Below are positions 1 to 64,000 of a stretch of DNA of 64,000 nucleotides, piece after piece (position 1 is the stretch's first letter; every line of letters starts with the position of its first letter). The position numbers and the translations under genes were made by a program. Source of the DNA: an uncultured Bacteroidota bacterium. GTDB taxonomy: Bacteria; Bacteroidota; Bacteroidia; Flavobacteriales; Flavobacteriaceae. The stretch spans positions 28,349 through 92,348 of the forward strand of contig CACAZM010000005.1 in NCBI GenBank assembly GCA_902536935.1, read 5' to 3'. Under the pieces are notes generated by a model. It saw nothing but the letters and a program-made list of their open reading frames with translations, was not told where the DNA came from and did no database searches.

Positions 1-2727
1 CTCGTTACATTTTTTGTCTATACCCTCAAACTAACACACCGCAAAAGCTGGGTACAACTCAATACCGGACTTCTTTGCATCTTATTTATTCTAGTTGGGT
101 TTTCCTCTTGGCTGATGCTGCCCATTCGTGCCAATGCAAACACAGTAATCAATGAAAACGCACCCGCAGATGCACGTGCATTATTGGCCTATTACAACCT
201 TGAACAATATCCCGATACCCATTTGTTTTATGGACCAATGTTTACCGATATGTATGCTGGACAGGACGAAAATACGCCCTATGTAGACGATAAGCCCAAG
301 TACGAAAAAGACGAGAAAACAGGTCGCTATGTTATTGTCAATGCATGGGAAAATGCGCGAATCAACAGCAACAGCAAGCACGAAGGCATATTGCCGAGAA
401 TGTGGAGCAGTGGGAACGCAACAAATTACATGAACTACTACGGTACGGTTGACTTTGATATCAAGCCTGATTTTCGTAATGAAGAAGGTCTCGTGGAGGC
501 CGTTAACTCGTTTATTAGCGATTGGAACGAAGGAAGGGCAGATGTAGATGAATATCACAATTTCCTAACTACTTATGCTGCCTATCTCGATATCGAAAAG
601 CCCTCTTTTTTTGACAACCTCCGCTATATGTTTGACTTTCAAATGGGATATATGTATTGGAGGTATTTTATGTGGAATTTCTCTGGTCGCCAAAACGATA
701 TCCAAGGAAAACTAGACCCCGTCAATGGCAACTGGATCAGTGGAATCCCAATGATTGACAACTGGCGTTTGGGTCCACAAGATAGGTTGCCTAGCGAACT
801 AGCCAACAACAAAGGGAAAAACAAATACTACATGTTGCCCCTGCTGATGGGGATTTTGGGATTTGCATTTTTATATCGCAAAGACCCCAAACGGTTTTGG
901 GTGATGCTATTGCTGTTTTTGTTTACGGGACTGGCGCTTAAAGTCTATCTCAACGAACGGGTTTTTGAACCACGTGAGCGCGACTATGCCTTGGTTGGTT
1001 CGTTTTATGCCTTTAGTATTTACATTGGTTTGGGGGTACTTGCCCTTTCCGAACGGATACAGTCTTTTCTTCGTCCTCGTATCGCCGTTCCGATTGTCGG
1101 AGTACTGAGTTTGCTCTGCGTACCCGTACTTTTAGCTTCCGAAAACTGGGACGATCACGATCGCTCAGGTCGGTATACCGCACAGTCGACCGCAAAAGCC
1201 TATCTGGATTCTGTTGAGGAAGATGTTGATGCCATGATTTTTACCATTGGAGATAATGACACCTTTGCCATTTGGTATGCGCAAGAAATTGAAGGCTATC
1301 GAACGGATGTACGTAGCATCAATACCCAACTTCTGGCTACTGACTGGTATATCGATCAGCTCAAACGACGTACCTATACTAGCTCGCCGATTCCCTCACA
1401 ACTCGAGCACCGTCAATATGCCTATGGTGTACGAGACTATATCAAACACGAGGCACTTCTCGACTCGGTTCGTTGGTCATTGAATGACTTTATGCGTTGG
1501 GTGAGTAGTGACCAACCGCGGACTCAGTACAAGTTTCTTCTAGAACAATATGACGTTTCAACAACCAATATCCCCAAGTCAACCCAACAAATGATCTATT
1601 ACCCAACCAACCAAATTCGGGTGCCTGTCAATAAAGAAAACGTATTGAAAAGCGGAGTGGTCAAGCCCGAAGATGCAGAACTCATTGTCGATTATATCGA
1701 TATCAATCTTCCCAAATCTGGACTATATAAAAACCGGCTGATGATGCTCGACATTCTGCACAACAATGACTGGGAACGACCAATTTATTTTACAGGTGGT
1801 AGCTATGACGATAGCGAATATTTTTGGATGAAAGACTATTTGCAACTCGATGGTTTGGTGTACAAACTTGTACCAATCAAGACCCCTCTTGATCCAAACA
1901 ACCCCTACCAAATGGGCCGAATAGATGCCAATCGGATGTTTGATATTGTGATGGGCTGGGGCTGGGGCAATTCTGACAGTCCAGACATTTACCACGATCC
2001 CGAAACAAGAAAGAATAGCATTTCTTTCCGATCTAATATCACACGTTTGGCCAATGCCTTAATTGAGGACAAAGAAGTAGAAAAAGCAATCACTGTTCTC
2101 GATCTTGCAATGGAAAAAATGCCAATTGAGACTTTTGGTTACTATAGCTTGATCACTCCCATAGCTAGTGCCTATTATCGAGCAGGGGCTACAGAAAAAG
2201 CCCAACAAATTGTGCATAAGATTACAACTGGTTATCAAGAATATATGCGCTACTATGCCACATGGGACAATGACGACCAGTTGTCGCTTATGGAAGACCT
2301 TGTCGGTAATGTGGAGCGCTACAAAAACTTGCTATCCGAGGTTCTCCAAGCCAGAGATTACAAAACCCTTGCTAGCTTATACGATCCGTTCTACGAGTCG
2401 ATATTACCATTTAGCTATATATATGGAAAGTATGACTTCTACACCGAGCTCACCCCATTCGTTGCTGGGTTATATTCGGCTGATCAACCGGAATTGGCGC
2501 GAGAGCTCAGTGGAAATATCGCCCAACAATACATCGATCTGCTCAATCGTTTTTTAACCCTAGATAAGCAACAATTGACGTATTTTGAAATGGAAATTGG
2601 CATTGAGGTCGAGGCCTATAAAAGTTTGGTGTCTACCATTAGGAGAAACGAAACAGATCCAAAAGTTGTTGAAAAGGTGCAAAACACCTATGTGGAAACG
2701 ATTGGTCAGTTTGCTTTTCTCGACTAA
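1..2727 (+). CDS. DUF2723-family multi-pass membrane protein (TMEM260 / protein O-mannosyltransferase-like), 5' truncated by window edge
   Basis: Frame is open from base 1 (LVTFFVYTLKLTHRKSW...), upstream of the listed ORF start at 115. Hydrophobic segments plus a long soluble C-terminus typical of Bacteroidota DUF2723 proteins. Confidence 0.75.
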   Translation, partial: LVTFFVYTLKLTHRKSWVQLNTGLLCILFILVGFSSWLMLPIRANANTVINENAPADARALLAYYNLEQYPDTHLFYGPMFTDMYAGQDENTPYVDDKPKYEKDEKTGRYVIVNAWENARINSNSKHEGILPRMWSSGNATNYMNYYGTVDFDIKPDFRNEEGLVEAVNSFISDWNEGRADVDEYHNFLTTYAAYLDIEKPSFFDNLRYMFDFQMGYMYWRYFMWNFSGRQNDIQGKLDPVNGNWISGIPMIDNWRLGPQDRLPSELANNKGKNKYYMLPLLMGILGFAFLYRKDPKRFWVMLLLFLFTGLALKVYLNERVFEPRERDYALVGSFYAFSIYIGLGVLALSERIQSFLRPRIAVPIVGVLSLLCVPVLLASENWDDHDRSGRYTAQSTAKAYLDSVEEDVDAMIFTIGDNDTFAIWYAQEIEGYRTDVRSINTQLLATDWYIDQLKRRTYTSSPIPSQLEHRQYAYGVRDYIKHEALLDSVRWSLNDFMRWVSSDQPRTQYKFLLEQYDVSTTNIPKSTQQMIYYPTNQIRVPVNKENVLKSGVVKPEDAELIVDYIDINLPKSGLYKNRLMMLDILHNNDWERPIYFTGGSYDDSEYFWMKDYLQLDGLVYKLVPIKTPLDPNNPYQMGRIDANRMFDIVMGWGWGNSDSPDIYHDPETRKNSISFRSNITRLANALIEDKEVEKAITVLDLAMEKMPIETFGYYSLITPIASAYYRAGATEKAQQIVHKITTGYQEYMRYYATWDNDDQLSLMEDLVGNVERYKNLLSEVLQARDYKTLASLYDPFYESILPFSYIYGKYDFYTELTPFVAGLYSADQPELARELSGNIAQQYIDLLNRFLTLDKQQLTYFEMEIGIEVEAYKSLVSTIRRNETDPKVVEKVQNTYVETIGQFAFLD

Positions 2728-3020
2728 ACAAAGTCTTTCATAAGCGAAATAATGGTGTTGGCATCTTGATCTCCACTTTGTCGCCAGACCATATCACCCC
2801 CTTTATAAATCATCAGAGTTGGCAACCCCCGCACGCGAAGTGCTTCTGAAAGTTTGGGGTTTTTTTCCACATCGATTTTAATGACTTTGCCATGATCCCC
2901 CATGGCTGCGGCTACGTCACGCAATACGGCATGCATCTCCGCAGAAGACTCATCCAAATCAGAATAAAAGTTGAGAAGGATCGGGATTTTCGCATCAATG
3001 ATGTCACCAAATTTTGACAT
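2724..3020 (-). CDS. Thioredoxin-fold protein lacking the CXXC active site
   Basis: 98 aa; thioredoxin-like ILLNFYSDLDESSAEM, KIDVEKNPKLSEALRVRGLPTLMIYKGG with cis-Pro, but no Cys in the active-site loop. Confidence 0.75.
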   Translation of the reverse strand: MSKFGDIIDAKIPILLNFYSDLDESSAEMHAVLRDVAAAMGDHGKVIKIDVEKNPKLSEALRVRGLPTLMIYKGGDMVWRQSGDQDANTIISLMKDFV

Positions 3021-3153
3021 AGCGAGATATTTTTTACATCATCAGTACTTGCTAAAATAGTATTTTGTTCTAAAATGAACTGAATTGACATTAAATGCCA
3101 GTAGGGTTTCAACGCAAACAAGCTATTTTCGTTAAATCATTCGCAATAATTCC

Positions 3154-3161
3154 TATTTTTG
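3154..3161 (+). promoter_or_regulatory. Putative Bacteroidota -7 element TATTTTTG upstream of polA
   Basis: Exact match to TAnnTTTG, 10 nt before the polA ATG; no clear -33 TTTG. Confidence 0.4.
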
Positions 3162-3171
3162 ATAACCAACC

Positions 3172-5970
3172 ATGGCAAACGACAAAAAACTATTCCTAGT
3201 TGATGCTTACGCCTTGATTTTTAGAGGGTATTATGCTTTTATCAAAAATCCAAGAATCAATTCCAAAGGGATGGATACTAGTGCCATCATGGGATTTACC
3301 AACTCCTTATTTGATCTGATCAATCGGGAAAAACCGGACTATCTGGCTGTTGCTTTTGACAAAGGGGGATCGGTCGATCGGACAGAAATGTACAACGAAT
3401 ACAAAGCGAATCGTCCCGAAACACCCGAAGCCATTCGAATTGCTGTTCCCTATATCCATAACCTACTCAAAGCCATGCAAATCCCCGTGATTGAAAAGGA
3501 AGGGTATGAAGCTGATGATATAATCGGAACCCTTGCTAAACAAGCTGAAAAAAAGGGTTTTGAAGTGTATATGATGACTCCCGATAAAGATTTTGCTCAG
3601 CTAGTCTCTCCTAATATATTTATGTACCGCCCATCTCGTCAAGGAAATGGAATCGAAATTTGGGGGGTAGATGAAGTGAAAGAAAAATTTGAAGTGGACC
3701 ATCCAGAGCAAGTCATTGACTACTTGGGTATGATGGGAGACTCTGTTGACAACATACCGGGCTTGCCAGGTGTGGGAGATAAAACCGCAAAAAAGTTTTT
3801 GGCGCAATACGGTTCGATGGAAAATCTGCTTGCCAATACACATGAACTCAAAGGAAAGCTCAAAGAAAAAATCGAGGAAAATAAAGCGCTTGGTGTGATA
3901 TCTAAAAAACTTGCGCGCATCTTGTTGGATGTACCTGTATCCTTTAACGAAAAGAGCTATGAACTCTCTAAGCCAAACAAAGGGGAGGTGCAAGAGATTT
4001 TTCGTGAATTGGAATTTCGACGCCTTGAAGATCGTTTTCGAAAGCTGTATTTCAAAGAGGAACAAACGCAGAGTCCAACGCCTGAGCCAAAAAAGAGCGC
4101 CCAACCAGCCTTTGATTTGTTCAATCAACCGGGAGCAGGAGAGGTTAGCGTTGATGACACTTATAAATCTTTATCGACTGGCAAACATCTTTACCAAAGC
4201 ATTCAAACCTCAACTGAGCAAGAGATGTTACTGGAATGGTTATTGCAACAAGAATCGGTCTGCTTTGATACCGAAACCACAGGGCTTGACGAACTTTCTG
4301 CTGAACTAGTCGGTATTGCCTTCAGTTGGGAAAAAGGAACGGGCTATTACCTTCCTTTCCCTGAAGATCGCATGGCCTGTGAGACCAAACTTGCCTATTT
4401 TGCTCCTTTTTTTCAAAGTGCATCCATTCAAAAAGTAGGGCATAACCTCAAATATGATATCAAAGTGTTAAAGCAATATGGTATGGAAATTCATGCCCCC
4501 ATCTTTGATACCATGATTGCTCACTATCTAATCAATCCTGACATGCGTCATAATATGGATATCTTGGCTGAAACTTATTTGGGTTATAAGCCGCAACCTA
4601 TTACCGAATTGATAGGAAAAAAAGGTCCTAACCAAGGGTCGATGCGCAATGTACCGATCGACAAACAAACAGAATATGCTGTTGAAGATGCCGATATTAC
4701 CCTTCAACTCAAAAATCATTTTATTTCGGAACTCGCGTCCGAGGAAGTTGTCGATTTGTTTACCAATATCGAATTGCCCTTGATCAATGTTTTGGCAGCC
4801 ATGGAAAGCGCAGGTATCCGTATCGACGTGGACTATCTAGACAAGCTGGCAGTTCAGTTCCAAAAAGAAACCGCAGTGGTTGAAGATCGAATTTATGAGC
4901 AAGCCGGAGAACGCTTTAACTTGGCTTCGCCCAAACAATTGGGTGCCATCTTGTTTGATAAACTTAAGCTTGTGGACAAACCTAAAAAAACCAAAACTGG
5001 GCAGTATTCCACTGCTGAAGATGTGCTTTCTTATTTAGCAAAAGACCATACGATTGTTTCTGATATTCTGGAGTGGAGGTCGGTTAAAAAGTTAAGTAAT
5101 ACCTACATCGAGGCCCTTCCCGAACAGGTAAACCCCAAAACCAATCGTGTCCATACGATTTTCAATCAGGCGGTAGCAGCCACAGGGCGACTGAGTAGCA
5201 ACCATCCCAACCTGCAAAATATTCCGATTCGAACCGAACGAGGCCAGTTAGTTCGCAAGGCCTTTATCCCGCGCGATGACAAGCATGTCTTACTCGCAGC
5301 AGATTATTCGCAAATCGAATTGCGTGTGATTGCATCTTTGAGTGGGGATTCAGAAATGCAAGAGGCATTTCAAAAGGGCGAAGATATTCATGCCAGTACT
5401 GCTGCCAAGGTGTTTGGCGTGTCATTAGCAGACGTAAGCCGAGAGCAACGAAGTCAGGCCAAAACCGTCAACTTCGGGATTGTATATGGCGTATCGGCTT
5501 TTGGGTTGAGCAACCAAACCAGCTTGAACCGATCCGAAGCCAAGGCATTAATTGATGCCTATTATGAAACCTATCCGCAACTAAAAGACTACATGCATCA
5601 GCAAGTTGATTTTGCACGTGAGAACGGCTATGTCGAAACCGTTTTGGGTCGTCGTCGCTATCTCAAGGATATCAATTCTCAAAACAGTATAGTACGTGGT
5701 GCAGCCGAACGAAATGCTGTCAATGCGCCCATCCAAGGGAGTGCTGCTGATATCATCAAAATTGCCATGTTGCGGATCCATGAAAAACTAAACGGTTTTG
5801 AATCCAAAATGCTCTTACAAGTACATGATGAACTGGTATTTGACGTCAAAAAATCTGAACTCAACTCGCTGACAAGCATGATCAAAACCGAAATGGAACA
5901 AGCCTATGCACTTCAAGTCCCTCTCGTAGTAGATGTGGGAATAGGCATGAATTGGCTCGAGGCACATTGA
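3172..5970 (+). CDS. polA: DNA polymerase I
   Basis: 932 aa; 5'-3' exonuclease N-terminus, 3'-5' exo motif FDTETTGL, polymerase motifs AADYSQIELRVIASLSGD and LLQVHDELVFDV. Confidence 0.97.
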   Translation: MANDKKLFLVDAYALIFRGYYAFIKNPRINSKGMDTSAIMGFTNSLFDLINREKPDYLAVAFDKGGSVDRTEMYNEYKANRPETPEAIRIAVPYIHNLLKAMQIPVIEKEGYEADDIIGTLAKQAEKKGFEVYMMTPDKDFAQLVSPNIFMYRPSRQGNGIEIWGVDEVKEKFEVDHPEQVIDYLGMMGDSVDNIPGLPGVGDKTAKKFLAQYGSMENLLANTHELKGKLKEKIEENKALGVISKKLARILLDVPVSFNEKSYELSKPNKGEVQEIFRELEFRRLEDRFRKLYFKEEQTQSPTPEPKKSAQPAFDLFNQPGAGEVSVDDTYKSLSTGKHLYQSIQTSTEQEMLLEWLLQQESVCFDTETTGLDELSAELVGIAFSWEKGTGYYLPFPEDRMACETKLAYFAPFFQSASIQKVGHNLKYDIKVLKQYGMEIHAPIFDTMIAHYLINPDMRHNMDILAETYLGYKPQPITELIGKKGPNQGSMRNVPIDKQTEYAVEDADITLQLKNHFISELASEEVVDLFTNIELPLINVLAAMESAGIRIDVDYLDKLAVQFQKETAVVEDRIYEQAGERFNLASPKQLGAILFDKLKLVDKPKKTKTGQYSTAEDVLSYLAKDHTIVSDILEWRSVKKLSNTYIEALPEQVNPKTNRVHTIFNQAVAATGRLSSNHPNLQNIPIRTERGQLVRKAFIPRDDKHVLLAADYSQIELRVIASLSGDSEMQEAFQKGEDIHASTAAKVFGVSLADVSREQRSQAKTVNFGIVYGVSAFGLSNQTSLNRSEAKALIDAYYETYPQLKDYMHQQVDFARENGYVETVLGRRRYLKDINSQNSIVRGAAERNAVNAPIQGSAADIIKIAMLRIHEKLNGFESKMLLQVHDELVFDVKKSELNSLTSMIKTEMEQAYALQVPLVVDVGIGMNWLEAH

Positions 5971-5983
5971 TTTCTTTTTTTGG

Positions 5984-6015
5984 TTTGCTTTTTATTCTAT
6001 TAATTGTACATTTGC
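5984..6015 (+). promoter_or_regulatory. Putative Bacteroidota sigma-ABfr-type promoter for rplM
   Basis: TTTG (5984-5987)-N20-TACATTTG (6008-6015), matching TTTG-N17-23-TAnnTTTG. Confidence 0.7.
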
Positions 6016-6069
6016 AGCCCGTTTTCAGTCAACTGAAACGGAACTAAACAATGTATTAAAGAAAAAGTA

Positions 6070-6525
6070 GTGGATTCATTAAGTTACAAAACCGTCTCAA
6101 TCAACAAGAAAAACGCTGATAAACAGTGGGTTGTTGTTGATGCTGCGGATCAAGTTTTGGGACGTTTTTCGTCTAAGGTTGCCAAACTTTTGAGAGGGAA
6201 GTACAAGCCGAGTTTTACACCTCATGCAGATTGTGGTGATAACGTCATTGTACTAAATGCTGACCTGATCAAACTCACTGGTGACAAGTGGAACAACAAA
6301 ACTTATATACGTCACACGGGTTATCCCGGTGGTCAGCGTAGTTTAACAGCCAGTGAAATCCACGAAAAAAATCCAACGCGTTTGGTTGAAAAGTCCATAA
6401 AAGGAATGCTGCCCAAAAACAAATTGGGAGCAGAATTGTTCCGTAACCTCTATGTTTTTTCTGGAACAGATCACCCTTATGATGGTCAAAAACCAACAGC
6501 TGTTAACATCAACGAATTAAGTTAA
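6070..6525 (+). CDS. rplM: 50S ribosomal protein L13
   Basis: 151 aa; WVVVDAADQVLGRFSSKVAKLLRGKYKPSFTPHADCGDNVIVLNA; apparent GTG start. Confidence 0.97.
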   Translation: MDSLSYKTVSINKKNADKQWVVVDAADQVLGRFSSKVAKLLRGKYKPSFTPHADCGDNVIVLNADLIKLTGDKWNNKTYIRHTGYPGGQRSLTASEIHEKNPTRLVEKSIKGMLPKNKLGAELFRNLYVFSGTDHPYDGQKPTAVNINELS

Positions 6526-6526
6526 T

Positions 6527-6913
6527 ATGGAAGTGATTCATACCATTGGCCGTCGTAAAACCGCAATTGCGCGCGTGTTCTTGTTTGAAGGAAAAGGTGA
6601 AATTACCATCAATAACAAAGCATTAGACAACTATTTTCCAACTGCAACACACCAATATAAAATCAATCAACCATTCACGTTAACAGACACTTTTGGGAAA
6701 TACAATCTCAATGTGACAGTAACAGGTGGTGGCCCGACAGGACAGGTAGAAGCGATTCGTCTCGGCATTTCACGCGCCTTGTGTACCATTGATGAAGAAC
6801 ATCGCTCTGCATTAAAGCCCGAAGGATTACTCACAAGAGACCCTCGTATGGTTGAGCGTAAAAAGTTTGGGCTGAAAAAAGCCCGAAAAAAATTCCAATT
6901 CTCCAAACGATAA
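6527..6913 (+). CDS. rpsI: 30S ribosomal protein S9
   Basis: 128 aa; IGRRKTAIARVFL...GLLTRDPRMVERKKFGLKKARKKFQFSKR. Confidence 0.97.
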   Translation: MEVIHTIGRRKTAIARVFLFEGKGEITINNKALDNYFPTATHQYKINQPFTLTDTFGKYNLNVTVTGGGPTGQVEAIRLGISRALCTIDEEHRSALKPEGLLTRDPRMVERKKFGLKKARKKFQFSKR

Positions 6914-6920
6914 CCGTTTG
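6904..6920 (+). terminator. Possible weak hairpin overlapping the rpsI stop codon
   Basis: CAAACG-ATAAC-CGTTTG, a perfect 6-bp stem; followed only by TTTGG, not a T tract. Confidence 0.25.
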
Positions 6921-7050
6921 TTTGGATTGGCATAACAATAAGTTCATTAATTAGTGTATAATTTGTTGCCATTAGTTTAGCATCTAAATGAGTAAGGCCG
7001 AAATTCGACACTTGTTCATTGCTATTCAGGGAACGTAAACGAAAACAACA

Positions 7051-8043
7051 ATGTCAAAAATAGAAGTCAAAGACTTACTAGAAGCTGGTGTCCACTTTGG
7101 TCACCTTACAAGAAAATGGAACCCGAATATGGCGCCCTTCATTCACATGGAGCGCAACGGGATTCACATTATCAATCTTTACAAAACCGTTACAAAAATC
7201 GAGGAAGCTCAGCAAGCACTCCACAAAATTGCTTCGTCTGGCCGAAAAATCTTGTTTGTGGCAACAAAAAAACAAGCAAAGGATATCGTATCCAAAAAAG
7301 CGAGTGAAGTGAATATGCCTTATATCACCGAGCGCTGGCCCGGGGGTATGTTAACCAACTTTGTCACCATTCGAAAAGCGGTCAAAAAAATGGCAGCCAT
7401 TGATCGAATGAAAACAGATGGAACGTTTAATACTCTCTCTAAAAAAGAGAGACTTCAGGTTGAGCGTATGCGTGCCAAGCTCGAAAAGAACCTCGGTTCA
7501 ATTTCGGACATGACTCGTTTGCCAGGTGCTCTCTTTATCGTAGATATTCGTCGTGAACACATTGCTGTTCGCGAGGCACAAAAACTCAACATTCCTATTT
7601 TTGCGATGGTAGATACCAACGCCGATCCTCGTGATGTTGATTTTGCCATTCCTGCCAATGACGATGCCTCAAAATCGATTGATAAAATTTTAGGCCTGGT
7701 CACAGAGGCCGTAGCCGCTGGTACAAGCGAGCGCAAAAAAGAACGCGATGAAGCCAATGCGGTGATAAGCGAAGGTGAAGTCGTTCCAGAAACGGCAGAA
7801 GAAACTGAAGAAGTTATTAATGAAGCGGCGGCTCCCGAAACTGTTGAGGAAACAGTACCCGTTGTAGAAGATACCGAAACTACAACAGCTGAAGTAGCAC
7901 CTACTGAAGAGGTTGAAGAAACAACTGCAGAAAACTTCAGTGGAAAGACGGTAGCCGACTTAAAGGCACTAGCCAAAGAAGCTGGAATTTCTGGATACAG
8001 TAAAATGAAAAAAGCAGAATTAATTGCGGCTTTGTCCGCCTAA
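7051..8043 (+). CDS. rpsB: 30S ribosomal protein S2 with acidic tail and C-terminal Rho_N/SAP-like motif
   Basis: LLEAGVHFGHLTRKWNPNMAPFI core; Glu/Thr/Val-rich linker; C-term FSGKTVADLKALAKEAGISGYSKMKKAELIAALSA. Confidence 0.97.
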   Translation: MSKIEVKDLLEAGVHFGHLTRKWNPNMAPFIHMERNGIHIINLYKTVTKIEEAQQALHKIASSGRKILFVATKKQAKDIVSKKASEVNMPYITERWPGGMLTNFVTIRKAVKKMAAIDRMKTDGTFNTLSKKERLQVERMRAKLEKNLGSISDMTRLPGALFIVDIRREHIAVREAQKLNIPIFAMVDTNADPRDVDFAIPANDDASKSIDKILGLVTEAVAAGTSERKKERDEANAVISEGEVVPETAEETEEVINEAAAPETVEETVPVVEDTETTTAEVAPTEEVEETTAENFSGKTVADLKALAKEAGISGYSKMKKAELIAALSA

Positions 8044-8055
8044 ATGATTGATAAT

Positions 8056-8880
8056 ATGTCAAAAATAAGTGCAGCTGACGTAAACAAGCTCCGCAAGGCA
8101 ACCGGAGCTGGAATGATGGATTGTAAAAAAGCTTTGGTAGAAGCTGAGGGTGATTTTGATACTGCCGTAGAAGTCCTTCGTAAAAAGGGTCAAAAAGTAG
8201 CTGCAAATCGCGCAGATCGTGATTCTTCAGAAGGTGCTGTTATCGCCAGAGTAAGTGATGATGCTACTGTTGGTGTCATTGTATCGGTAAACTGCGAGAC
8301 GGACTTTGTTGCCAAAAACGAAAGCTATGTGACCCTTTCCAACCAATTGGCTGACGTGGCATTGGCTCATGACAGTCTAGACAGTTTTTTAGCTGCTGAT
8401 TTTAATGGGATGTCTGTTGCTGATAAGCTCACTGAGCAAACAGGAGTCATCGGAGAAAAAATCGAAATTGGCGGATTTGAACGCCTCGAGGGTGCGTTTA
8501 TCGGTTCGTATATCCACGCTGGTAATAAAATCGCTACCCTAACCAGCTTGTCTGCTGTAGTAGATGGAGCTGCTGAAGCCGCCAAAAACGTGGCCATGCA
8601 AGCCGCTGCGATGAATCCCATTGCTCTAAATGAAGAAGGAGTCGATGCCGCAACGGTTGAAAAAGAGATTGAGATTGCCAAAGATCAGCTTCGTCAGGAA
8701 GGAAAGCCAGAGGCCATGCTCGACAATATCGCCAAAGGAAAACTCAAGCGTTTCTTTAAAGACAATACCTTGGTCAATCAGGCCTATATTAAGGACGGGA
8801 AGCAAAGCGTGAGTGACTATGTCAAATCTGTAGATGCGGAACTCACCATTACTGGCTTTAAACGAGTGGCTTTGGTGTAA
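8056..8880 (+). CDS. tsf: Elongation factor Ts
   Basis: ISAADVNKLRKATGAGMMDCKKALVEAEGD; start chosen at the second ATG, ORF opens at 8044. Confidence 0.96.
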   Translation: MSKISAADVNKLRKATGAGMMDCKKALVEAEGDFDTAVEVLRKKGQKVAANRADRDSSEGAVIARVSDDATVGVIVSVNCETDFVAKNESYVTLSNQLADVALAHDSLDSFLAADFNGMSVADKLTEQTGVIGEKIEIGGFERLEGAFIGSYIHAGNKIATLTSLSAVVDGAAEAAKNVAMQAAAMNPIALNEEGVDAATVEKEIEIAKDQLRQEGKPEAMLDNIAKGKLKRFFKDNTLVNQAYIKDGKQSVSDYVKSVDAELTITGFKRVALV

Positions 8881-8899
8881 GCCTTTACACACAATATGA

Positions 8900-9685
<786 letters not shown>

Positions 9686-9690
9686 ACACG

Positions 9691-10242
9691 ATGGAAGAAA
9701 TTAGTTTTATCATGGAAGTTGCCAAAGAGGCAATGGAAAAATCGCTTGACCATCTCGAAAAAACATTTATAAACATACGTGCTGGAAAAGCAAATCCCAC
9801 AATGCTATCAACTGTAAAAATGGAGTACTATGGTACCCAAACACCCTTGAGTCAGGTGGCAAATATCAATACCCCTGATGCGCAAACGCTTTCTGTACAG
9901 CCTTGGGATAAAACAATGATCCCTGAAATTGAAAAGGCAATTCTTGTTGCGAATCTCGGTTTTAATCCATCCAACAATGGTGAATCGGTTATTATCAATA
10001 TTCCACCGCTGACCGAAGAGCGAAGAAGAGATTTAGTTAAACTCGCAAAATCTGAAGCAGAAAACGCAAAGGTAGGTGTTCGAAATGCACGTAAAGACGC
10101 AAACAACGAACTGAAAAAAACAGAACTTTCCGAAGATCAATTGGGAAATGCAGAAGTTGATGTCCAAACCCTAACAGATGATTACATCAAAAAAATTGAC
10201 GCTAAATACTCTTCGAAAGAAGACGAAATAATGACGGTTTGA
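9691..10242 (+). CDS. frr: Ribosome recycling factor
   Basis: 183 aa; LEKTFINIRAGKANPTML...YYGTQTPLSQVANINTPDAQTLSVQPWDK. Confidence 0.96.
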   Translation: MEEISFIMEVAKEAMEKSLDHLEKTFINIRAGKANPTMLSTVKMEYYGTQTPLSQVANINTPDAQTLSVQPWDKTMIPEIEKAILVANLGFNPSNNGESVIINIPPLTEERRRDLVKLAKSEAENAKVGVRNARKDANNELKKTELSEDQLGNAEVDVQTLTDDYIKKIDAKYSSKEDEIMTV

Positions 10243-10267
10243 TCAAAAATAGTCGTCTCATATTGCT

Positions 10268-12652
10268 ATGTTAAAATGGGTTACCACACGATTTTGGAGT
10301 ACTGTTGCCTCACTTATTCTCCGCAATCGAATTGTTTGTATCTTATTGATTGTCGCGACAACTGTGTTTTTAGGAATGCAGTGGAAAAATATGCGCTTTA
10401 GCTTCAATGAAGCCAGTCTCCTTCCAGACGATCATCCATTTAACCTAAAATATCAATCTTTTGTCGATCGTTTTGGCGATGAAGGAAACCTTATCGTTTT
10501 GGCAATACAAGACTCAACCTTCTTTGGTCCAGAAAACATACAACAATGGAGCGCATTGACCAAGTCGTTTAAAGATCATGATGCGATTGCCACTGTTTCT
10601 GGAATTGGTAATTTAAAACAACTGAAGAAAAATACAAGTCAACAAAATTTTGTTGTAGAGGATGTCCCCTATCAGCTGGCACGTAACCAAAAAGAAGTGG
10701 ATCGGCTAGAAAGACAACTTCTTGAAAAATCACCTTTTTTTCATGGAGTTCTACTCAATCCAGAAACCGAGGTTTACCTGACCATCCTTACTCTTAAAAA
10801 AGAAGTAGTCAACGCCAAAGAACGAGAGCTTTTTGTCAATAACGAACTCTTACCCAAGATATTAGCATTTGAAGCCGAAACTGGTTTTAATATCCATGTT
10901 TCGGGTATGCCTTATATCCGAACAATTAACGCCGGTACCATATTGAGCGAGATTCGCATGTTTGTAATCGTAGCGGCATTGGTTACGACCTTAATTTTCT
11001 TTTTCTTTTTCAAATCCTATCGCGCCACTTTTATCTCTATGGTAGTGGTGGTCATTGGGGTGATGTGGGCCTTTGGAATATTAGGTCTTTTTGGATTTGA
11101 AATCACGGTGCTGACAGCACTCATTCCCCCCATTGTGATTGTGATTGGGGTGCCGAACTGCATCTTTCTGATCAATAAATACCAACACGAAATCAAAAAA
11201 CACGGCAACCAAGCACGATCCCTACAGCGAGTAATCACAAAAATTGGAAATGCTACACTAATGACAAATATGACAACGGCTTTGGGGTTTGCTACGTTCA
11301 CACTGACCAATAGCAAACTGCTTATCGAGTTTGGTCTGGTCGCCGCCGTCAATATTATGTTGCTCTTTATATTATCGCTTTTTGTGATTCCAATTTTGTA
11401 CAGTTATATGAGTCTGCCCCAGCAAAAGCACTTGGCACACCTCAACCGAAACTGGATGAACGGATTTATCGGATGGATGGAAAAGGTTGTGCGCCAACAG
11501 CGTGTCGCTGTGTATTTTACATCTGTCATCGCCTTGATGATGAGTATTATTGGGATTTACCAAATCAAACTTTCTGGAACCATCATCGATGATCTTCCCA
11601 AAAAAGCAAATTTCTTTGAAGACATTCGTTTTTTTGAAAGCCAAATGAGTGGGGTGATGCCCATAGAGATCATGGTGGATACCAAACGTAGGAATGGAGC
11701 TACCCAACTATCAACACTCAACCGAATTGAGAGATTAGCCACACACATCAGAAACGTTCCAGAGCTTTCCGAACCCTTGTCCATTGCTCATATCGCCAAG
11801 TATGCCAAGCAGACCTATTACAATGGTAATCCACGTTACTTTAGCATGCCAACTAAGCAAGAGTATTCCTTTATTGGATCTTATGTCAACAACAGTTTAT
11901 CTGCCGAGAGAATGGCTGAAAGTTTGATTGACAGTACTGGTCAATATCTCCGTGTGACCACCATGCTTAAAGATGTCAATACCGAAAGAATGGAAGAAAT
12001 CGAAAGCGATTTAATGTCAGCAGTCGGACAAATTTTCCCTGCAGAACGATTTGATACCCAAGTCACGGGTAAAGCGCTTGGCTATTTAAAAGGAACTCGC
12101 TTTTTGGTACGCAATTTGGTATTGTCTCTCTCTTTAGCAATTTTGCTTATTGCGCTCTTTATGGCCTATTTGTTCGGTTCCTTCCGTATGATTCTCATTT
12201 CTTTGATCCCCAATATTATCCCGCTTATTCTTACTGCGGGAATGATGGGGTTTTTGGGGATCCCAATCAAACCTTCAACCATTTTGGTCTTTAGTGTTGC
12301 CTTTGGAATCTCTGTTGATGATACCATCCATTTTTTGGTGAAATACCGACAAGAACTTCAAGTCAATAAATGGAAAATCAAAAAATCTGTGTATTTGGCC
12401 CTTAGGGAAACTGGGGTGAGTATGTTTTACACTTCTATCGTTTTGTTTTTTGGGTTCTCGGTCTTTATGATTTCAAGCTATGGCGGTACGGTTGCTTTAG
12501 GTGGATTGGTATCCGCAACCTTGCTATTTGCGATGCTTGCCAACCTAATCCTTTTGCCATCTCTATTGCTCTCGCTAGAGGAAAGTATTGCCAATGAGCG
12601 AACTCTAAAAGAACCCCGAATTGATATTCTTGCTCAAGGTGAAGAAAGCTAA
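10268..12652 (+). CDS. MMPL/RND-superfamily transporter
   Basis: 794 aa; two sterol-sensing/MMPL-like transmembrane halves (GILGLFGFEITVLTALIPPIVIVIGV... and ILVFSVAFGISVDDTIHFLVKYR). Confidence 0.85.
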   Translation: MLKWVTTRFWSTVASLILRNRIVCILLIVATTVFLGMQWKNMRFSFNEASLLPDDHPFNLKYQSFVDRFGDEGNLIVLAIQDSTFFGPENIQQWSALTKSFKDHDAIATVSGIGNLKQLKKNTSQQNFVVEDVPYQLARNQKEVDRLERQLLEKSPFFHGVLLNPETEVYLTILTLKKEVVNAKERELFVNNELLPKILAFEAETGFNIHVSGMPYIRTINAGTILSEIRMFVIVAALVTTLIFFFFFKSYRATFISMVVVVIGVMWAFGILGLFGFEITVLTALIPPIVIVIGVPNCIFLINKYQHEIKKHGNQARSLQRVITKIGNATLMTNMTTALGFATFTLTNSKLLIEFGLVAAVNIMLLFILSLFVIPILYSYMSLPQQKHLAHLNRNWMNGFIGWMEKVVRQQRVAVYFTSVIALMMSIIGIYQIKLSGTIIDDLPKKANFFEDIRFFESQMSGVMPIEIMVDTKRRNGATQLSTLNRIERLATHIRNVPELSEPLSIAHIAKYAKQTYYNGNPRYFSMPTKQEYSFIGSYVNNSLSAERMAESLIDSTGQYLRVTTMLKDVNTERMEEIESDLMSAVGQIFPAERFDTQVTGKALGYLKGTRFLVRNLVLSLSLAILLIALFMAYLFGSFRMILISLIPNIIPLILTAGMMGFLGIPIKPSTILVFSVAFGISVDDTIHFLVKYRQELQVNKWKIKKSVYLALRETGVSMFYTSIVLFFGFSVFMISSYGGTVALGGLVSATLLFAMLANLILLPSLLLSLEESIANERTLKEPRIDILAQGEES

Positions 12653-12674
12653 GTTAGGTGCTTATAAAATGAAG

Positions 12675-12682
12675 TATATTTG
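12675..12682 (+). promoter_or_regulatory. Putative -7 element TATATTTG upstream of asnS
   Basis: Exact TAnnTTTG match 18 nt before the asnS ATG; no clear -33. Confidence 0.45.
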
Positions 12683-12700
12683 TAGTCGAAAATCGATTTC

Positions 12701-14134
12701 ATGAACACACAGCGTATTCAATCACTTTTTTCTGGCTCTCATGTGGGGCAAACCCTAACTCTTCAAGGATGGGTTCGTACTTTCCGCGCCAATCGTTTTA
12801 TCGCCGTCAATGACGGATCAACGCTCAACAACATGCAGTGTGTGGTTGATTTTGAACAAACCGATGAAGAGCTCCTCAAAAGAATTACCACTGGTGCTGC
12901 AGTGCAGATTGAAGGAACGCTTGTAGAAAGTCAGGGCAAAGAACAACAATACGAAGTGCAAGTGAGTCGTATTGAAATCCTTGGGGACTCCGATCCCGAC
13001 CAATACCCCATTCAACCAAAAAAACACAGTTTTGAATTTTTGAGGGAGCATGCGCACCTTCGTGTTCGAACCTCCTCATTTTCAGCTGTGATGAGAGTTC
13101 GCTCTGCCCTATCTTTTGCCGTTCATGATTATTTTAGAAAAGAAGGGTTTTACTATGTGCATACCCCAATTATTACTGGCAGTGATGCTGAAGGTGCAGG
13201 GGAGATGTTTCGTGTGAGCACACTCGACCCCAAGCAAGTACCCCTAAACAGTTCCGGTGAAACAGATTTTACAAAGGACTTTTTTGGAAAGGAAACCAAT
13301 CTGACAGTTTCTGGACAACTCGAAGCTGAGACATATGCAATGGGTTTGGGGAAGGTGTATACTTTTGGGCCTACGTTTCGGGCAGAAAACTCAAACACCT
13401 CACGGCACTTGGCTGAATTTTGGATGATCGAACCAGAAGTTGCCTTCCATAATCTTGACCAGAATATGGATTTGGCTGAAGATTTTATCAAATATGTTCT
13501 TCGCTATGTATTGGATCACTGCCAAGACGACCTAACCTTTTTGGATCAGCGTTTGGCAAATGAAGAAAAAACAAAACCACAAATCGAACGTCGACCAATG
13601 GGATTGCTTGAACAAATGCATTTTATTGTCGACAACCAATTTGTCCGTTTGTCCTATACTGAGGCGATAGATATTTTGCGAAACTCTAAACTAAATAAAA
13701 AAAAGAAATTTAAATTTCCTGTCGAGCAGTGGGGAGTCGATTTGCAAAGTGAACACGAACGATTTTTGGTGGAAAAACACTTTAATAGCCCTGTGATTTT
13801 ATTTGACTATCCTGCAAATATCAAAGCGTTTTATATGCGTCTTAATGAAGATAAAAAAACGGTACGTGCTATGGATGTCCTGTTTCCAGGAATCGGCGAA
13901 ATGGTGGGTGGCGCTCAGCGTGAAGAGCGTTTAGACATTCTCCGAAAACGTATGGCGGAGATGGACATCAACGATAAAGAGCTTGATTGGTACTTGGATT
14001 TACGTCGGTTTGGAACCGCTCCTCATGCTGGATTTGGATTGGGGTTTGAACGCTTGGTTCAGTTTGCCACAGGCATGTCAAATATTCGTGATGTGATTCC
14101 TTATCCACGCACACCTCAAAATGCATCATTTTAG
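12701..14134 (+). CDS. asnS: Asparaginyl-tRNA synthetase
   Basis: 477 aa class II aaRS; motifs FGPTFRAENSNTSRHLAEFWMIEPE and GFGLGFERLVQFATGMSNIRDVIPYPRTP. Confidence 0.96.
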   Translation: MNTQRIQSLFSGSHVGQTLTLQGWVRTFRANRFIAVNDGSTLNNMQCVVDFEQTDEELLKRITTGAAVQIEGTLVESQGKEQQYEVQVSRIEILGDSDPDQYPIQPKKHSFEFLREHAHLRVRTSSFSAVMRVRSALSFAVHDYFRKEGFYYVHTPIITGSDAEGAGEMFRVSTLDPKQVPLNSSGETDFTKDFFGKETNLTVSGQLEAETYAMGLGKVYTFGPTFRAENSNTSRHLAEFWMIEPEVAFHNLDQNMDLAEDFIKYVLRYVLDHCQDDLTFLDQRLANEEKTKPQIERRPMGLLEQMHFIVDNQFVRLSYTEAIDILRNSKLNKKKKFKFPVEQWGVDLQSEHERFLVEKHFNSPVILFDYPANIKAFYMRLNEDKKTVRAMDVLFPGIGEMVGGAQREERLDILRKRMAEMDINDKELDWYLDLRRFGTAPHAGFGLGFERLVQFATGMSNIRDVIPYPRTPQNASF

Positions 14135-14189
14135 AAATAACTAATCTTCAAAGGTTTTTGTACCTTTCCATTGCAAGTAAATCGTTGGC

Positions 14190-15635
14190 ATGCTCAAACA
14201 ACAGCTCAACCTCAAGCTAACACAAAAGCTATCTCCGCAGCAGATTCAATTAATGAAACTGATTCAACTACCTACGCTTTCTTTTGAGCAAAAACTTCAT
14301 AGGGAACTCGAGGAAAATCCAGCATTAGAAGCAGGAAAAGAGGCTCTTGAAAATGAAGATCTGGACAATCCACAAGAAGAAGATCGCGAGCTTATAGAAA
14401 CAGACGATATCAATATTGATGAGTATTTGAGTGATGATGAGATTCCCGATTACCGTCTACATTCAAATAATTACAGTCCAGAAGATGATGATAATCAAGT
14501 CCCTTATGCTGCAGGGATTAGCTTTACCCAATTTTTGATGGACCAAATGCGAACCTTTAGCATGAATGAGTTAGAGAGTCAAATCGCACGATTTTTGGTT
14601 GGCAGCATCGATGAAACAGGATATATCCGAAGAAGCTTAATTGATATTGTAGATGACCTGGCCTTTACTGAAAATCTATATGTAGAGATAGATCAGGTGC
14701 AAGAAGTACTCGACAAAGTACAGCAACTCGATCCTGCTGGAGTTGGCGCTTTAGACTTGCAAGATTGTCTAGCCATTCAATTGCAACGCAAGTCACAAAC
14801 TGCCTCTGTTGAACTTGCTTATAAAATTATTGTAGATCACTTTTCAGCTTTTTCTAAAAAACACTTTGACAAGCTGATGAGCACCCTCCTTGTTAGTGAA
14901 AATCAACTCAAAGAGGCCATTGCTGAAATTGAAAAGCTGAATCCCAAGCCCGGTGCTTCATATGCCTCTTCAACCAAAGTTAATAGTCAGATTACGCCTG
15001 ATTTTACGATTCGGATTTTGGATGGAGAATTACAACTCAGTTTAAACGGACGAAATGCTCCTGAACTCCATGTTTCGGCTTCGTATAGAAATATGATGGA
15101 GGGCTATAAAGAGTCCGCTGTCAAAAGTAAAGCCCAACAAGAAGCGGTCTTGTTTATCAAACAAAAGCTCGATGCAGCTAAATGGTTTATCGATGCTGTA
15201 AAGCAACGAAATCACACCTTGTTCATTACCATGAGTGCCATTATGGATTACCAAAAAGAGTATTTTTTGACTGGTGATGAGCAAAAAATTAAGCCTATGG
15301 TTTTGCGTGACATAGCCTCTATTATTCAGATGGACATCTCTACGGTTTCTCGGGTGGCCAATAGCAAATATGTGGACACCCCATACGGTACCCGATTGAT
15401 CAAATCCTTCTTTTCGGAAGGAATGACCAATAGCGAAGGAGAAGATGTTTCGTCGATTGAAATCAGAAAAGCTTTGGAAACGATTATCGACTCTGAAGAC
15501 AAAGCCAAGCCTTTAACGGATGAGGAACTCAAAAAAGCACTAAACCAAAGAGGCTACCCTGTTGCCCGTCGTACCGTTGCCAAATACCGGGATATCATCG
15601 GTGCACCTGTAGCGCGTTTGCGCAAAAAACTCTAA
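14190..15635 (+). CDS. rpoN: RNA polymerase sigma-54 factor
   Basis: 481 aa; N-term LKLTQKLSPQQIQLMKLIQLPTLSFEQ, RpoN-box-like GYPVARRTVAKYRD. Confidence 0.95.
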   Translation: MLKQQLNLKLTQKLSPQQIQLMKLIQLPTLSFEQKLHRELEENPALEAGKEALENEDLDNPQEEDRELIETDDINIDEYLSDDEIPDYRLHSNNYSPEDDDNQVPYAAGISFTQFLMDQMRTFSMNELESQIARFLVGSIDETGYIRRSLIDIVDDLAFTENLYVEIDQVQEVLDKVQQLDPAGVGALDLQDCLAIQLQRKSQTASVELAYKIIVDHFSAFSKKHFDKLMSTLLVSENQLKEAIAEIEKLNPKPGASYASSTKVNSQITPDFTIRILDGELQLSLNGRNAPELHVSASYRNMMEGYKESAVKSKAQQEAVLFIKQKLDAAKWFIDAVKQRNHTLFITMSAIMDYQKEYFLTGDEQKIKPMVLRDIASIIQMDISTVSRVANSKYVDTPYGTRLIKSFFSEGMTNSEGEDVSSIEIRKALETIIDSEDKAKPLTDEELKKALNQRGYPVARRTVAKYRDIIGAPVARLRKKL

Positions 15636-15663
15636 GAAAACCCCTTTCGAAATTTCGGCGTGC

Positions 15664-17490
15664 TTATTCGTACGCTGTATAAAAGATCTCTAACTGCAAC
15701 CGCAAGTCGGGATTGCTGTGATTTGGTCCAGCCAAAATCACACTTAAAGGGGTATTGATTGAAGATTGTGGAATCTCAAATGCTGTTGGAGCGGATACAC
15801 TTGTGTTTTGGGTACTAAGATACTCCGAACTCACTGTTAGACCAAGCCGCACATTGTCGAAATCGTCGGGATTTCGAAGTAAATTGCTTAAGTGATTAGT
15901 AATAACAAACTTGTAGGAAGCTACCTTCCCATCGTCATCAACCTGGGCAAGACCACCAAATGTTGATTTGTTGTCAACTGGATTTGGGCCTGAAGTTGGA
16001 TCAGCATTAAAATCTATAAGGGGAATTGATTCACTCGCGTCAAATAAATACAAACGATTTGGTAAATCGTTAATTCCTAGGTTGTTGATTTTTTGTCGAT
16101 CAACGTGCAAAGTCAAGTTGGCTTCATTGATTAACCACGGGTTATCTTGAAGTGTCTGCAATTGGACTTGGCCCGTGTCTCCTGCAAACAAATCAATATA
16201 ACAAACGACTCCCAACGCTCCTTTTAAATAAATATTTTGTCCATTACCACTTCCATTTATAGCGGTTTGAACCTCCGCAGAAGTTTGGGATTGCGTAATC
16301 GTATTAAATCGCACTCCGCTCAAGTTAATGACGTAGGCTGAAGAATTGTCTTGCGATTCATAGTCCTCTGCATTGGAAGCATTCCCTCCGTCTACCAAAA
16401 CCAATTCTTTGTAATCGTATTCAATTTTAATCAATCCAGCGCCAAAATTGAGCTGCATCATCAACGGGCTCACTGTGCTTTGCAATCCGATTATAATTCC
16501 ATTAAAATACTGTTGAAAGAGATTGTTGTCTAGCAAGACATCGTCTCCCTCTATATCAAGAATAGACTGTTGGAATAAAGCAGTGTCGAGAGGGATTCGA
16601 ATCCGCGGACTAAGGCGTTGATTGACTTGCGTTGACTCATCAACGTCTTCCGTTTCTGGATCATCTACTTTGAAGCTTACAATTTCGTCAAGATCGAGTG
16701 TTATCTTATCGTCAAAAAGAGTTTGGGATGTCAATCCATCTTGTTCAAAATCCTTATTAGAATAGAATGCCTTTTTTGATTCAAAATTGTCTTCTGGGTC
16801 AAGAGATGGTAAGAAATAATTCAATTTCTTTACCTGAAAATGAACATCCTGCATGGTATCACCATACAAATAATCGATCTCATAAACATTCGCTTCAGTA
16901 TCTGGATTGATGGTTTCGTCGTCTTCATAATCATTTATTCCATCTCCGTCTGTATCAGGATTTAGAGGGTCAAGATTTGCCGACCTAGATTCTTCCAAAT
17001 CTGTGAGGTTATCACCATCTGAATCACTATCAGGGTCATCAGGGTCTACGTCAAAAGCATCAATCACACCATCCCCATCACGATCACGTTGATTGGTATA
17101 AAACGGAATTTCCAACCAAACCTCAGTAACTGTCTCTTGCTCATCATGCGGATTTTTGTTGGTATTTTCTGAACTGATGCCATTTGCTTCTTGAAATGCA
17201 CTCATACCTCCAAAAATACCAGTAGAAACAGTGGGCAAGCTCAACTGTGTTGTGAATCGAGCTATTGTATTCCCAAATAATTGATCTTCATACTCTCCCA
17301 AATAGAAAAAAGAGAGGTTATCTGATCGGATGATTTCAATCGATTTGTGCTGAACTTCTAATGATGCCGTTTGCTTATCGATGACAAATGTATCAGAGGG
17401 TAATAAAGACGATCCCACATTACTGAATTCTTTTTCACAAGATAATATGAGAAAAAGGGCGAATAAGCCGCAAAAAAATTTGAGGTTCAT
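15664..17490 (-). CDS. DUF4270-family lipoprotein with embedded calcium-binding (thrombospondin type 3-like) Asp-rich segment
   Basis: Lipobox-like LFLILSCEKEF; DRDGDGVIDAFDVDPDDPDSDSDGDNLTDLEE...DTDGDGINDYEDDE; gene order next to a glycogen-synthase-like gene and panC. Confidence 0.75.
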   Translation of the reverse strand: MNLKFFCGLFALFLILSCEKEFSNVGSSLLPSDTFVIDKQTASLEVQHKSIEIIRSDNLSFFYLGEYEDQLFGNTIARFTTQLSLPTVSTGIFGGMSAFQEANGISSENTNKNPHDEQETVTEVWLEIPFYTNQRDRDGDGVIDAFDVDPDDPDSDSDGDNLTDLEESRSANLDPLNPDTDGDGINDYEDDETINPDTEANVYEIDYLYGDTMQDVHFQVKKLNYFLPSLDPEDNFESKKAFYSNKDFEQDGLTSQTLFDDKITLDLDEIVSFKVDDPETEDVDESTQVNQRLSPRIRIPLDTALFQQSILDIEGDDVLLDNNLFQQYFNGIIIGLQSTVSPLMMQLNFGAGLIKIEYDYKELVLVDGGNASNAEDYESQDNSSAYVINLSGVRFNTITQSQTSAEVQTAINGSGNGQNIYLKGALGVVCYIDLFAGDTGQVQLQTLQDNPWLINEANLTLHVDRQKINNLGINDLPNRLYLFDASESIPLIDFNADPTSGPNPVDNKSTFGGLAQVDDDGKVASYKFVITNHLSNLLRNPDDFDNVRLGLTVSSEYLSTQNTSVSAPTAFEIPQSSINTPLSVILAGPNHSNPDLRLQLEIFYTAYE

Positions 17491-17495
17491 GTCTC

Positions 17496-18305
17496 TCACT
17501 TGAGAATTTGGTTTGTATAGAAATCTCTGTAAGCATCTTCAAAACCGTCCTGTCCAGAGAAATGAAGTGTGGGTTTATTAGATGACAGAATCTCTTTTTT
17601 GATGTTTTTATCAATATCAGAATCAGCAATGATCAAACCGTCCGAATTTGAAATTGCATTTTTAGCAAGTGCTGAAAAGTCGGGCGATTCTAGACCTTTT
17701 GTCAAAGCAGTGTCTATACCATCAAAAGATAGTTTTTGAATCAAGTCTGAGGAAAGAGGCTCATAAAATGGCGTGCCAAAGAAAGAGGAAACGATTTTGG
17801 TGTTGGCCAAAATGGGTTCGTCGATATAGTAGTGCTTGCAGTAAAGAGGCATCAGCATCGAAATCCAGCCCTGTACATGAATTATATCAGGTGCCCAATT
17901 GAGTTTTTTAACTGTCTCGATTACCCCCTTAGTAAAAAAGATCGCACGTTCATCGTTGTCTGCATATAGCTTTCCATTTTTATCTTTATACAGCTGTCGG
18001 CCTTTAAAGTAGTCTTCGTTTTCAATGAAATAGACTTGCATACGTTCTTTGGGAATCGAAGCCACTTTGATGATCAAAGGAACATCGATATCATTGATGA
18101 CCAAGTTTATTCCTGAAAGGCGAATGACCTCATGCAACTGGTGACGTCGTTCGTTGATCAAACCATATTTTGGAATAAAAATTCGGGTTTGCCCACCAAC
18201 CTCATTGACCATTTTTGGTAGTGCAAAGGTCATGGTTGATAAGTTCGATTCTGGCAGATAAGGCACCACCTCAGCAGAAACGAACAGGACTTTTTTTTCT
18301 GTCAT
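17496..18305 (-). CDS. Glycogen/starch synthase-like protein (GT5 N-terminal domain only)
   Basis: KKVLFVSAEVVPYLPESNLSTMTFALPKMVNEVGGQTRIFIPKYG...APDIIHVQGWISMLMPLYCK; about 270 aa, no GT1-like C-terminal half. Confidence 0.8.
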   Translation of the reverse strand: MTEKKVLFVSAEVVPYLPESNLSTMTFALPKMVNEVGGQTRIFIPKYGLINERRHQLHEVIRLSGINLVINDIDVPLIIKVASIPKERMQVYFIENEDYFKGRQLYKDKNGKLYADNDERAIFFTKGVIETVKKLNWAPDIIHVQGWISMLMPLYCKHYYIDEPILANTKIVSSFFGTPFYEPLSSDLIQKLSFDGIDTALTKGLESPDFSALAKNAISNSDGLIIADSDIDKNIKKEILSSNKPTLHFSGQDGFEDAYRDFYTNQILK

Positions 18306-18402
18306 AGAACCCAAATTTTATTCTTTTTGGAGTATGCAAAATTACGAAATTTATAACGAAGTTTGTCCATAATTCCTTACAGAAGGTGTTAAACTTTTCT
18401 AA

Positions 18403-19242
18403 ATGCCAAAAGTAACCACAATAGCGGAGTTACATCTCTTCCAACGTCAAAACCGTATGCGTCGCAGCTGGAGCCTAGTTCCAACTATGGGCTCGCTACA
18501 CGAGGGACACTTGCAGCTTATCAAACAAGCTTTTAAAGAGAATAAAGTGACTTTTGTTAGTATTTTTGTCAATCCAACGCAATTTGACAACAAAGCGGAC
18601 TTGGAAAATTACCCGTCTTCCATAGAGGTTGATCTACAAAAAATTCAAGCAATCGATCCCAATATATGTGTGTTTATACCCAGTGTTGAAACGATTTATC
18701 CAGATGGGGTTACTGTAAAAAAGTACGATTTACAAGGTTTGGACAAATCCATGGAGGGCCGATTCAGATCCGGACATTTTGATGGGGTTGCTACAGTTGT
18801 GGAGCGCTTATTTAAACTAATCAAGCCCGATGTAGCCTATTTTGGTCAAAAAGACTTTCAGCAGTTACAAATTATCTCACTCTTGGGGCAATCGATGGGA
18901 ATTCAGATTTGCAGTTTTCCAACTGTTCGTGAACAAAATGGTTTAGCGATGAGTTCACGAAATCGTCGGTTATCCCGTGATCGATTAGAAGAAGCTAAAC
19001 TGATTTATGAGCTCCTGCAATGGACCAAATCCAACTTTTCATCTCATAGTATCTATGACCTCAAAAATATTGTTGTTCAAAAACTCTCCCAAACCCCCAA
19101 TTTTGAGCTTGATTATTTTGAAATTGCTGCGGAACACAATTTACTTACCACTGATTCTAAGAAGGAAGGCGTTTCTTACCGAGCCTTTATAGCAGTTGTC
19201 GTTGACGGTATCCGATTGATTGATAATATGTCACTCAATTGA
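18403..19242 (+). CDS. panC: Pantothenate synthetase
   Basis: [20 protein letters not shown]...FVNPTQFDN...[12 protein letters not shown]...GLAMSSRN. Confidence 0.97.
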
Positions 19243-19251
19243 GTATATTTG
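19220..19251 (+). promoter_or_regulatory. Putative promoter for panD, adjacent to start codon
   Basis: TTG (19220-19222)-N21-TATATTTG (19244-19251); ATG of panD begins 4 nt later at 19256. Confidence 0.6.
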
Positions 19252-19255
19252 CGCC

Positions 19256-19606
19256 ATGACAATCGAAGTGCTCAAGTCGAAAATTCATCGTGTCACTGTT
19301 ACAGGCGCTGAACTGGACTACGTCGGAAGCATCACAATTGACCCTGTGCTCATGGATGCAGTAGATTTGGTTGCTGGTGAAAAAGTACAGGTCGTTAACA
19401 TCAACAATGGCGAGCGTTTAGAAACCTATGTGATTCAAGGTGCAAAAAACAGTGGTGAAATCACCCTCAATGGCCCTGCAGCTCGAAAAGTACAAAAAGG
19501 GGATATTATCATTATTATCAGCTATGCTCAAATGACCCCAGAACAAGCCAAAAGCTTTCAGCCCAGTATTATCTTTCCAAATACTCAGACTAACACTCTG
19601 CGCTAG
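19256..19606 (+). CDS. panD: Aspartate 1-decarboxylase
   Basis: [35 protein letters not shown] (processing GS site); start adjusted from 19220. Confidence 0.96.
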
Positions 19607-19608
19607 TT

Positions 19609-20571
19609 TTGTCAAAATATTTTATTTCCGCCTTAAAAAACCTGATCCCACTAGGCCTCGGTGTTTTTCTAATTTATTATTCCCTTAGCACAATTACTGT
19701 CGATCAACGCTCACTGATTTGGTTCTACATTAAACAGGCTCACCCCTTACCAATACTAATTTCGATAATCTTTGGAGTACTGAGCCATATCTCACGTGCA
19801 TACCGGTGGAAATTTCTGCTCAACCCAATGGGTTACTATCCGAACTTTTTAAACCTAACTAGTGCCGTTATGGTCAATTATCTGTCCAACCTCGGCATTC
19901 CCCGATCTGGAGATGTTATTCGTGTTACTGTCATTTCGACATATGAAAAAATCCCTTTCTCGAAGGGATTAGGAACCGTAATAAGCGAGAGAGTTGTTGA
20001 CCTTGTGATGATGATGTTGCTGGTCTTTTCAGCCATTTATATTGGTGGTGATTGGGTGCAGGAGCAAATCGGTGGCTCAAAAGTACTTCTCGTCAGCCTT
20101 GGGATTTTCATTGGATTAGTAATTACGATTATGATATTTCCGTTTATGATCAATACCAAACGATTCCAATATCTCGCTCGAATAAAATACTTTTTTCTTA
20201 ACATCTTTCAGGGTATTATGTCCATACGTATGATTCCAAATACACTTTCATTTTGGGCACATACTGTATTTATTTGGTTGATGTATATCCTGATGTTTTG
20301 GGTGATTCAATTTTCCTTGCCAGAAGCTGCACTTCTAAGTCCGCAAGTTGCCTTAATTGGCTTTGTCGCTGGAGGGCTTACTATCGTTGTTACCAATGGT
20401 GGAATTGGATTGTATCCCATCGCCGTTGCGGGGGTGCTTAGCCACTATGGCATGTCCTACGAAATGGCTTTGGCCTATGGGTGGATTGCTTGGTCTGCGC
20501 AGACGCTTATGATTATTCTATTTGGAGGTATATCTTTTGTACTACTGCCTATTATCAACAGAAAAAAATAA
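19609..20571 (+). CDS. Lysylphosphatidylglycerol synthase-like / UPF0104 flippase-domain membrane protein
   Basis: 320 aa multi-pass protein; ISRAYRWKFLLNPMGY, NYLSNLGIPRSGDVIRVTVIS; TTG start abutting panD. Confidence 0.8.
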   Translation: MSKYFISALKNLIPLGLGVFLIYYSLSTITVDQRSLIWFYIKQAHPLPILISIIFGVLSHISRAYRWKFLLNPMGYYPNFLNLTSAVMVNYLSNLGIPRSGDVIRVTVISTYEKIPFSKGLGTVISERVVDLVMMMLLVFSAIYIGGDWVQEQIGGSKVLLVSLGIFIGLVITIMIFPFMINTKRFQYLARIKYFFLNIFQGIMSIRMIPNTLSFWAHTVFIWLMYILMFWVIQFSLPEAALLSPQVALIGFVAGGLTIVVTNGGIGLYPIAVAGVLSHYGMSYEMALAYGWIAWSAQTLMIILFGGISFVLLPIINRKK

Positions 20572-20588
20572 GTATATTTCGAGGTTAG

Positions 20589-21935
20589 ATGGCAAAAGTA
20601 AAAACCGCTTTTTTTTGTAAACATTGTGGTACGCAGCACAGTAAATGGCAAGGGCAATGTCATGCCTGTAAAGAATGGAACACCATTGTTGAAGAAGTGG
20701 TGCAAAAACCAAAAATCGAAGCTTGGCAAGCGCCTACCAACACACAATCTAGCGTTCCAATTCCCATTCGCGAGGTTTCTGAAAATCAGCAAGCCCGATT
20801 AGCCACAGGTGATACCGAATTGGATCGGGTTTTGGGTGGTGGAGTTGTTACTGGATCATTGGTATTACTAGCCGGTGAACCTGGTGTTGGAAAGTCTACC
20901 TTACTGCTACAGCTCGCTTTGCAGGTCGACTACCCTACGCTCTATGTTTCTGGAGAAGAAAGTTTAACCCAAATCAAATTGAGAAGTAACCGAATGAACA
21001 ATTGTAGTTCGCACTGCTATTTGCTCAATGAAACCAATGTGGAGCAGATCCTTACCCAAGCTAACACACTCAAACCCAAACTTCTCATTGTCGATTCGAT
21101 ACAAACCCTGCAAACCGACCTTATTGATAGTGGTGCGGGCAGTGTGTCACAAGTTCGAGAGTGTACCTCAGCACTACAGCAATTCGCCAAACAAATGCAA
21201 ATCCCCGTATTGGTGGTTGGACATATCACCAAAGATGGTATGATAGCCGGTCCCAAAATCTTAGAACATATGGTGGATGTAGTTTTGCACTTTGAAGGGG
21301 ATCGAAATTATTTATATCGTATTTTGCGCACCCCAAAAAACCGCTTTGGCTCCACGGCAGAATTGGGGATTTATGAAATGGAATCAAAAGGGTTGCGCAT
21401 CGTCGAAAACCCCAGTGAACTTTTGATTTCAAGCACTAGTAGTAATTTGAGTGGGCATGCGATTGCAGCTACCTTAGAGGGCATGCGCCCCATGCTGATT
21501 GAGTGTCAGGCATTGGTAAGTTCAGCTGTCTATGGCACCCCTCAAAGGAGCAGCACAGGCTTTAATGTCAAACGGCTTAATATGTTGTTGGCAGTTTTGG
21601 AAAAACGTGCTGGTTTTAAGCTTGGTGCTAAAGATGTATTTCTGAACCTAGCAGGTGGAATTCGGATTGAAGATCCCGCTCTCGATTTGGCAGTTGCTGC
21701 CGCCATACTATCCAGTAGTTTGGACGTGGTCATTCCCGAAAAATATTGCTTTGCTGCTGAAGTTGGTCTCTCTGGCGAACTGCGCAACGTCCCCAGAGTG
21801 GAGCAACGAATTCAAGAGGCCGAAAAACTCGGTTTCACAACCTTAGTTGTTGCGCAAAAAAGTAAACTTCCCACCTCCAAACTTAAAGTAATTGCACTCG
21901 ACAATATCCGTGGATTAGTGGAGTTATTGTTCTAA
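20589..21935 (+). CDS. radA: DNA repair protein RadA
   Basis: N-terminal CKHCGTQHSKWQGQCHAC zinc finger, Walker A GEPGVGKSTLL, KNRFGS motif, Lon-like C-term. Confidence 0.96.
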   Translation: MAKVKTAFFCKHCGTQHSKWQGQCHACKEWNTIVEEVVQKPKIEAWQAPTNTQSSVPIPIREVSENQQARLATGDTELDRVLGGGVVTGSLVLLAGEPGVGKSTLLLQLALQVDYPTLYVSGEESLTQIKLRSNRMNNCSSHCYLLNETNVEQILTQANTLKPKLLIVDSIQTLQTDLIDSGAGSVSQVRECTSALQQFAKQMQIPVLVVGHITKDGMIAGPKILEHMVDVVLHFEGDRNYLYRILRTPKNRFGSTAELGIYEMESKGLRIVENPSELLISSTSSNLSGHAIAATLEGMRPMLIECQALVSSAVYGTPQRSSTGFNVKRLNMLLAVLEKRAGFKLGAKDVFLNLAGGIRIEDPALDLAVAAAILSSSLDVVIPEKYCFAAEVGLSGELRNVPRVEQRIQEAEKLGFTTLVVAQKSKLPTSKLKVIALDNIRGLVELLF

Positions 21936-22969
21936 GGCGCTGGATTAGAAAATTGCTTATGCACTTCGTCGATTTCGTCTAGAATTTCATCCGATAATGT
22001 CAGTGCTGCCGAAGCAATGTTTTCTCGCAGTTGCGTCATGGTTGTAGCCCCGATTATATTAGAAGTCACAAAGGCTTGATCGGTAACAAAAGCCAAAGAC
22101 ATTTGTGCCAAAGACAAGCCGTGCTTATCAGCAATGGAAGCATAATGCTCTGTCGCTTGAAGAGACTCCTCACTGTTGTATCGTACCATTCTAGGAAAGA
22201 GTTGAAGGCGGCTATTTTTGGGGAGTTTCCCGCCACGATACTTTCCTGACAAAATCCCAAAAGCCATGGGCGAATAGGCCAATAACCCTAGCTGTTCGCG
22301 ATGAGCGACTTCGGCATTGCCGACTTCAAACTTTCGATTGAGAAGGGAGTATGGGTTTTGAATCGTTTTCATTCGAGGTAGGTTTGCAAACTCCGATAGT
22401 GCCAAATACTTCATCGCTCCCCAGGGGGACTCGTTAGACAGTCCAATATGTCTAATTTTACCCACTTTGATAAAATCGTCGAGGATTTCTAAAATCTCAT
22501 GAAAGTTGTATTCCCATTGCTCATTTTCGTCTGGTTTATATCCAAGAGAACCAAAAAAATTCGAGTTTCTTTCTGGCCAATGCAACTGGTATAAATCGAT
22601 ATAATCCGTTTGGAGTCGTTGCAAGCTCCCATCCAGGGCCTGTTGAATACTATCAGGGGAAAACCCTGTGGTTCGGATATGAGCGGTGTAGGCACCTGGC
22701 CCTGCGATTTTGGTTGCTAAAACCACTTGTTCCCGATTTTTTCGAGAGGCAAACCAATTACCGATGATGCGCTCAGTTTCTGCATAGGTGTCGGCACTTG
22801 CAGGCACTGGGTATAACTCTGCTGTATCAAAAAAATTGACCCCTTTATCGAGTGAATAATCCATTTGTTCAAAACCCTCCTCTTGAGTGTTTTGATTACC
22901 CCAAGTCATAGTGCCTAAACAGATTTTACTCACACGGACGTCGGAGTGAGGTAAATTGGTGTATTTCAT
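21932..22969 (-). CDS. Aldo/keto reductase (Tas-like)
   Basis: 345 aa; SKICLGTMTWGNQNTQEEGFEQMDYSLDKGVNFFDTAELYP. Confidence 0.9.
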   Translation of the reverse strand: MKYTNLPHSDVRVSKICLGTMTWGNQNTQEEGFEQMDYSLDKGVNFFDTAELYPVPASADTYAETERIIGNWFASRKNREQVVLATKIAGPGAYTAHIRTTGFSPDSIQQALDGSLQRLQTDYIDLYQLHWPERNSNFFGSLGYKPDENEQWEYNFHEILEILDDFIKVGKIRHIGLSNESPWGAMKYLALSEFANLPRMKTIQNPYSLLNRKFEVGNAEVAHREQLGLLAYSPMAFGILSGKYRGGKLPKNSRLQLFPRMVRYNSEESLQATEHYASIADKHGLSLAQMSLAFVTDQAFVTSNIIGATTMTQLRENIASAALTLSDEILDEIDEVHKQFSNPAP

Positions 22970-23736
22970 AAGTCCATATTCAAAGTGACGCCAACAGGAC
23001 AGTGGTCAGAATGGACAGCTTGGGGTAAGATAAACGCTCTTTCTATGTGTTTGGTCAAAGGTTCGGATACCATGGCGTAGTCGATACGCCAGCCCTTATT
23101 ATTGGCACGAGCATTGGCACGATAGCTCCACCAGCTATAGTGATGAGGGTCTTCGTTGAGATGACGGAAAGAATCGGTAAAACCCTGTTTGATAAATCCA
23201 TCTAGCCAAGCGCGTTCTTCCGGTAAAAAGCCGGAAACCTTAACGTTTCTTACGGGGTCATGGATGTCGATAGCTTCGTGGCAGATATTATAGTCTCCGC
23301 AAATCACCAAGTTGGGATATTCGTTTTTGAGTTCATTGATGTAGGCCTGAAAATCATCCATATAGGTAAACTTAAAGGCCAAACGCTCAGGATTGGTCCC
23401 CGAAGGTAGATATAAACTCATCACAGATATCCCGTCAAAATCGACACGGAGGTTGCGCCCCTCTTTGTCCATATAGCCGATGCCTGTGCCATAGACCACC
23501 TTGTTTGGCTCCTGCTTGCACAATACCGCCACCCCACTATATCCCTTTTTTTGGGCGGGATACCAATAGTTGTGCTGATATCCAAATTCTTTAAACACAC
23601 CTGGGTCAAATTGATCGGGTGTGGCTTTAATTTCTTGTAGGCAAAGGACATCGGGGGAAGCTGCCTTTAACCACTCCAAAATGTCTTTGCGCAATGCTGC
23701 GCGAATGCCATTAACGTTATAGGAGATAATCTTCAT
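22966..23736 (-). CDS. xth: Exodeoxyribonuclease III
   Basis: 256 aa; MKIISYNVNGIRAALRKDILEWL...LCLQEIKAT...GDYNICHEAIDIHDP...SDHCPVGVTL. Confidence 0.95.
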   Translation of the reverse strand: MKIISYNVNGIRAALRKDILEWLKAASPDVLCLQEIKATPDQFDPGVFKEFGYQHNYWYPAQKKGYSGVAVLCKQEPNKVVYGTGIGYMDKEGRNLRVDFDGISVMSLYLPSGTNPERLAFKFTYMDDFQAYINELKNEYPNLVICGDYNICHEAIDIHDPVRNVKVSGFLPEERAWLDGFIKQGFTDSFRHLNEDPHHYSWWSYRANARANNKGWRIDYAMVSEPLTKHIERAFILPQAVHSDHCPVGVTLNMDL

Positions 23737-23797
23737 ACTTGCTAAAATACAAAGTCACAATACAATTTTATATTTTTGTATTAACTAAACCAAAAAA

Positions 23798-24391
23798 ATG
23801 AAAAGAATACTATTTTTTATACCCGTATTTTTTTTGCTTTCTTCGGTGGACGCCCAAGAACAAGAAGTGCCAGCTGTTCCTGAAGTACCCGCAATCAATA
23901 ATGACAAAGAGGATGAAAAAGTAATCAAAGTTGAAATTGTAAATGATTCGTCTCTTGATGCTGCATTTCCAAAGGGTAAGAATGAACTTAGAATAAATGC
24001 CCTAAGTCTTATAGCTAGAGGTGATATAAATATATTTTATGAAAGGATATCGAACAGGTCAAGTAGCTTTGGTGTTTCAATGTTTATAAACGGAGGTGAT
24101 GAATTTATTGAAATTACCGATAGAAAATTTGCTTTAAACCCTTATTACAGATTTTACTTTTACAACACAAAAGAATATGGTGCAAGAGGTTTTTTTGTTG
24201 AGGGCTTCAGTTCTTTCGCATCTCTTGAAAGTGAATCTGTTCAAGTCTCCATTGGAATGACAATCGGGACAAAAAGGATTAATACTCAAGGTTTATCTTT
24301 TGAATTATTTGCAGGGCTGTCTCGTTATATAACAGCAACAAACAACGAATTTCATTTTCCTTTAGGGATTGCTATCGGAAAAAGATTTTAA
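23798..24391 (+). CDS. Secreted/outer-membrane hypothetical protein (DUF3575-like)
   Basis: 197 aa; signal peptide MKRILFFIPVFFLLSSVDAQ; beta-rich C-terminus; TATTTTTG box at 23771-23778. Confidence 0.65.
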   Translation: MKRILFFIPVFFLLSSVDAQEQEVPAVPEVPAINNDKEDEKVIKVEIVNDSSLDAAFPKGKNELRINALSLIARGDINIFYERISNRSSSFGVSMFINGGDEFIEITDRKFALNPYYRFYFYNTKEYGARGFFVEGFSSFASLESESVQVSIGMTIGTKRINTQGLSFELFAGLSRYITATNNEFHFPLGIAIGKRF

Positions 24392-24393
24392 GC

Positions 24394-25935
24394 TTATTCG
24401 GCTTTTGACAACCAATATTTGATGCTTAACTTAGTATCTAAATGTTGAGATAATTCTTTTTTTGGTACTCGAACTTGCTTCATGGAGTCTCTTTCTCGTA
24501 GGGTAACTGTTTGGTCTTCCAAGGTTTGGTGATCGACCGTTACACAGTATGGTGTTCCAAGCGCGTCTTGTCGTCTATATCGACGTCCAATTGCATCTTT
24601 CTCGTCATAAACTGTCGAGTAGTCCCATTTTAAATCAGCAACCAAATCACGAGCAAGATCCGGCAAACCATCTTTTTTGACCAAGGGTAAAATGGCAATC
24701 TGAGTCGGTGCCAAAACGGCTGGTAACCGCATTACAGTACGTGTATTCCCGTCCTCGAGTTGCTCTTCTTGCAAGCTGTGAGATAGCACCGCCAAAAACA
24801 TACGATCCAGTCCGATTGAGGTTTCCAACACATATGGAGTATAGCTTTCGTTGCGATCTGGGTCAAAATACTGTAGTTTTTTACCCGCATACTTTTCATG
24901 ACTGCCCAAGTCAAAATCCGTTCTGGAGTGGATCCCCTCTAATTCTTTAAATCCAAATGGAAATTTAAACTCGATATCACAGGCTGCATCGGCATAATGT
25001 GCCAATTTTTCGTGATCATGAAATCGATAATTATCTTCGCCCATTCCTAAAGATAGATGCCAGTTTAGGCGGGTTTTTTTCCAATGGTCGTACCACTCTT
25101 TTTGCGTACCCGGAGGAATAAAAAATTGCATCTCCATTTGCTCAAACTCTCGCATGCGAAAGATAAACTGGCGTGCTACGATTTCGTTGCGAAATGCCTT
25201 CCCTGTTTGAGCAATCCCAAAGGGAATTTTCATACGTCCGGATTTTTGTACATTCAAAAAGTTTACAAAAATCCCTTGAGCTGTTTCTGGGCGTAGGTAG
25301 AGGTCGGTCGCATGATCGGCTGATGCACCGAGCTTGGTGCCAAACATCAAGTTGAATTGCTTGACATCTGTCCAGTTTTTTGAACCAGAGAACGGGCATA
25401 CGATTTCCAATTCTTCGATAAGTGCTTTGACATCAGCAAGGTTTTCCGCCTCTAATGACTTGGCCATTCGAGTACTTATTGCGCTTGCCTTTTCTATGTA
25501 GCCAACCACGCGGGGGTTTGTCGATACAAACTGATTCCTGTCAAAGGCATCACCAAAACGCTTGGATGCATTTGTGACTTCTTTTTCAATTTTCCCTTCC
25601 AATTTGGCGATATAGTCCTCTATTAATACATCAGCACGATAACGTTTTTTGGAATCTTTATTGTCAATCAATGGATCGTTAAAAGCGTCCACGTGACCCG
25701 ACGCCTTCCAAGTTGTAGGATGCATAAAAATGGCAGCATCTAAACCAACGATATTATCGTTGAGTTGAACCATAGATTTCCACCAATAGTTGCGAATGTT
25801 GTTTTTGAGAAGTACACCCTGTTGCCCATAATCATATACGGCACTAAGCCCATCATAAATATCACTTGAAGGAAAAACAAAGCCATATTCTTTGGCGTGT
25901 GCAATTACTTTTTTAAAGTGATCGGTTTCAGACAT
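24394..25935 (-). CDS. glyS: Glycyl-tRNA synthetase (dimeric type)
   Basis: 513 aa; YGFVFPSSDIYDGLSAVYDYGQQG..., LYLRPETAQGIFVNF, TPYVLETSIGLDRMFLAVL. Confidence 0.96.
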   Translation of the reverse strand: MSETDHFKKVIAHAKEYGFVFPSSDIYDGLSAVYDYGQQGVLLKNNIRNYWWKSMVQLNDNIVGLDAAIFMHPTTWKASGHVDAFNDPLIDNKDSKKRYRADVLIEDYIAKLEGKIEKEVTNASKRFGDAFDRNQFVSTNPRVVGYIEKASAISTRMAKSLEAENLADVKALIEELEIVCPFSGSKNWTDVKQFNLMFGTKLGASADHATDLYLRPETAQGIFVNFLNVQKSGRMKIPFGIAQTGKAFRNEIVARQFIFRMREFEQMEMQFFIPPGTQKEWYDHWKKTRLNWHLSLGMGEDNYRFHDHEKLAHYADAACDIEFKFPFGFKELEGIHSRTDFDLGSHEKYAGKKLQYFDPDRNESYTPYVLETSIGLDRMFLAVLSHSLQEEQLEDGNTRTVMRLPAVLAPTQIAILPLVKKDGLPDLARDLVADLKWDYSTVYDEKDAIGRRYRRQDALGTPYCVTVDHQTLEDQTVTLRERDSMKQVRVPKKELSQHLDTKLSIKYWLSKAE

Positions 25936-25939
25936 TGCG

Positions 25940-25947
25940 CAAAAATA
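25940..25947 (-). promoter_or_regulatory. Putative -7 element TATTTTTG upstream of glyS, adjacent to start codon
   Basis: Exact TAnnTTTG on the minus strand; 4 nt (CGCA) before the glyS ATG; no clear -33. Confidence 0.5.
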
Positions 25948-26136
25948 AGCTTTCTTTTGTAAATTGAATGATACCTCATGTATACTATTTGTTAACTTCT
26001 TTCAGACGATTACCCTTAAATATTGCTTCGGTTGTTGCAGGGCTATACCCCCAAAACCACGCTTTGTTTACATTGTTTGACCGAACTACCAACATGCTAT
26101 TCATTAGTCCTGAAAATAGTTGTTTATTTGTAGTTA

Positions 26137-27738
26137 ATGAGACATAGCTTTTCTCTGGTTTTGTGGAGCTTAATTGCGTTATTGTTTGTGCAATGTGCAA
26201 AGCGTGGTAATCCCACTGGTGGGCCTGAAGACGAAACCCCGCCAGTCTTGTTGCGCGCAGTTCCCGAACTGAATGCAATACAGTTTCGTGAGGATCGAAT
26301 TCGACTATATTTTGACGAGTATGTAAAACTCAACAAACTCAAAGAACAGCTAATTATTTCTCCACCAATCGATCCTGCTTCCTATGTAATTTCGCCGCAA
26401 GGTACTGCCGCTAAGTATGTGCAAATCGAACTTATGGACTCGTTACGTTCAAACACTACCTATAATTTTAATTTTGGGCAAAGTATTGTGGACAACAATG
26501 AAGGAAATCCATATCCGTATTTCCGTTATGTCTTCTCCACTGGGGATTATGTTGATTCCCTTAAGATTCGTGGCACGATTGGGAATGCCTATGGGAGAGA
26601 AGCCAAAAACTTTGTCTCTGTAATGCTCTATAAAGTCGATAGCACCTATACTGATTCACTCATCTATAACCGCCCACCTGACTACCTCTCCAACACACTC
26701 GACAGTTTGGCATTTTTTGAAATTGGCAATATCCGTTCTGGTCGCTATTTACTCATCGCCCAGAAGGACATCGCAAACAACTACACTTTTAATCAAAATA
26801 ATGATGATATAGCTTTTGTTAATGGCTTTATTGAACTGCCCACAGACAGCTTATACCATTTGGATTTGTTTCGAGAACAAACTGACTTTTCATTAGGCCG
26901 TAGCTTTCAAGCAGGTCAAAATCGAATCGGGCTAGGTTATTACGGAGACCCTACTGATTTGGAAGTAGTTCCGCTAAACCTTCCCGACAGTGTGCAAACC
27001 ATTCAATCTTTTGATAAAGTTAAAGACACATTATATGTTTGGTACAAAAACCTAAAAGAGGACTCTTTACAGTTCGATATAAGTCAAGATGCCCTTAAGG
27101 ATCAACTCACACATCAAATTCGAAAAGCAGAAGTGGATTCTCTCACAATATCACCCAACATTGAAGGCGTTTTACATTTAAGTGATACTCTTAGAATTGA
27201 ATCCTCAACTCCCATTTTGACGATTGATAAATCACAAATACGTATTCTTGATCGTGACTCGATTCCTCTGCCATTTGAAATATCTTTAGAAGACCCGCAT
27301 CATGTTAAATTTGATTTTGACATCCTGCCAAATGACAACTACCGATTGGACGTGCTTCCTGGAGCAATAACCGACTTTTTTAATGCGTCCAACGACACAC
27401 TACAAATGCAATTTCGCACCCTAAAGCCCGCTGATTATGGGAGTTTGTATCTACAGCTTGTAGGGGTGCCAAGCTATCCAGTCATCATACAGCTTACGGA
27501 TGAAAAAGAAAATGTAATCCGTAGCTTACCTTTGTCAGCCCCTCAAAGGCGAGTTGTCTTTTCCAACCTTCAACCCAAGAAGTACTATGTGCGATTAATT
27601 GTAGATAAGAACAATAATGGGAAATGGGATAGTGGTCGCTTTCTAAATCGACTTTTTCCGGAAAAAGTTTATCACCATGAACCCTTAATTGATGTACGTG
27701 CTAACTGGGAGCTACAAGAAACCTTTATTTTGAAATAA
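26137..27738 (+). CDS. Ig-like (SbsA_Ig) domain lipoprotein
   Basis: 533 aa; lipobox-like LLFVQCAKRGNPTGGPEDETPPVLL, a hallmark of a conserved Bacteroidota family. Confidence 0.75.
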   Translation: MRHSFSLVLWSLIALLFVQCAKRGNPTGGPEDETPPVLLRAVPELNAIQFREDRIRLYFDEYVKLNKLKEQLIISPPIDPASYVISPQGTAAKYVQIELMDSLRSNTTYNFNFGQSIVDNNEGNPYPYFRYVFSTGDYVDSLKIRGTIGNAYGREAKNFVSVMLYKVDSTYTDSLIYNRPPDYLSNTLDSLAFFEIGNIRSGRYLLIAQKDIANNYTFNQNNDDIAFVNGFIELPTDSLYHLDLFREQTDFSLGRSFQAGQNRIGLGYYGDPTDLEVVPLNLPDSVQTIQSFDKVKDTLYVWYKNLKEDSLQFDISQDALKDQLTHQIRKAEVDSLTISPNIEGVLHLSDTLRIESSTPILTIDKSQIRILDRDSIPLPFEISLEDPHHVKFDFDILPNDNYRLDVLPGAITDFFNASNDTLQMQFRTLKPADYGSLYLQLVGVPSYPVIIQLTDEKENVIRSLPLSAPQRRVVFSNLQPKKYYVRLIVDKNNNGKWDSGRFLNRLFPEKVYHHEPLIDVRANWELQETFILK

Positions 27739-27743
27739 TTGAT

Positions 27744-28490
27744 TTAGGCCTTATAAGAAGCCAAGAGATATTCCTTATTCATCCTGGCGATATTTTCAAG
27801 TGAAATCCCTTTGGGACATTCTACTTCACATGCTCCAGTGTTAGTACAGTTTCCAAAGCCTTCCTCGTCCATTTGCTTAACCATATTAATCACACGATCA
27901 GTAGCTTCTACTTGACCTTGAGGAAGCAGAGCGTATTGTGATACTTTGGCCGAAACAAACAACATTGCAGATGCGTTTTTACAAGTCGCCACACAAGCAC
28001 CACATCCTATACAAGTTGCCGCGTCAAAGGCCTTGTCAGCATCCGCTTTTTCAATTGGAATCGCATTGGCATCTTGGGTATTCCCCGAGGTATTTACTGA
28101 TACAAACCCCCCTGCGTGTTGAATCCGATCAAAGGCCGTTCGATCAACAACCAAGTCCTTTATGACAGGGAATGGCTTTGCGCGAAAGGGTTCTATGTAA
28201 ATAGTATCTCCATCTTTAAACTTTCTCATGTGTAACTGGCAAGTTGTTACCAAACGATCTGGGCCATGGGCTTCTCCATTTATAAACATTGAACAAGAAC
28301 CGCAGATTCCCTCTCGACAGTCATGATCAAATGCAACAGGGTCAATCCCTTGTTCCATCAGCTGTTCGTTGAGCACGTCCATCATTTCTAAAAAGGACAT
28401 ATCGGGGGACACACTGTCCAGTGAATAGGTTTGCATGCTCCCTTTTGCAGTGGCGTTTTCTTGTCGCCAAATCTTAAGTTTAAGTTTCAT
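27744..28490 (-). CDS. sdhB: Succinate dehydrogenase / fumarate reductase iron-sulfur subunit
   Basis: [55 protein letters not shown]. Confidence 0.95.
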
Positions 28491-28492
28491 CT

Positions 28493-30496
28493 CTATTTAT
28501 ATGACCTTGTTTTCAATTCAATATTTTCGTACTTCAGAACTTCTTTATGCAGTTTGGATTTGCTTGGTCCTCCTTTATACTCCCATGCAGATACAAATGT
28601 AAAGTTTTTATCATCGCGAAGTGCCTCTCCTTCTAGCGTCTGAGATTCTTCACGGAAGTGACCTCCACAAGATTCTGTTCGTTCCAAAGCATCTTTGGCA
28701 AACAGCTCGCCCAACTCCAAAAAATCTGCAACTCGTAGAGCTTTTGCCAATGGCTCATTGAAAGAATTGGCAGTACCAGGGACAAAAACGTCCTTGTAAA
28801 ATTCCTCTCGCAGCGCTTTGATCTCTGCGATAGCTTCTTGTAGTCCCTTTTTATTACGCGACATCCCACATTTATTCCAAATGATTTTTCCAAGTTTTCT
28901 ATGGAAGTAATCTACCGTTTTGGTTCCTTTATTCTTGATAAAGCGGTTGATTTGGGCACGTACGTTTGACTCTGCTTCATCAAATTCTGGTGAGTCCGTG
29001 GGGATTGCCCCGGTGCGAATATCATCTGACAAGTAGTCTCCAATGGTGTATGGTAACACAAAATAGCCATCTGCCAGTCCTTGCATCAAAGCCGAAGCGC
29101 CAAGTCGGTTGGCGCCATGATCAGAGAAGTTCGCCTCCCCAATTGCAAAGCAACCCGGTACCGTTGTCATTAGGTTATAGTCAACCCAAATCCCTCCCAT
29201 TGTGTAATGTACCGCAGGATAAATCATCATTGGTGTTTCATAGGGGTTTTGATCAACGATTTTCTCATACATCTGAAATAAGTTACCATATTTGGCTTTG
29301 ATAACTTGCTTTCCGAGTTTTTGCACAAGTGAAGAGTCGTTTTCATCAAGACCTTTAACATGCGCTTTTTCTTTCCCATATCGCTCTATGGCTGCGGCAA
29401 AGTCAAGAAACACTGCCTCACCAGTTTTATTGACCCCAAAGCCCTCATCACATCGTTCTTTGGCTGCACGAGAGGCAACATCACGAGGAACAAGGTTTCC
29501 AAAAGCTGGATAACGACGTTCAAGGTAATAGTCTCGATCTTCTTCTACTAAGTCGGTGGGTTTAAGACGTCCTTCACGAATCGCCTCCGCATCTTCTTTC
29601 TTTTTTGGCACCCAGATCCTTCCGTCGTTTCGCAAAGACTCCGACATCAGGGTGAGTTTTGACTGGTGGTCACCCGAAACAGGAATACAAGTTGGATGGA
29701 TTTGTGTAAAGCAAGGATTGGCAAAATAGGCGCCTTGCTTATGGATTTTCCAAGCAGCCGTTACGTTACTCCCCATCGCGTTAGTTGATAGATAAAAGAG
29801 GTTTCCATAACCCCCAGAAGCAATCACAACGGCATGTGCAGCATGGCGTTCGATTTCACCCGTGACCAAGTTGCGTGTGATGATTCCTCGTGCTTTGCCA
29901 TCAACTTTGACAAGGTCGAGCATCTCATGGCGACTGTACATTTTGATTTTACCACGACCGATTTGCCGATTCATCGCCGAATAAGCTCCAAGCAGCAATT
30001 GCTGACCCGTTTGCCCTTTGGCATAAAAGGTGCGAGAGACGAGTACCCCACCAAACGAGCGGTTGTCGAGCAATCCCCCATAATCCCTAGCAAAAGGAAC
30101 ACCTTGGGCGACACATTGGTCAATAATATTAGTAGATACTTCTGCTAGGCGATATACATTGGCTTCTCTCGAACGGTAATCGCCACCTTTGACGGTATCA
30201 TAAAATAAGCGATGAATCGAGTCACCATCTCCTTGGTAGTTTTTGGCGGCATTTATTCCCCCTTGTGCCGCAATAGAGTGTGCACGACGTGGCGAATCTT
30301 GAAAGCAAAACGCCTTAACGTTATAACCAAGTTCGGCTAGAGTAGCCGCAGCAGAACCACCAGCCAAGCCAGTACCAACCACGATTACATCGATCAAACG
30401 TTTGTTGGCTGGACTAACCAAGCGAATATTATTTTTGTGATTTGTCCATTTATCAGCTATTGGACCTTGGGGAATATGTGCGTTGAGTTTGGTCAT
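28493..30496 (-). CDS. sdhA: Succinate dehydrogenase / fumarate reductase flavoprotein subunit
   Basis: 667 aa; [41 protein letters not shown]. Confidence 0.96.
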
Positions 30497-30497
30497 G

Positions 30498-31157
30498 TTA
30501 GTGATTTAGAAAATGAAAAATCGCAATAAAAGCAAATCCAGCGGGAATTCCGACTGCATAGACTTTTCCGATAGATTTTAACACCGGTGTGTATTTGTTA
30601 TTGAAGCCCACAGACTGGAAAGATGATGAAAACCCATGGGAGAGGTGAAGTGCTAGGAAGAAGAAGGATACCACATAGAGGATCACGCGAGTAAAATCTT
30701 CAAATTTATGGACTAGTTCCTCGTAATATCGATTTGGATCTTCGGGCTTGAATTCGATGTATTTATAGTTCATTTCAGGAACCCAAAAATCGTAAAAGTG
30801 TAATACTAGAAAAGCAAGAACAGTACCTCCCGAAATAAGCATATTTCTAGAAACCCAACTAGCATTGGCGTTTCCTTTGTAAACTGCATAGCGTGAGCCA
30901 CGAGCACGCCTATTGTGGATATCTAGAACAAACCCCATGACAAAATGGAATATCACTCCAAAAATCAAAATGGGCTGAAGGACAAACTGCACTAAGGCAT
31001 TGGTTCCCATAAAATGGGAAAACTGATTGAAAATGGCTTCACTGAAAACCGAGGTGATATTGATTGCGAAATGCTGCAGTAAAAACAGCATCAAAAAGAG
31101 GCCAGACAAGGCCATAGCAACCTTTCGCAGTATCGTAGAAGATAGGACAACTCCCAT
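30498..31157 (-). CDS. sdhC: Succinate dehydrogenase cytochrome b subunit (B-type, 5-TM)
   Basis: 219 aa; [42 protein letters not shown]; adjacent to sdhA. Confidence 0.93.
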
Positions 31158-31179
31158 AATTTTTGACTAAATGTTCGTA

Positions 31180-31211
31180 CAAAATTAGGTGCTGAATGCC
31201 TGAACGCCAAA
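31180..31211 (-). promoter_or_regulatory. Putative sigma-ABfr-type promoter for sdhCAB
   Basis: Minus strand TTTG (31211-31208)-N20-TAATTTTG (31187-31180), 22 nt before the sdhC ATG. Confidence 0.7.
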
Positions 31212-31297
31212 GGATTTTGGTGATTTTGAACGAATCTATCAACTTTCACCTGAATCGACTGTTTTTTATCAAAAGCGTTTATCGATTCTCAAACAAA

Positions 31298-34117
31298 CTA
31301 CTCGATTGTCAACATGCTGATTTTGCTATCATTCCAAAGCAAGGTGTAACTTCCTTTGGGTAAGTATGTCTTTCCATCATCGGCAGCTTCAAGTTTTGTC
31401 TTGTGCTTGCGGTTATATTTCTTGATTTGCTCCAGGCTCAAATTCAAATCATAGGAAATCGATTGTAGACCTGTTGCCAATTCAATATCTTCTTCATAGA
31501 CAATAACATCCTGATCGGACATTAACTGCCAGGTGCCATGAACTGGTTTACTAGCATAAAAAGTCCAAGAAAAGTCTGGGGATACGGCCTCCGACCAAAC
31601 TCTGTATTTTCTACCCCAGTTTTTTACGTGTTTAATCGGCTCAGGTGCAACGACTGCCACTGGGCGCAGAATAAGTGTGTTTAGAGATTGAATAGCTTCC
31701 AATTCAAGCTTATAAATCGACCGTCCATGTGTACCAATCAGCAAATCATTGTCGCGCTCTTGAATAAACAAATCGTGAACCGCTACCCGAGGAAAATCTT
31801 TATTAAACATCTGCCAGCTCAGACCACGGTCGATAGTCACAAACAATCCATTATCCGTTCCCACATATAAGATGTCGGCGTTGTTATGGTCTTCTCGAAT
31901 CACATTGATGGGTGAAAGCGGAAGGCCTTGTGCAAGACTTCGCCAGCTTTGACCCAAATCGTCAGATACATACAGATATGGAGTAAAATCATCCCAGCGA
32001 TAGCCATTGAGCGTTACATAAATCCGAGACGGAAAATGCTTGGAAAACTGAACGCGACTTACCCAGAGTTGCTGCGGCAAATCATTGCTAATGCGTTGCC
32101 AAGAAAATCCATTATCAATAGAGACATGAATATGACCATCGTCAGAACCTACGACCAATTGTCCAAACTGAAATCGAGACTCATCGATTGCGGTTAGTGT
32201 ACCATAAGGAACATTACCTTGTTTTAAACCACTAGTTAAATCTTCTGAAATTGTGTTCCAGTCATCCCCGCGGTTGAGCGATCGGTGTAGTTTATTGCTG
32301 CCTAGATATAGAATATCGTTATTGTGTGGGGAGAGAAGAATAGGTGTTTGCCAGTTAAACCGCAGTGGGGCTCCCCCGAGTTTGTGTTTGGGTTGAATAT
32401 AAGTACGCTCATTGGTTTCACGATTAATTCTGAAATAATTTCCAAACTGATAGCCTGTGTAAACAATATCTGCATGATTTTGATCGACTTGGATATGCAT
32501 GCCATCCCCGCCCATGATGTTCGTCCAATTGTTGTGTCCATACTGTTGCCAAGCCACATTTTCTAGGCTTGTGTGCGGAGCTTCCCACACGCCGTTATCT
32601 TGCAAGCCCCCATAAACATGATAGGGACTTTGTTGATCGGCATATACTGTATAAAACTGTCCGACAGAGGGTTGATTATTTTTGATCCAGTTTTGTCCGC
32701 CGTCATAGCTGATATTGACCCCACCATCGTTCCCGTTTATGAGGTGTTTGGGATTACTGGGGTTAATCCACAATGCATGGTGATCAACGTGTGCATTGGG
32801 TGCATCAATGCTCGAAAACTCTTGGCCGCCATCGCTAGAAGTCAACAAGGGAACACCATATATATAAATTCTGTCCGCATCAGTTGGCGTGACGTGAATC
32901 ATCCCAAAATAATAACCGTAACTGTAATACACATCGTCGAGATAGCCCGTATGGGTTTGACTCCAAGATCTGCCGCCATCATTGGAACGAAAAACTTGTG
33001 CCCCGACTACTGGAGTGTCAAATAAATCATTGTTTGCATTACTGAGATAGAGCGCCAAATCGGATGGCTTAACTTTTCCATTTCGAACCGCGTCACGAAT
33101 ACTTTCTGCGGTATGTTCTTCTGGAAAATTGTTGTCCTTTAAAAACTTGGATAGTAGTTTTTCATCAACTGCAAAAAAGCCCTCTAGTGACATGGTTTCA
33201 AAATCTTGTTTTGTCAGAGACGAAACCGCTTTCCGATCACTAGGTCTGCGATCTTGATTGTCAACTATCGCATAGATTGTTTTTGCATCATAAGCGGAAA
33301 GACCAATTCGGCCTATCCCTTCTCCTTGTGGAAAACCACTATTTTCTGTGCTGATTCGTTGCCATGAAGCACCTGCATCAGTGCTTTTGTAAATACCGGA
33401 TCCCGTACCGCTTCCCATAAAATCCCATGCCTTGCGGTCTTTTTCCCATGCCGCCGCATATTGCATAGCAAAGTTTTCAGGAGCCACACTGATTTCGATA
33501 ATTCCAACTGGATCTTCTAAAGACAAGGTTTGGGTCCAGCTTAAACCTCCATCTGTGGTCTTATAAATACCACGAGAGCTATCGGAAGAATACAAATGTC
33601 CTGTTACCCCCACTACAACCTCATTGGGGTCGTTGGGGTTGATTTCTATTTTTCCAATATGATGCGAGTCCGCCAAACCAATATGTTGCCATGAACCCCC
33701 TTTATCTGTGGATTTTAAGATCCCAATCCCCGCATAGGAAGAGCGAGACGAGTTGTTTTCACCTGTGCCGACGTAAATCGTATGTGATGGCCAATGCACA
33801 GCAATATCCCCAATGTTTTGCGTGGGACTGTTGTCCATAACTGGATTAAAAGTGGTGCCATTGTTGTTAGTGTACCACAAACCACCAGAGGCATAACCCA
33901 CATAGAACTCATGTGGTGCGTTGGGATTCACATCGAGGTCGGACACACGGCCGCTCATTATGCTGGGACCTATACTAGTTAATGGAAACTGGGCGACTAA
34001 GGAGTTGCTAAGTAAACGATCAATTTTATTGTTAGATTCGAGTCTATTTTCAGCTGGGGTGGCTGGGGGTTGTGCAAAACCAAAGGCCACGGTGAGAATA
34101 AATAGGTAATTCTTCAT
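31298..34117 (-). CDS. Secreted BNR/VPS10-like beta-propeller protein (sialidase/glycosyl hydrolase superfamily fold)
   Basis: 939 aa; signal peptide; repeated SxDGGxSW/SxDxGxSW Asp-box motifs (STDKGGSW, TTDGGLSW, STDAGASW, SNDGGRSW, SYDGGQNW, SIDNGFSW, SDDLGQSW). Confidence 0.85.
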   Translation of the reverse strand: MKNYLFILTVAFGFAQPPATPAENRLESNNKIDRLLSNSLVAQFPLTSIGPSIMSGRVSDLDVNPNAPHEFYVGYASGGLWYTNNNGTTFNPVMDNSPTQNIGDIAVHWPSHTIYVGTGENNSSRSSYAGIGILKSTDKGGSWQHIGLADSHHIGKIEINPNDPNEVVVGVTGHLYSSDSSRGIYKTTDGGLSWTQTLSLEDPVGIIEISVAPENFAMQYAAAWEKDRKAWDFMGSGTGSGIYKSTDAGASWQRISTENSGFPQGEGIGRIGLSAYDAKTIYAIVDNQDRRPSDRKAVSSLTKQDFETMSLEGFFAVDEKLLSKFLKDNNFPEEHTAESIRDAVRNGKVKPSDLALYLSNANNDLFDTPVVGAQVFRSNDGGRSWSQTHTGYLDDVYYSYGYYFGMIHVTPTDADRIYIYGVPLLTSSDGGQEFSSIDAPNAHVDHHALWINPSNPKHLINGNDGGVNISYDGGQNWIKNNQPSVGQFYTVYADQQSPYHVYGGLQDNGVWEAPHTSLENVAWQQYGHNNWTNIMGGDGMHIQVDQNHADIVYTGYQFGNYFRINRETNERTYIQPKHKLGGAPLRFNWQTPILLSPHNNDILYLGSNKLHRSLNRGDDWNTISEDLTSGLKQGNVPYGTLTAIDESRFQFGQLVVGSDDGHIHVSIDNGFSWQRISNDLPQQLWVSRVQFSKHFPSRIYVTLNGYRWDDFTPYLYVSDDLGQSWRSLAQGLPLSPINVIREDHNNADILYVGTDNGLFVTIDRGLSWQMFNKDFPRVAVHDLFIQERDNDLLIGTHGRSIYKLELEAIQSLNTLILRPVAVVAPEPIKHVKNWGRKYRVWSEAVSPDFSWTFYASKPVHGTWQLMSDQDVIVYEEDIELATGLQSISYDLNLSLEQIKKYNRKHKTKLEAADDGKTYLPKGSYTLLWNDSKISMLTIE

Positions 34118-34158
34118 GATGATTTTACTGTGAAGATAAATTTTTTTTACTTTACCGA

Positions 34159-35451
34159 ATGAAATACAACCACTTATCTCATCCTGTTTTTACACAACAC
34201 CGTCAGCGATTTACAGCACAACTCAAATCCAATAGCATTGCGGTATTCAATTCTAACGATATCTACCCCATCAGTGCAGACAGCACCTTGCCATTTCAAC
34301 AACACCGTGACTTATTTTACCTAACAGGAATTGACCAAGAAGAAACGATTTTGGTTCTCTGCCCAGATGCCAAAGACCCCGCTCTCCGCGAAGTGGTTTT
34401 TGTTCGCGAAACAAGTGCAAGTATCTCAGTTTGGGAGGGCCACAAACTTACCCAATCCGAAACTAAAGAAATTTCAGGTATATCGAACATAAAGTGGACG
34501 TCTGAATTCGAAAATCATTTTTTGACCTTGGCAAAAGAAGTTAAAAATATCTATATCAATACCAACGAACACTATCGAGCGAATGTAGAAACCCAAACTC
34601 GGGAAGATCGATTTATCGATTGGTGTAAAACCAAATTCCCAAAACACAACTATGAAAAAAGCAACTTTATTCTTCAGGGATTAAGATCTGTTAAAGACCC
34701 TGAGGAAATCGAACATATCCAAACGGCATGTGATATTACCGAAAGTGGCTTTCGACGAGTTTTGGGTTTTGTCAAGCCGGGGGTTTGGGAGTATGAAATT
34801 GAAGCGGAGTATGCCCATGAATTTCTGCGTAATCGCTCAAAGGGCTTTGCCTATAGCCCTATTATTGCTTCGGGTGTTAACGCAAATGTGCTGCACTATA
34901 TCGAAAACAACCAGCAGTGTCGAGACGGAGATTTGTTGTTGATGGATGTAGCTGCTGAATATGGCAACTACTCATCCGACATGACCCGAACCATTCCTGT
35001 TTCTGGTCGGTTTTCCAAGCGGCAACGTGCTGTTTATGATGCCGTCTTGCGCGTCAAAAACGAAGCGACCAAACTCCTTGTTCCAGGTGCATATTGGAAA
35101 GCATACCATATAGAAGTGGGTAAAATCATGACTGCTGAATTGATGGGATTGGGCCTATTAGACAAAGTAGATGTGCAAAACCAATCCGAAAAAAACCCCG
35201 CCTATAAAAAATACTTTATGCATGGGACTTCCCACCATTTGGGACTCGATACCCATGACTATGGCTTGCTCGACGAGCCCATCGCTGCCAATATGGTCTT
35301 TACCGTGGAGCCTGGTATTTATATTCCCGACGAGGGATTTGGCATTCGCTTAGAAGACGATGTTGTGGTACAAGAAACGGGCGAGCCGCTGAATTTGATG
35401 AAAACGATTCCGATAGAGGTCGAGGAAATTGAAGAGCTGATGAAAGGCTAA
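34159..35451 (+). CDS. pepP: Xaa-Pro aminopeptidase (aminopeptidase P)
   Basis: 430 aa; LLMDVAAEYGNYSSDMTRTIPVSG, HGTSHHLGLDTHD, FTVEPGIYIP metal-ligand motifs. Confidence 0.93.
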   Translation: MKYNHLSHPVFTQHRQRFTAQLKSNSIAVFNSNDIYPISADSTLPFQQHRDLFYLTGIDQEETILVLCPDAKDPALREVVFVRETSASISVWEGHKLTQSETKEISGISNIKWTSEFENHFLTLAKEVKNIYINTNEHYRANVETQTREDRFIDWCKTKFPKHNYEKSNFILQGLRSVKDPEEIEHIQTACDITESGFRRVLGFVKPGVWEYEIEAEYAHEFLRNRSKGFAYSPIIASGVNANVLHYIENNQQCRDGDLLLMDVAAEYGNYSSDMTRTIPVSGRFSKRQRAVYDAVLRVKNEATKLLVPGAYWKAYHIEVGKIMTAELMGLGLLDKVDVQNQSEKNPAYKKYFMHGTSHHLGLDTHDYGLLDEPIAANMVFTVEPGIYIPDEGFGIRLEDDVVVQETGEPLNLMKTIPIEVEEIEELMKG

Positions 35452-36485
35452 AAAGCCTTCCAACCCTGTGCTTTAAGCGGTATGACCTCCTCTGCTCGGC
35501 TCACAAGTGAAGGCACATCTCCTTTAGCAGTCATATGACCGATTACAGTTAGATTGGGATTGCCTTTAATTTTATCAAAGTCCGTTTGTTTGATTGTAAA
35601 TAACAGCTCGTAATCCTCTCCACCGCTCAAGGCAATGGTCGTACTATCGAGATTAAACTCCTCACAGACACTGATAAACTGCGGGTCGAGTGGGATTTTG
35701 TCTTCATACACCCTACAACCAATAACGCTTTGCTTACATAAATGCATTATTTCTGACGACAGTCCGTCGCTGATGTCGATCATAGCTGTAGGTTGTAGTT
35801 GGAGGTCTTGCAACAGTTGGATGATGTCTTTTCGTGCCTCGGGCTTTAGCTGACGTTCTACCAAATAACTATAAGGTTCTAAATCGGGTTGGTGCTGCGG
35901 GTTGGCTTTGAATACCTCGTTTTCACGAGCCAAAACCTGCAAACCCATGTAGGCGCCCCCAATGTCGCCACTGACCACCAACAGATCATTTTCAGAAGCA
36001 CCGCTACGCAAAACTACTCCTGTTTTTGGCGCGGTCCCCAAAGCAGTAACAGATAATTGCAAACCTTGTTGTGAAGAAGTGGTGTCACCTCCTACCAAAT
36101 CCACACTATAGGTTTTACAGGCCAAGTGAATTCCAGCATAAAGTTCCTCAACTGCCTCTAAGGGAAAGCGATTGGACACCGCCAACGATACTAAGACTTG
36201 TGTGGCTTGCGCATTCATCGCATATATGTCAGACAGATTCACCACTACCGCTTTATAACCCAAATGTTTAAGCGGCATATAGGCCAAGTCGAAGTGCACA
36301 CCCTCAATAAGCATATCGGTACTCACCACGGTTTCGCCATTGTGCTTAATTACTGCTGCGTCGTCGCCGATACCCAAAACGGTTGACTGCAGACTAGCGG
36401 TTGTTGATCTGGTGAGATGTTCGATTAGTGCAAACTCCCCCAAGCTGTCAAGTGGGGTTTTAGCTGGTTCTTTGTTCTCTAACAT
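35448..36485 (-). CDS. thiL: Thiamine-monophosphate kinase
   Basis: 345 aa; IGDDAAVI, STDMLIEGVHFDLAYMPLKHLGYKAVVVNLSDIYAMNA, LSGGEDYELLF. Confidence 0.95.
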   Translation of the reverse strand: MLENKEPAKTPLDSLGEFALIEHLTRSTTASLQSTVLGIGDDAAVIKHNGETVVSTDMLIEGVHFDLAYMPLKHLGYKAVVVNLSDIYAMNAQATQVLVSLAVSNRFPLEAVEELYAGIHLACKTYSVDLVGGDTTSSQQGLQLSVTALGTAPKTGVVLRSGASENDLLVVSGDIGGAYMGLQVLARENEVFKANPQHQPDLEPYSYLVERQLKPEARKDIIQLLQDLQLQPTAMIDISDGLSSEIMHLCKQSVIGCRVYEDKIPLDPQFISVCEEFNLDSTTIALSGGEDYELLFTIKQTDFDKIKGNPNLTVIGHMTAKGDVPSLVSRAEEVIPLKAQGWKAF

Positions 36486-36489
36486 GTTG

Positions 36490-36522
36490 CAAAATTAGGT
36501 TTTTTAAGCGCCCTGTAACAAA
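36490..36522 (-). promoter_or_regulatory. Putative promoter for thiL, adjacent to start codon
   Basis: Minus strand TTTG (36522-36519)-N21-TAATTTTG (36497-36490), then CAAC and ATG. Confidence 0.65.
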
Positions 36523-36748
36523 TTGAGAAGAGAAAACAAGAAATATGCTCTGTTTAGCATCAGTTGCCTGTTCACACAAAAAAATAGATAATAAAAAGCC
36601 AAAAGAAAGACGGTAAAAACAATTTCATTATTGATAAAAACAAAAATATTTGTTATAATATTTAATAAATTTATAATCAATACAGTTATCCAATCCCTTT
36701 TAGGAGTATCGGATGACTTCTCGAGATGATCTTGTAGGCAAAATGTCT

Positions 36749-36756
36749 TATATTTG
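36749..36756 (+). promoter_or_regulatory. Putative -7 element TATATTTG upstream of the suf operon
   Basis: Exact TAnnTTTG match 28 nt before sufA ATG; a TTG occurs only 14 nt upstream. Confidence 0.5.
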
Positions 36757-36784
36757 CATTTAGAAAACACCTTGAATAATTGCT

Positions 36785-37114
36785 ATGATTAAAGTGTCTA
36801 CACAAGCTCGCAAGCAAGTCATGCAGATGATGCAGTCAGATGGCTATGACATCAGTGACTCTTTTGTGCGTGTGGGTGTAAAAAGCGGCGGTTGTTCGGG
36901 ATTGTCATACGAGTTAAAATTTGACAATTCTCTCGGAGATGATGATAAGCTATTTGAAGACAATGATGTGCGCATCGTAGTTGACAAAAAGAGTTTTCTT
37001 TATCTTGTAGGTACGACCCTTGAATATTCAGGTGGACTTAATGGTAAGGGCTTTGTTTTTAACAATCCCAATGCCAATCGCACCTGTGGGTGTGGAGAGA
37101 GTTTTTCACTTTAA
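36785..37114 (+). CDS. sufA: HesB/IscA/SufA-family iron-sulfur assembly protein
   Basis: 109 aa; VGVKSGGCSGLSYELKFD and C-terminal CGCGESFSL. Confidence 0.93.
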   Translation: MIKVSTQARKQVMQMMQSDGYDISDSFVRVGVKSGGCSGLSYELKFDNSLGDDDKLFEDNDVRIVVDKKSFLYLVGTTLEYSGGLNGKGFVFNNPNANRTCGCGESFSL

Positions 37115-37126
37115 AACAGGTTTGCT

Positions 37127-38572
37127 ATGGCCTATACAGAAGAAGAATTAAAAAAAGAGCTAGAATCCAAAGAATATGCTTATGGATTCTACACAGACAT
37201 AGAGTCAGACACCTTCCCAGTTGGTCTCAACGAAGACATCGTCCGCGCGATTTCCCAGCGTAAAAACGAGCCCGCTTGGATGACCGAATGGCGCTTAGAG
37301 GCCTATGAGGTATGGTGTGGGATGGAAGAGCCCGACTGGGCCAATGTGGATTATCCGAAACCAGACTTTCAGGCGATTTCCTATTTTTCGGCACCCAAAA
37401 AAGCACCGAAATACAACAGCTTGGACGAGGTAGATCCCGAATTACTCGATACTTTTAAAAAACTCGGTATTCCTATTGAAGAACAAAAGAAATTGTCGGG
37501 TGTTGCGGTTGATATTGTTATGGACTCTGTGTCGGTGGCTACAACTTTTAAAGAAACACTTGCCGAAAAAGGGATTATTTTCTGTTCGATTTCAGAAGCA
37601 ATTAAAGAATACCCCGATTTGGTGCGCAAATACATTGGAACAGTCGTGCCACGAAAAGATAATTACTATGCAGCATTGAACTCTGCTGTCTTTTCCGATG
37701 GGTCATTTTGCTATATTCCCAAAGGGGTGCGCTGCCCCATGGAACTTTCTACCTACTTCCGTATCAACCAAGCCGGAACAGGTCAATTTGAGCGTACTCT
37801 TGTGATTGCTGATGAGGGCAGTTACGTGAGTTATTTGGAAGGATGTACGGCTCCCGCTCGTGATGAAAATCAATTGCATGCAGCTGTGGTTGAACTCGTC
37901 GCCCATGATCATGCCGAAATAAAGTACTCCACAGTGCAAAATTGGTTTCCTGGCGACGCAGAAGGCAATGGCGGTGTTTTTAATTTTGTAACTAAACGAG
38001 GAATTTGCCATAAAAGCGCAAAAATCTCATGGACACAAGTAGAAACCGGCTCAGCAGTGACTTGGAAATACCCTTCATGTATCCTGAAAGGTGACGACAG
38101 CATTGGGGAGTTTTATTCAATCGCTGTTACAAATAACCGCCAGCAAGCAGATACAGGTACCAAGATGGTGCATTTGGGCAAACGCACAAAAAGTACCATT
38201 ATTTCGAAAGGGATATCAGCGGGAACTTCCCAAAATAGTTATCGCGGATTGGTGAAAATCAGTCCCAGAGCCGATGATGCGCGTAACTTTTCACAATGTG
38301 ATTCCTTGTTGATGGGAAACAAATGTGGCGCACATACCTTTCCTTACATAGAAGCTGGAAACAAAAGTGCCCAAATCGAGCACGAAGCTACGACTAGTAA
38401 AATTGGAGAAGACCAAATTTTTTACTGTAACCAACGTGGTATCGACACCGAAAAAGCAATCGCACTAATTGTCAACGGCTTTAGCAAAGAAGTTTTAAAT
38501 AAACTCCCGATGGAATTTGCAGTGGAAGCACAAAAACTACTCGAAATTTCACTCGAAGGTTCTGTTGGATAA
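37127..38572 (+). CDS. sufB: Fe-S cluster assembly protein SufB
   Basis: 481 aa; [28 protein letters not shown], adjacent sufCDSE. Confidence 0.96.
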
Positions 38573-38578
38573 AATCAA

Positions 38579-38944
38579 TTGATGATGAAATACAACCTAG
38601 CACATATTGCCCTATCACTGTTTGTCGCAGCATGTACTACGCAACCCAAATCAGAAGTCGAAAGTGTAACTGGTGAGTTTTTGTTTTATGACAATGCCGC
38701 TGTCCTGAATACCGGAAGTGAAATTTATGGCGTAGTCGTAGATGACAAACTCCACGAACTCCACGCCCAAGCACTCGCCGTGCAAAAAGATAGTTTTGAT
38801 ATGGTACAAGTCTTTATCAAAGGGGTCATTTCCGAGAACCCCAACGAAGAGGGTTGGCCACAAGTTGTCACCGTTAAGGTAATTGACTCTGTTGCACCAT
38901 CCGAACCAATGACCAATCAAATGATCGAAATTCGAACTGAATAA
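38579..38944 (+). CDS. Small putative lipoprotein embedded in suf operon
   Basis: 121 aa; signal/lipobox-like LAHIALSLFVAACTTQPK; 6 nt after sufB and 1 nt before sufC. Confidence 0.75.
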   Translation: MMMKYNLAHIALSLFVAACTTQPKSEVESVTGEFLFYDNAAVLNTGSEIYGVVVDDKLHELHAQALAVQKDSFDMVQVFIKGVISENPNEEGWPQVVTVKVIDSVAPSEPMTNQMIEIRTE

Positions 38945-38945
38945 T

Positions 38946-39692
38946 ATGCTGAGTATAGACAACCTCCACGCCCAAGTTGAAGGGAAAGGAATTTTAAACG
39001 GAATCAACCTAGATATCAAACCTGGCGAGGTCCATGCCATTATGGGTCCAAACGGCTCGGGTAAAAGTACACTTTCCACTGTGATTGCAGGACATGAAGA
39101 TTATGAAGTCACAAAAGGGAGTCTTCTATATCAAGGAGCCGACATCAGTGATTTGAGTGCTGATGAGCGTGCCCATTTAGGGATTTTTTTGTCGTTTCAA
39201 TATCCTGTGGAAATTCCAGGGGTTACGGTAACAAACTTTATCAAAACCGCCATCAACGAAACGCGTAAGGGACAAGGTATTGAGGAAATGCCCGCCAATG
39301 TGATGCTGAAAAAAATTAAAGAAAAAGCAAAGTTGCTTTCCATCGATACCCAATTTTTGTCGCGTTCACTCAATGAGGGCTTTTCGGGTGGTGAGAAAAA
39401 GCGGAACGAAATTTTTCAAATGGCCATGCTCGAGCCCAAACTCGCCATACTGGACGAAACGGATTCGGGGCTGGACATCGACGCCATGCGCATCGTAGCT
39501 AATGGGGTCAATAGTCTGCGTAATGAAAATAATGCCATTCTCGTGATCACGCATTACCAACGTCTTCTAGACTATATCGTTCCGGATTTTGTTCATGTCC
39601 TACACGAAGGGAAAATCGTAAAGTCGGGCGGCAAAGAACTCGCCCTTGAGCTTGAAGAAAAAGGATACGATTGGATCAAACAAACAATATAA
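38946..39692 (+). CDS. sufC: Fe-S cluster assembly ATPase SufC
   Basis: Walker A GPNGSGKST, signature FSGGEKKRNEI, LDETDSGLDIDA. Confidence 0.97.
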   Translation: MLSIDNLHAQVEGKGILNGINLDIKPGEVHAIMGPNGSGKSTLSTVIAGHEDYEVTKGSLLYQGADISDLSADERAHLGIFLSFQYPVEIPGVTVTNFIKTAINETRKGQGIEEMPANVMLKKIKEKAKLLSIDTQFLSRSLNEGFSGGEKKRNEIFQMAMLEPKLAILDETDSGLDIDAMRIVANGVNSLRNENNAILVITHYQRLLDYIVPDFVHVLHEGKIVKSGGKELALELEEKGYDWIKQTI

Positions 39693-41008
39693 TGGATTTA
39701 CAAGAAAAACTTGTTGCTTCTTATATGGCGCAAACGTCTGCAACCGCAGAACCTGCTGGGCTTGCTAAAATTCGGTCGGCTGCGATTGAAACTTTTGAGC
39801 AACAAGGGTTTCCAACCAAAAAAATGGAAGAGTGGAAATACACCCCGCTAAACAAATTGGTCAAAACGGATTATACCGTTTTCCCGAAAAAATCAAAAAA
39901 CCTCACCCTTGACGAGGTGCAAAACTATATCCTTCACGACGTTGACACCTTTAAAATTGTGTTTGTCGACGGTGTATATAGTTCTTTCCTCTCCGAAACT
40001 ACACATGAGGGGATGGATGTATGCTTACTCTCGGCGGCACTGAGTCAACCGAAATTTCAAAAAGTCATTGAGCATTATTTTGATGCCGTTGCCGATTCAG
40101 AAGACTCCTTCACCGCTCTGAATACTGCCTTTGGTCGAGAAGGTGCTTTTGTGCATATCCCAAAAAAGAAGCGAGTTGAAAAACCGATTCAAATCATTCA
40201 TTTCTCTACTGGTATCAATCAAAACTTGATGCTACAACCCCGTAACTTGATCGTAGTGGAAGCTCAAAGCGAAGTGCAAATCATCGAACGACACCAAAGC
40301 TTGACCGATACGCCCGTATTGACCAATGTAGTTACTGAAATTTTTACCCATAAAGGCGCACAAGTCGATTACTACAAAATTCAAAACGACCATGAAGAAG
40401 CTTCCTTAGTCGATAGTACCTATATCGGACAAGAAAAGCATTCGCATGCCAAAGTGCATACCTTTTCATTTGGCGGTCAATTTATTCGCAACAACCTGCA
40501 TTTTTATCACAAAGACCAGGCGATTCAGTCCACCATGAAAGGCATTACCCTCGTGGAAGGCAAGCAATTGGTCGATCATCACACCCTAGTACATCATGCG
40601 CATCCCAATTCGGAAAGCCACCAGGAGTACAAAGGCATTTACGATGGGCAATCAACAGGTGTCTTCAACGGGAAAATCGTAGTAGAACAAGAAGCCCAAA
40701 AGACCAATGCGTTTCAGCAAAACAACAATATCTTGATGAGCGATAAAGCGACCATCAACACAAAACCACAACTGGAGATATTTGCTGATGATGTGCGTTG
40801 TAGCCATGGTTGTACAATTGGTCAGCTCGACGAAACCGCTCTGTTTTACCTGCAAACAAGAGGTATTCCCAAAAAAGAAGCACGGGCATTACTCACCTAC
40901 GCATTTGCTAATAACGTTTTGGCAAGTGTTAATATTCCCGCGGTCAAAACCAGAATCAATGCCCTAATCGCAAAAAAATTGGGTGTTAACCTTGGTTTTA
41001 ATCTGTAA
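39692..41008 (+). CDS. sufD: Fe-S cluster assembly protein SufD
   Basis: DDVRCSHGCTIGQLDETALFYLQTRGI; start adjusted to ATG 39692 overlapping sufC stop (TAATG). Confidence 0.95.
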   Translation: MDLQEKLVASYMAQTSATAEPAGLAKIRSAAIETFEQQGFPTKKMEEWKYTPLNKLVKTDYTVFPKKSKNLTLDEVQNYILHDVDTFKIVFVDGVYSSFLSETTHEGMDVCLLSAALSQPKFQKVIEHYFDAVADSEDSFTALNTAFGREGAFVHIPKKKRVEKPIQIIHFSTGINQNLMLQPRNLIVVEAQSEVQIIERHQSLTDTPVLTNVVTEIFTHKGAQVDYYKIQNDHEEASLVDSTYIGQEKHSHAKVHTFSFGGQFIRNNLHFYHKDQAIQSTMKGITLVEGKQLVDHHTLVHHAHPNSESHQEYKGIYDGQSTGVFNGKIVVEQEAQKTNAFQQNNNILMSDKATINTKPQLEIFADDVRCSHGCTIGQLDETALFYLQTRGIPKKEARALLTYAFANNVLASVNIPAVKTRINALIAKKLGVNLGFNL

Positions 41009-41010
41009 AT

Positions 41011-42228
41011 ATGAAATTAGATCTAAATATGATACGTGCCGATTTTCCTATCCTATCACGAAAAGTGAATGGGCAAGACTTGGTGTATCTAGATAATGCC
41101 GCCACTTCTCAAACCCCAACACAAGTAATTGATGTGATTGCTGATTATTACCAAAGCTATAATGCCAATATCCATCGTGGTGTACATGCGTTGAGTCAGG
41201 AAGCAACAGATAAGTTTGAGCAAGCCCGACAAAGCATACAAAACCATTTTAACATTCGGAAATCACACGAAGTGATTTTTACCTCTGGAACAACCCATAG
41301 CATCAATTTGGTAGCCTTTGGATTTGGCACGATTTTAGACCCCGGCGACGAGGTTATCGTTTCGGCCTTAGAACACCACGCCAATATCGTACCTTGGCAA
41401 ATGATGTGTGAGCGGAGTGGCGCGATCCTGCGAGTGATCCCAATGACCGATGATGGAACTCTAGATATGCATGCCTACAAAGAGCTGCTGAACAAAAAGA
41501 CCAAACTTGTGTTTGTCAATCATGTATCCAATGCGCTAGGAACCATCAATCCTATTAAAGAAATCATTAATAACGCACACAAAGTGGGTGCAGCTGTTCT
41601 CGTCGATGGTGCTCAGGCCTGTGGGCATATCAAACCAAACCTCAAAAATCTCGATGTCGATTTCTATACTGTTTCGGCACATAAACTCTGCGGCCCAACG
41701 GGTGTTGGCATGCTTTATGGTAAAGAAAAATGGCTCAATAAGCTCCCGCCCTATCAAGGTGGTGGGGAAATGATTGAAGAAGTTACTTTTGAAAAAACCA
41801 CCTATGCGGATCTGCCGCATAAGTTTGAAGCAGGCACCCCAAATATATGCGGAGGAATTGCTTTTGGTGCAGCATTAGATTATATGAATGCTATCGGTTT
41901 TGAAGCGATTGGAAGCCATGAAGATGAACTTCTTCAATATGCGAATGAACAACTTACTCAAATCGAGGGATTGCGCATTTATGGTGACAACAAACAAAAA
42001 ACTGCTGTTATTTCATTCAATATCGATTCGATTCACCCCTATGATGTCGGTACCTTACTCGACAAGATGGGCATTGCTGTTCGAACCGGTCATCACTGTG
42101 CCCAACCGATTATGGATTATTACAAGATTCCGGGGACTATTCGCGCTTCCTTTGCGTTTTATAATACCAAAGATGATGTAGATATTTTTGTCAACGGCGT
42201 ACAACGAGCAGTTGCCATGTTACGCTAA
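41011..42228 (+). CDS. sufS: Cysteine desulfurase SufS
   Basis: 405 aa; YLDNAATSQTP, SAHKLCGPTGVGMLYGK, RTGHHCAQPIMD. Confidence 0.96.
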   Translation: MKLDLNMIRADFPILSRKVNGQDLVYLDNAATSQTPTQVIDVIADYYQSYNANIHRGVHALSQEATDKFEQARQSIQNHFNIRKSHEVIFTSGTTHSINLVAFGFGTILDPGDEVIVSALEHHANIVPWQMMCERSGAILRVIPMTDDGTLDMHAYKELLNKKTKLVFVNHVSNALGTINPIKEIINNAHKVGAAVLVDGAQACGHIKPNLKNLDVDFYTVSAHKLCGPTGVGMLYGKEKWLNKLPPYQGGGEMIEEVTFEKTTYADLPHKFEAGTPNICGGIAFGAALDYMNAIGFEAIGSHEDELLQYANEQLTQIEGLRIYGDNKQKTAVISFNIDSIHPYDVGTLLDKMGIAVRTGHHCAQPIMDYYKIPGTIRASFAFYNTKDDVDIFVNGVQRAVAMLR

Positions 42229-42244
42229 TTTGTATTTTTGAGAT

Positions 42245-42667
42245 ATGACCGTAGAGCAAGTACAGGATGAAATCATTGACGAGTTTTCTCTATTTAACGA
42301 CTGGATGCAACGCTATGAGTATATGATTGAGCTAGGGAAATCACTACCGCTAATCGAGAAAAAACACAAAACTGATGACAATATCATCAAGGGCTGTCAA
42401 AGCAAGGTTTGGGTACACGCTGATATGGTTGACGAAAAAGTGGTGTTTACCGCCGACAGTGATGCAGTAATTACTAAAGGAATCATTGCCATTTTGATTC
42501 GTGCATTTTCCAACCAGCCTCCACAAGATATTTTAGATGCAAATACCGATTTTATCGACCAAATTGGGCTGAAAGAGCATCTTTCCCCGACCAGAGCCAA
42601 TGGTTTGGTGTCGATGATCAAACAACTCAAATTATACGCCTTGGCGTATCAAACACAACTCAACTGA
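42245..42667 (+). CDS. sufE: SufE-family sulfur acceptor
   Basis: 140 aa; IKGCQSKVWV motif. Confidence 0.94.
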   Translation: MTVEQVQDEIIDEFSLFNDWMQRYEYMIELGKSLPLIEKKHKTDDNIIKGCQSKVWVHADMVDEKVVFTADSDAVITKGIIAILIRAFSNQPPQDILDANTDFIDQIGLKEHLSPTRANGLVSMIKQLKLYALAYQTQLN

Positions 42668-42978
42668 TGGAAGGACAAGAACTTGGAGATAAAATTGTAG
42701 GTGTACTCAAAACAATATACGATCCTGAAATTCCTGTGGATATCTACGAGCTAGGGCTGATTTATGATGTTTTTGTCAATGAAGATCAAGATGTTAAAGT
42801 GTTAATGACACTGACCACGCCCAACTGCCCCGTAGCAGACTCGCTCCCACAAGAAGTCAAGGACAAAGTACAATCACTCAATGAGGTAAATGAAGCCGAA
42901 GTGGAGCTTACCTTTGATCCTCCGTGGACACGGGATTTAATGAGTGAAGAAGCTAAACTCGAACTCGGATTTTTATAA
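42667..42978 (+). CDS. MIP18/DUF59-family Fe-S assembly protein (SufT-like)
   Basis: 103 aa; YDPEIPVDIYELGLIYDV, TLTTPNCPVADSLP, FDPPWTRDLMSEEAKLELGFL. Confidence 0.9.
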   Translation: MEGQELGDKIVGVLKTIYDPEIPVDIYELGLIYDVFVNEDQDVKVLMTLTTPNCPVADSLPQEVKDKVQSLNEVNEAEVELTFDPPWTRDLMSEEAKLELGFL

Positions 42979-42979
42979 A

Positions 42980-43477
42980 ATGAGCATTGTAAACCGCGTA
43001 GCTGAAAGCGGTCTTATTCAATTTGATCCCGCTACACTAGTTAAAGATATGGTGGTGTCTGTGGTTTCTTTATCGGACTTTCTTAACGAAGAATCCATTT
43101 TGCGGGAAAAACCCTTTCGTCAAGCTATCACTGCCCATGACTGGACGCACTACATCGGCCAGTATGTGGCTATACAAATCGACCAAGAAACATTGGTCCC
43201 GCAGTGGGCTGCAATGCTTGTTACAAGTTGCTTGCTCCCTCATGTCCAAGGAGTATGTTTAGGAAATCAAGGTTCTGCTTTAGATATGGCCTACGAGTCT
43301 GCTCTGGAAAAGCTCGAAGCCAAAGACTACTATAATAAAAATATCATTATTAAGGGCTGTAACGATGGGTCAGTGCCGGATTGGGTTTATGTTAGACTGA
43401 TAGAAGTACTACAACCCCATGCCAACCGAATCGCTTATGGAGAGGCATGTTCATCTGTACCTTTGTATAAACGTTAG
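42980..43477 (+). CDS. DUF2480-family protein
   Basis: About 165 aa after start correction; gene order downstream of suf genes in Bacteroidota. Confidence 0.75.
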   Translation: MSIVNRVAESGLIQFDPATLVKDMVVSVVSLSDFLNEESILREKPFRQAITAHDWTHYIGQYVAIQIDQETLVPQWAAMLVTSCLLPHVQGVCLGNQGSALDMAYESALEKLEAKDYYNKNIIIKGCNDGSVPDWVYVRLIEVLQPHANRIAYGEACSSVPLYKR

Positions 43478-43509
43478 CATTTCATAATTTTAAAAGAAAT
43501 TAACCTGCT

Positions 43510-44400
43510 TTGAAAAGAATAATCATTGTAGTACTCTGTTTAGGATTTATGTCACTGCATGCGCAGAAGTCTGAATCCCAAGCAAAAGATCCTGTAGGGG
43601 GCCTGTGGTCCTATTCTGGAAAAGCGAGCTTGTTATTCAATCAGACTGCCTTTAGTCAATGGGCATCTGGTGGGGTTAACAATATATCACTTGGATTTAG
43701 TGTCGATTATGAGGTTCATTACAGAGAAAATGGCTGGTCATGGGACACCAAAAGCTCAGGATCTTATGGATTGAGCTATATCCAAGGGGATAAATTCCTA
43801 AAAAAAACCAACGATCGATTGGAGATCAACTCACTATTGGGAAAAGAGTTTTCAGACACTTGGAGCTATTCAACAATCTTAAATTTTAAGTCTCAAATTG
43901 CACATGGCTATCGTTTTGGAACAAATGAAGAAGGTGAAGAAACCCGCAGTCTTCGAACACAGTTTTTCTCCCCCGCTTATCTACAGTTTGGGGTAGGCTT
44001 ATACTGGAAAAAATCGACTGATTTGTGGCTGAATATTGCCCCTTTTACCCAACGAATAACTTTTGTAAGTAGACAGTTTACGCAAGATTTGGCAGAGGAC
44101 AAGGCCTATTTTGGGGTATCGAAAGGGAACAGTCACCTATTTGAACTGGGAGCTTCAGTAAGCGGGTTTTACAAGTTTGAAGTGCTAGAAAATATATTTA
44201 TCGAAAACCGATTGGCACTATATACTGACTATTTGGGAAAGCCAAAAAATATCGACCTTGACTACTCCTTAACTGCTACGATGAAAGTCAATGAATACAT
44301 CAGCACCCAGTTAGAAGTCCAATTGGTTTATGACGATAATGCCGTGCAAAACCTACAAAGTCGCGAGGTCTTTGGAGTTGGTTTGAGTTTGACGCTTTAA
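43510..44400 (+). CDS. DUF3078-family outer-membrane beta-barrel-like protein
   Basis: 296 aa; signal peptide; LLFNQTAFSQWASGGVNNISLG motif; beta-rich; putative TTG start. Confidence 0.75.
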   Translation: MKRIIIVVLCLGFMSLHAQKSESQAKDPVGGLWSYSGKASLLFNQTAFSQWASGGVNNISLGFSVDYEVHYRENGWSWDTKSSGSYGLSYIQGDKFLKKTNDRLEINSLLGKEFSDTWSYSTILNFKSQIAHGYRFGTNEEGEETRSLRTQFFSPAYLQFGVGLYWKKSTDLWLNIAPFTQRITFVSRQFTQDLAEDKAYFGVSKGNSHLFELGASVSGFYKFEVLENIFIENRLALYTDYLGKPKNIDLDYSLTATMKVNEYISTQLEVQLVYDDNAVQNLQSREVFGVGLSLTL

Positions 44401-45596
44401 GTTTCCGGATACAAAAAGTGGTTATAGGGAAAGCGCGTTATATGTATGTCTCTTATCTTGCTATATAAGAGTTCTCGAAGCTGGTCAATATGAGTTTTGT
44501 GTTGGGCAGAAATAAAAATTGAATCACCATGTGTACGCGCCATCCATGACTTTTGCCATTCTTCCAAACTATAGTGTTTGGTGGTTCGTCGGGTTGTCAA
44601 ATCATCATCATCCAATATATCAGCATGATAGGCGTCGATTTTATTAAAAATCATAAGCGTTGGCTTGTTGATTGCTCTGATTTCGCTAAGTAAGTGATTG
44701 ACCGATTCGATATGCTCCTCAAAGTTGGGGTGGGCAATATCTACTACATGCAATAGCATATCAGCTTCATGGACCTCATCAAGTGTACTTTTAAATGACT
44801 CTATAAGTTGGGTAGGGAGTTTGCGAATAAATCCGACCGTGTCACTCAACAAAAAGGGCAAGTTACGCACCACTACTTTACGCACCGTGGTATCTAGGGT
44901 GGCAAAGAGTTTGTTTTCGGCAAAGACCTCACTTTTGCTCAATACATTCATAAGGGTAGATTTTCCAACATTGGTATAGCCCACCAAAGCGACTCGAACC
45001 AGTGCCCCACGGTTTCCGCGTTGAGTCACCATCTGGCGGTCAATACCAACTAACTTTTTCTTCAGAAGAGAAATTTTGTCACGAACAATCCGTCGGTCAG
45101 TTTCGATTTCGGTTTCACCCGGCCCACGCATCCCAATTCCTCCGCGTTGGCGTTCGAGGTGTGTCCATAATCCCTTTAATCTTGGCAGGAGATATTGATA
45201 CTGCGCCAGCTCAACTTGTGTGCGAGCATAGCTCGTTTTGGCTCGCTGTGCAAAAATGTCTAAAATCAGACCTGTGCGATCTAAAATTTTGCATTTTAAA
45301 AGCTGTTCAATATTGCTTTGTTGAGCAGGGGTGAGTTCATCATCAAAGACTACAGTGCTGATATCATGTGTCTTGACAAAGGCCAGTACCTCTTCCATTT
45401 TCCCGGATCCGATGAAGGTCTTGGGATGCGGTGTTTCCATACGCTGGGTAAAGCGTTTGGTTACTGTTCCACCTGCAGTATGGGTTAAAAAGGCGAGTTC
45501 GTCGAGGTATTCAAGTATGCGTTCCTCTGGTTGGTTTTTGTTGATTGTCCCGATGAGGATGGCGTATTCAAATGCAAGGTCTTTTTGCTCAATCAT
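44397..45596 (-). CDS. hflX: Ribosome-associated GTPase HflX
   Basis: 399 aa; VALVGYTNVGKSTLMNVL, RGGIGMRGPGETEIETDRR, DTVGFIRKLP. Confidence 0.95.
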   Translation of the reverse strand: MIEQKDLAFEYAILIGTINKNQPEERILEYLDELAFLTHTAGGTVTKRFTQRMETPHPKTFIGSGKMEEVLAFVKTHDISTVVFDDELTPAQQSNIEQLLKCKILDRTGLILDIFAQRAKTSYARTQVELAQYQYLLPRLKGLWTHLERQRGGIGMRGPGETEIETDRRIVRDKISLLKKKLVGIDRQMVTQRGNRGALVRVALVGYTNVGKSTLMNVLSKSEVFAENKLFATLDTTVRKVVVRNLPFLLSDTVGFIRKLPTQLIESFKSTLDEVHEADMLLHVVDIAHPNFEEHIESVNHLLSEIRAINKPTLMIFNKIDAYHADILDDDDLTTRRTTKHYSLEEWQKSWMARTHGDSIFISAQHKTHIDQLRELLYSKIRDIHITRFPYNHFLYPET

Positions 45597-46344
45597 CGGC
45601 AGGCATCCAGTGCTTTAGCGAGAGTGTTTTTCCATCAAAAACTCCATAGGTATAGTGGGTAATCCAGTCGCCGAGGTTGATATAAGTCGATTTTTCGTTT
45701 AGTGAGATCTCCAAAGGCAAATGACGATGTCCAAAAATGAAATAATCATAGTGTTCGGATTGGAGTTTTCGTTTGGCATACTGGGCAAGCCATTCTCTGT
45801 TGGGTCCATCATAGTTTAGGTCTTTAGAGCCAGATATCAATTTGTTTTTTAAGGACAAATAGCGTGCAAAAGGGATGCCAAAATCAGGGTGTAACCATCT
45901 GTATAGCCATTGAAAAAACGGATTACGAAACGCCTTTTTCATTCGTTTGTAGCCCTTATCTTTAGGACCCAACCCATCACCGTGACCGATAAAAAAACGT
46001 TTTGTTCCAAGCTCCATCACTTTTGGATGAAAATAGACTTTGGCGCCGATTTCTTTTTCAAGATAATCGATCATCCACATATCGTGGTTTCCCACAAAAT
46101 AATGAACGGGTATTCCCGCATCGGCAAACTCGGCGAGTTTACCCAAAACACGTACATAACCCTTCGGAACAACGTGTTTGTATTCATACCATAAATCAAA
46201 AAGATCACCAAGTATAAAAAGGGCTGCTGCTTTGGGTTTGATATCGTCTAGCCATTTGACAAAAAGGCGTTCACGCGCCAAACTCGTTTCTCGGTCAGGT
46301 GCACCCAAATGGTGGTCAGAAGCAAAATAGATTTTCCCTTTCAT
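45589..46344 (-). CDS. LpxH-like UDP-2,3-diacylglucosamine diphosphatase
   Basis: FASDHHLGAPDRETSLARERLFVKWLD, LGDLFDLWYEY, GNHDMWM, FGHRHLP. Confidence 0.9.
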   Translation of the reverse strand: MKGKIYFASDHHLGAPDRETSLARERLFVKWLDDIKPKAAALFILGDLFDLWYEYKHVVPKGYVRVLGKLAEFADAGIPVHYFVGNHDMWMIDYLEKEIGAKVYFHPKVMELGTKRFFIGHGDGLGPKDKGYKRMKKAFRNPFFQWLYRWLHPDFGIPFARYLSLKNKLISGSKDLNYDGPNREWLAQYAKRKLQSEHYDYFIFGHRHLPLEISLNEKSTYINLGDWITHYTYGVFDGKTLSLKHWMPADD

Positions 46345-46359
46345 CGGATATAAAAGTAG

Positions 46360-46812
46360 TTATTCTTGATCGCTTGCATACCATTCGGCATAGGCCGTGG
46401 CGGTTTCATTTAGACGAACCTTAAATAATTTGATGTGACTGGGTAACTTGGAGGCAATTCGATTGGCAAAATCAATGACCATGTTTTCACTTGTGGGTTG
46501 GTAGTCAACCCGAATCACTTTATGCTCTTGCTTAGACAAAACTGCTGCCAATTCCGAATGAGGTGAGTTGTTGTTCATTACCATGGCATGATCAAACAAA
46601 TCCACAATTTCAGATTTGATAATGGTTTTAAGGTCTTTAAAGTCGATGACCATGCCGTTTTTTGCATGATTCAACTCGTTGATGGGGGTGCCAATGACAG
46701 TAACAAAGAGCTTGTAACTATGTCCGTGAATATTTTTACAAAGCCCATCGTGCCCATACAGAGCATGTCCAGTTTCAAAACCAAAACTTTTGGTGATGCG
46801 AATTTGACTCAT
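46360..46812 (-). CDS. queD: 6-carboxytetrahydropterin synthase
   Basis: 150 aa; FETGHALYGHDGLCKNIHGHSYKLFVTV, FDHAMVMN. Confidence 0.92.
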   Translation of the reverse strand: MSQIRITKSFGFETGHALYGHDGLCKNIHGHSYKLFVTVIGTPINELNHAKNGMVIDFKDLKTIIKSEIVDLFDHAMVMNNNSPHSELAAVLSKQEHKVIRVDYQPTSENMVIDFANRIASKLPSHIKLFKVRLNETATAYAEWYASDQE

Positions 46813-47582
46813 GATTTAGATTTAAGTTTATGAAGGGTTTGTTGTGTTCGCTCAGAAAGAACAAGACGTCCGGAAACTGCCGCATTGAGTTCGAGTAGAT
46901 TGTCCCAATCCTCTGTTCCTTTCCAAAGTGCTTTTTTAAGTTCTGCCAACGCTTGGGGGGTGTAAGCGGCAAGACGGTTGGCATGTTGGGTTACAGCTTC
47001 TTCGAGTGAATCAAAATCGGAATGCAGTTCAGAAAGCAGCCCTTTGGCATGTGCCCAATCAGCCGATTTCCAGGTGTGTGCTGCCAAAGATAGTTCAGAC
47101 AATGCTGCAGTGCCAATTTTTCGTAATACCGCTGGAGCAATGACAAAAGGTCCAATGCCAATTGCAATTTCAGAGAGTTTAACTTCTGTTTGTGTTGTGG
47201 CAAGAGCATAATCACAAGCTGCAATCAGTCCAACTCCACCTCCTACAGCTTTTCCGTGAATTCGTCCAATTATGGGTTGTGAGCAACCTCGCATCGCATT
47301 TATCACATTGGCAAAGCCCATAAAAAAAGTTTTTCCTTGCTCTGGTGTTTTCACGGCCAATAATTCGTCAAAAGATGCACCTGCACTAAATGCCTTTGTA
47401 GGGTCACTTTGTAAAACAATTACGTAAATATCTTCATCATTTGAGACCTCCTCAAAAGCCGCACGTAAGTCCTCGAGATGGGTGGCGGGAAAGGCATTTT
47501 GCTTGGAATGTGCAAAATGAATTCGAGCTATTCCATCGCTTTTTAGGACCCGTATGCCTTCTGTCATCGATTGATTTGCCAT
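46809..47582 (-). CDS. Enoyl-CoA hydratase/isomerase family protein
   Basis: 257 aa crotonase fold; AFSAGASFDELLAV, GRIHGKAVGGGVGLIAACDYALA. Confidence 0.9.
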   Translation of the reverse strand: MANQSMTEGIRVLKSDGIARIHFAHSKQNAFPATHLEDLRAAFEEVSNDEDIYVIVLQSDPTKAFSAGASFDELLAVKTPEQGKTFFMGFANVINAMRGCSQPIIGRIHGKAVGGGVGLIAACDYALATTQTEVKLSEIAIGIGPFVIAPAVLRKIGTAALSELSLAAHTWKSADWAHAKGLLSELHSDFDSLEEAVTQHANRLAAYTPQALAELKKALWKGTEDWDNLLELNAAVSGRLVLSERTQQTLHKLKSKS

Positions 47583-47640
47583 ATTTTTGTAACTGTTGAG
47601 ACAAAAATACGTAATATCGCATAGACAACACAGCCAACAG

Positions 47641-48405
47641 ATGAAAGGGATTTTATTTGATTTAGATGGGGTTTTTTATGTCGAACAACAATTGATCCCT
47701 GGCGGCATTGAATGTTTAAATTGGTTACGTGAACAAAGGATCCCCTATCGATTTGTTAGCAATAACACTACCTTATCCAGAAAAAATTTAGTCGATAAAC
47801 TTCAAGGGCTGGGTCTCCCTGTGGCAGAACAAGACCTCGTAAGTGCCAACTATGCAGGAGTGCTTTTGCTCGCACAGCGGAATCTCAAACGCTGTCGTTT
47901 GGTTCTTCGTCCAGAGGCACAACTGGACTATCCACCCAACTGTTTGGATCATCCAGATGCGATTGTCATTGGCGACATAGGCAATAGATGGGATTATGAT
48001 TTGCTCAACACTTTGATGAATCAAGTCTTGGAAGGAGCTGAAATCATCGCGCTTCACAAAGGGCGTTATCACGAAGGCCCGAGCGGTCTTGTTCTCGACA
48101 GTGGCGCCTTTGTGGCAGCACTAGAACACGCGACAGGAAAACAGGCCACCTTAGTTGGAAAACCAACACAAACATTCTTTAATCTCGCTAGTCATTCTTT
48201 TGGTTGCAAACCAGAGAATCTGATTATGGTAGGAGATGACCTTATAAATGATATCAAGGGAGCACAAGAGATGGGAATGCATGCGGTATTGGTACAAACT
48301 GGAAAATACAGAAAGGCACTAGCCGAGGAGTCAAAAATCAAACCCGAAGGCTTTATTTCGTCAATTAAAGAGCTGCCAAATTATCTCCGAAACCAAATAA
48401 GGTAA
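47641..48405 (+). CDS. HAD-IIA family hydrolase (NagD/LHPP/HDHD2-like)
   Basis: ILFDLDGVFYVEQQLIPGG, SNNTTLSR, VGKPTQTFF, MVGDDLINDIKGAQ; start set at ATG 47641. Confidence 0.88.
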   Translation: MKGILFDLDGVFYVEQQLIPGGIECLNWLREQRIPYRFVSNNTTLSRKNLVDKLQGLGLPVAEQDLVSANYAGVLLLAQRNLKRCRLVLRPEAQLDYPPNCLDHPDAIVIGDIGNRWDYDLLNTLMNQVLEGAEIIALHKGRYHEGPSGLVLDSGAFVAALEHATGKQATLVGKPTQTFFNLASHSFGCKPENLIMVGDDLINDIKGAQEMGMHAVLVQTGKYRKALAEESKIKPEGFISSIKELPNYLRNQIR

Positions 48406-48459
48406 CCTCGCCATAATAGTTCCCAAGAACTTATTTACTATTTTTGTGCAAAATGAGCT

Positions 48460-49044
48460 ATGAAAAATTTAATTGTCATCGGTCACCCCGATAAGCAATC
48501 CTTTTGTTATAACGGCATTTTTTCTACAATCAAATCAGAGATTGATGCCAGTGGACAAGAGATGGAAATCATAGATTTGTATCGAGATAGCTTTACGCGT
48601 CCACGAACCGATGTGATTGATAGATACAAAAAGTTAGTCACATGGGCAGAGTGGATTTATATCGTTTCTCCCGTCTGGTGGTTTCGATTGACCCCTCGCA
48701 CCGAAATTTTTTTTGATGAGGTTTTCACCCCCGATTTTGCCTATCAATTTATCAATATCACCAAAACATATGCCTACCCCAAGCCGTTTTTGAAAGATAA
48801 AAAAATTAGAACATATGTCACGCATGGTGCCCCTTCACTTCCTGTGCGTACCCTTTACTTGAATTCTGTCAAACTTCGACTCGTTATGGGTGTTTACAGT
48901 TTTGTGTTCGGTTGGAGGTGGTCATTGTGGTTCAAAACCAAACAGTTTTGGTCGGTCCCTTTTGTTTCTACTAAAAAACGGGAAAAATACTTGCGCGTGG
49001 TCAAAAAAGATATTCAAAGAGACTTGAAGTTAGGTTCAAGGTAA
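48460..49044 (+). CDS. Flavodoxin-like NAD(P)H dehydrogenase (quinone)
   Basis: 194 aa; LIVIGHPDKQSFCYNGI, IVSPVWWFRLTPRTEIFFDEVFTPDFAY; TATTTTTG box at 48439-48446. Confidence 0.85.
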   Translation: MKNLIVIGHPDKQSFCYNGIFSTIKSEIDASGQEMEIIDLYRDSFTRPRTDVIDRYKKLVTWAEWIYIVSPVWWFRLTPRTEIFFDEVFTPDFAYQFINITKTYAYPKPFLKDKKIRTYVTHGAPSLPVRTLYLNSVKLRLVMGVYSFVFGWRWSLWFKTKQFWSVPFVSTKKREKYLRVVKKDIQRDLKLGSR

Positions 49045-49078
49045 TAACCATTTATTTTAAAATTTGTAATTTAGACTT

Positions 49079-49252
49079 ATGATGCGATTTCTAGAAAAAT
49101 ACTACCCTATTATACTAGCTTTTTTCAGTTTTTTATACTCTGTATTTCTGTGGTTTTCGGGCAATAAATTAGAAGGTATTTTTGTTGGTATTTGGGTGCC
49201 ATCCATTTTATCTCTTTCTATCGCAATTCGCCAAAGAAGACGTGATGATTAA
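49079..49252 (+). CDS. Small membrane protein (57 aa), absent from the supplied ORF track
   Basis: MMRFLEKYYPIILAFFSFLYSVFLWFSGNKLEGIFVGIWVPSILSLSIAIRQRRRDD*; two TM-like segments; overlaps the next ORF by 8 nt. Confidence 0.7.
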   Translation: MMRFLEKYYPIILAFFSFLYSVFLWFSGNKLEGIFVGIWVPSILSLSIAIRQRRRDD

Positions 49253-49436
49253 CCAAGTGATGTTTTTTGTTGGGCTCACGATTTTTATCGTTTATGTCTA
49301 TTTTTTACTACGCATAATCGGAAAACAACATCGCATTCAACGAAAAGAACATGCTGATGCTTACGACCAACTTGACATTGATGGAATGGGTAATCAAGGT
49401 CGTATTCCTGATAAAAAACCCAAAAACCGCGCCTAA
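49245..49436 (+). CDS. Small single-TM protein (63 aa)
   Basis: MINQVMFFVGLTIFIVYVYFLLRIIGKQHRIQRKEHADAYDQLDIDGMGNQGRIPDKKPKNRA; start overlaps the previous stop. Confidence 0.7.
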   Translation: MINQVMFFVGLTIFIVYVYFLLRIIGKQHRIQRKEHADAYDQLDIDGMGNQGRIPDKKPKNRA

Positions 49437-49437
49437 A

Positions 49438-50328
49438 TCAGTCGAGCGAAAAACGCATGCCAAAAGTAGCAAAGTAAAATCCTTTCTCTTCGACATCCAC
49501 TCTTCCTTTAAATCCAGTATCACGTGCTGGGTTTGTATGGTTTAAATGAATGAAGTAGATTTTATTTTTTTCTTCAATAGCTAACGATTTAAAACGTGTG
49601 ACACTCTCCTCAACAAATGGATGTGGTACTTCAGACATTGGTCTAGAAATTTCACCATCTTCAAAAAAAGTAGCATCCAGAAAAGCATAATCGACCTGAG
49701 TTAGTAACTCATTTATGTCAGTTTCCCATAAATCCCATTTGTCAATGTCGGGAATATAAAGAACGCGTTTTGATTGACCAGTAATCAAAAAGCCAACCGT
49801 TTCAGAAAATTCGTCTCGGTGAGGCACAACAAGAGGAGTAACTGTTAGTCGGGGAGATACTGAAACTGGAATTTTATTTTGTATTGGCTGGATCGAAATG
49901 TTTTCAAGGTCTATCAACTGATTCCAAGGGCCATTGTTTCGTAAAAATTTTTCCATTCGGGGCATAACATAAACTGGTGTTTTTTTTGTGTTTGCCGATT
50001 CTCTTCCCAAATGAATAAGACCTGCATAATGTCCCATGTGGGCATGCGTCAAAAAAATCTCCAACTTCTTTGCGGGGGAAATGGACTGTAGGTAATTCGT
50101 TTGAGAAACAATATCGGGCGAAGCATCAAAAAGAAAATGTTTAGACTCATCGATAACCCCCAAGCTGACTACATAATCATTAGGCCTTTCGGTAGCGCAA
50201 CAGCTTTTCACACAACCCATATGAGGAGACCCACCGTCTTGAAGCGTGCCCAAAACTACCAAAGTTTGGGCTTCGGTCATATGGACTATTACGAATAAAA
50301 GCAGAAAGTATAGTGTTTTCATATTCAT
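49438..50328 (-). CDS. Secreted PqqB-like MBL-fold hydrolase
   Basis: 296 aa; signal peptide; LGTLQDGGSPHMGCVKSCC, LTHAHMGHYAGLIHLG; no other pqq genes in window. Confidence 0.82.
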   Translation of the reverse strand: MNMKTLYFLLLFVIVHMTEAQTLVVLGTLQDGGSPHMGCVKSCCATERPNDYVVSLGVIDESKHFLFDASPDIVSQTNYLQSISPAKKLEIFLTHAHMGHYAGLIHLGRESANTKKTPVYVMPRMEKFLRNNGPWNQLIDLENISIQPIQNKIPVSVSPRLTVTPLVVPHRDEFSETVGFLITGQSKRVLYIPDIDKWDLWETDINELLTQVDYAFLDATFFEDGEISRPMSEVPHPFVEESVTRFKSLAIEEKNKIYFIHLNHTNPARDTGFKGRVDVEEKGFYFATFGMRFSLD

Positions 50329-50377
50329 AATATAGTAAATCCTGATTGTTCATTTCCATATCAACTAGGAGTAAAGA

Positions 50378-53300
50378 TTAATTTTGATTATTTAACTTAG
50401 CTACTTCCCAAGCCGAGGTGCGCGTACCATTGACATAAGCCACAATAAATGCTTTAGTAAATCCTTTTGAGATCACATGTTGTTGCGCAATTTTTGCTTG
50501 TTGGTAACTAGCAGTCGGACGATAAAGGTAACGATGAAACTCTCTAAACTTTTCAGTTGATAGTCCGCTTAAACCCCTAAAAACTTTATGATTGACATCT
50601 CGTCTATTGATCAATGCAGCAATTTGTACAACATAAACAACATCTGCATCGGCTAAGGCCTTTTGGGCATTGAAAGACAATGAGGGATTCTGCTTTACTT
50701 TTAACTTAGCGACAATCTCATCCAAGGTGTCAGAAGGCGCTTTTTCGTTGGGGAGATTGACTGGACGGACTCCTGTGTTAGCCAACGCTTTAGCAGGTAC
50801 TGGGTTATATGGTTTTGAATTGGCTGCCTGTCTTTTGTTTCGATGGTTTTTAAGGATTTGAAGTGCTTCTTCAGCCGAACGAACCGTCGGTGAAGTCTTT
50901 GATATTGTAGAGTCTTCTGCTGTATTAGTTTTGGGTTTGACTTGAATGACAATGGTCTGTGAGGGTGCTGGGGGCCGAAGGTTTATTGGAGTTACTTCAC
51001 CATTCTGATTGCGATGGTTATCCAATATTTTAAGGGCCTCTTCGGCTGACCGAACAGGAGGTTGCTCATTTTTACTTTGCGGGCTTGAATTTGATCTATC
51101 CTGAACCACAATGGCATCTGGCATTTCTTGTCCCTGTAGCGTGCTTTGTAATGCCGGTGAGGTCACAACTGGAGGGATTGCGTTAGCCGAAAGGCTTACC
51201 CGGACTGGTGGTACAACTGGCGTGGGTCTTGTCGGGTTTGTGTTTTGGACTCTCGGCTCTATTGGCTGCGGAATTGGAGATGGCATTGCGGCTATTGTAG
51301 GTGTGTTTACATTAGGCATTGGCACCTGAGAATTAGCTTGCGTAGGGCGATTTAGTCTGTATGTTCCACTTCCCCCCGACAAAATCTGATAGTTTTCGAT
51401 AATAAACATCGAACGGCGATTGAGCTGATGCTCTGCCTCTGTACATGGTACTCCATCTGCACAACGGTTGATGAGCTGACTTTCTCCATAGCCCACTGCA
51501 GTCAAACGTGTGGGAGCGATCCCACGCTGAATAAGCCAGTTTCTGGTCGAGGTCGCTCGGTTTTGTGAAAGACGTAAGTTGTAGGATTGTGGGCTGCGTG
51601 AGTCGGTATGAGACTCGATTCGTATAATCAGTTCTGGAAATCGAATCATCGCATTAAAAACCTTAGTCAATTCAATTTCTGCATCTTGACGTATAAAATA
51701 TTTATTGAGATCAAAATATATGGGATTTAGTCCAAGTAAACAACCCAAGTCGTAAGGCGGGCAGTCCTTAGAAAAGGTTTCGATTTCCATATCTACACTG
51801 ATACTTTGTGAGGTAGTGGGCGCAACAAACGTCGTTTCAGCAATGGAATATGCCAATCCATTTTCCGTAATTAAATAATAGGCTTGCCCACATTCCACTT
51901 CTTCGGGGAAAGAATAGCGTGCATCTTGCTGAACAATTTGCTCGGCAATGATGTTCATCCCCATATCGAGAAGTTTAACCGTTGCCCCCGGCATTAGATT
52001 GCCTGTATTGCTGTCCCTTACAAGCCCTGTGATTTCAACCACACACTTGCTGGGTTTGAAATAATAAATCTGATCGGAGGCACTTCCTCTGTTTCCATCG
52101 CGATTGGAAGAGATATAACCCGTATTGGTATCGGTTTGCAACAGAAATCCAAAGTCATCCCCAGCAGAATTGATTGGAAGCCCCATATTTTCAGGGTCAC
52201 GAGCAATTCCTGAGTCACTCAGCTCTGCTTTAAATACATCAAATCCACCAAAGCCAATAAGGGCGTCAGAGGTGAAGTAAAAGTTACCATTACTTGCTAT
52301 ATATGGAAATGATTCACGTCCCTCAGTATTTACCTTTTGACCCAAGTTGATTGGATCTCCGTATGAGCCATCTTTGTAAATGTCCACATACCAAAGGTCA
52401 GATTCCCCGGTTGTACCTGGCATATCTGAGGCAAAAAATAGTTTCTTTCCATCTAAGCTTAAGGCAGGGTGTGCTACAGAATAGTTGTCATTATTAAAGG
52501 GTAGTTCCTCTACATCGCTCCAATTGCCATCTTCATCAACTGATGCTGTGAGTAATTTTAAACGCACTGTGTTTTTACGATCGGTGCGTTTTTTTCCGTT
52601 TTTGTAATTATTGCGAGTAAAATAAACCGTTTTTAAATCTTTCGTAAAAACTGCAGAGGACTCGTGAAAAGCAGTATTGATATCCCCCTCAATTTTCTGG
52701 GTGTTCTCGAGTTGTCCTTCATCTCCAATATCAGCAATATAGAGGTCTAAGAATGGCTCTCCCGTCCAGTCATAATCACGTTGCCCACTTGCTTGAAAAG
52801 TAGATGAAAATACTAGTTTGTCTTGACCAAAAAAGGCCGAGCTAAAGTCCGATTGCTCGGTGTTTATTTTGGTTGTTTCCACAATATACTTCGGACGTAG
52901 TTCGGCAATGCTGTCAAGGTAGTTCAAGTCCGCAACATACAAATCTTCAATAACAGTTCCTTTTACCATACTAAAATACTTTTGCATATAGCGATCTGCT
53001 ATAGAGTAATTTTCGTTACTTCTAGCACTTATAGATGCTCGTAAGTAATAAATGGATTTGATATCTTTAGGATAAAGTGATATCAATTTTCGATACCAAG
53101 TATATGATTGGTTGTATTGGCTGTTAAAGAAGTATGTGTCGGCAAGGGATTGAATCACTTTCTTGTCAGTAAAATCGGCATCGTCACGAACCAGTTGTAA
53201 AAAAGCAGATTGCGCTCGGTTATATCGATAGTCATTGTAATCGCGGTCGGCGTCGAAAATATTATAGGGCTCTTTGGGAATTGAATCGTTTTGTCCAATT

Positions 53301-53392
53301 GCACTAGAGAAAACCAACAGAATAAATACAATCCCCAACCAATAGATTGTTTGGTTGCAACGCAGAGTTTCTAATGATGTAATCTGTTTCAT
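50378..53392 (-). CDS. OmpA-family protein with TPR-like N-term, PD40 repeats, OmpA domain and extended Pro-rich/SPOR-like C-term
   Basis: 1004 aa; ALSLDGKKLFFASDMPG PD40 motifs; IRIESHTDSRSPQSYNLRLSQNRATSTRNWLIQRGI OmpA motif; adjacent PorP/SprF-like gene. Confidence 0.9.
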   Translation of the reverse strand: MKQITSLETLRCNQTIYWLGIVFILLVFSSAIGQNDSIPKEPYNIFDADRDYNDYRYNRAQSAFLQLVRDDADFTDKKVIQSLADTYFFNSQYNQSYTWYRKLISLYPKDIKSIYYLRASISARSNENYSIADRYMQKYFSMVKGTVIEDLYVADLNYLDSIAELRPKYIVETTKINTEQSDFSSAFFGQDKLVFSSTFQASGQRDYDWTGEPFLDLYIADIGDEGQLENTQKIEGDINTAFHESSAVFTKDLKTVYFTRNNYKNGKKRTDRKNTVRLKLLTASVDEDGNWSDVEELPFNNDNYSVAHPALSLDGKKLFFASDMPGTTGESDLWYVDIYKDGSYGDPINLGQKVNTEGRESFPYIASNGNFYFTSDALIGFGGFDVFKAELSDSGIARDPENMGLPINSAGDDFGFLLQTDTNTGYISSNRDGNRGSASDQIYYFKPSKCVVEITGLVRDSNTGNLMPGATVKLLDMGMNIIAEQIVQQDARYSFPEEVECGQAYYLITENGLAYSIAETTFVAPTTSQSISVDMEIETFSKDCPPYDLGCLLGLNPIYFDLNKYFIRQDAEIELTKVFNAMIRFPELIIRIESHTDSRSPQSYNLRLSQNRATSTRNWLIQRGIAPTRLTAVGYGESQLINRCADGVPCTEAEHQLNRRSMFIIENYQILSGGSGTYRLNRPTQANSQVPMPNVNTPTIAAMPSPIPQPIEPRVQNTNPTRPTPVVPPVRVSLSANAIPPVVTSPALQSTLQGQEMPDAIVVQDRSNSSPQSKNEQPPVRSAEEALKILDNHRNQNGEVTPINLRPPAPSQTIVIQVKPKTNTAEDSTISKTSPTVRSAEEALQILKNHRNKRQAANSKPYNPVPAKALANTGVRPVNLPNEKAPSDTLDEIVAKLKVKQNPSLSFNAQKALADADVVYVVQIAALINRRDVNHKVFRGLSGLSTEKFREFHRYLYRPTASYQQAKIAQQHVISKGFTKAFIVAYVNGTRTSAWEVAKLNNQN

Positions 53393-54361
53393 TTAGAAGA
53401 ATCTAGGAGTTAGTATACGTTCTCCTTTACGTGGAATCGTAAATCGTAAAATCATCTCGTATGACCCTGAGCTAAATTGTTGAATTGCTGTGGTCTGATA
53501 GTCATAGGCAAAGCCCACAAAAGCTCTGTCAGAAAGGGCAAACCCAGCAATTGCGCTGATTGCAGCGTCGAGTCGGTAGGCAGCCCCAAATGTAATTTTT
53601 TCGTTGAAATAGATGTTAGCCGATAAATCCATCTGTATAGGGGATCCGCGGACAATTTTGACCATTCCAGCTGGCTTAAGTTTGATTGCATCGTTGATAT
53701 CAAAAACATAACCAGCGATCAAAAAATAATGCATCCGCTCCTTGGCTTCTGCTGAAGCAAAGACACTTCCATTAACCTCATAGTGTTTTGTTTTTAAGAA
53801 ATTTGGAACAGAAAACCCAGCATAAAACCTGTCGTTATTATAATAAATTCCTGCACCGATTTGAGGGGATAGCAGAGAGGTGTTTTCAGAAAATTGTTCG
53901 TCGCTGGTATTGGCGAGATTGAGAATCGAATAATCAACCTGTAAGTTGCTTACCCCAGCTTTGAGTCCAAGGGTTATCTTGGATCCATAGTCATTATAAA
54001 AGGTATAGCCGTAATCCGCTGTCAAGCTTTGCTCAGTTGTCGGACCAATAACGTCGCTAACAATAGAAAGTCCCAATGCAGTTTTATTACGACGTCCAAC
54101 AGGAGAACTGATCGTAAAGCTTCCTGTTTGAGGAGAGCCTTCAAAATCAACCCACTGTGAACGCGTCAAAAACCCAAAATGAACTGCTTCAGTTGACCCC
54201 AGATAAGCTGGGTTGACCACTTGGGTGTTATACATATGCATGGTGTACTGTGGGTCTTGCTGAGCGTTGGATTGCATCCATGGTCCAAAGTGGAAAATCA
54301 ATAGCCATAACCCAGTTAATCTGGCATTTATCAACCTCGGTATGTGTGTTTTCCAATTCAT
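53393..54361 (-). CDS. PorP/SprF-family type IX secretion-associated outer-membrane protein
   Basis: QQDPQYTMHMYNTQVVNPAYLGSTEAVHFGFLTRSQWVDFEGSPQTGSFTISSPV; start ATG overlaps upstream stop (TGATG). Confidence 0.92.
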   Translation of the reverse strand: MNWKTHIPRLINARLTGLWLLIFHFGPWMQSNAQQDPQYTMHMYNTQVVNPAYLGSTEAVHFGFLTRSQWVDFEGSPQTGSFTISSPVGRRNKTALGLSIVSDVIGPTTEQSLTADYGYTFYNDYGSKITLGLKAGVSNLQVDYSILNLANTSDEQFSENTSLLSPQIGAGIYYNNDRFYAGFSVPNFLKTKHYEVNGSVFASAEAKERMHYFLIAGYVFDINDAIKLKPAGMVKIVRGSPIQMDLSANIYFNEKITFGAAYRLDAAISAIAGFALSDRAFVGFAYDYQTTAIQQFSSGSYEMILRFTIPRKGERILTPRFF

Positions 54362-57300
54362 CAATCTCGATTTATGTATAAATAACCTGTATACCTTTCT
54401 CTACCTGGGTTTTCCCCATCAAATTCTATTACATAGAAATAGGTTCCTGAAGGGAGCTTTTGATTCTTAGTAATCGTAATTCTTCCCTCCGATATTCCCG
54501 TAAATAATCTGTCGCCCAAACCATATCCTTTTGTTTCATAAACAAGTACCCCCCATCTGTTAAAGATTTTCACAGTATTATTTGGATACTTTTCTATGCC
54601 CGCAACTTTGAAGTAATCATTAATACCGTCATCTCCAGGAGACATTCCGTTAAATACTTCAAAATCACCATCAACTGGATCTTGTGAGAAGGTTAGTACA
54701 GTCGGATCGTTGGTTGTATTACCATCAGTATCATCCCCATTGTCAGACACATCACTCACAGGTATTCCCGTTGGTGTTGTTGCAGTTGCTGATGCAGTAT
54801 TGGATACCCCGCCTGCGTTGTCAGCTTGCGCGTTGACAATGAAGGTCGCTGTATATGTAGCTGTCTCACCAACCAACAATGTTCCTTCTGATGAGCCTAG
54901 ATTTGCACTAACAAATAGGGGGCCTGTTGTTAGCGCTAGGGAATTACCACTTAAGTCACTGAATACATCATTGATAAAGAGACCACTCAGCTCCGTATTA
55001 CCAGTATTTTCAACTGTAATTAGGAAAGTAATAGTATCCCCAAGCCCTGTTGTGCCATTTCCATTGTCACTTATTGTGGCCGTTTTGGTTACTTCAATTG
55101 ATGAACTATTAGGATTAATAATTGTAGTACGCGTAATCGTTGGATCATTCTCTGTGTTACCATCTGTATCATCTCCATCATCTGAGATGTCACTTACAGC
55201 AGTACCCCCTGGACTAGTCGCTACAGCCGTAACTGTATTGGATACCCCGCCTGCATTTATCGCCTGAGCTGTTATGATATAGGTCGCTGTATACGTCGCT
55301 ACCTCACCCACAACTAGTGACCCATCTGCAGAGCCTAGTGATGATCCTGTAAACAATGGACCGCTATTCAATGTAAGACTTACTCCATTAAGATCGGTCA
55401 ATGTGTCGGTCAAGTCAACCGAAGATAGATCAGTGTCACCAGTATTAGTAACTGTTATCGTATAAGTAATCGTATCACCTAGTCCAACATCACCATCTCC
55501 GTTATCAGTAACTGCAGCTGTTTTGGTTACTTCTATAGCTGGAGATTCAGGCGTGTCGGTCAAGGTGACTGTTGGGTCACTTTCTGTATTGCCATCTGTA
55601 TCATCTCCATCATCTGAGATGTCACTTACAGCAGTACCCCCTGGACTAGTCGCTACAGCCGTAACTGTATTGGATACCCCGCCTGCATTTACCGCCTGAG
55701 CTGTTATGATATAGGTCGCTATATACGTCGCTACCTCACCCACAACTAGTGACCCATCTGCAGAGCCTAGTGATGATCCTGTAAACAATGGACCGCTATT
55801 CAATGTAAGACTTACTCCATTAAGATCGGTCAATGTGTCGGTCAAGTCAACCGAAGATAGATCAGTGTCACCAGTATTAGTAACTGTTATCGTATAAGTA
55901 ATCGTATCACCTAGTCCAACATCACCATCTCCGTTATCAGTAACTGCAGCTGTTTTGGTTACTTCTATAGCTGGAGATTCAGGCGTGTCGGTCAAGGTGA
56001 CTGTTGGGTCACTTTCTGTATTGCCATCTGTATCATCTCCATCATCTGAGATGTCAAATACATCATTTGTCATACCAGGACTACTCGCTACAACAGTTAC
56101 TGTGTTTGATACCCCACCTGTATCAAAGGATTCTTGACTTATGAAATAGGTTGCAAGGTAGGTTGCGGTTTCTCCTTGGCGTAACGCACCTTCTGATGAT
56201 CCTAGATCTGCCGATGTAAAGTTTGGCCCAGAAGTAAGTGTCAAAACATTCCCGTTTCTATCAGTAAGCACATCCGTGAGCTCAAGTCCAGATAGGTCCG
56301 TATTTCCTGTGTTCTCGACTGTAATTGTATAAGTTATTGTATCACCTACACCAACTAAACTATCACCATTATCGTTCACGGTTGCGATTTTAGTTACCTC
56401 AATTGATGAAGCAGGTGCCGCATCTGTGAGAACTATTGTTGGGTCGTTAAATGGATCTCCATCCCCGTCCGCATCTGTTGGGTCTCCTTCATCTGAAATA
56501 TCCGAAACGTCATTAAAGTTACCAGGACTACTACCTACAGCTTTGGCTGTATTGCTCAATAAACCTGTTTCAGCGGCATCTTGTGTAATCACATATAAGG
56601 CTGTAAATATGATTGTTTCACCTACTTCAACTGTCTGTGGTTGCCAGTAATCTGGTCCTGATGACAGAGCAAGTAAATTATCATCGCCGTCTGTTAAAGT
56701 CTCATCCTGGATATAAACATTGTTCAGTACAATATCTCCTATGTTTTCTACTGCAATACTATATCTAATGATATCACCTGCGCCTGTCAATCCATCTCCA
56801 TTGTCGTTGACTATAGCTGTTTTTATAACTTCCATAGCGGGGTTTGGATCGGTTAAGGTTACTGTTGGATCATTTGTTGGGTCGCCATCCGCATTACCAT
56901 CAGTTGGTAATCCATCATCTGAAATGTCAGAAACATCATTGGTTTTACTGGGACTACTTGCAACCACAGTTACTGTGTTTGACACCCCACCTGCATTGAC
57001 TGCTTGCTGATTTATAGCAAATGATGCTTCGAAAGTCGAAACTTCACCAACTCGAAGAACCGTAGGTGCTCCACCCGCCAAGTTAGATCCCATATAAACT
57101 GGCTGAGAGCTCAGTGAAAGTAAGTCTCCATTCAAGTCAGTCATTACATCTACCAAGGCCAACCCTGTTAGATCTGTATTTCCATTATTTTCTACCTTAA
57201 TTGTGTAAGTAATAATGTCATTAATACCTGTTTTGTTATCAGAATTAGTATCTGTAACATTTGCTGTTTTGATTACCTCAATAATCGGAATAAGATCCAT

Positions 57301-60300
57301 TTCAACGATGGTCGGGTCGCCCTTGGTCAAGGTTTCTGGATCGTCACTATTTTCTGTGATGGTAGTCCCGCTAGGATCTGTACCAGTAGCTACAACAGTA
57401 TTGACAACACTTCCACTATCTGCAGCATTTTGCTCAATAAGGTAATATGCAGAGTAAATCTCAGTTTCTCCAGGTTCAATATCACGAAGTAGCCATGCGC
57501 TTGTGTCAATTGTCAATTGGTTTCCATTACCGTCAATTAAGGTGTCGACGAGTGTAACTCCATAAAGGGTTACATTTCCCGTATTTGTTACTCGTATGGT
57601 ATAGTCTATCAAATCAGAAGTACCAATAAACCCATCAGCATCAGCTGTGATACGTGCCGTTTTGGTGACTTCCATTTCCGGGTTGGCAGCAATTAATGTT
57701 ATTGTTGGATCATTACCAGTGTCGCCAAGCGCTGTATCTCCATCATCAGAGATGTCACTTACAACCGTACCATCTGGGGCTACTCCGGTTGCGGTTGCTG
57801 TATTGGAAAGACCACCTGCATCTACGATTTCTTGATTAATCAATTGATATACTGTGTATGTTTCTGTACTTCCTGGCTCTACAGTGCGAACAGTAGATAG
57901 TATTGCTGTTCCAGAAGTCAATGAAATCTCTATACCATTAACATCTGTAAGCAGATCCTCAAGGGTCACATCTAAGGTTACATTTCCAATATTTTCAACT
58001 TCTATAGTGTATTGAACAACATCCCCAACACCAAGATCACCGTCTCCATTATCATTGATAGAGGCTGTTTTTATCACCTCAATCGCTGGGACTGAATCAA
58101 TGGTAGTAACCACCTCGTTGCTGTCTATGTTTACAACAACCCCATTTGGTGAAAGTGCTGCTGCTGATGCTGTATTTGACACCCCACCTGCATTTATCGC
58201 TTGCTGGTTAATCGCAAATACTGCTTCATAAATAACTGTTTCGCCCACTACAATTGTTGGTGTTCCTGGGTAGGTGGTGTTGCTATTATCAGAACTCACG
58301 TAACTTGGAAGTGATTGTAGTGATAATGACTGATTTAATAGGTCTTCAATCAAGTCATTAATCACGACATCTGTTAGCACAACATTCCCTGTATTGCTCA
58401 AAGTCAATGTGTAAGTAATCGTATCGCCTAAATCTAAACTTCCATCTCCTCCGTCATTTAGAGTAGCAGACTTTGTCAGTGTCATGGACGGTAACTGATC
58501 TAGCTCGTTCTCTACTGCTGTGTCTGTTGTGTCTGTTACATCATCCACATCATTTGGACTGCTTGCTGTTACTGTGGCTATGTTAGATACCATGCCGCTG
58601 TTCATCGCTGCTTGATCGACTGTGTAACTAACTGTGTAGATTGCAACATCACCCACTTCTAAGTCGTCTAATAACGCCTGTGGTGTGCCATTCAAACTCA
58701 CAAGAGTTATGGCTGAAGATAAATCCGTTTCTATGCCAGACCCATCTGTTAAAGTGTCTGTCAAACTAATTGTGTCTAGTGTTACATTTCCTGTATTGGT
58801 AATAGTAAGTGTATAGTCGATTGTATCACCAACATCCATCGTACCATCTCCTCCATCATTCTCAGAAGAAGTCTTTGTGATTTCAATTGATGGATTTGCT
58901 GTCATTGTTACAATTGCAGGATCACTATCTACTGGGGTAACTGTAGAACCATCAAGGATTGTTGCTGAGGCAGAAGCCACGTTGATAATACTACCCGTAT
59001 CAGCTGCAGCTTGTTCGATTAAATAAGTTACTGTATAAGTTTCTGAAGCACCCGGTGCTATGTCACGAAGAACACCATCAATTGCTGCATCTTGAGTAAG
59101 TGTTAAACCATTACCAGTTTGATCGGTTAATACGTCTGTAATTTCCACATCAAATAGCGTAACATTTCCTGTATTGGTAACTACAATGGTGTACTCTACT
59201 AAGTCCCCTGCTTCTGTGATTCCGTCTGTGTTTCCAACAAGTGCTGCAGTTTTAACCACTGTCATACTTGGGCTTGGTTGGATGGTTGTAATTGTTGGGT
59301 CATCCCCTGTATCGCCTATACCTGTGTCGCCGTCATCGGAAATATCCGTCACATCAACTCCGTTGGAATCGATGCCTATTGCCGAGGCACTATTTGTCAA
59401 TCCACCGGAATCAACAATCTCCTGATCAATCAAATGATATGCAGTGTATGTAGCAACTTCGCTTGCCTGTAGAGTTCCGTTTGATGAACCTAGCGAGGCA
59501 CCCATAAAGCTGAGTATATTACCACTACTTAAAACAATATCATTGCCAGCGTTATCTTGTAATTCATCTGAAACTGATATACTTGTTAGGGTCACACTTC
59601 CTGTGTTTTCAACTGTTATCGTGTATTGAACAATATCGCCTACTCCAGTAACTCCATCTCCATTATCGACAATATCTGCAACTTTAATCACCTCTATTGA
59701 TGATGTTTGGTCAATTGTCGTATCTACAGTGGTATCGAGGGCATCACTTATTTGTAGTCCTGTTGGGCTATCTGCTGTGACTGTAGCGTTATTAGAGACG
59801 ATGCCACTGTTAATAGCTGCTTGGTCAATGATATATTCAACTGTATATGTTGCTGTTTCTCCTACCGCTAAGGTTCCCTCTGTCGCTGTATTTGATGTGT
59901 CAAAGGTTGGGCTCAACACATTTGTATTGCCACCTCCGTTTGTCAGAACATCTGTGACTTGGATACTGGATAATGTTACATCCCCTGTGTTTTCAATTGT
60001 TATCGTATATGTAATGGAATCTCCTAGGTTTGTGAGATTGTCTGCGCCTTTGTCTACAGTAGCAACTTTAGTGACTGTAATATTTGGCGATTGATCTAGT
60101 TGCGTGATTGTTTGATCATCGTCTGTATCCCCGTCAGTATCGTCTCCATCGTCACTGCGATCCGTTACATCATCTGTGAGATTTGGACTACTTGCTGTGG
60201 CAAGAACTGTGTTCATAACTTGACCACTGTCGATGGCTGTTTGTGTGATGGTGTAAGTGACCGTATAGGTTGCTGTTTCACCGACTCCTAAGGTTCCTTC

Positions 60301-63300
60301 AGTAGCAGTGTTTATGCTGTCATATATCGGTGTGAGTGTAGAGGTGTTTCCAACGGCATCGGTCAATACATCTACAAGAGAGACCCCATCCAGTGTTACA
60401 TTCCCTTTATTTTCAACAGTAATTGTGTACGTAATCGTGTCATCAATGTTTGTTTTTCCATCTGCATTCACATCATCAACTGCTGCTGTTTTCACTACCT
60501 CAATAACTGGGTCGTGATCAATTTGTAATGCTGTGGCATCTTCGATTGCTGTTGTCTCGGGGTCATCAGTATCTACATCTAGATCGTTTGTTTGACCAGG
60601 GCTACTCGAATATACTGTTGCTTGATTGCTAAGTCCTCCTGCATCAACTACACTTTGTGTCAAATCAAAGGTTGCGATATAGTGGGCTTTTTCACCCGGA
60701 ATTAATGTTCCTTCATTTGATCCTTCACTGCTAATTGTAAAGGTTGGTCCAGTTGTTAATGTAAGACTAACGTTGTTATTGTCAATAAAGTTGTTGTCAT
60801 GAATGTTTACATCAGACAAGATGGCATTTCCGTTATTTTCAACGATGATTGTATATTCTACTGCGTCACCAACTCCTAAGAATCCATCTCCATTTTCGAG
60901 TACGCGAACCGTCTTCGTAGCCTTCATTGATGGATCAGAGCCCATTGGAACTACCGTTGGATCGCTATCGTTGCTAGTGGTATTATTTGGATCGTCACTA
61001 ATATCACTTACTGTTTGTCCTTGTGCCACTCCGTAGAAGGTCACTTGGTTCGATACAAGACCAGTAGCAAAGGCATCTGTAGTGACATTATATGTAAATG
61101 TGTAGGTTGCCGTTTCACCAACAAGCAAGACTGTTGGATCAGTTGTACCTAGATCTGCACTTACAAATGTTAGGGTTGGTGTTGCTATCGTAACATCATT
61201 TCCGTCGCGCAAGGTGTCTTGATAACCTACGCTATTGAGGACGATATTTCCTGTATTTTGTACTTCAATTGTAAAGGTTACAGTATCCCCCTCATCGACT
61301 ACTCCATCATTATCAAGATCTGTAGTTAACACCCAAGTTTTTAGGCCTTCTATTGATGCCCTTGCACCAGTTTGTGTGTCAACAAAAGCGATCTCTTCAA
61401 TTTCGTTACCAGATGGATCATCGGCTGTTACGGTTACTGTATTTCTTGCCAACTGTGAATCAGATGTAGCTTGATCAATAGTGAATTGTACACTGTAGCT
61501 TGCTGTTTCACCCACTTCAAGGGTTCCCTCTGTAGCAGTATTTGTTATGTCATATGTTGACGTAAGTGTCGTTGAAGTATCATCCCCATCAACTAAAATG
61601 TCTACAATTGCAATGTTGGTCAGGACAACATTTCCAGTATTTGTTATTGTAATTGTATAGTCAATAATATCCCCTGTTCCATTATATCCGTCTCCATCAT
61701 CTTGTATCCCTGCTACTTCTTTTGTAACAGAGAACGATGGGTTTGCGTCAATGTCTACTATTGTTGGGTCATTGGTGTCATTAACGGTTATTCCATCCTG
61801 GTCGCTTCCATATGCTGTTACAGTATTGGAGAGCTGATCGACTAAGAAATCATCATCTGATATTAAGTAAGTTGCGACATATGTTGCTATTTCACCTACC
61901 TTGAGCGTGCCCTCTGGTGATGTTAAACTAGCTGAGTCAAATGCGGGTTCAGTAGTTAATAATCTTGGTAAAGGGTTGTTGTTTTCAATTGCCGTTAAGT
62001 CATCATCTACATAAACAGCTGTCAGCGTTACATTTCCTGTGTTTTCAACAGTGATAGTGTAATTAATGGTATCTCCAGGTCCTGTGATTCCATCACCATT
62101 ATCGTCAACTACTGCTGTTTTAATAACTTCTATCCCTGCTGTTTGTGTGAGAGTTGTGATTGTTGGATCGTCACTAACATTTGTTGTAGAAGGATCATCA
62201 CTCACTTCGGTGAAGCTATTTCCATCGCCAGTTTCAGCCGTTATGGTTGCTACATTCGAAACTCCTCCTGCATCAATTGCATCTTGATTGATAATGAAAG
62301 TGGCTATATAGGTTGCCGTTTCCTGAATTGCTAAACTATTTTCATTTGAGTCTTTAGATGAACTAATAAATCTGGGTGCTGAACTTAATGATAATCCATC
62401 TCCATCAAGATCTGAAAGGGTGTCAGTAATATCTGTGATTGTTAGAGGTGTATTTCCAGTATTTATAATGGAGATTGTGTATTGAATCACATCACCAAGT
62501 TGAGTTAAGGTGTCACCATCTTCAATAATTTCTGCTTCTTTTGTTACGTCAATACTTGGGTCGGGTGTTATTGTGATAGTTGTTGGGCTGTCCGTTTCAT
62601 CTGAAACTTCGGTGCCACTTGGGTCATAACCAGTTGCAATAGCTGAGTTAATTATACTGGCTCTATAAAGATCTGCATCCGTGATCACATAGGAGCCGCT
62701 AAATACATAGTTGTTTCCTGCATCGATATCAACATCGCTCCATGAGCCTGGGGAAGTCAATGTCATAGAGTTCCCTTTATCGTCTACCATGGTGTCTATA
62801 ACATTTACTCTTGTTAGGGATACATTACCCGTATTAGTTACTGTAATCGTGTATTGGATGGTGTCACCAGGTCCATTTATGTTGTCTCCATTATCAACAA
62901 CAACTGCTGATTTAGTCACTTCTAATGATGGCGTTGCATTAATTAAAGTAATTACATTATCATCTATTTCATCTGATACAGCTGTGTTATCTCCATCATC
63001 CGCAGTAGCGGTAACCGATGCAGTATTTGAAACTCCACCCGCATCTATCGCTGCTTGAGTAACTGCAAAGGTGGCTGTAAATGTGACTTCTTCCCCTACC
63101 TGTAGGGTTGCAACACTAGTGTCAGGGTCACTTGTAAAGTTTGTATTTGCCCCTAGTGTTGAGCTTGTAAATATTGGGCCTGTTGTTAATGAAATTAGTT
63201 CTCCATTTATGTCTGACAATTCGTCGTCAATCACAACACCATTAAGCTCAGAGTTGCCAGTATTTTTAACTTTAATCGTATAGGTAATCACATCTCCAAC

Positions 63301-64000
63301 CTCAAAGGTTCCAGAGCCTGGTGAAGCTGTTTTAGTAATCAGTATTGCTGCACTCTGAGCAATGCTTGTGACAGTATCATCATTTACCAATGCAGTATCT
63401 GGGTCATCACTTCGGGCTACCACATCATTCCCATTTGGATCTTTAGCAGTTGCATTTATAAAGTTAGATACACTTCCAGTATTTACTGTCGCTTGACTTA
63501 GTATATAGAATCCTGTGAGTGTCCTTGATTCACCAGCAGCAAGTGTAAAGCTTGGCCATGGTGTTAGATCTCCCGCGTTATGGTTTGGCGAAGACAAATA
63601 TAATGTGGTATTATTACCAGATCTTAGATTGTCTTCAAGCTCTATATCCGTAACAGGTACTTCACCTGTGTTGGTAACGATTACTGTGTACTCAATTAAG
63701 TCTCCTGCGCCAGCTTCATTATCTCCATTGTCTATCAGCTGATCCTGCTTGGTGACTGTAATCGATGCAAACAAGTCTGTCTCTACAACCGTTGGATCCT
63801 GATCTGAAGTTGTGTCATTTGGATCATCACTAATCGCTGTGATATCATCAGTACCGTTTGGCGTGTCTCCAGTAACTGTTACTACGTTACTTATACTTCC
63901 TGTCAAGGCCGCAGCCGAGCCAATCGTGTAGTATGATGTGTAGGTCTGAACAGCACCTGGAGCTAGACTTGCAATCGTCCACTGATTAGTTGGATCACTT
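54361..64000 (-). CDS. Giant DUF11-like repeat surface adhesin with T9SS type B (gliding-motility-associated) C-terminal domain, N-terminus beyond window
   Basis: Listed ORF 3181 aa; same frame continues open to base 64000 (...[36 protein letters not shown]). At least 22 repeats of the type IEVTKTAxVxDNGDGxxGxGDTIxYTITVxNTGN. Confidence 0.95.
   Translation of the reverse strand, partial: [3212 protein letters not shown]
54364..54663 (-). other. T9SS type B / CHU_C-type C-terminal sorting domain of the giant adhesin
   Basis: [47 protein letters not shown]...[14 protein letters not shown]...[10 protein letters not shown]. Confidence 0.92.
54700..64000 (-). repeat. Tandem array of at least 22 protein-level repeats (about 120-145 aa each)
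   Basis: Recurrent DNGDG...[15 protein letters not shown]...GVSNTVTA blocks counted in the translation. Confidence 0.93.
55160..56056. repeat. Near-identical 432-bp tandem DNA duplication (144 codons)
   Basis: Bases 55160-55624 align with 55592-56056 at an offset of 432 with two mismatches seen by eye (55260/55692 and 55289/55721). Confidence 0.93.

Follow-up and report, generated by a model that had tools for sequence, protein, structure and literature searches.

A giant CLIPPER-repeat protein with its own PorP and PorE-like partners, probably forming a static type IX-exported surface fibre, in small-genome marine Flavobacteriaceae

How would a small-genome flavobacterium export and hold a surface protein so long that its gene runs off the end of a contig, and would that protein be carried along the cell or fixed in place? 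The question is raised by three minus-strand genes at the end of the window (the whole 64,000-nucleotide stretch of DNA analysed here), which the initial annotation had interpreted as a dedicated unit that exports one giant surface protein by the type IX secretion system (T9SS) and anchors it. Our results support that interpretation. The reading that we consider probable is a T9SS-exported, static giant surface fibre with a CLIPPER stalk, a presumed adhesive head, and a dedicated mount composed of a PorP and a PorE-like protein. All three genes were found where they had been placed, with the following features:

54361..63999, minus strand: giant type B T9SS substrate, C-terminal fragment of 3,212 aa, truncated at its 5' side where the contig stops
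54691..63990, minus strand: 23 tandem DUF7507/DUF11 (CLIPPER) Ig-like repeats of ~130 aa, from a home-made HMM
54373..54660, minus strand: CHU_C / TIGR04131 type B T9SS C-terminal signal domain, from profile matches
54359..54363, minus strand: TGATG overlap of the substrate stop and the PorP/SprF start, from the sequence
53393..54361, minus strand: outer-membrane shuttle of the PorP/SprF family, 322 aa counted from the ATG in the overlap (PF11751, TIGR03519)
50378..53392, minus strand: PorE-like periplasmic anchor, 1,004 aa, from domain order and homology
52232..52345, minus strand: PD40 propeller repeat in the PorE-like protein, from a profile match
51455..51718, minus strand: OmpA domain (peptidoglycan-binding type) in the PorE-like protein, from a profile match
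50396..50644, minus strand: SPOR-like domain closing the genus-specific extension of the PorE-like protein, from hhalign to an amidase SPOR domain

The family matches across this unit lie far beyond chance. In the repeat ORF, Pfam recognised DUF7507 (22 stretches), DUF11 and CHU_C, in agreement with the DUF11-like content and CHU_C-type terminus proposed earlier; the C-terminal domain, which marks a T9SS type B substrate, scored 89 bits with PF13585 and 36.9 with TIGR04131 (cut-off, 35). The TGATG overlap is present, as had been noticed, and the second gene belongs to the PorP/SprF family over its full length (PF11751, 254 bits; TIGR03519, 244 bits), as had also been proposed. Its TAA abuts the ATG of the PorE-like gene at 53392, with a gap of 0. 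The fixed stoichiometry earlier read into the overlapping starts is conjectural. Directly downstream of the PorE-like gene lies a metallo-beta-lactamase-like gene (window:49438-50328, recognised by eye), which is conserved in congeners; there, an extra gene for a hydrolase-like lipoprotein, missing from the window, sits between the two.

The length originally given for the repeat protein, more than 3,200 aa, holds for the ORF of 3,212 residues, but this ORF encodes only the C-terminal quarter of a protein about fourfold larger, the remainder of which lies on another contig. The end of the window is also the end of contig C5, in an assembly of 1.56 Mb that is 78% complete. Contig C8 of the same genome starts within a reading frame on the minus strand, 8,229 codons long and without a 3' end (G000:C8:24687..1 (-)). 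In a congener, G012, a single unbroken frame spans 13,623 codons, or 13,603 aa when read from a TTG; it matches the C8 part at its N-terminus and the window part at its C-terminus, and the same PorP gene comes next; its product has a mass of 1.46 MDa, a pI of 4.05 and a net charge of -1,618. The C8 and window parts (8,229 and 3,212 aa) together give the window genome's protein a length of at least 11,441 aa, and alignment places it at about 11.5-12.9 thousand residues, with the gap estimated from relatives, as the gene is not contiguous in its own genome.

Could this size be an assembly artefact, or could the C8 and C5 parts belong to two different genes? The contigs of several congener assemblies do break in the same repeat region, where G012 carries a 938-aa superrepeat duplication (2.8 kb) at aa 8209-9275 (L043), 93% identical over 300 nt, which is repeat turnover by segmental duplication. 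However, G012 and a further congener, G010, agree across the break: two G010 contigs are colinear with the G012 frame (identities of 89% and 84%), and 67 aa are missing between the two. Synteny is kept on both sides, the genes upstream of the C8 frame matching those upstream in G012, and the record AG-908-E14, which from its name we take to be a single-cell genome, contains both halves of the substrate. The artefact or two-gene explanation is thus largely refuted, and we regard it as exceedingly improbable. Between G010 and G012, dN/dS values of 0.22 and 0.27 were obtained over 9,100 codons, and the giant gene is therefore under purifying selection.

A signal sequence, on which the export proposal depended, was found on the full-length protein: both the C8 and G012 products carry a long hydrophobic N-terminal segment of Sec type, called by hydropathy only and with a TTG start assumed. 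The T9SS core genes SprA, GldJ and GldK are likewise present in the genome. SprA was detected in 11 of the 13 genomes of the genus, that of the window included, and GldJ and GldK matches were detected in all 13, most of them above the family cut-off.

The stalk belongs to a recently redefined class of domains. Since 2025, DUF11 and DUF7507 have carried the names CLIPPER and CLIPPER_2, and the crystal structure 9IFR shows an isopeptide bond (PMC12617251). With the home-made HMM, 81 repeat matches were obtained in the G012 protein, and because some are halves of interrupted repeats, about 75-80 domains are present. At the triad positions, Lys was found in 97%, Asp/Glu in 96% and Asn in 98% of 127 aligned repeats; the Lys/Asp(Glu)/Asn triad is complete in 115 of these 127 and in all 22 full repeats of the window. 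In both species, the first repeat has lost the whole triad, and gaps in the alignment at Lys account for most other exceptions. When the repeat profile was compared with the PDB, the sole credible match was 9IFR, a crosslinked CLIPPER domain (E 2e-4), with Lys and Asn falling on the published bond residues and Asp on chain residue 44, one residue off the number in the paper's table (same offset). The profile was needed here, as searching the PDB with the single sequence of two repeats gave no credible match. AlphaFold modelled the repeat as an Ig-like sandwich (pLDDT 93) in which each triad residue lies on a strand of its own; Foldseek returned general Ig-like matches to this model, none at E <= 0.001. 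The repeats carry the Lys/Asp/Asn triad on a CnaA-like Ig fold, as in the CLIPPER and CLIPPER_2 families. A Lys-Asn isopeptide bond is predicted in nearly every stalk domain, and the fibre is probably isopeptide-stiffened.

The third gene had been described as an OmpA-family anchor with PD40 and SPOR-like parts. Profile comparison recovered PD40, OmpA and a SPOR-like domain; the protein is best described as PorE-like, however, and not as a generic OmpA protein. Its order is TPR, PD40 propeller, CarboxypepD-like domain, OmpA, Pro-rich linker and SPOR-like end. PD40 and OmpA are significant, CarboxypepD and TPR fall below the cut-off in the window protein, and TPR is clear in the G024 orthologue, at 47% identity to the window protein. 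The NCBIfam PorE model NF052230 scored 306 bits against a cut-off of 600, and CHU_0125_OmpA scored 346 against 620. The signal peptide does not end in the Cys that an outer-membrane lipoprotein would have, and the protein thus has no lipobox, unlike P. gingivalis PorE. PorE-like proteins of the genus are longer by about 340 residues, the last part of which is a conserved SPOR-like domain of ~85 aa. This domain aligned by hhalign to the SPOR domain of an amidase from the same genus with 97% probability (E 9e-12), in a single comparison with shallow alignments; Pfam (PF05036) found no SPOR domain in the protein, and neither did Foldseek on a pLDDT-61 model. The extension was detected in the window and in all five congeners with a complete third gene, and is absent from 86 other PorE-like ORFs. 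In UBA6772 (L061:1643-3895), the PorE-like protein has extra residues at its N-terminal side in place of the C-terminal SPOR-like extension.

The arrangement recurs throughout the family. With a PorP alignment, 80 named Flavobacteriaceae loci were gathered, 79 of them testable for neighbours. A PorE gene adjoins and follows PorP in 78 of the 79, and a CLIPPER-repeat ORF precedes PorP in 76, across many genera, so that the proposed co-conservation of PorP with its substrate is upheld. A related C-terminal domain was found in 238 of 251 Flavobacteriaceae genomes, in which the next longest frame among the matches listed has 7,606 aa; the module is therefore widespread and the giant size special. 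Complete repeat ORFs at 37 loci have a median of 1,500 aa, counting ORFs that fit a 10-kb flank.

Whether such a fibre would be mobile is best considered against F. johnsoniae, in which five operons join a type B substrate, an SprF-like protein and PorE and have been proposed to form static complexes, while the mobile SprB sits outside PorE-bearing operons (PMC12618676). By this analogy, the window unit is best read as a static, wall-anchored fibre. The initial annotation had instead modelled it on the SprB/SprF gliding pair (PMC12635249), in which a giant type B adhesin of the T9SS likewise has an SprF-family carrier encoded next to it. A gliding adhesin that its PorP/SprF partner draws along the cell would fit the SprF-family gene directly after the type B domain and the GldJ and GldK matches throughout the genus, but we judge it quite unlikely. 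Here, a PorE gene follows PorP, as it does in nearly every testable locus; this class has a published link to static anchoring, and mobile substrates are reported outside PorE operons (PMC12618676). The genome has a separate SprB/SprF-like pair as well, and on these two grounds the SprB/SprF model was not borne out. Unlike SprF proper, with its C-tail Cys-X-Cys, the PorP at the locus has zero cysteines, and GldK lacks the track cysteine (the Cys343 equivalent) in the four genus members aligned, an argument that is weakened because the GldK cysteine and CxC are both lacking throughout the genus members checked.

A function other than adhesion has also been weighed for the static fibre. FISUMP (PF09603) lies in the N-terminal part in both species, and several non-repeat modules interrupt the N-terminal repeats, their order being shared between species. 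Visual inspection alone suggested TSP3-like and lectin-like stretches there, and among known binding domains FISUMP alone passed when Pfam was run on the giant protein. This divergent N-terminal part is presumed to be an adhesive head. The strong negative charge and low pI, the plain stalk over most of the length and the few recognisable binding domains would suit a role as shield or spacer, with the acidic stalks forming a coat that keeps phages, grazers or neighbours away. Such a role is unlikely, given FISUMP and the non-repeat modules, whose order is kept across species, as in fibrillar adhesins.

The cysteines and the other PorP-family genes merit a separate description. The GldK site taken, from its surroundings, to be Cys343 of F. 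johnsoniae is Asp/Glu in four genus members (G000:C2, L174:1066-2799; L170-L172) and Cys in all 30 relatives compared from outside the genus (L177-L206); the GldK of the genus also has Ala at the second conserved cysteine position. In F. johnsoniae, the GldK cysteine is needed for gliding and type A export (PMC12635249). The genus is an apparent natural exception in this respect, worth separate study. A C-tail CxC was found in none of the PorP-family proteins checked in the genus, and a search for SprF orthologues outside it gave distant paralogues only. The separate SprB/SprF-like pair lies on G000:C2 (L173:2-3954) with an overlapping stop and start; its SprF-like protein and the congeners' counterparts lack a C-tail CxC. 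On G000:C7 (L051:14327-19999, L052), a type B protein of 2.2 thousand residues lies beside a divergently transcribed PorP-family gene. The notion of a single PorP in the genome, leaving this protein an orphan, was ruled out by an HMM search that recovered three PorP-family genes: that of the locus, one beside the 2.2-kaa protein and one behind the SprB-like gene.

For the static fibre, the following route may be envisaged. The substrate, of about 12-13.6 thousand residues, would enter the periplasm via Sec; its type B C-terminal domain would be recognised, and the chain would cross the outer membrane through SprA. Its own PorP/SprF-type barrel would hold the C-terminus, as family knowledge suggests, and the PorE-like protein would grip PorP from the periplasmic side. 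Binding of peptidoglycan by the OmpA and extra SPOR-like domains of the latter would leave the fibre fixed to the wall, not on gliding tracks. Outside the cell, about 75-80 Ig-like CLIPPER domains would form a stalk about 0.3-0.4 µm long. SprB comprises ~6.5 thousand residues. Its length is ~200 nm (PMC12635249), from which the stalk estimate was scaled.

The F. johnsoniae Fjoh_3952-3951-3950 locus (PMC12618676), which is proposed to yield a static surface protein, shares the type B substrate, cognate PorP/SprF shuttle and PorE-like gene order; here, by contrast, the substrate has ~12-13.6 thousand residues of CLIPPER repeats and the PorE-like protein a SPOR-like extension. Pull-down and crosslinking have shown the type B protein PG1035 of P. 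gingivalis in a complex with PorP and PorE (PMC9143113); the same three families are present here, but with a giant stalk-forming substrate and a PorE-like protein that lacks a lipobox and has a SPOR-like end. The CLIPPER and CLIPPER_2 fibrillar adhesins, including 9IFR, share the repeat families and the triad, and co-occurrence of these repeats with CHU_C has been reported (PMC12617251), whereas here each chain has about 75-80 repeats and the bond is predicted. The type B substrate/PorP/PorE module is of an already known kind, and the size and the PorE-like anchor with its SPOR-like end are new; no earlier description of giant flavobacterial adhesins or of a SPOR-bearing PorE was found in the open-access literature.

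For small-genome marine bacteria, 41 kb on one gene is a heavy investment. The locus joins CLIPPER isopeptide domains with PorE-anchored type B proteins, both discovered recently, in one recurrent, family-wide module that could be tested in Winogradskyella, Flagellimonas, Aequorivita and other relatives in culture. A prediction on localisation follows, moreover, from the genus-specific SPOR-like extension. In a more speculative version, which we hold possible though doubtful, a single-molecule fibre of ~0.4 µm with an isopeptide lock in each domain would be steered by the SPOR-bearing PorE to septal or polar peptidoglycan and serve as a polar, holdfast-like tether, the disulfide-driven link to gliding having been lost. 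If so, this one fibre would take up about 2% of the ~1.5-2 Mb genome in the genus.
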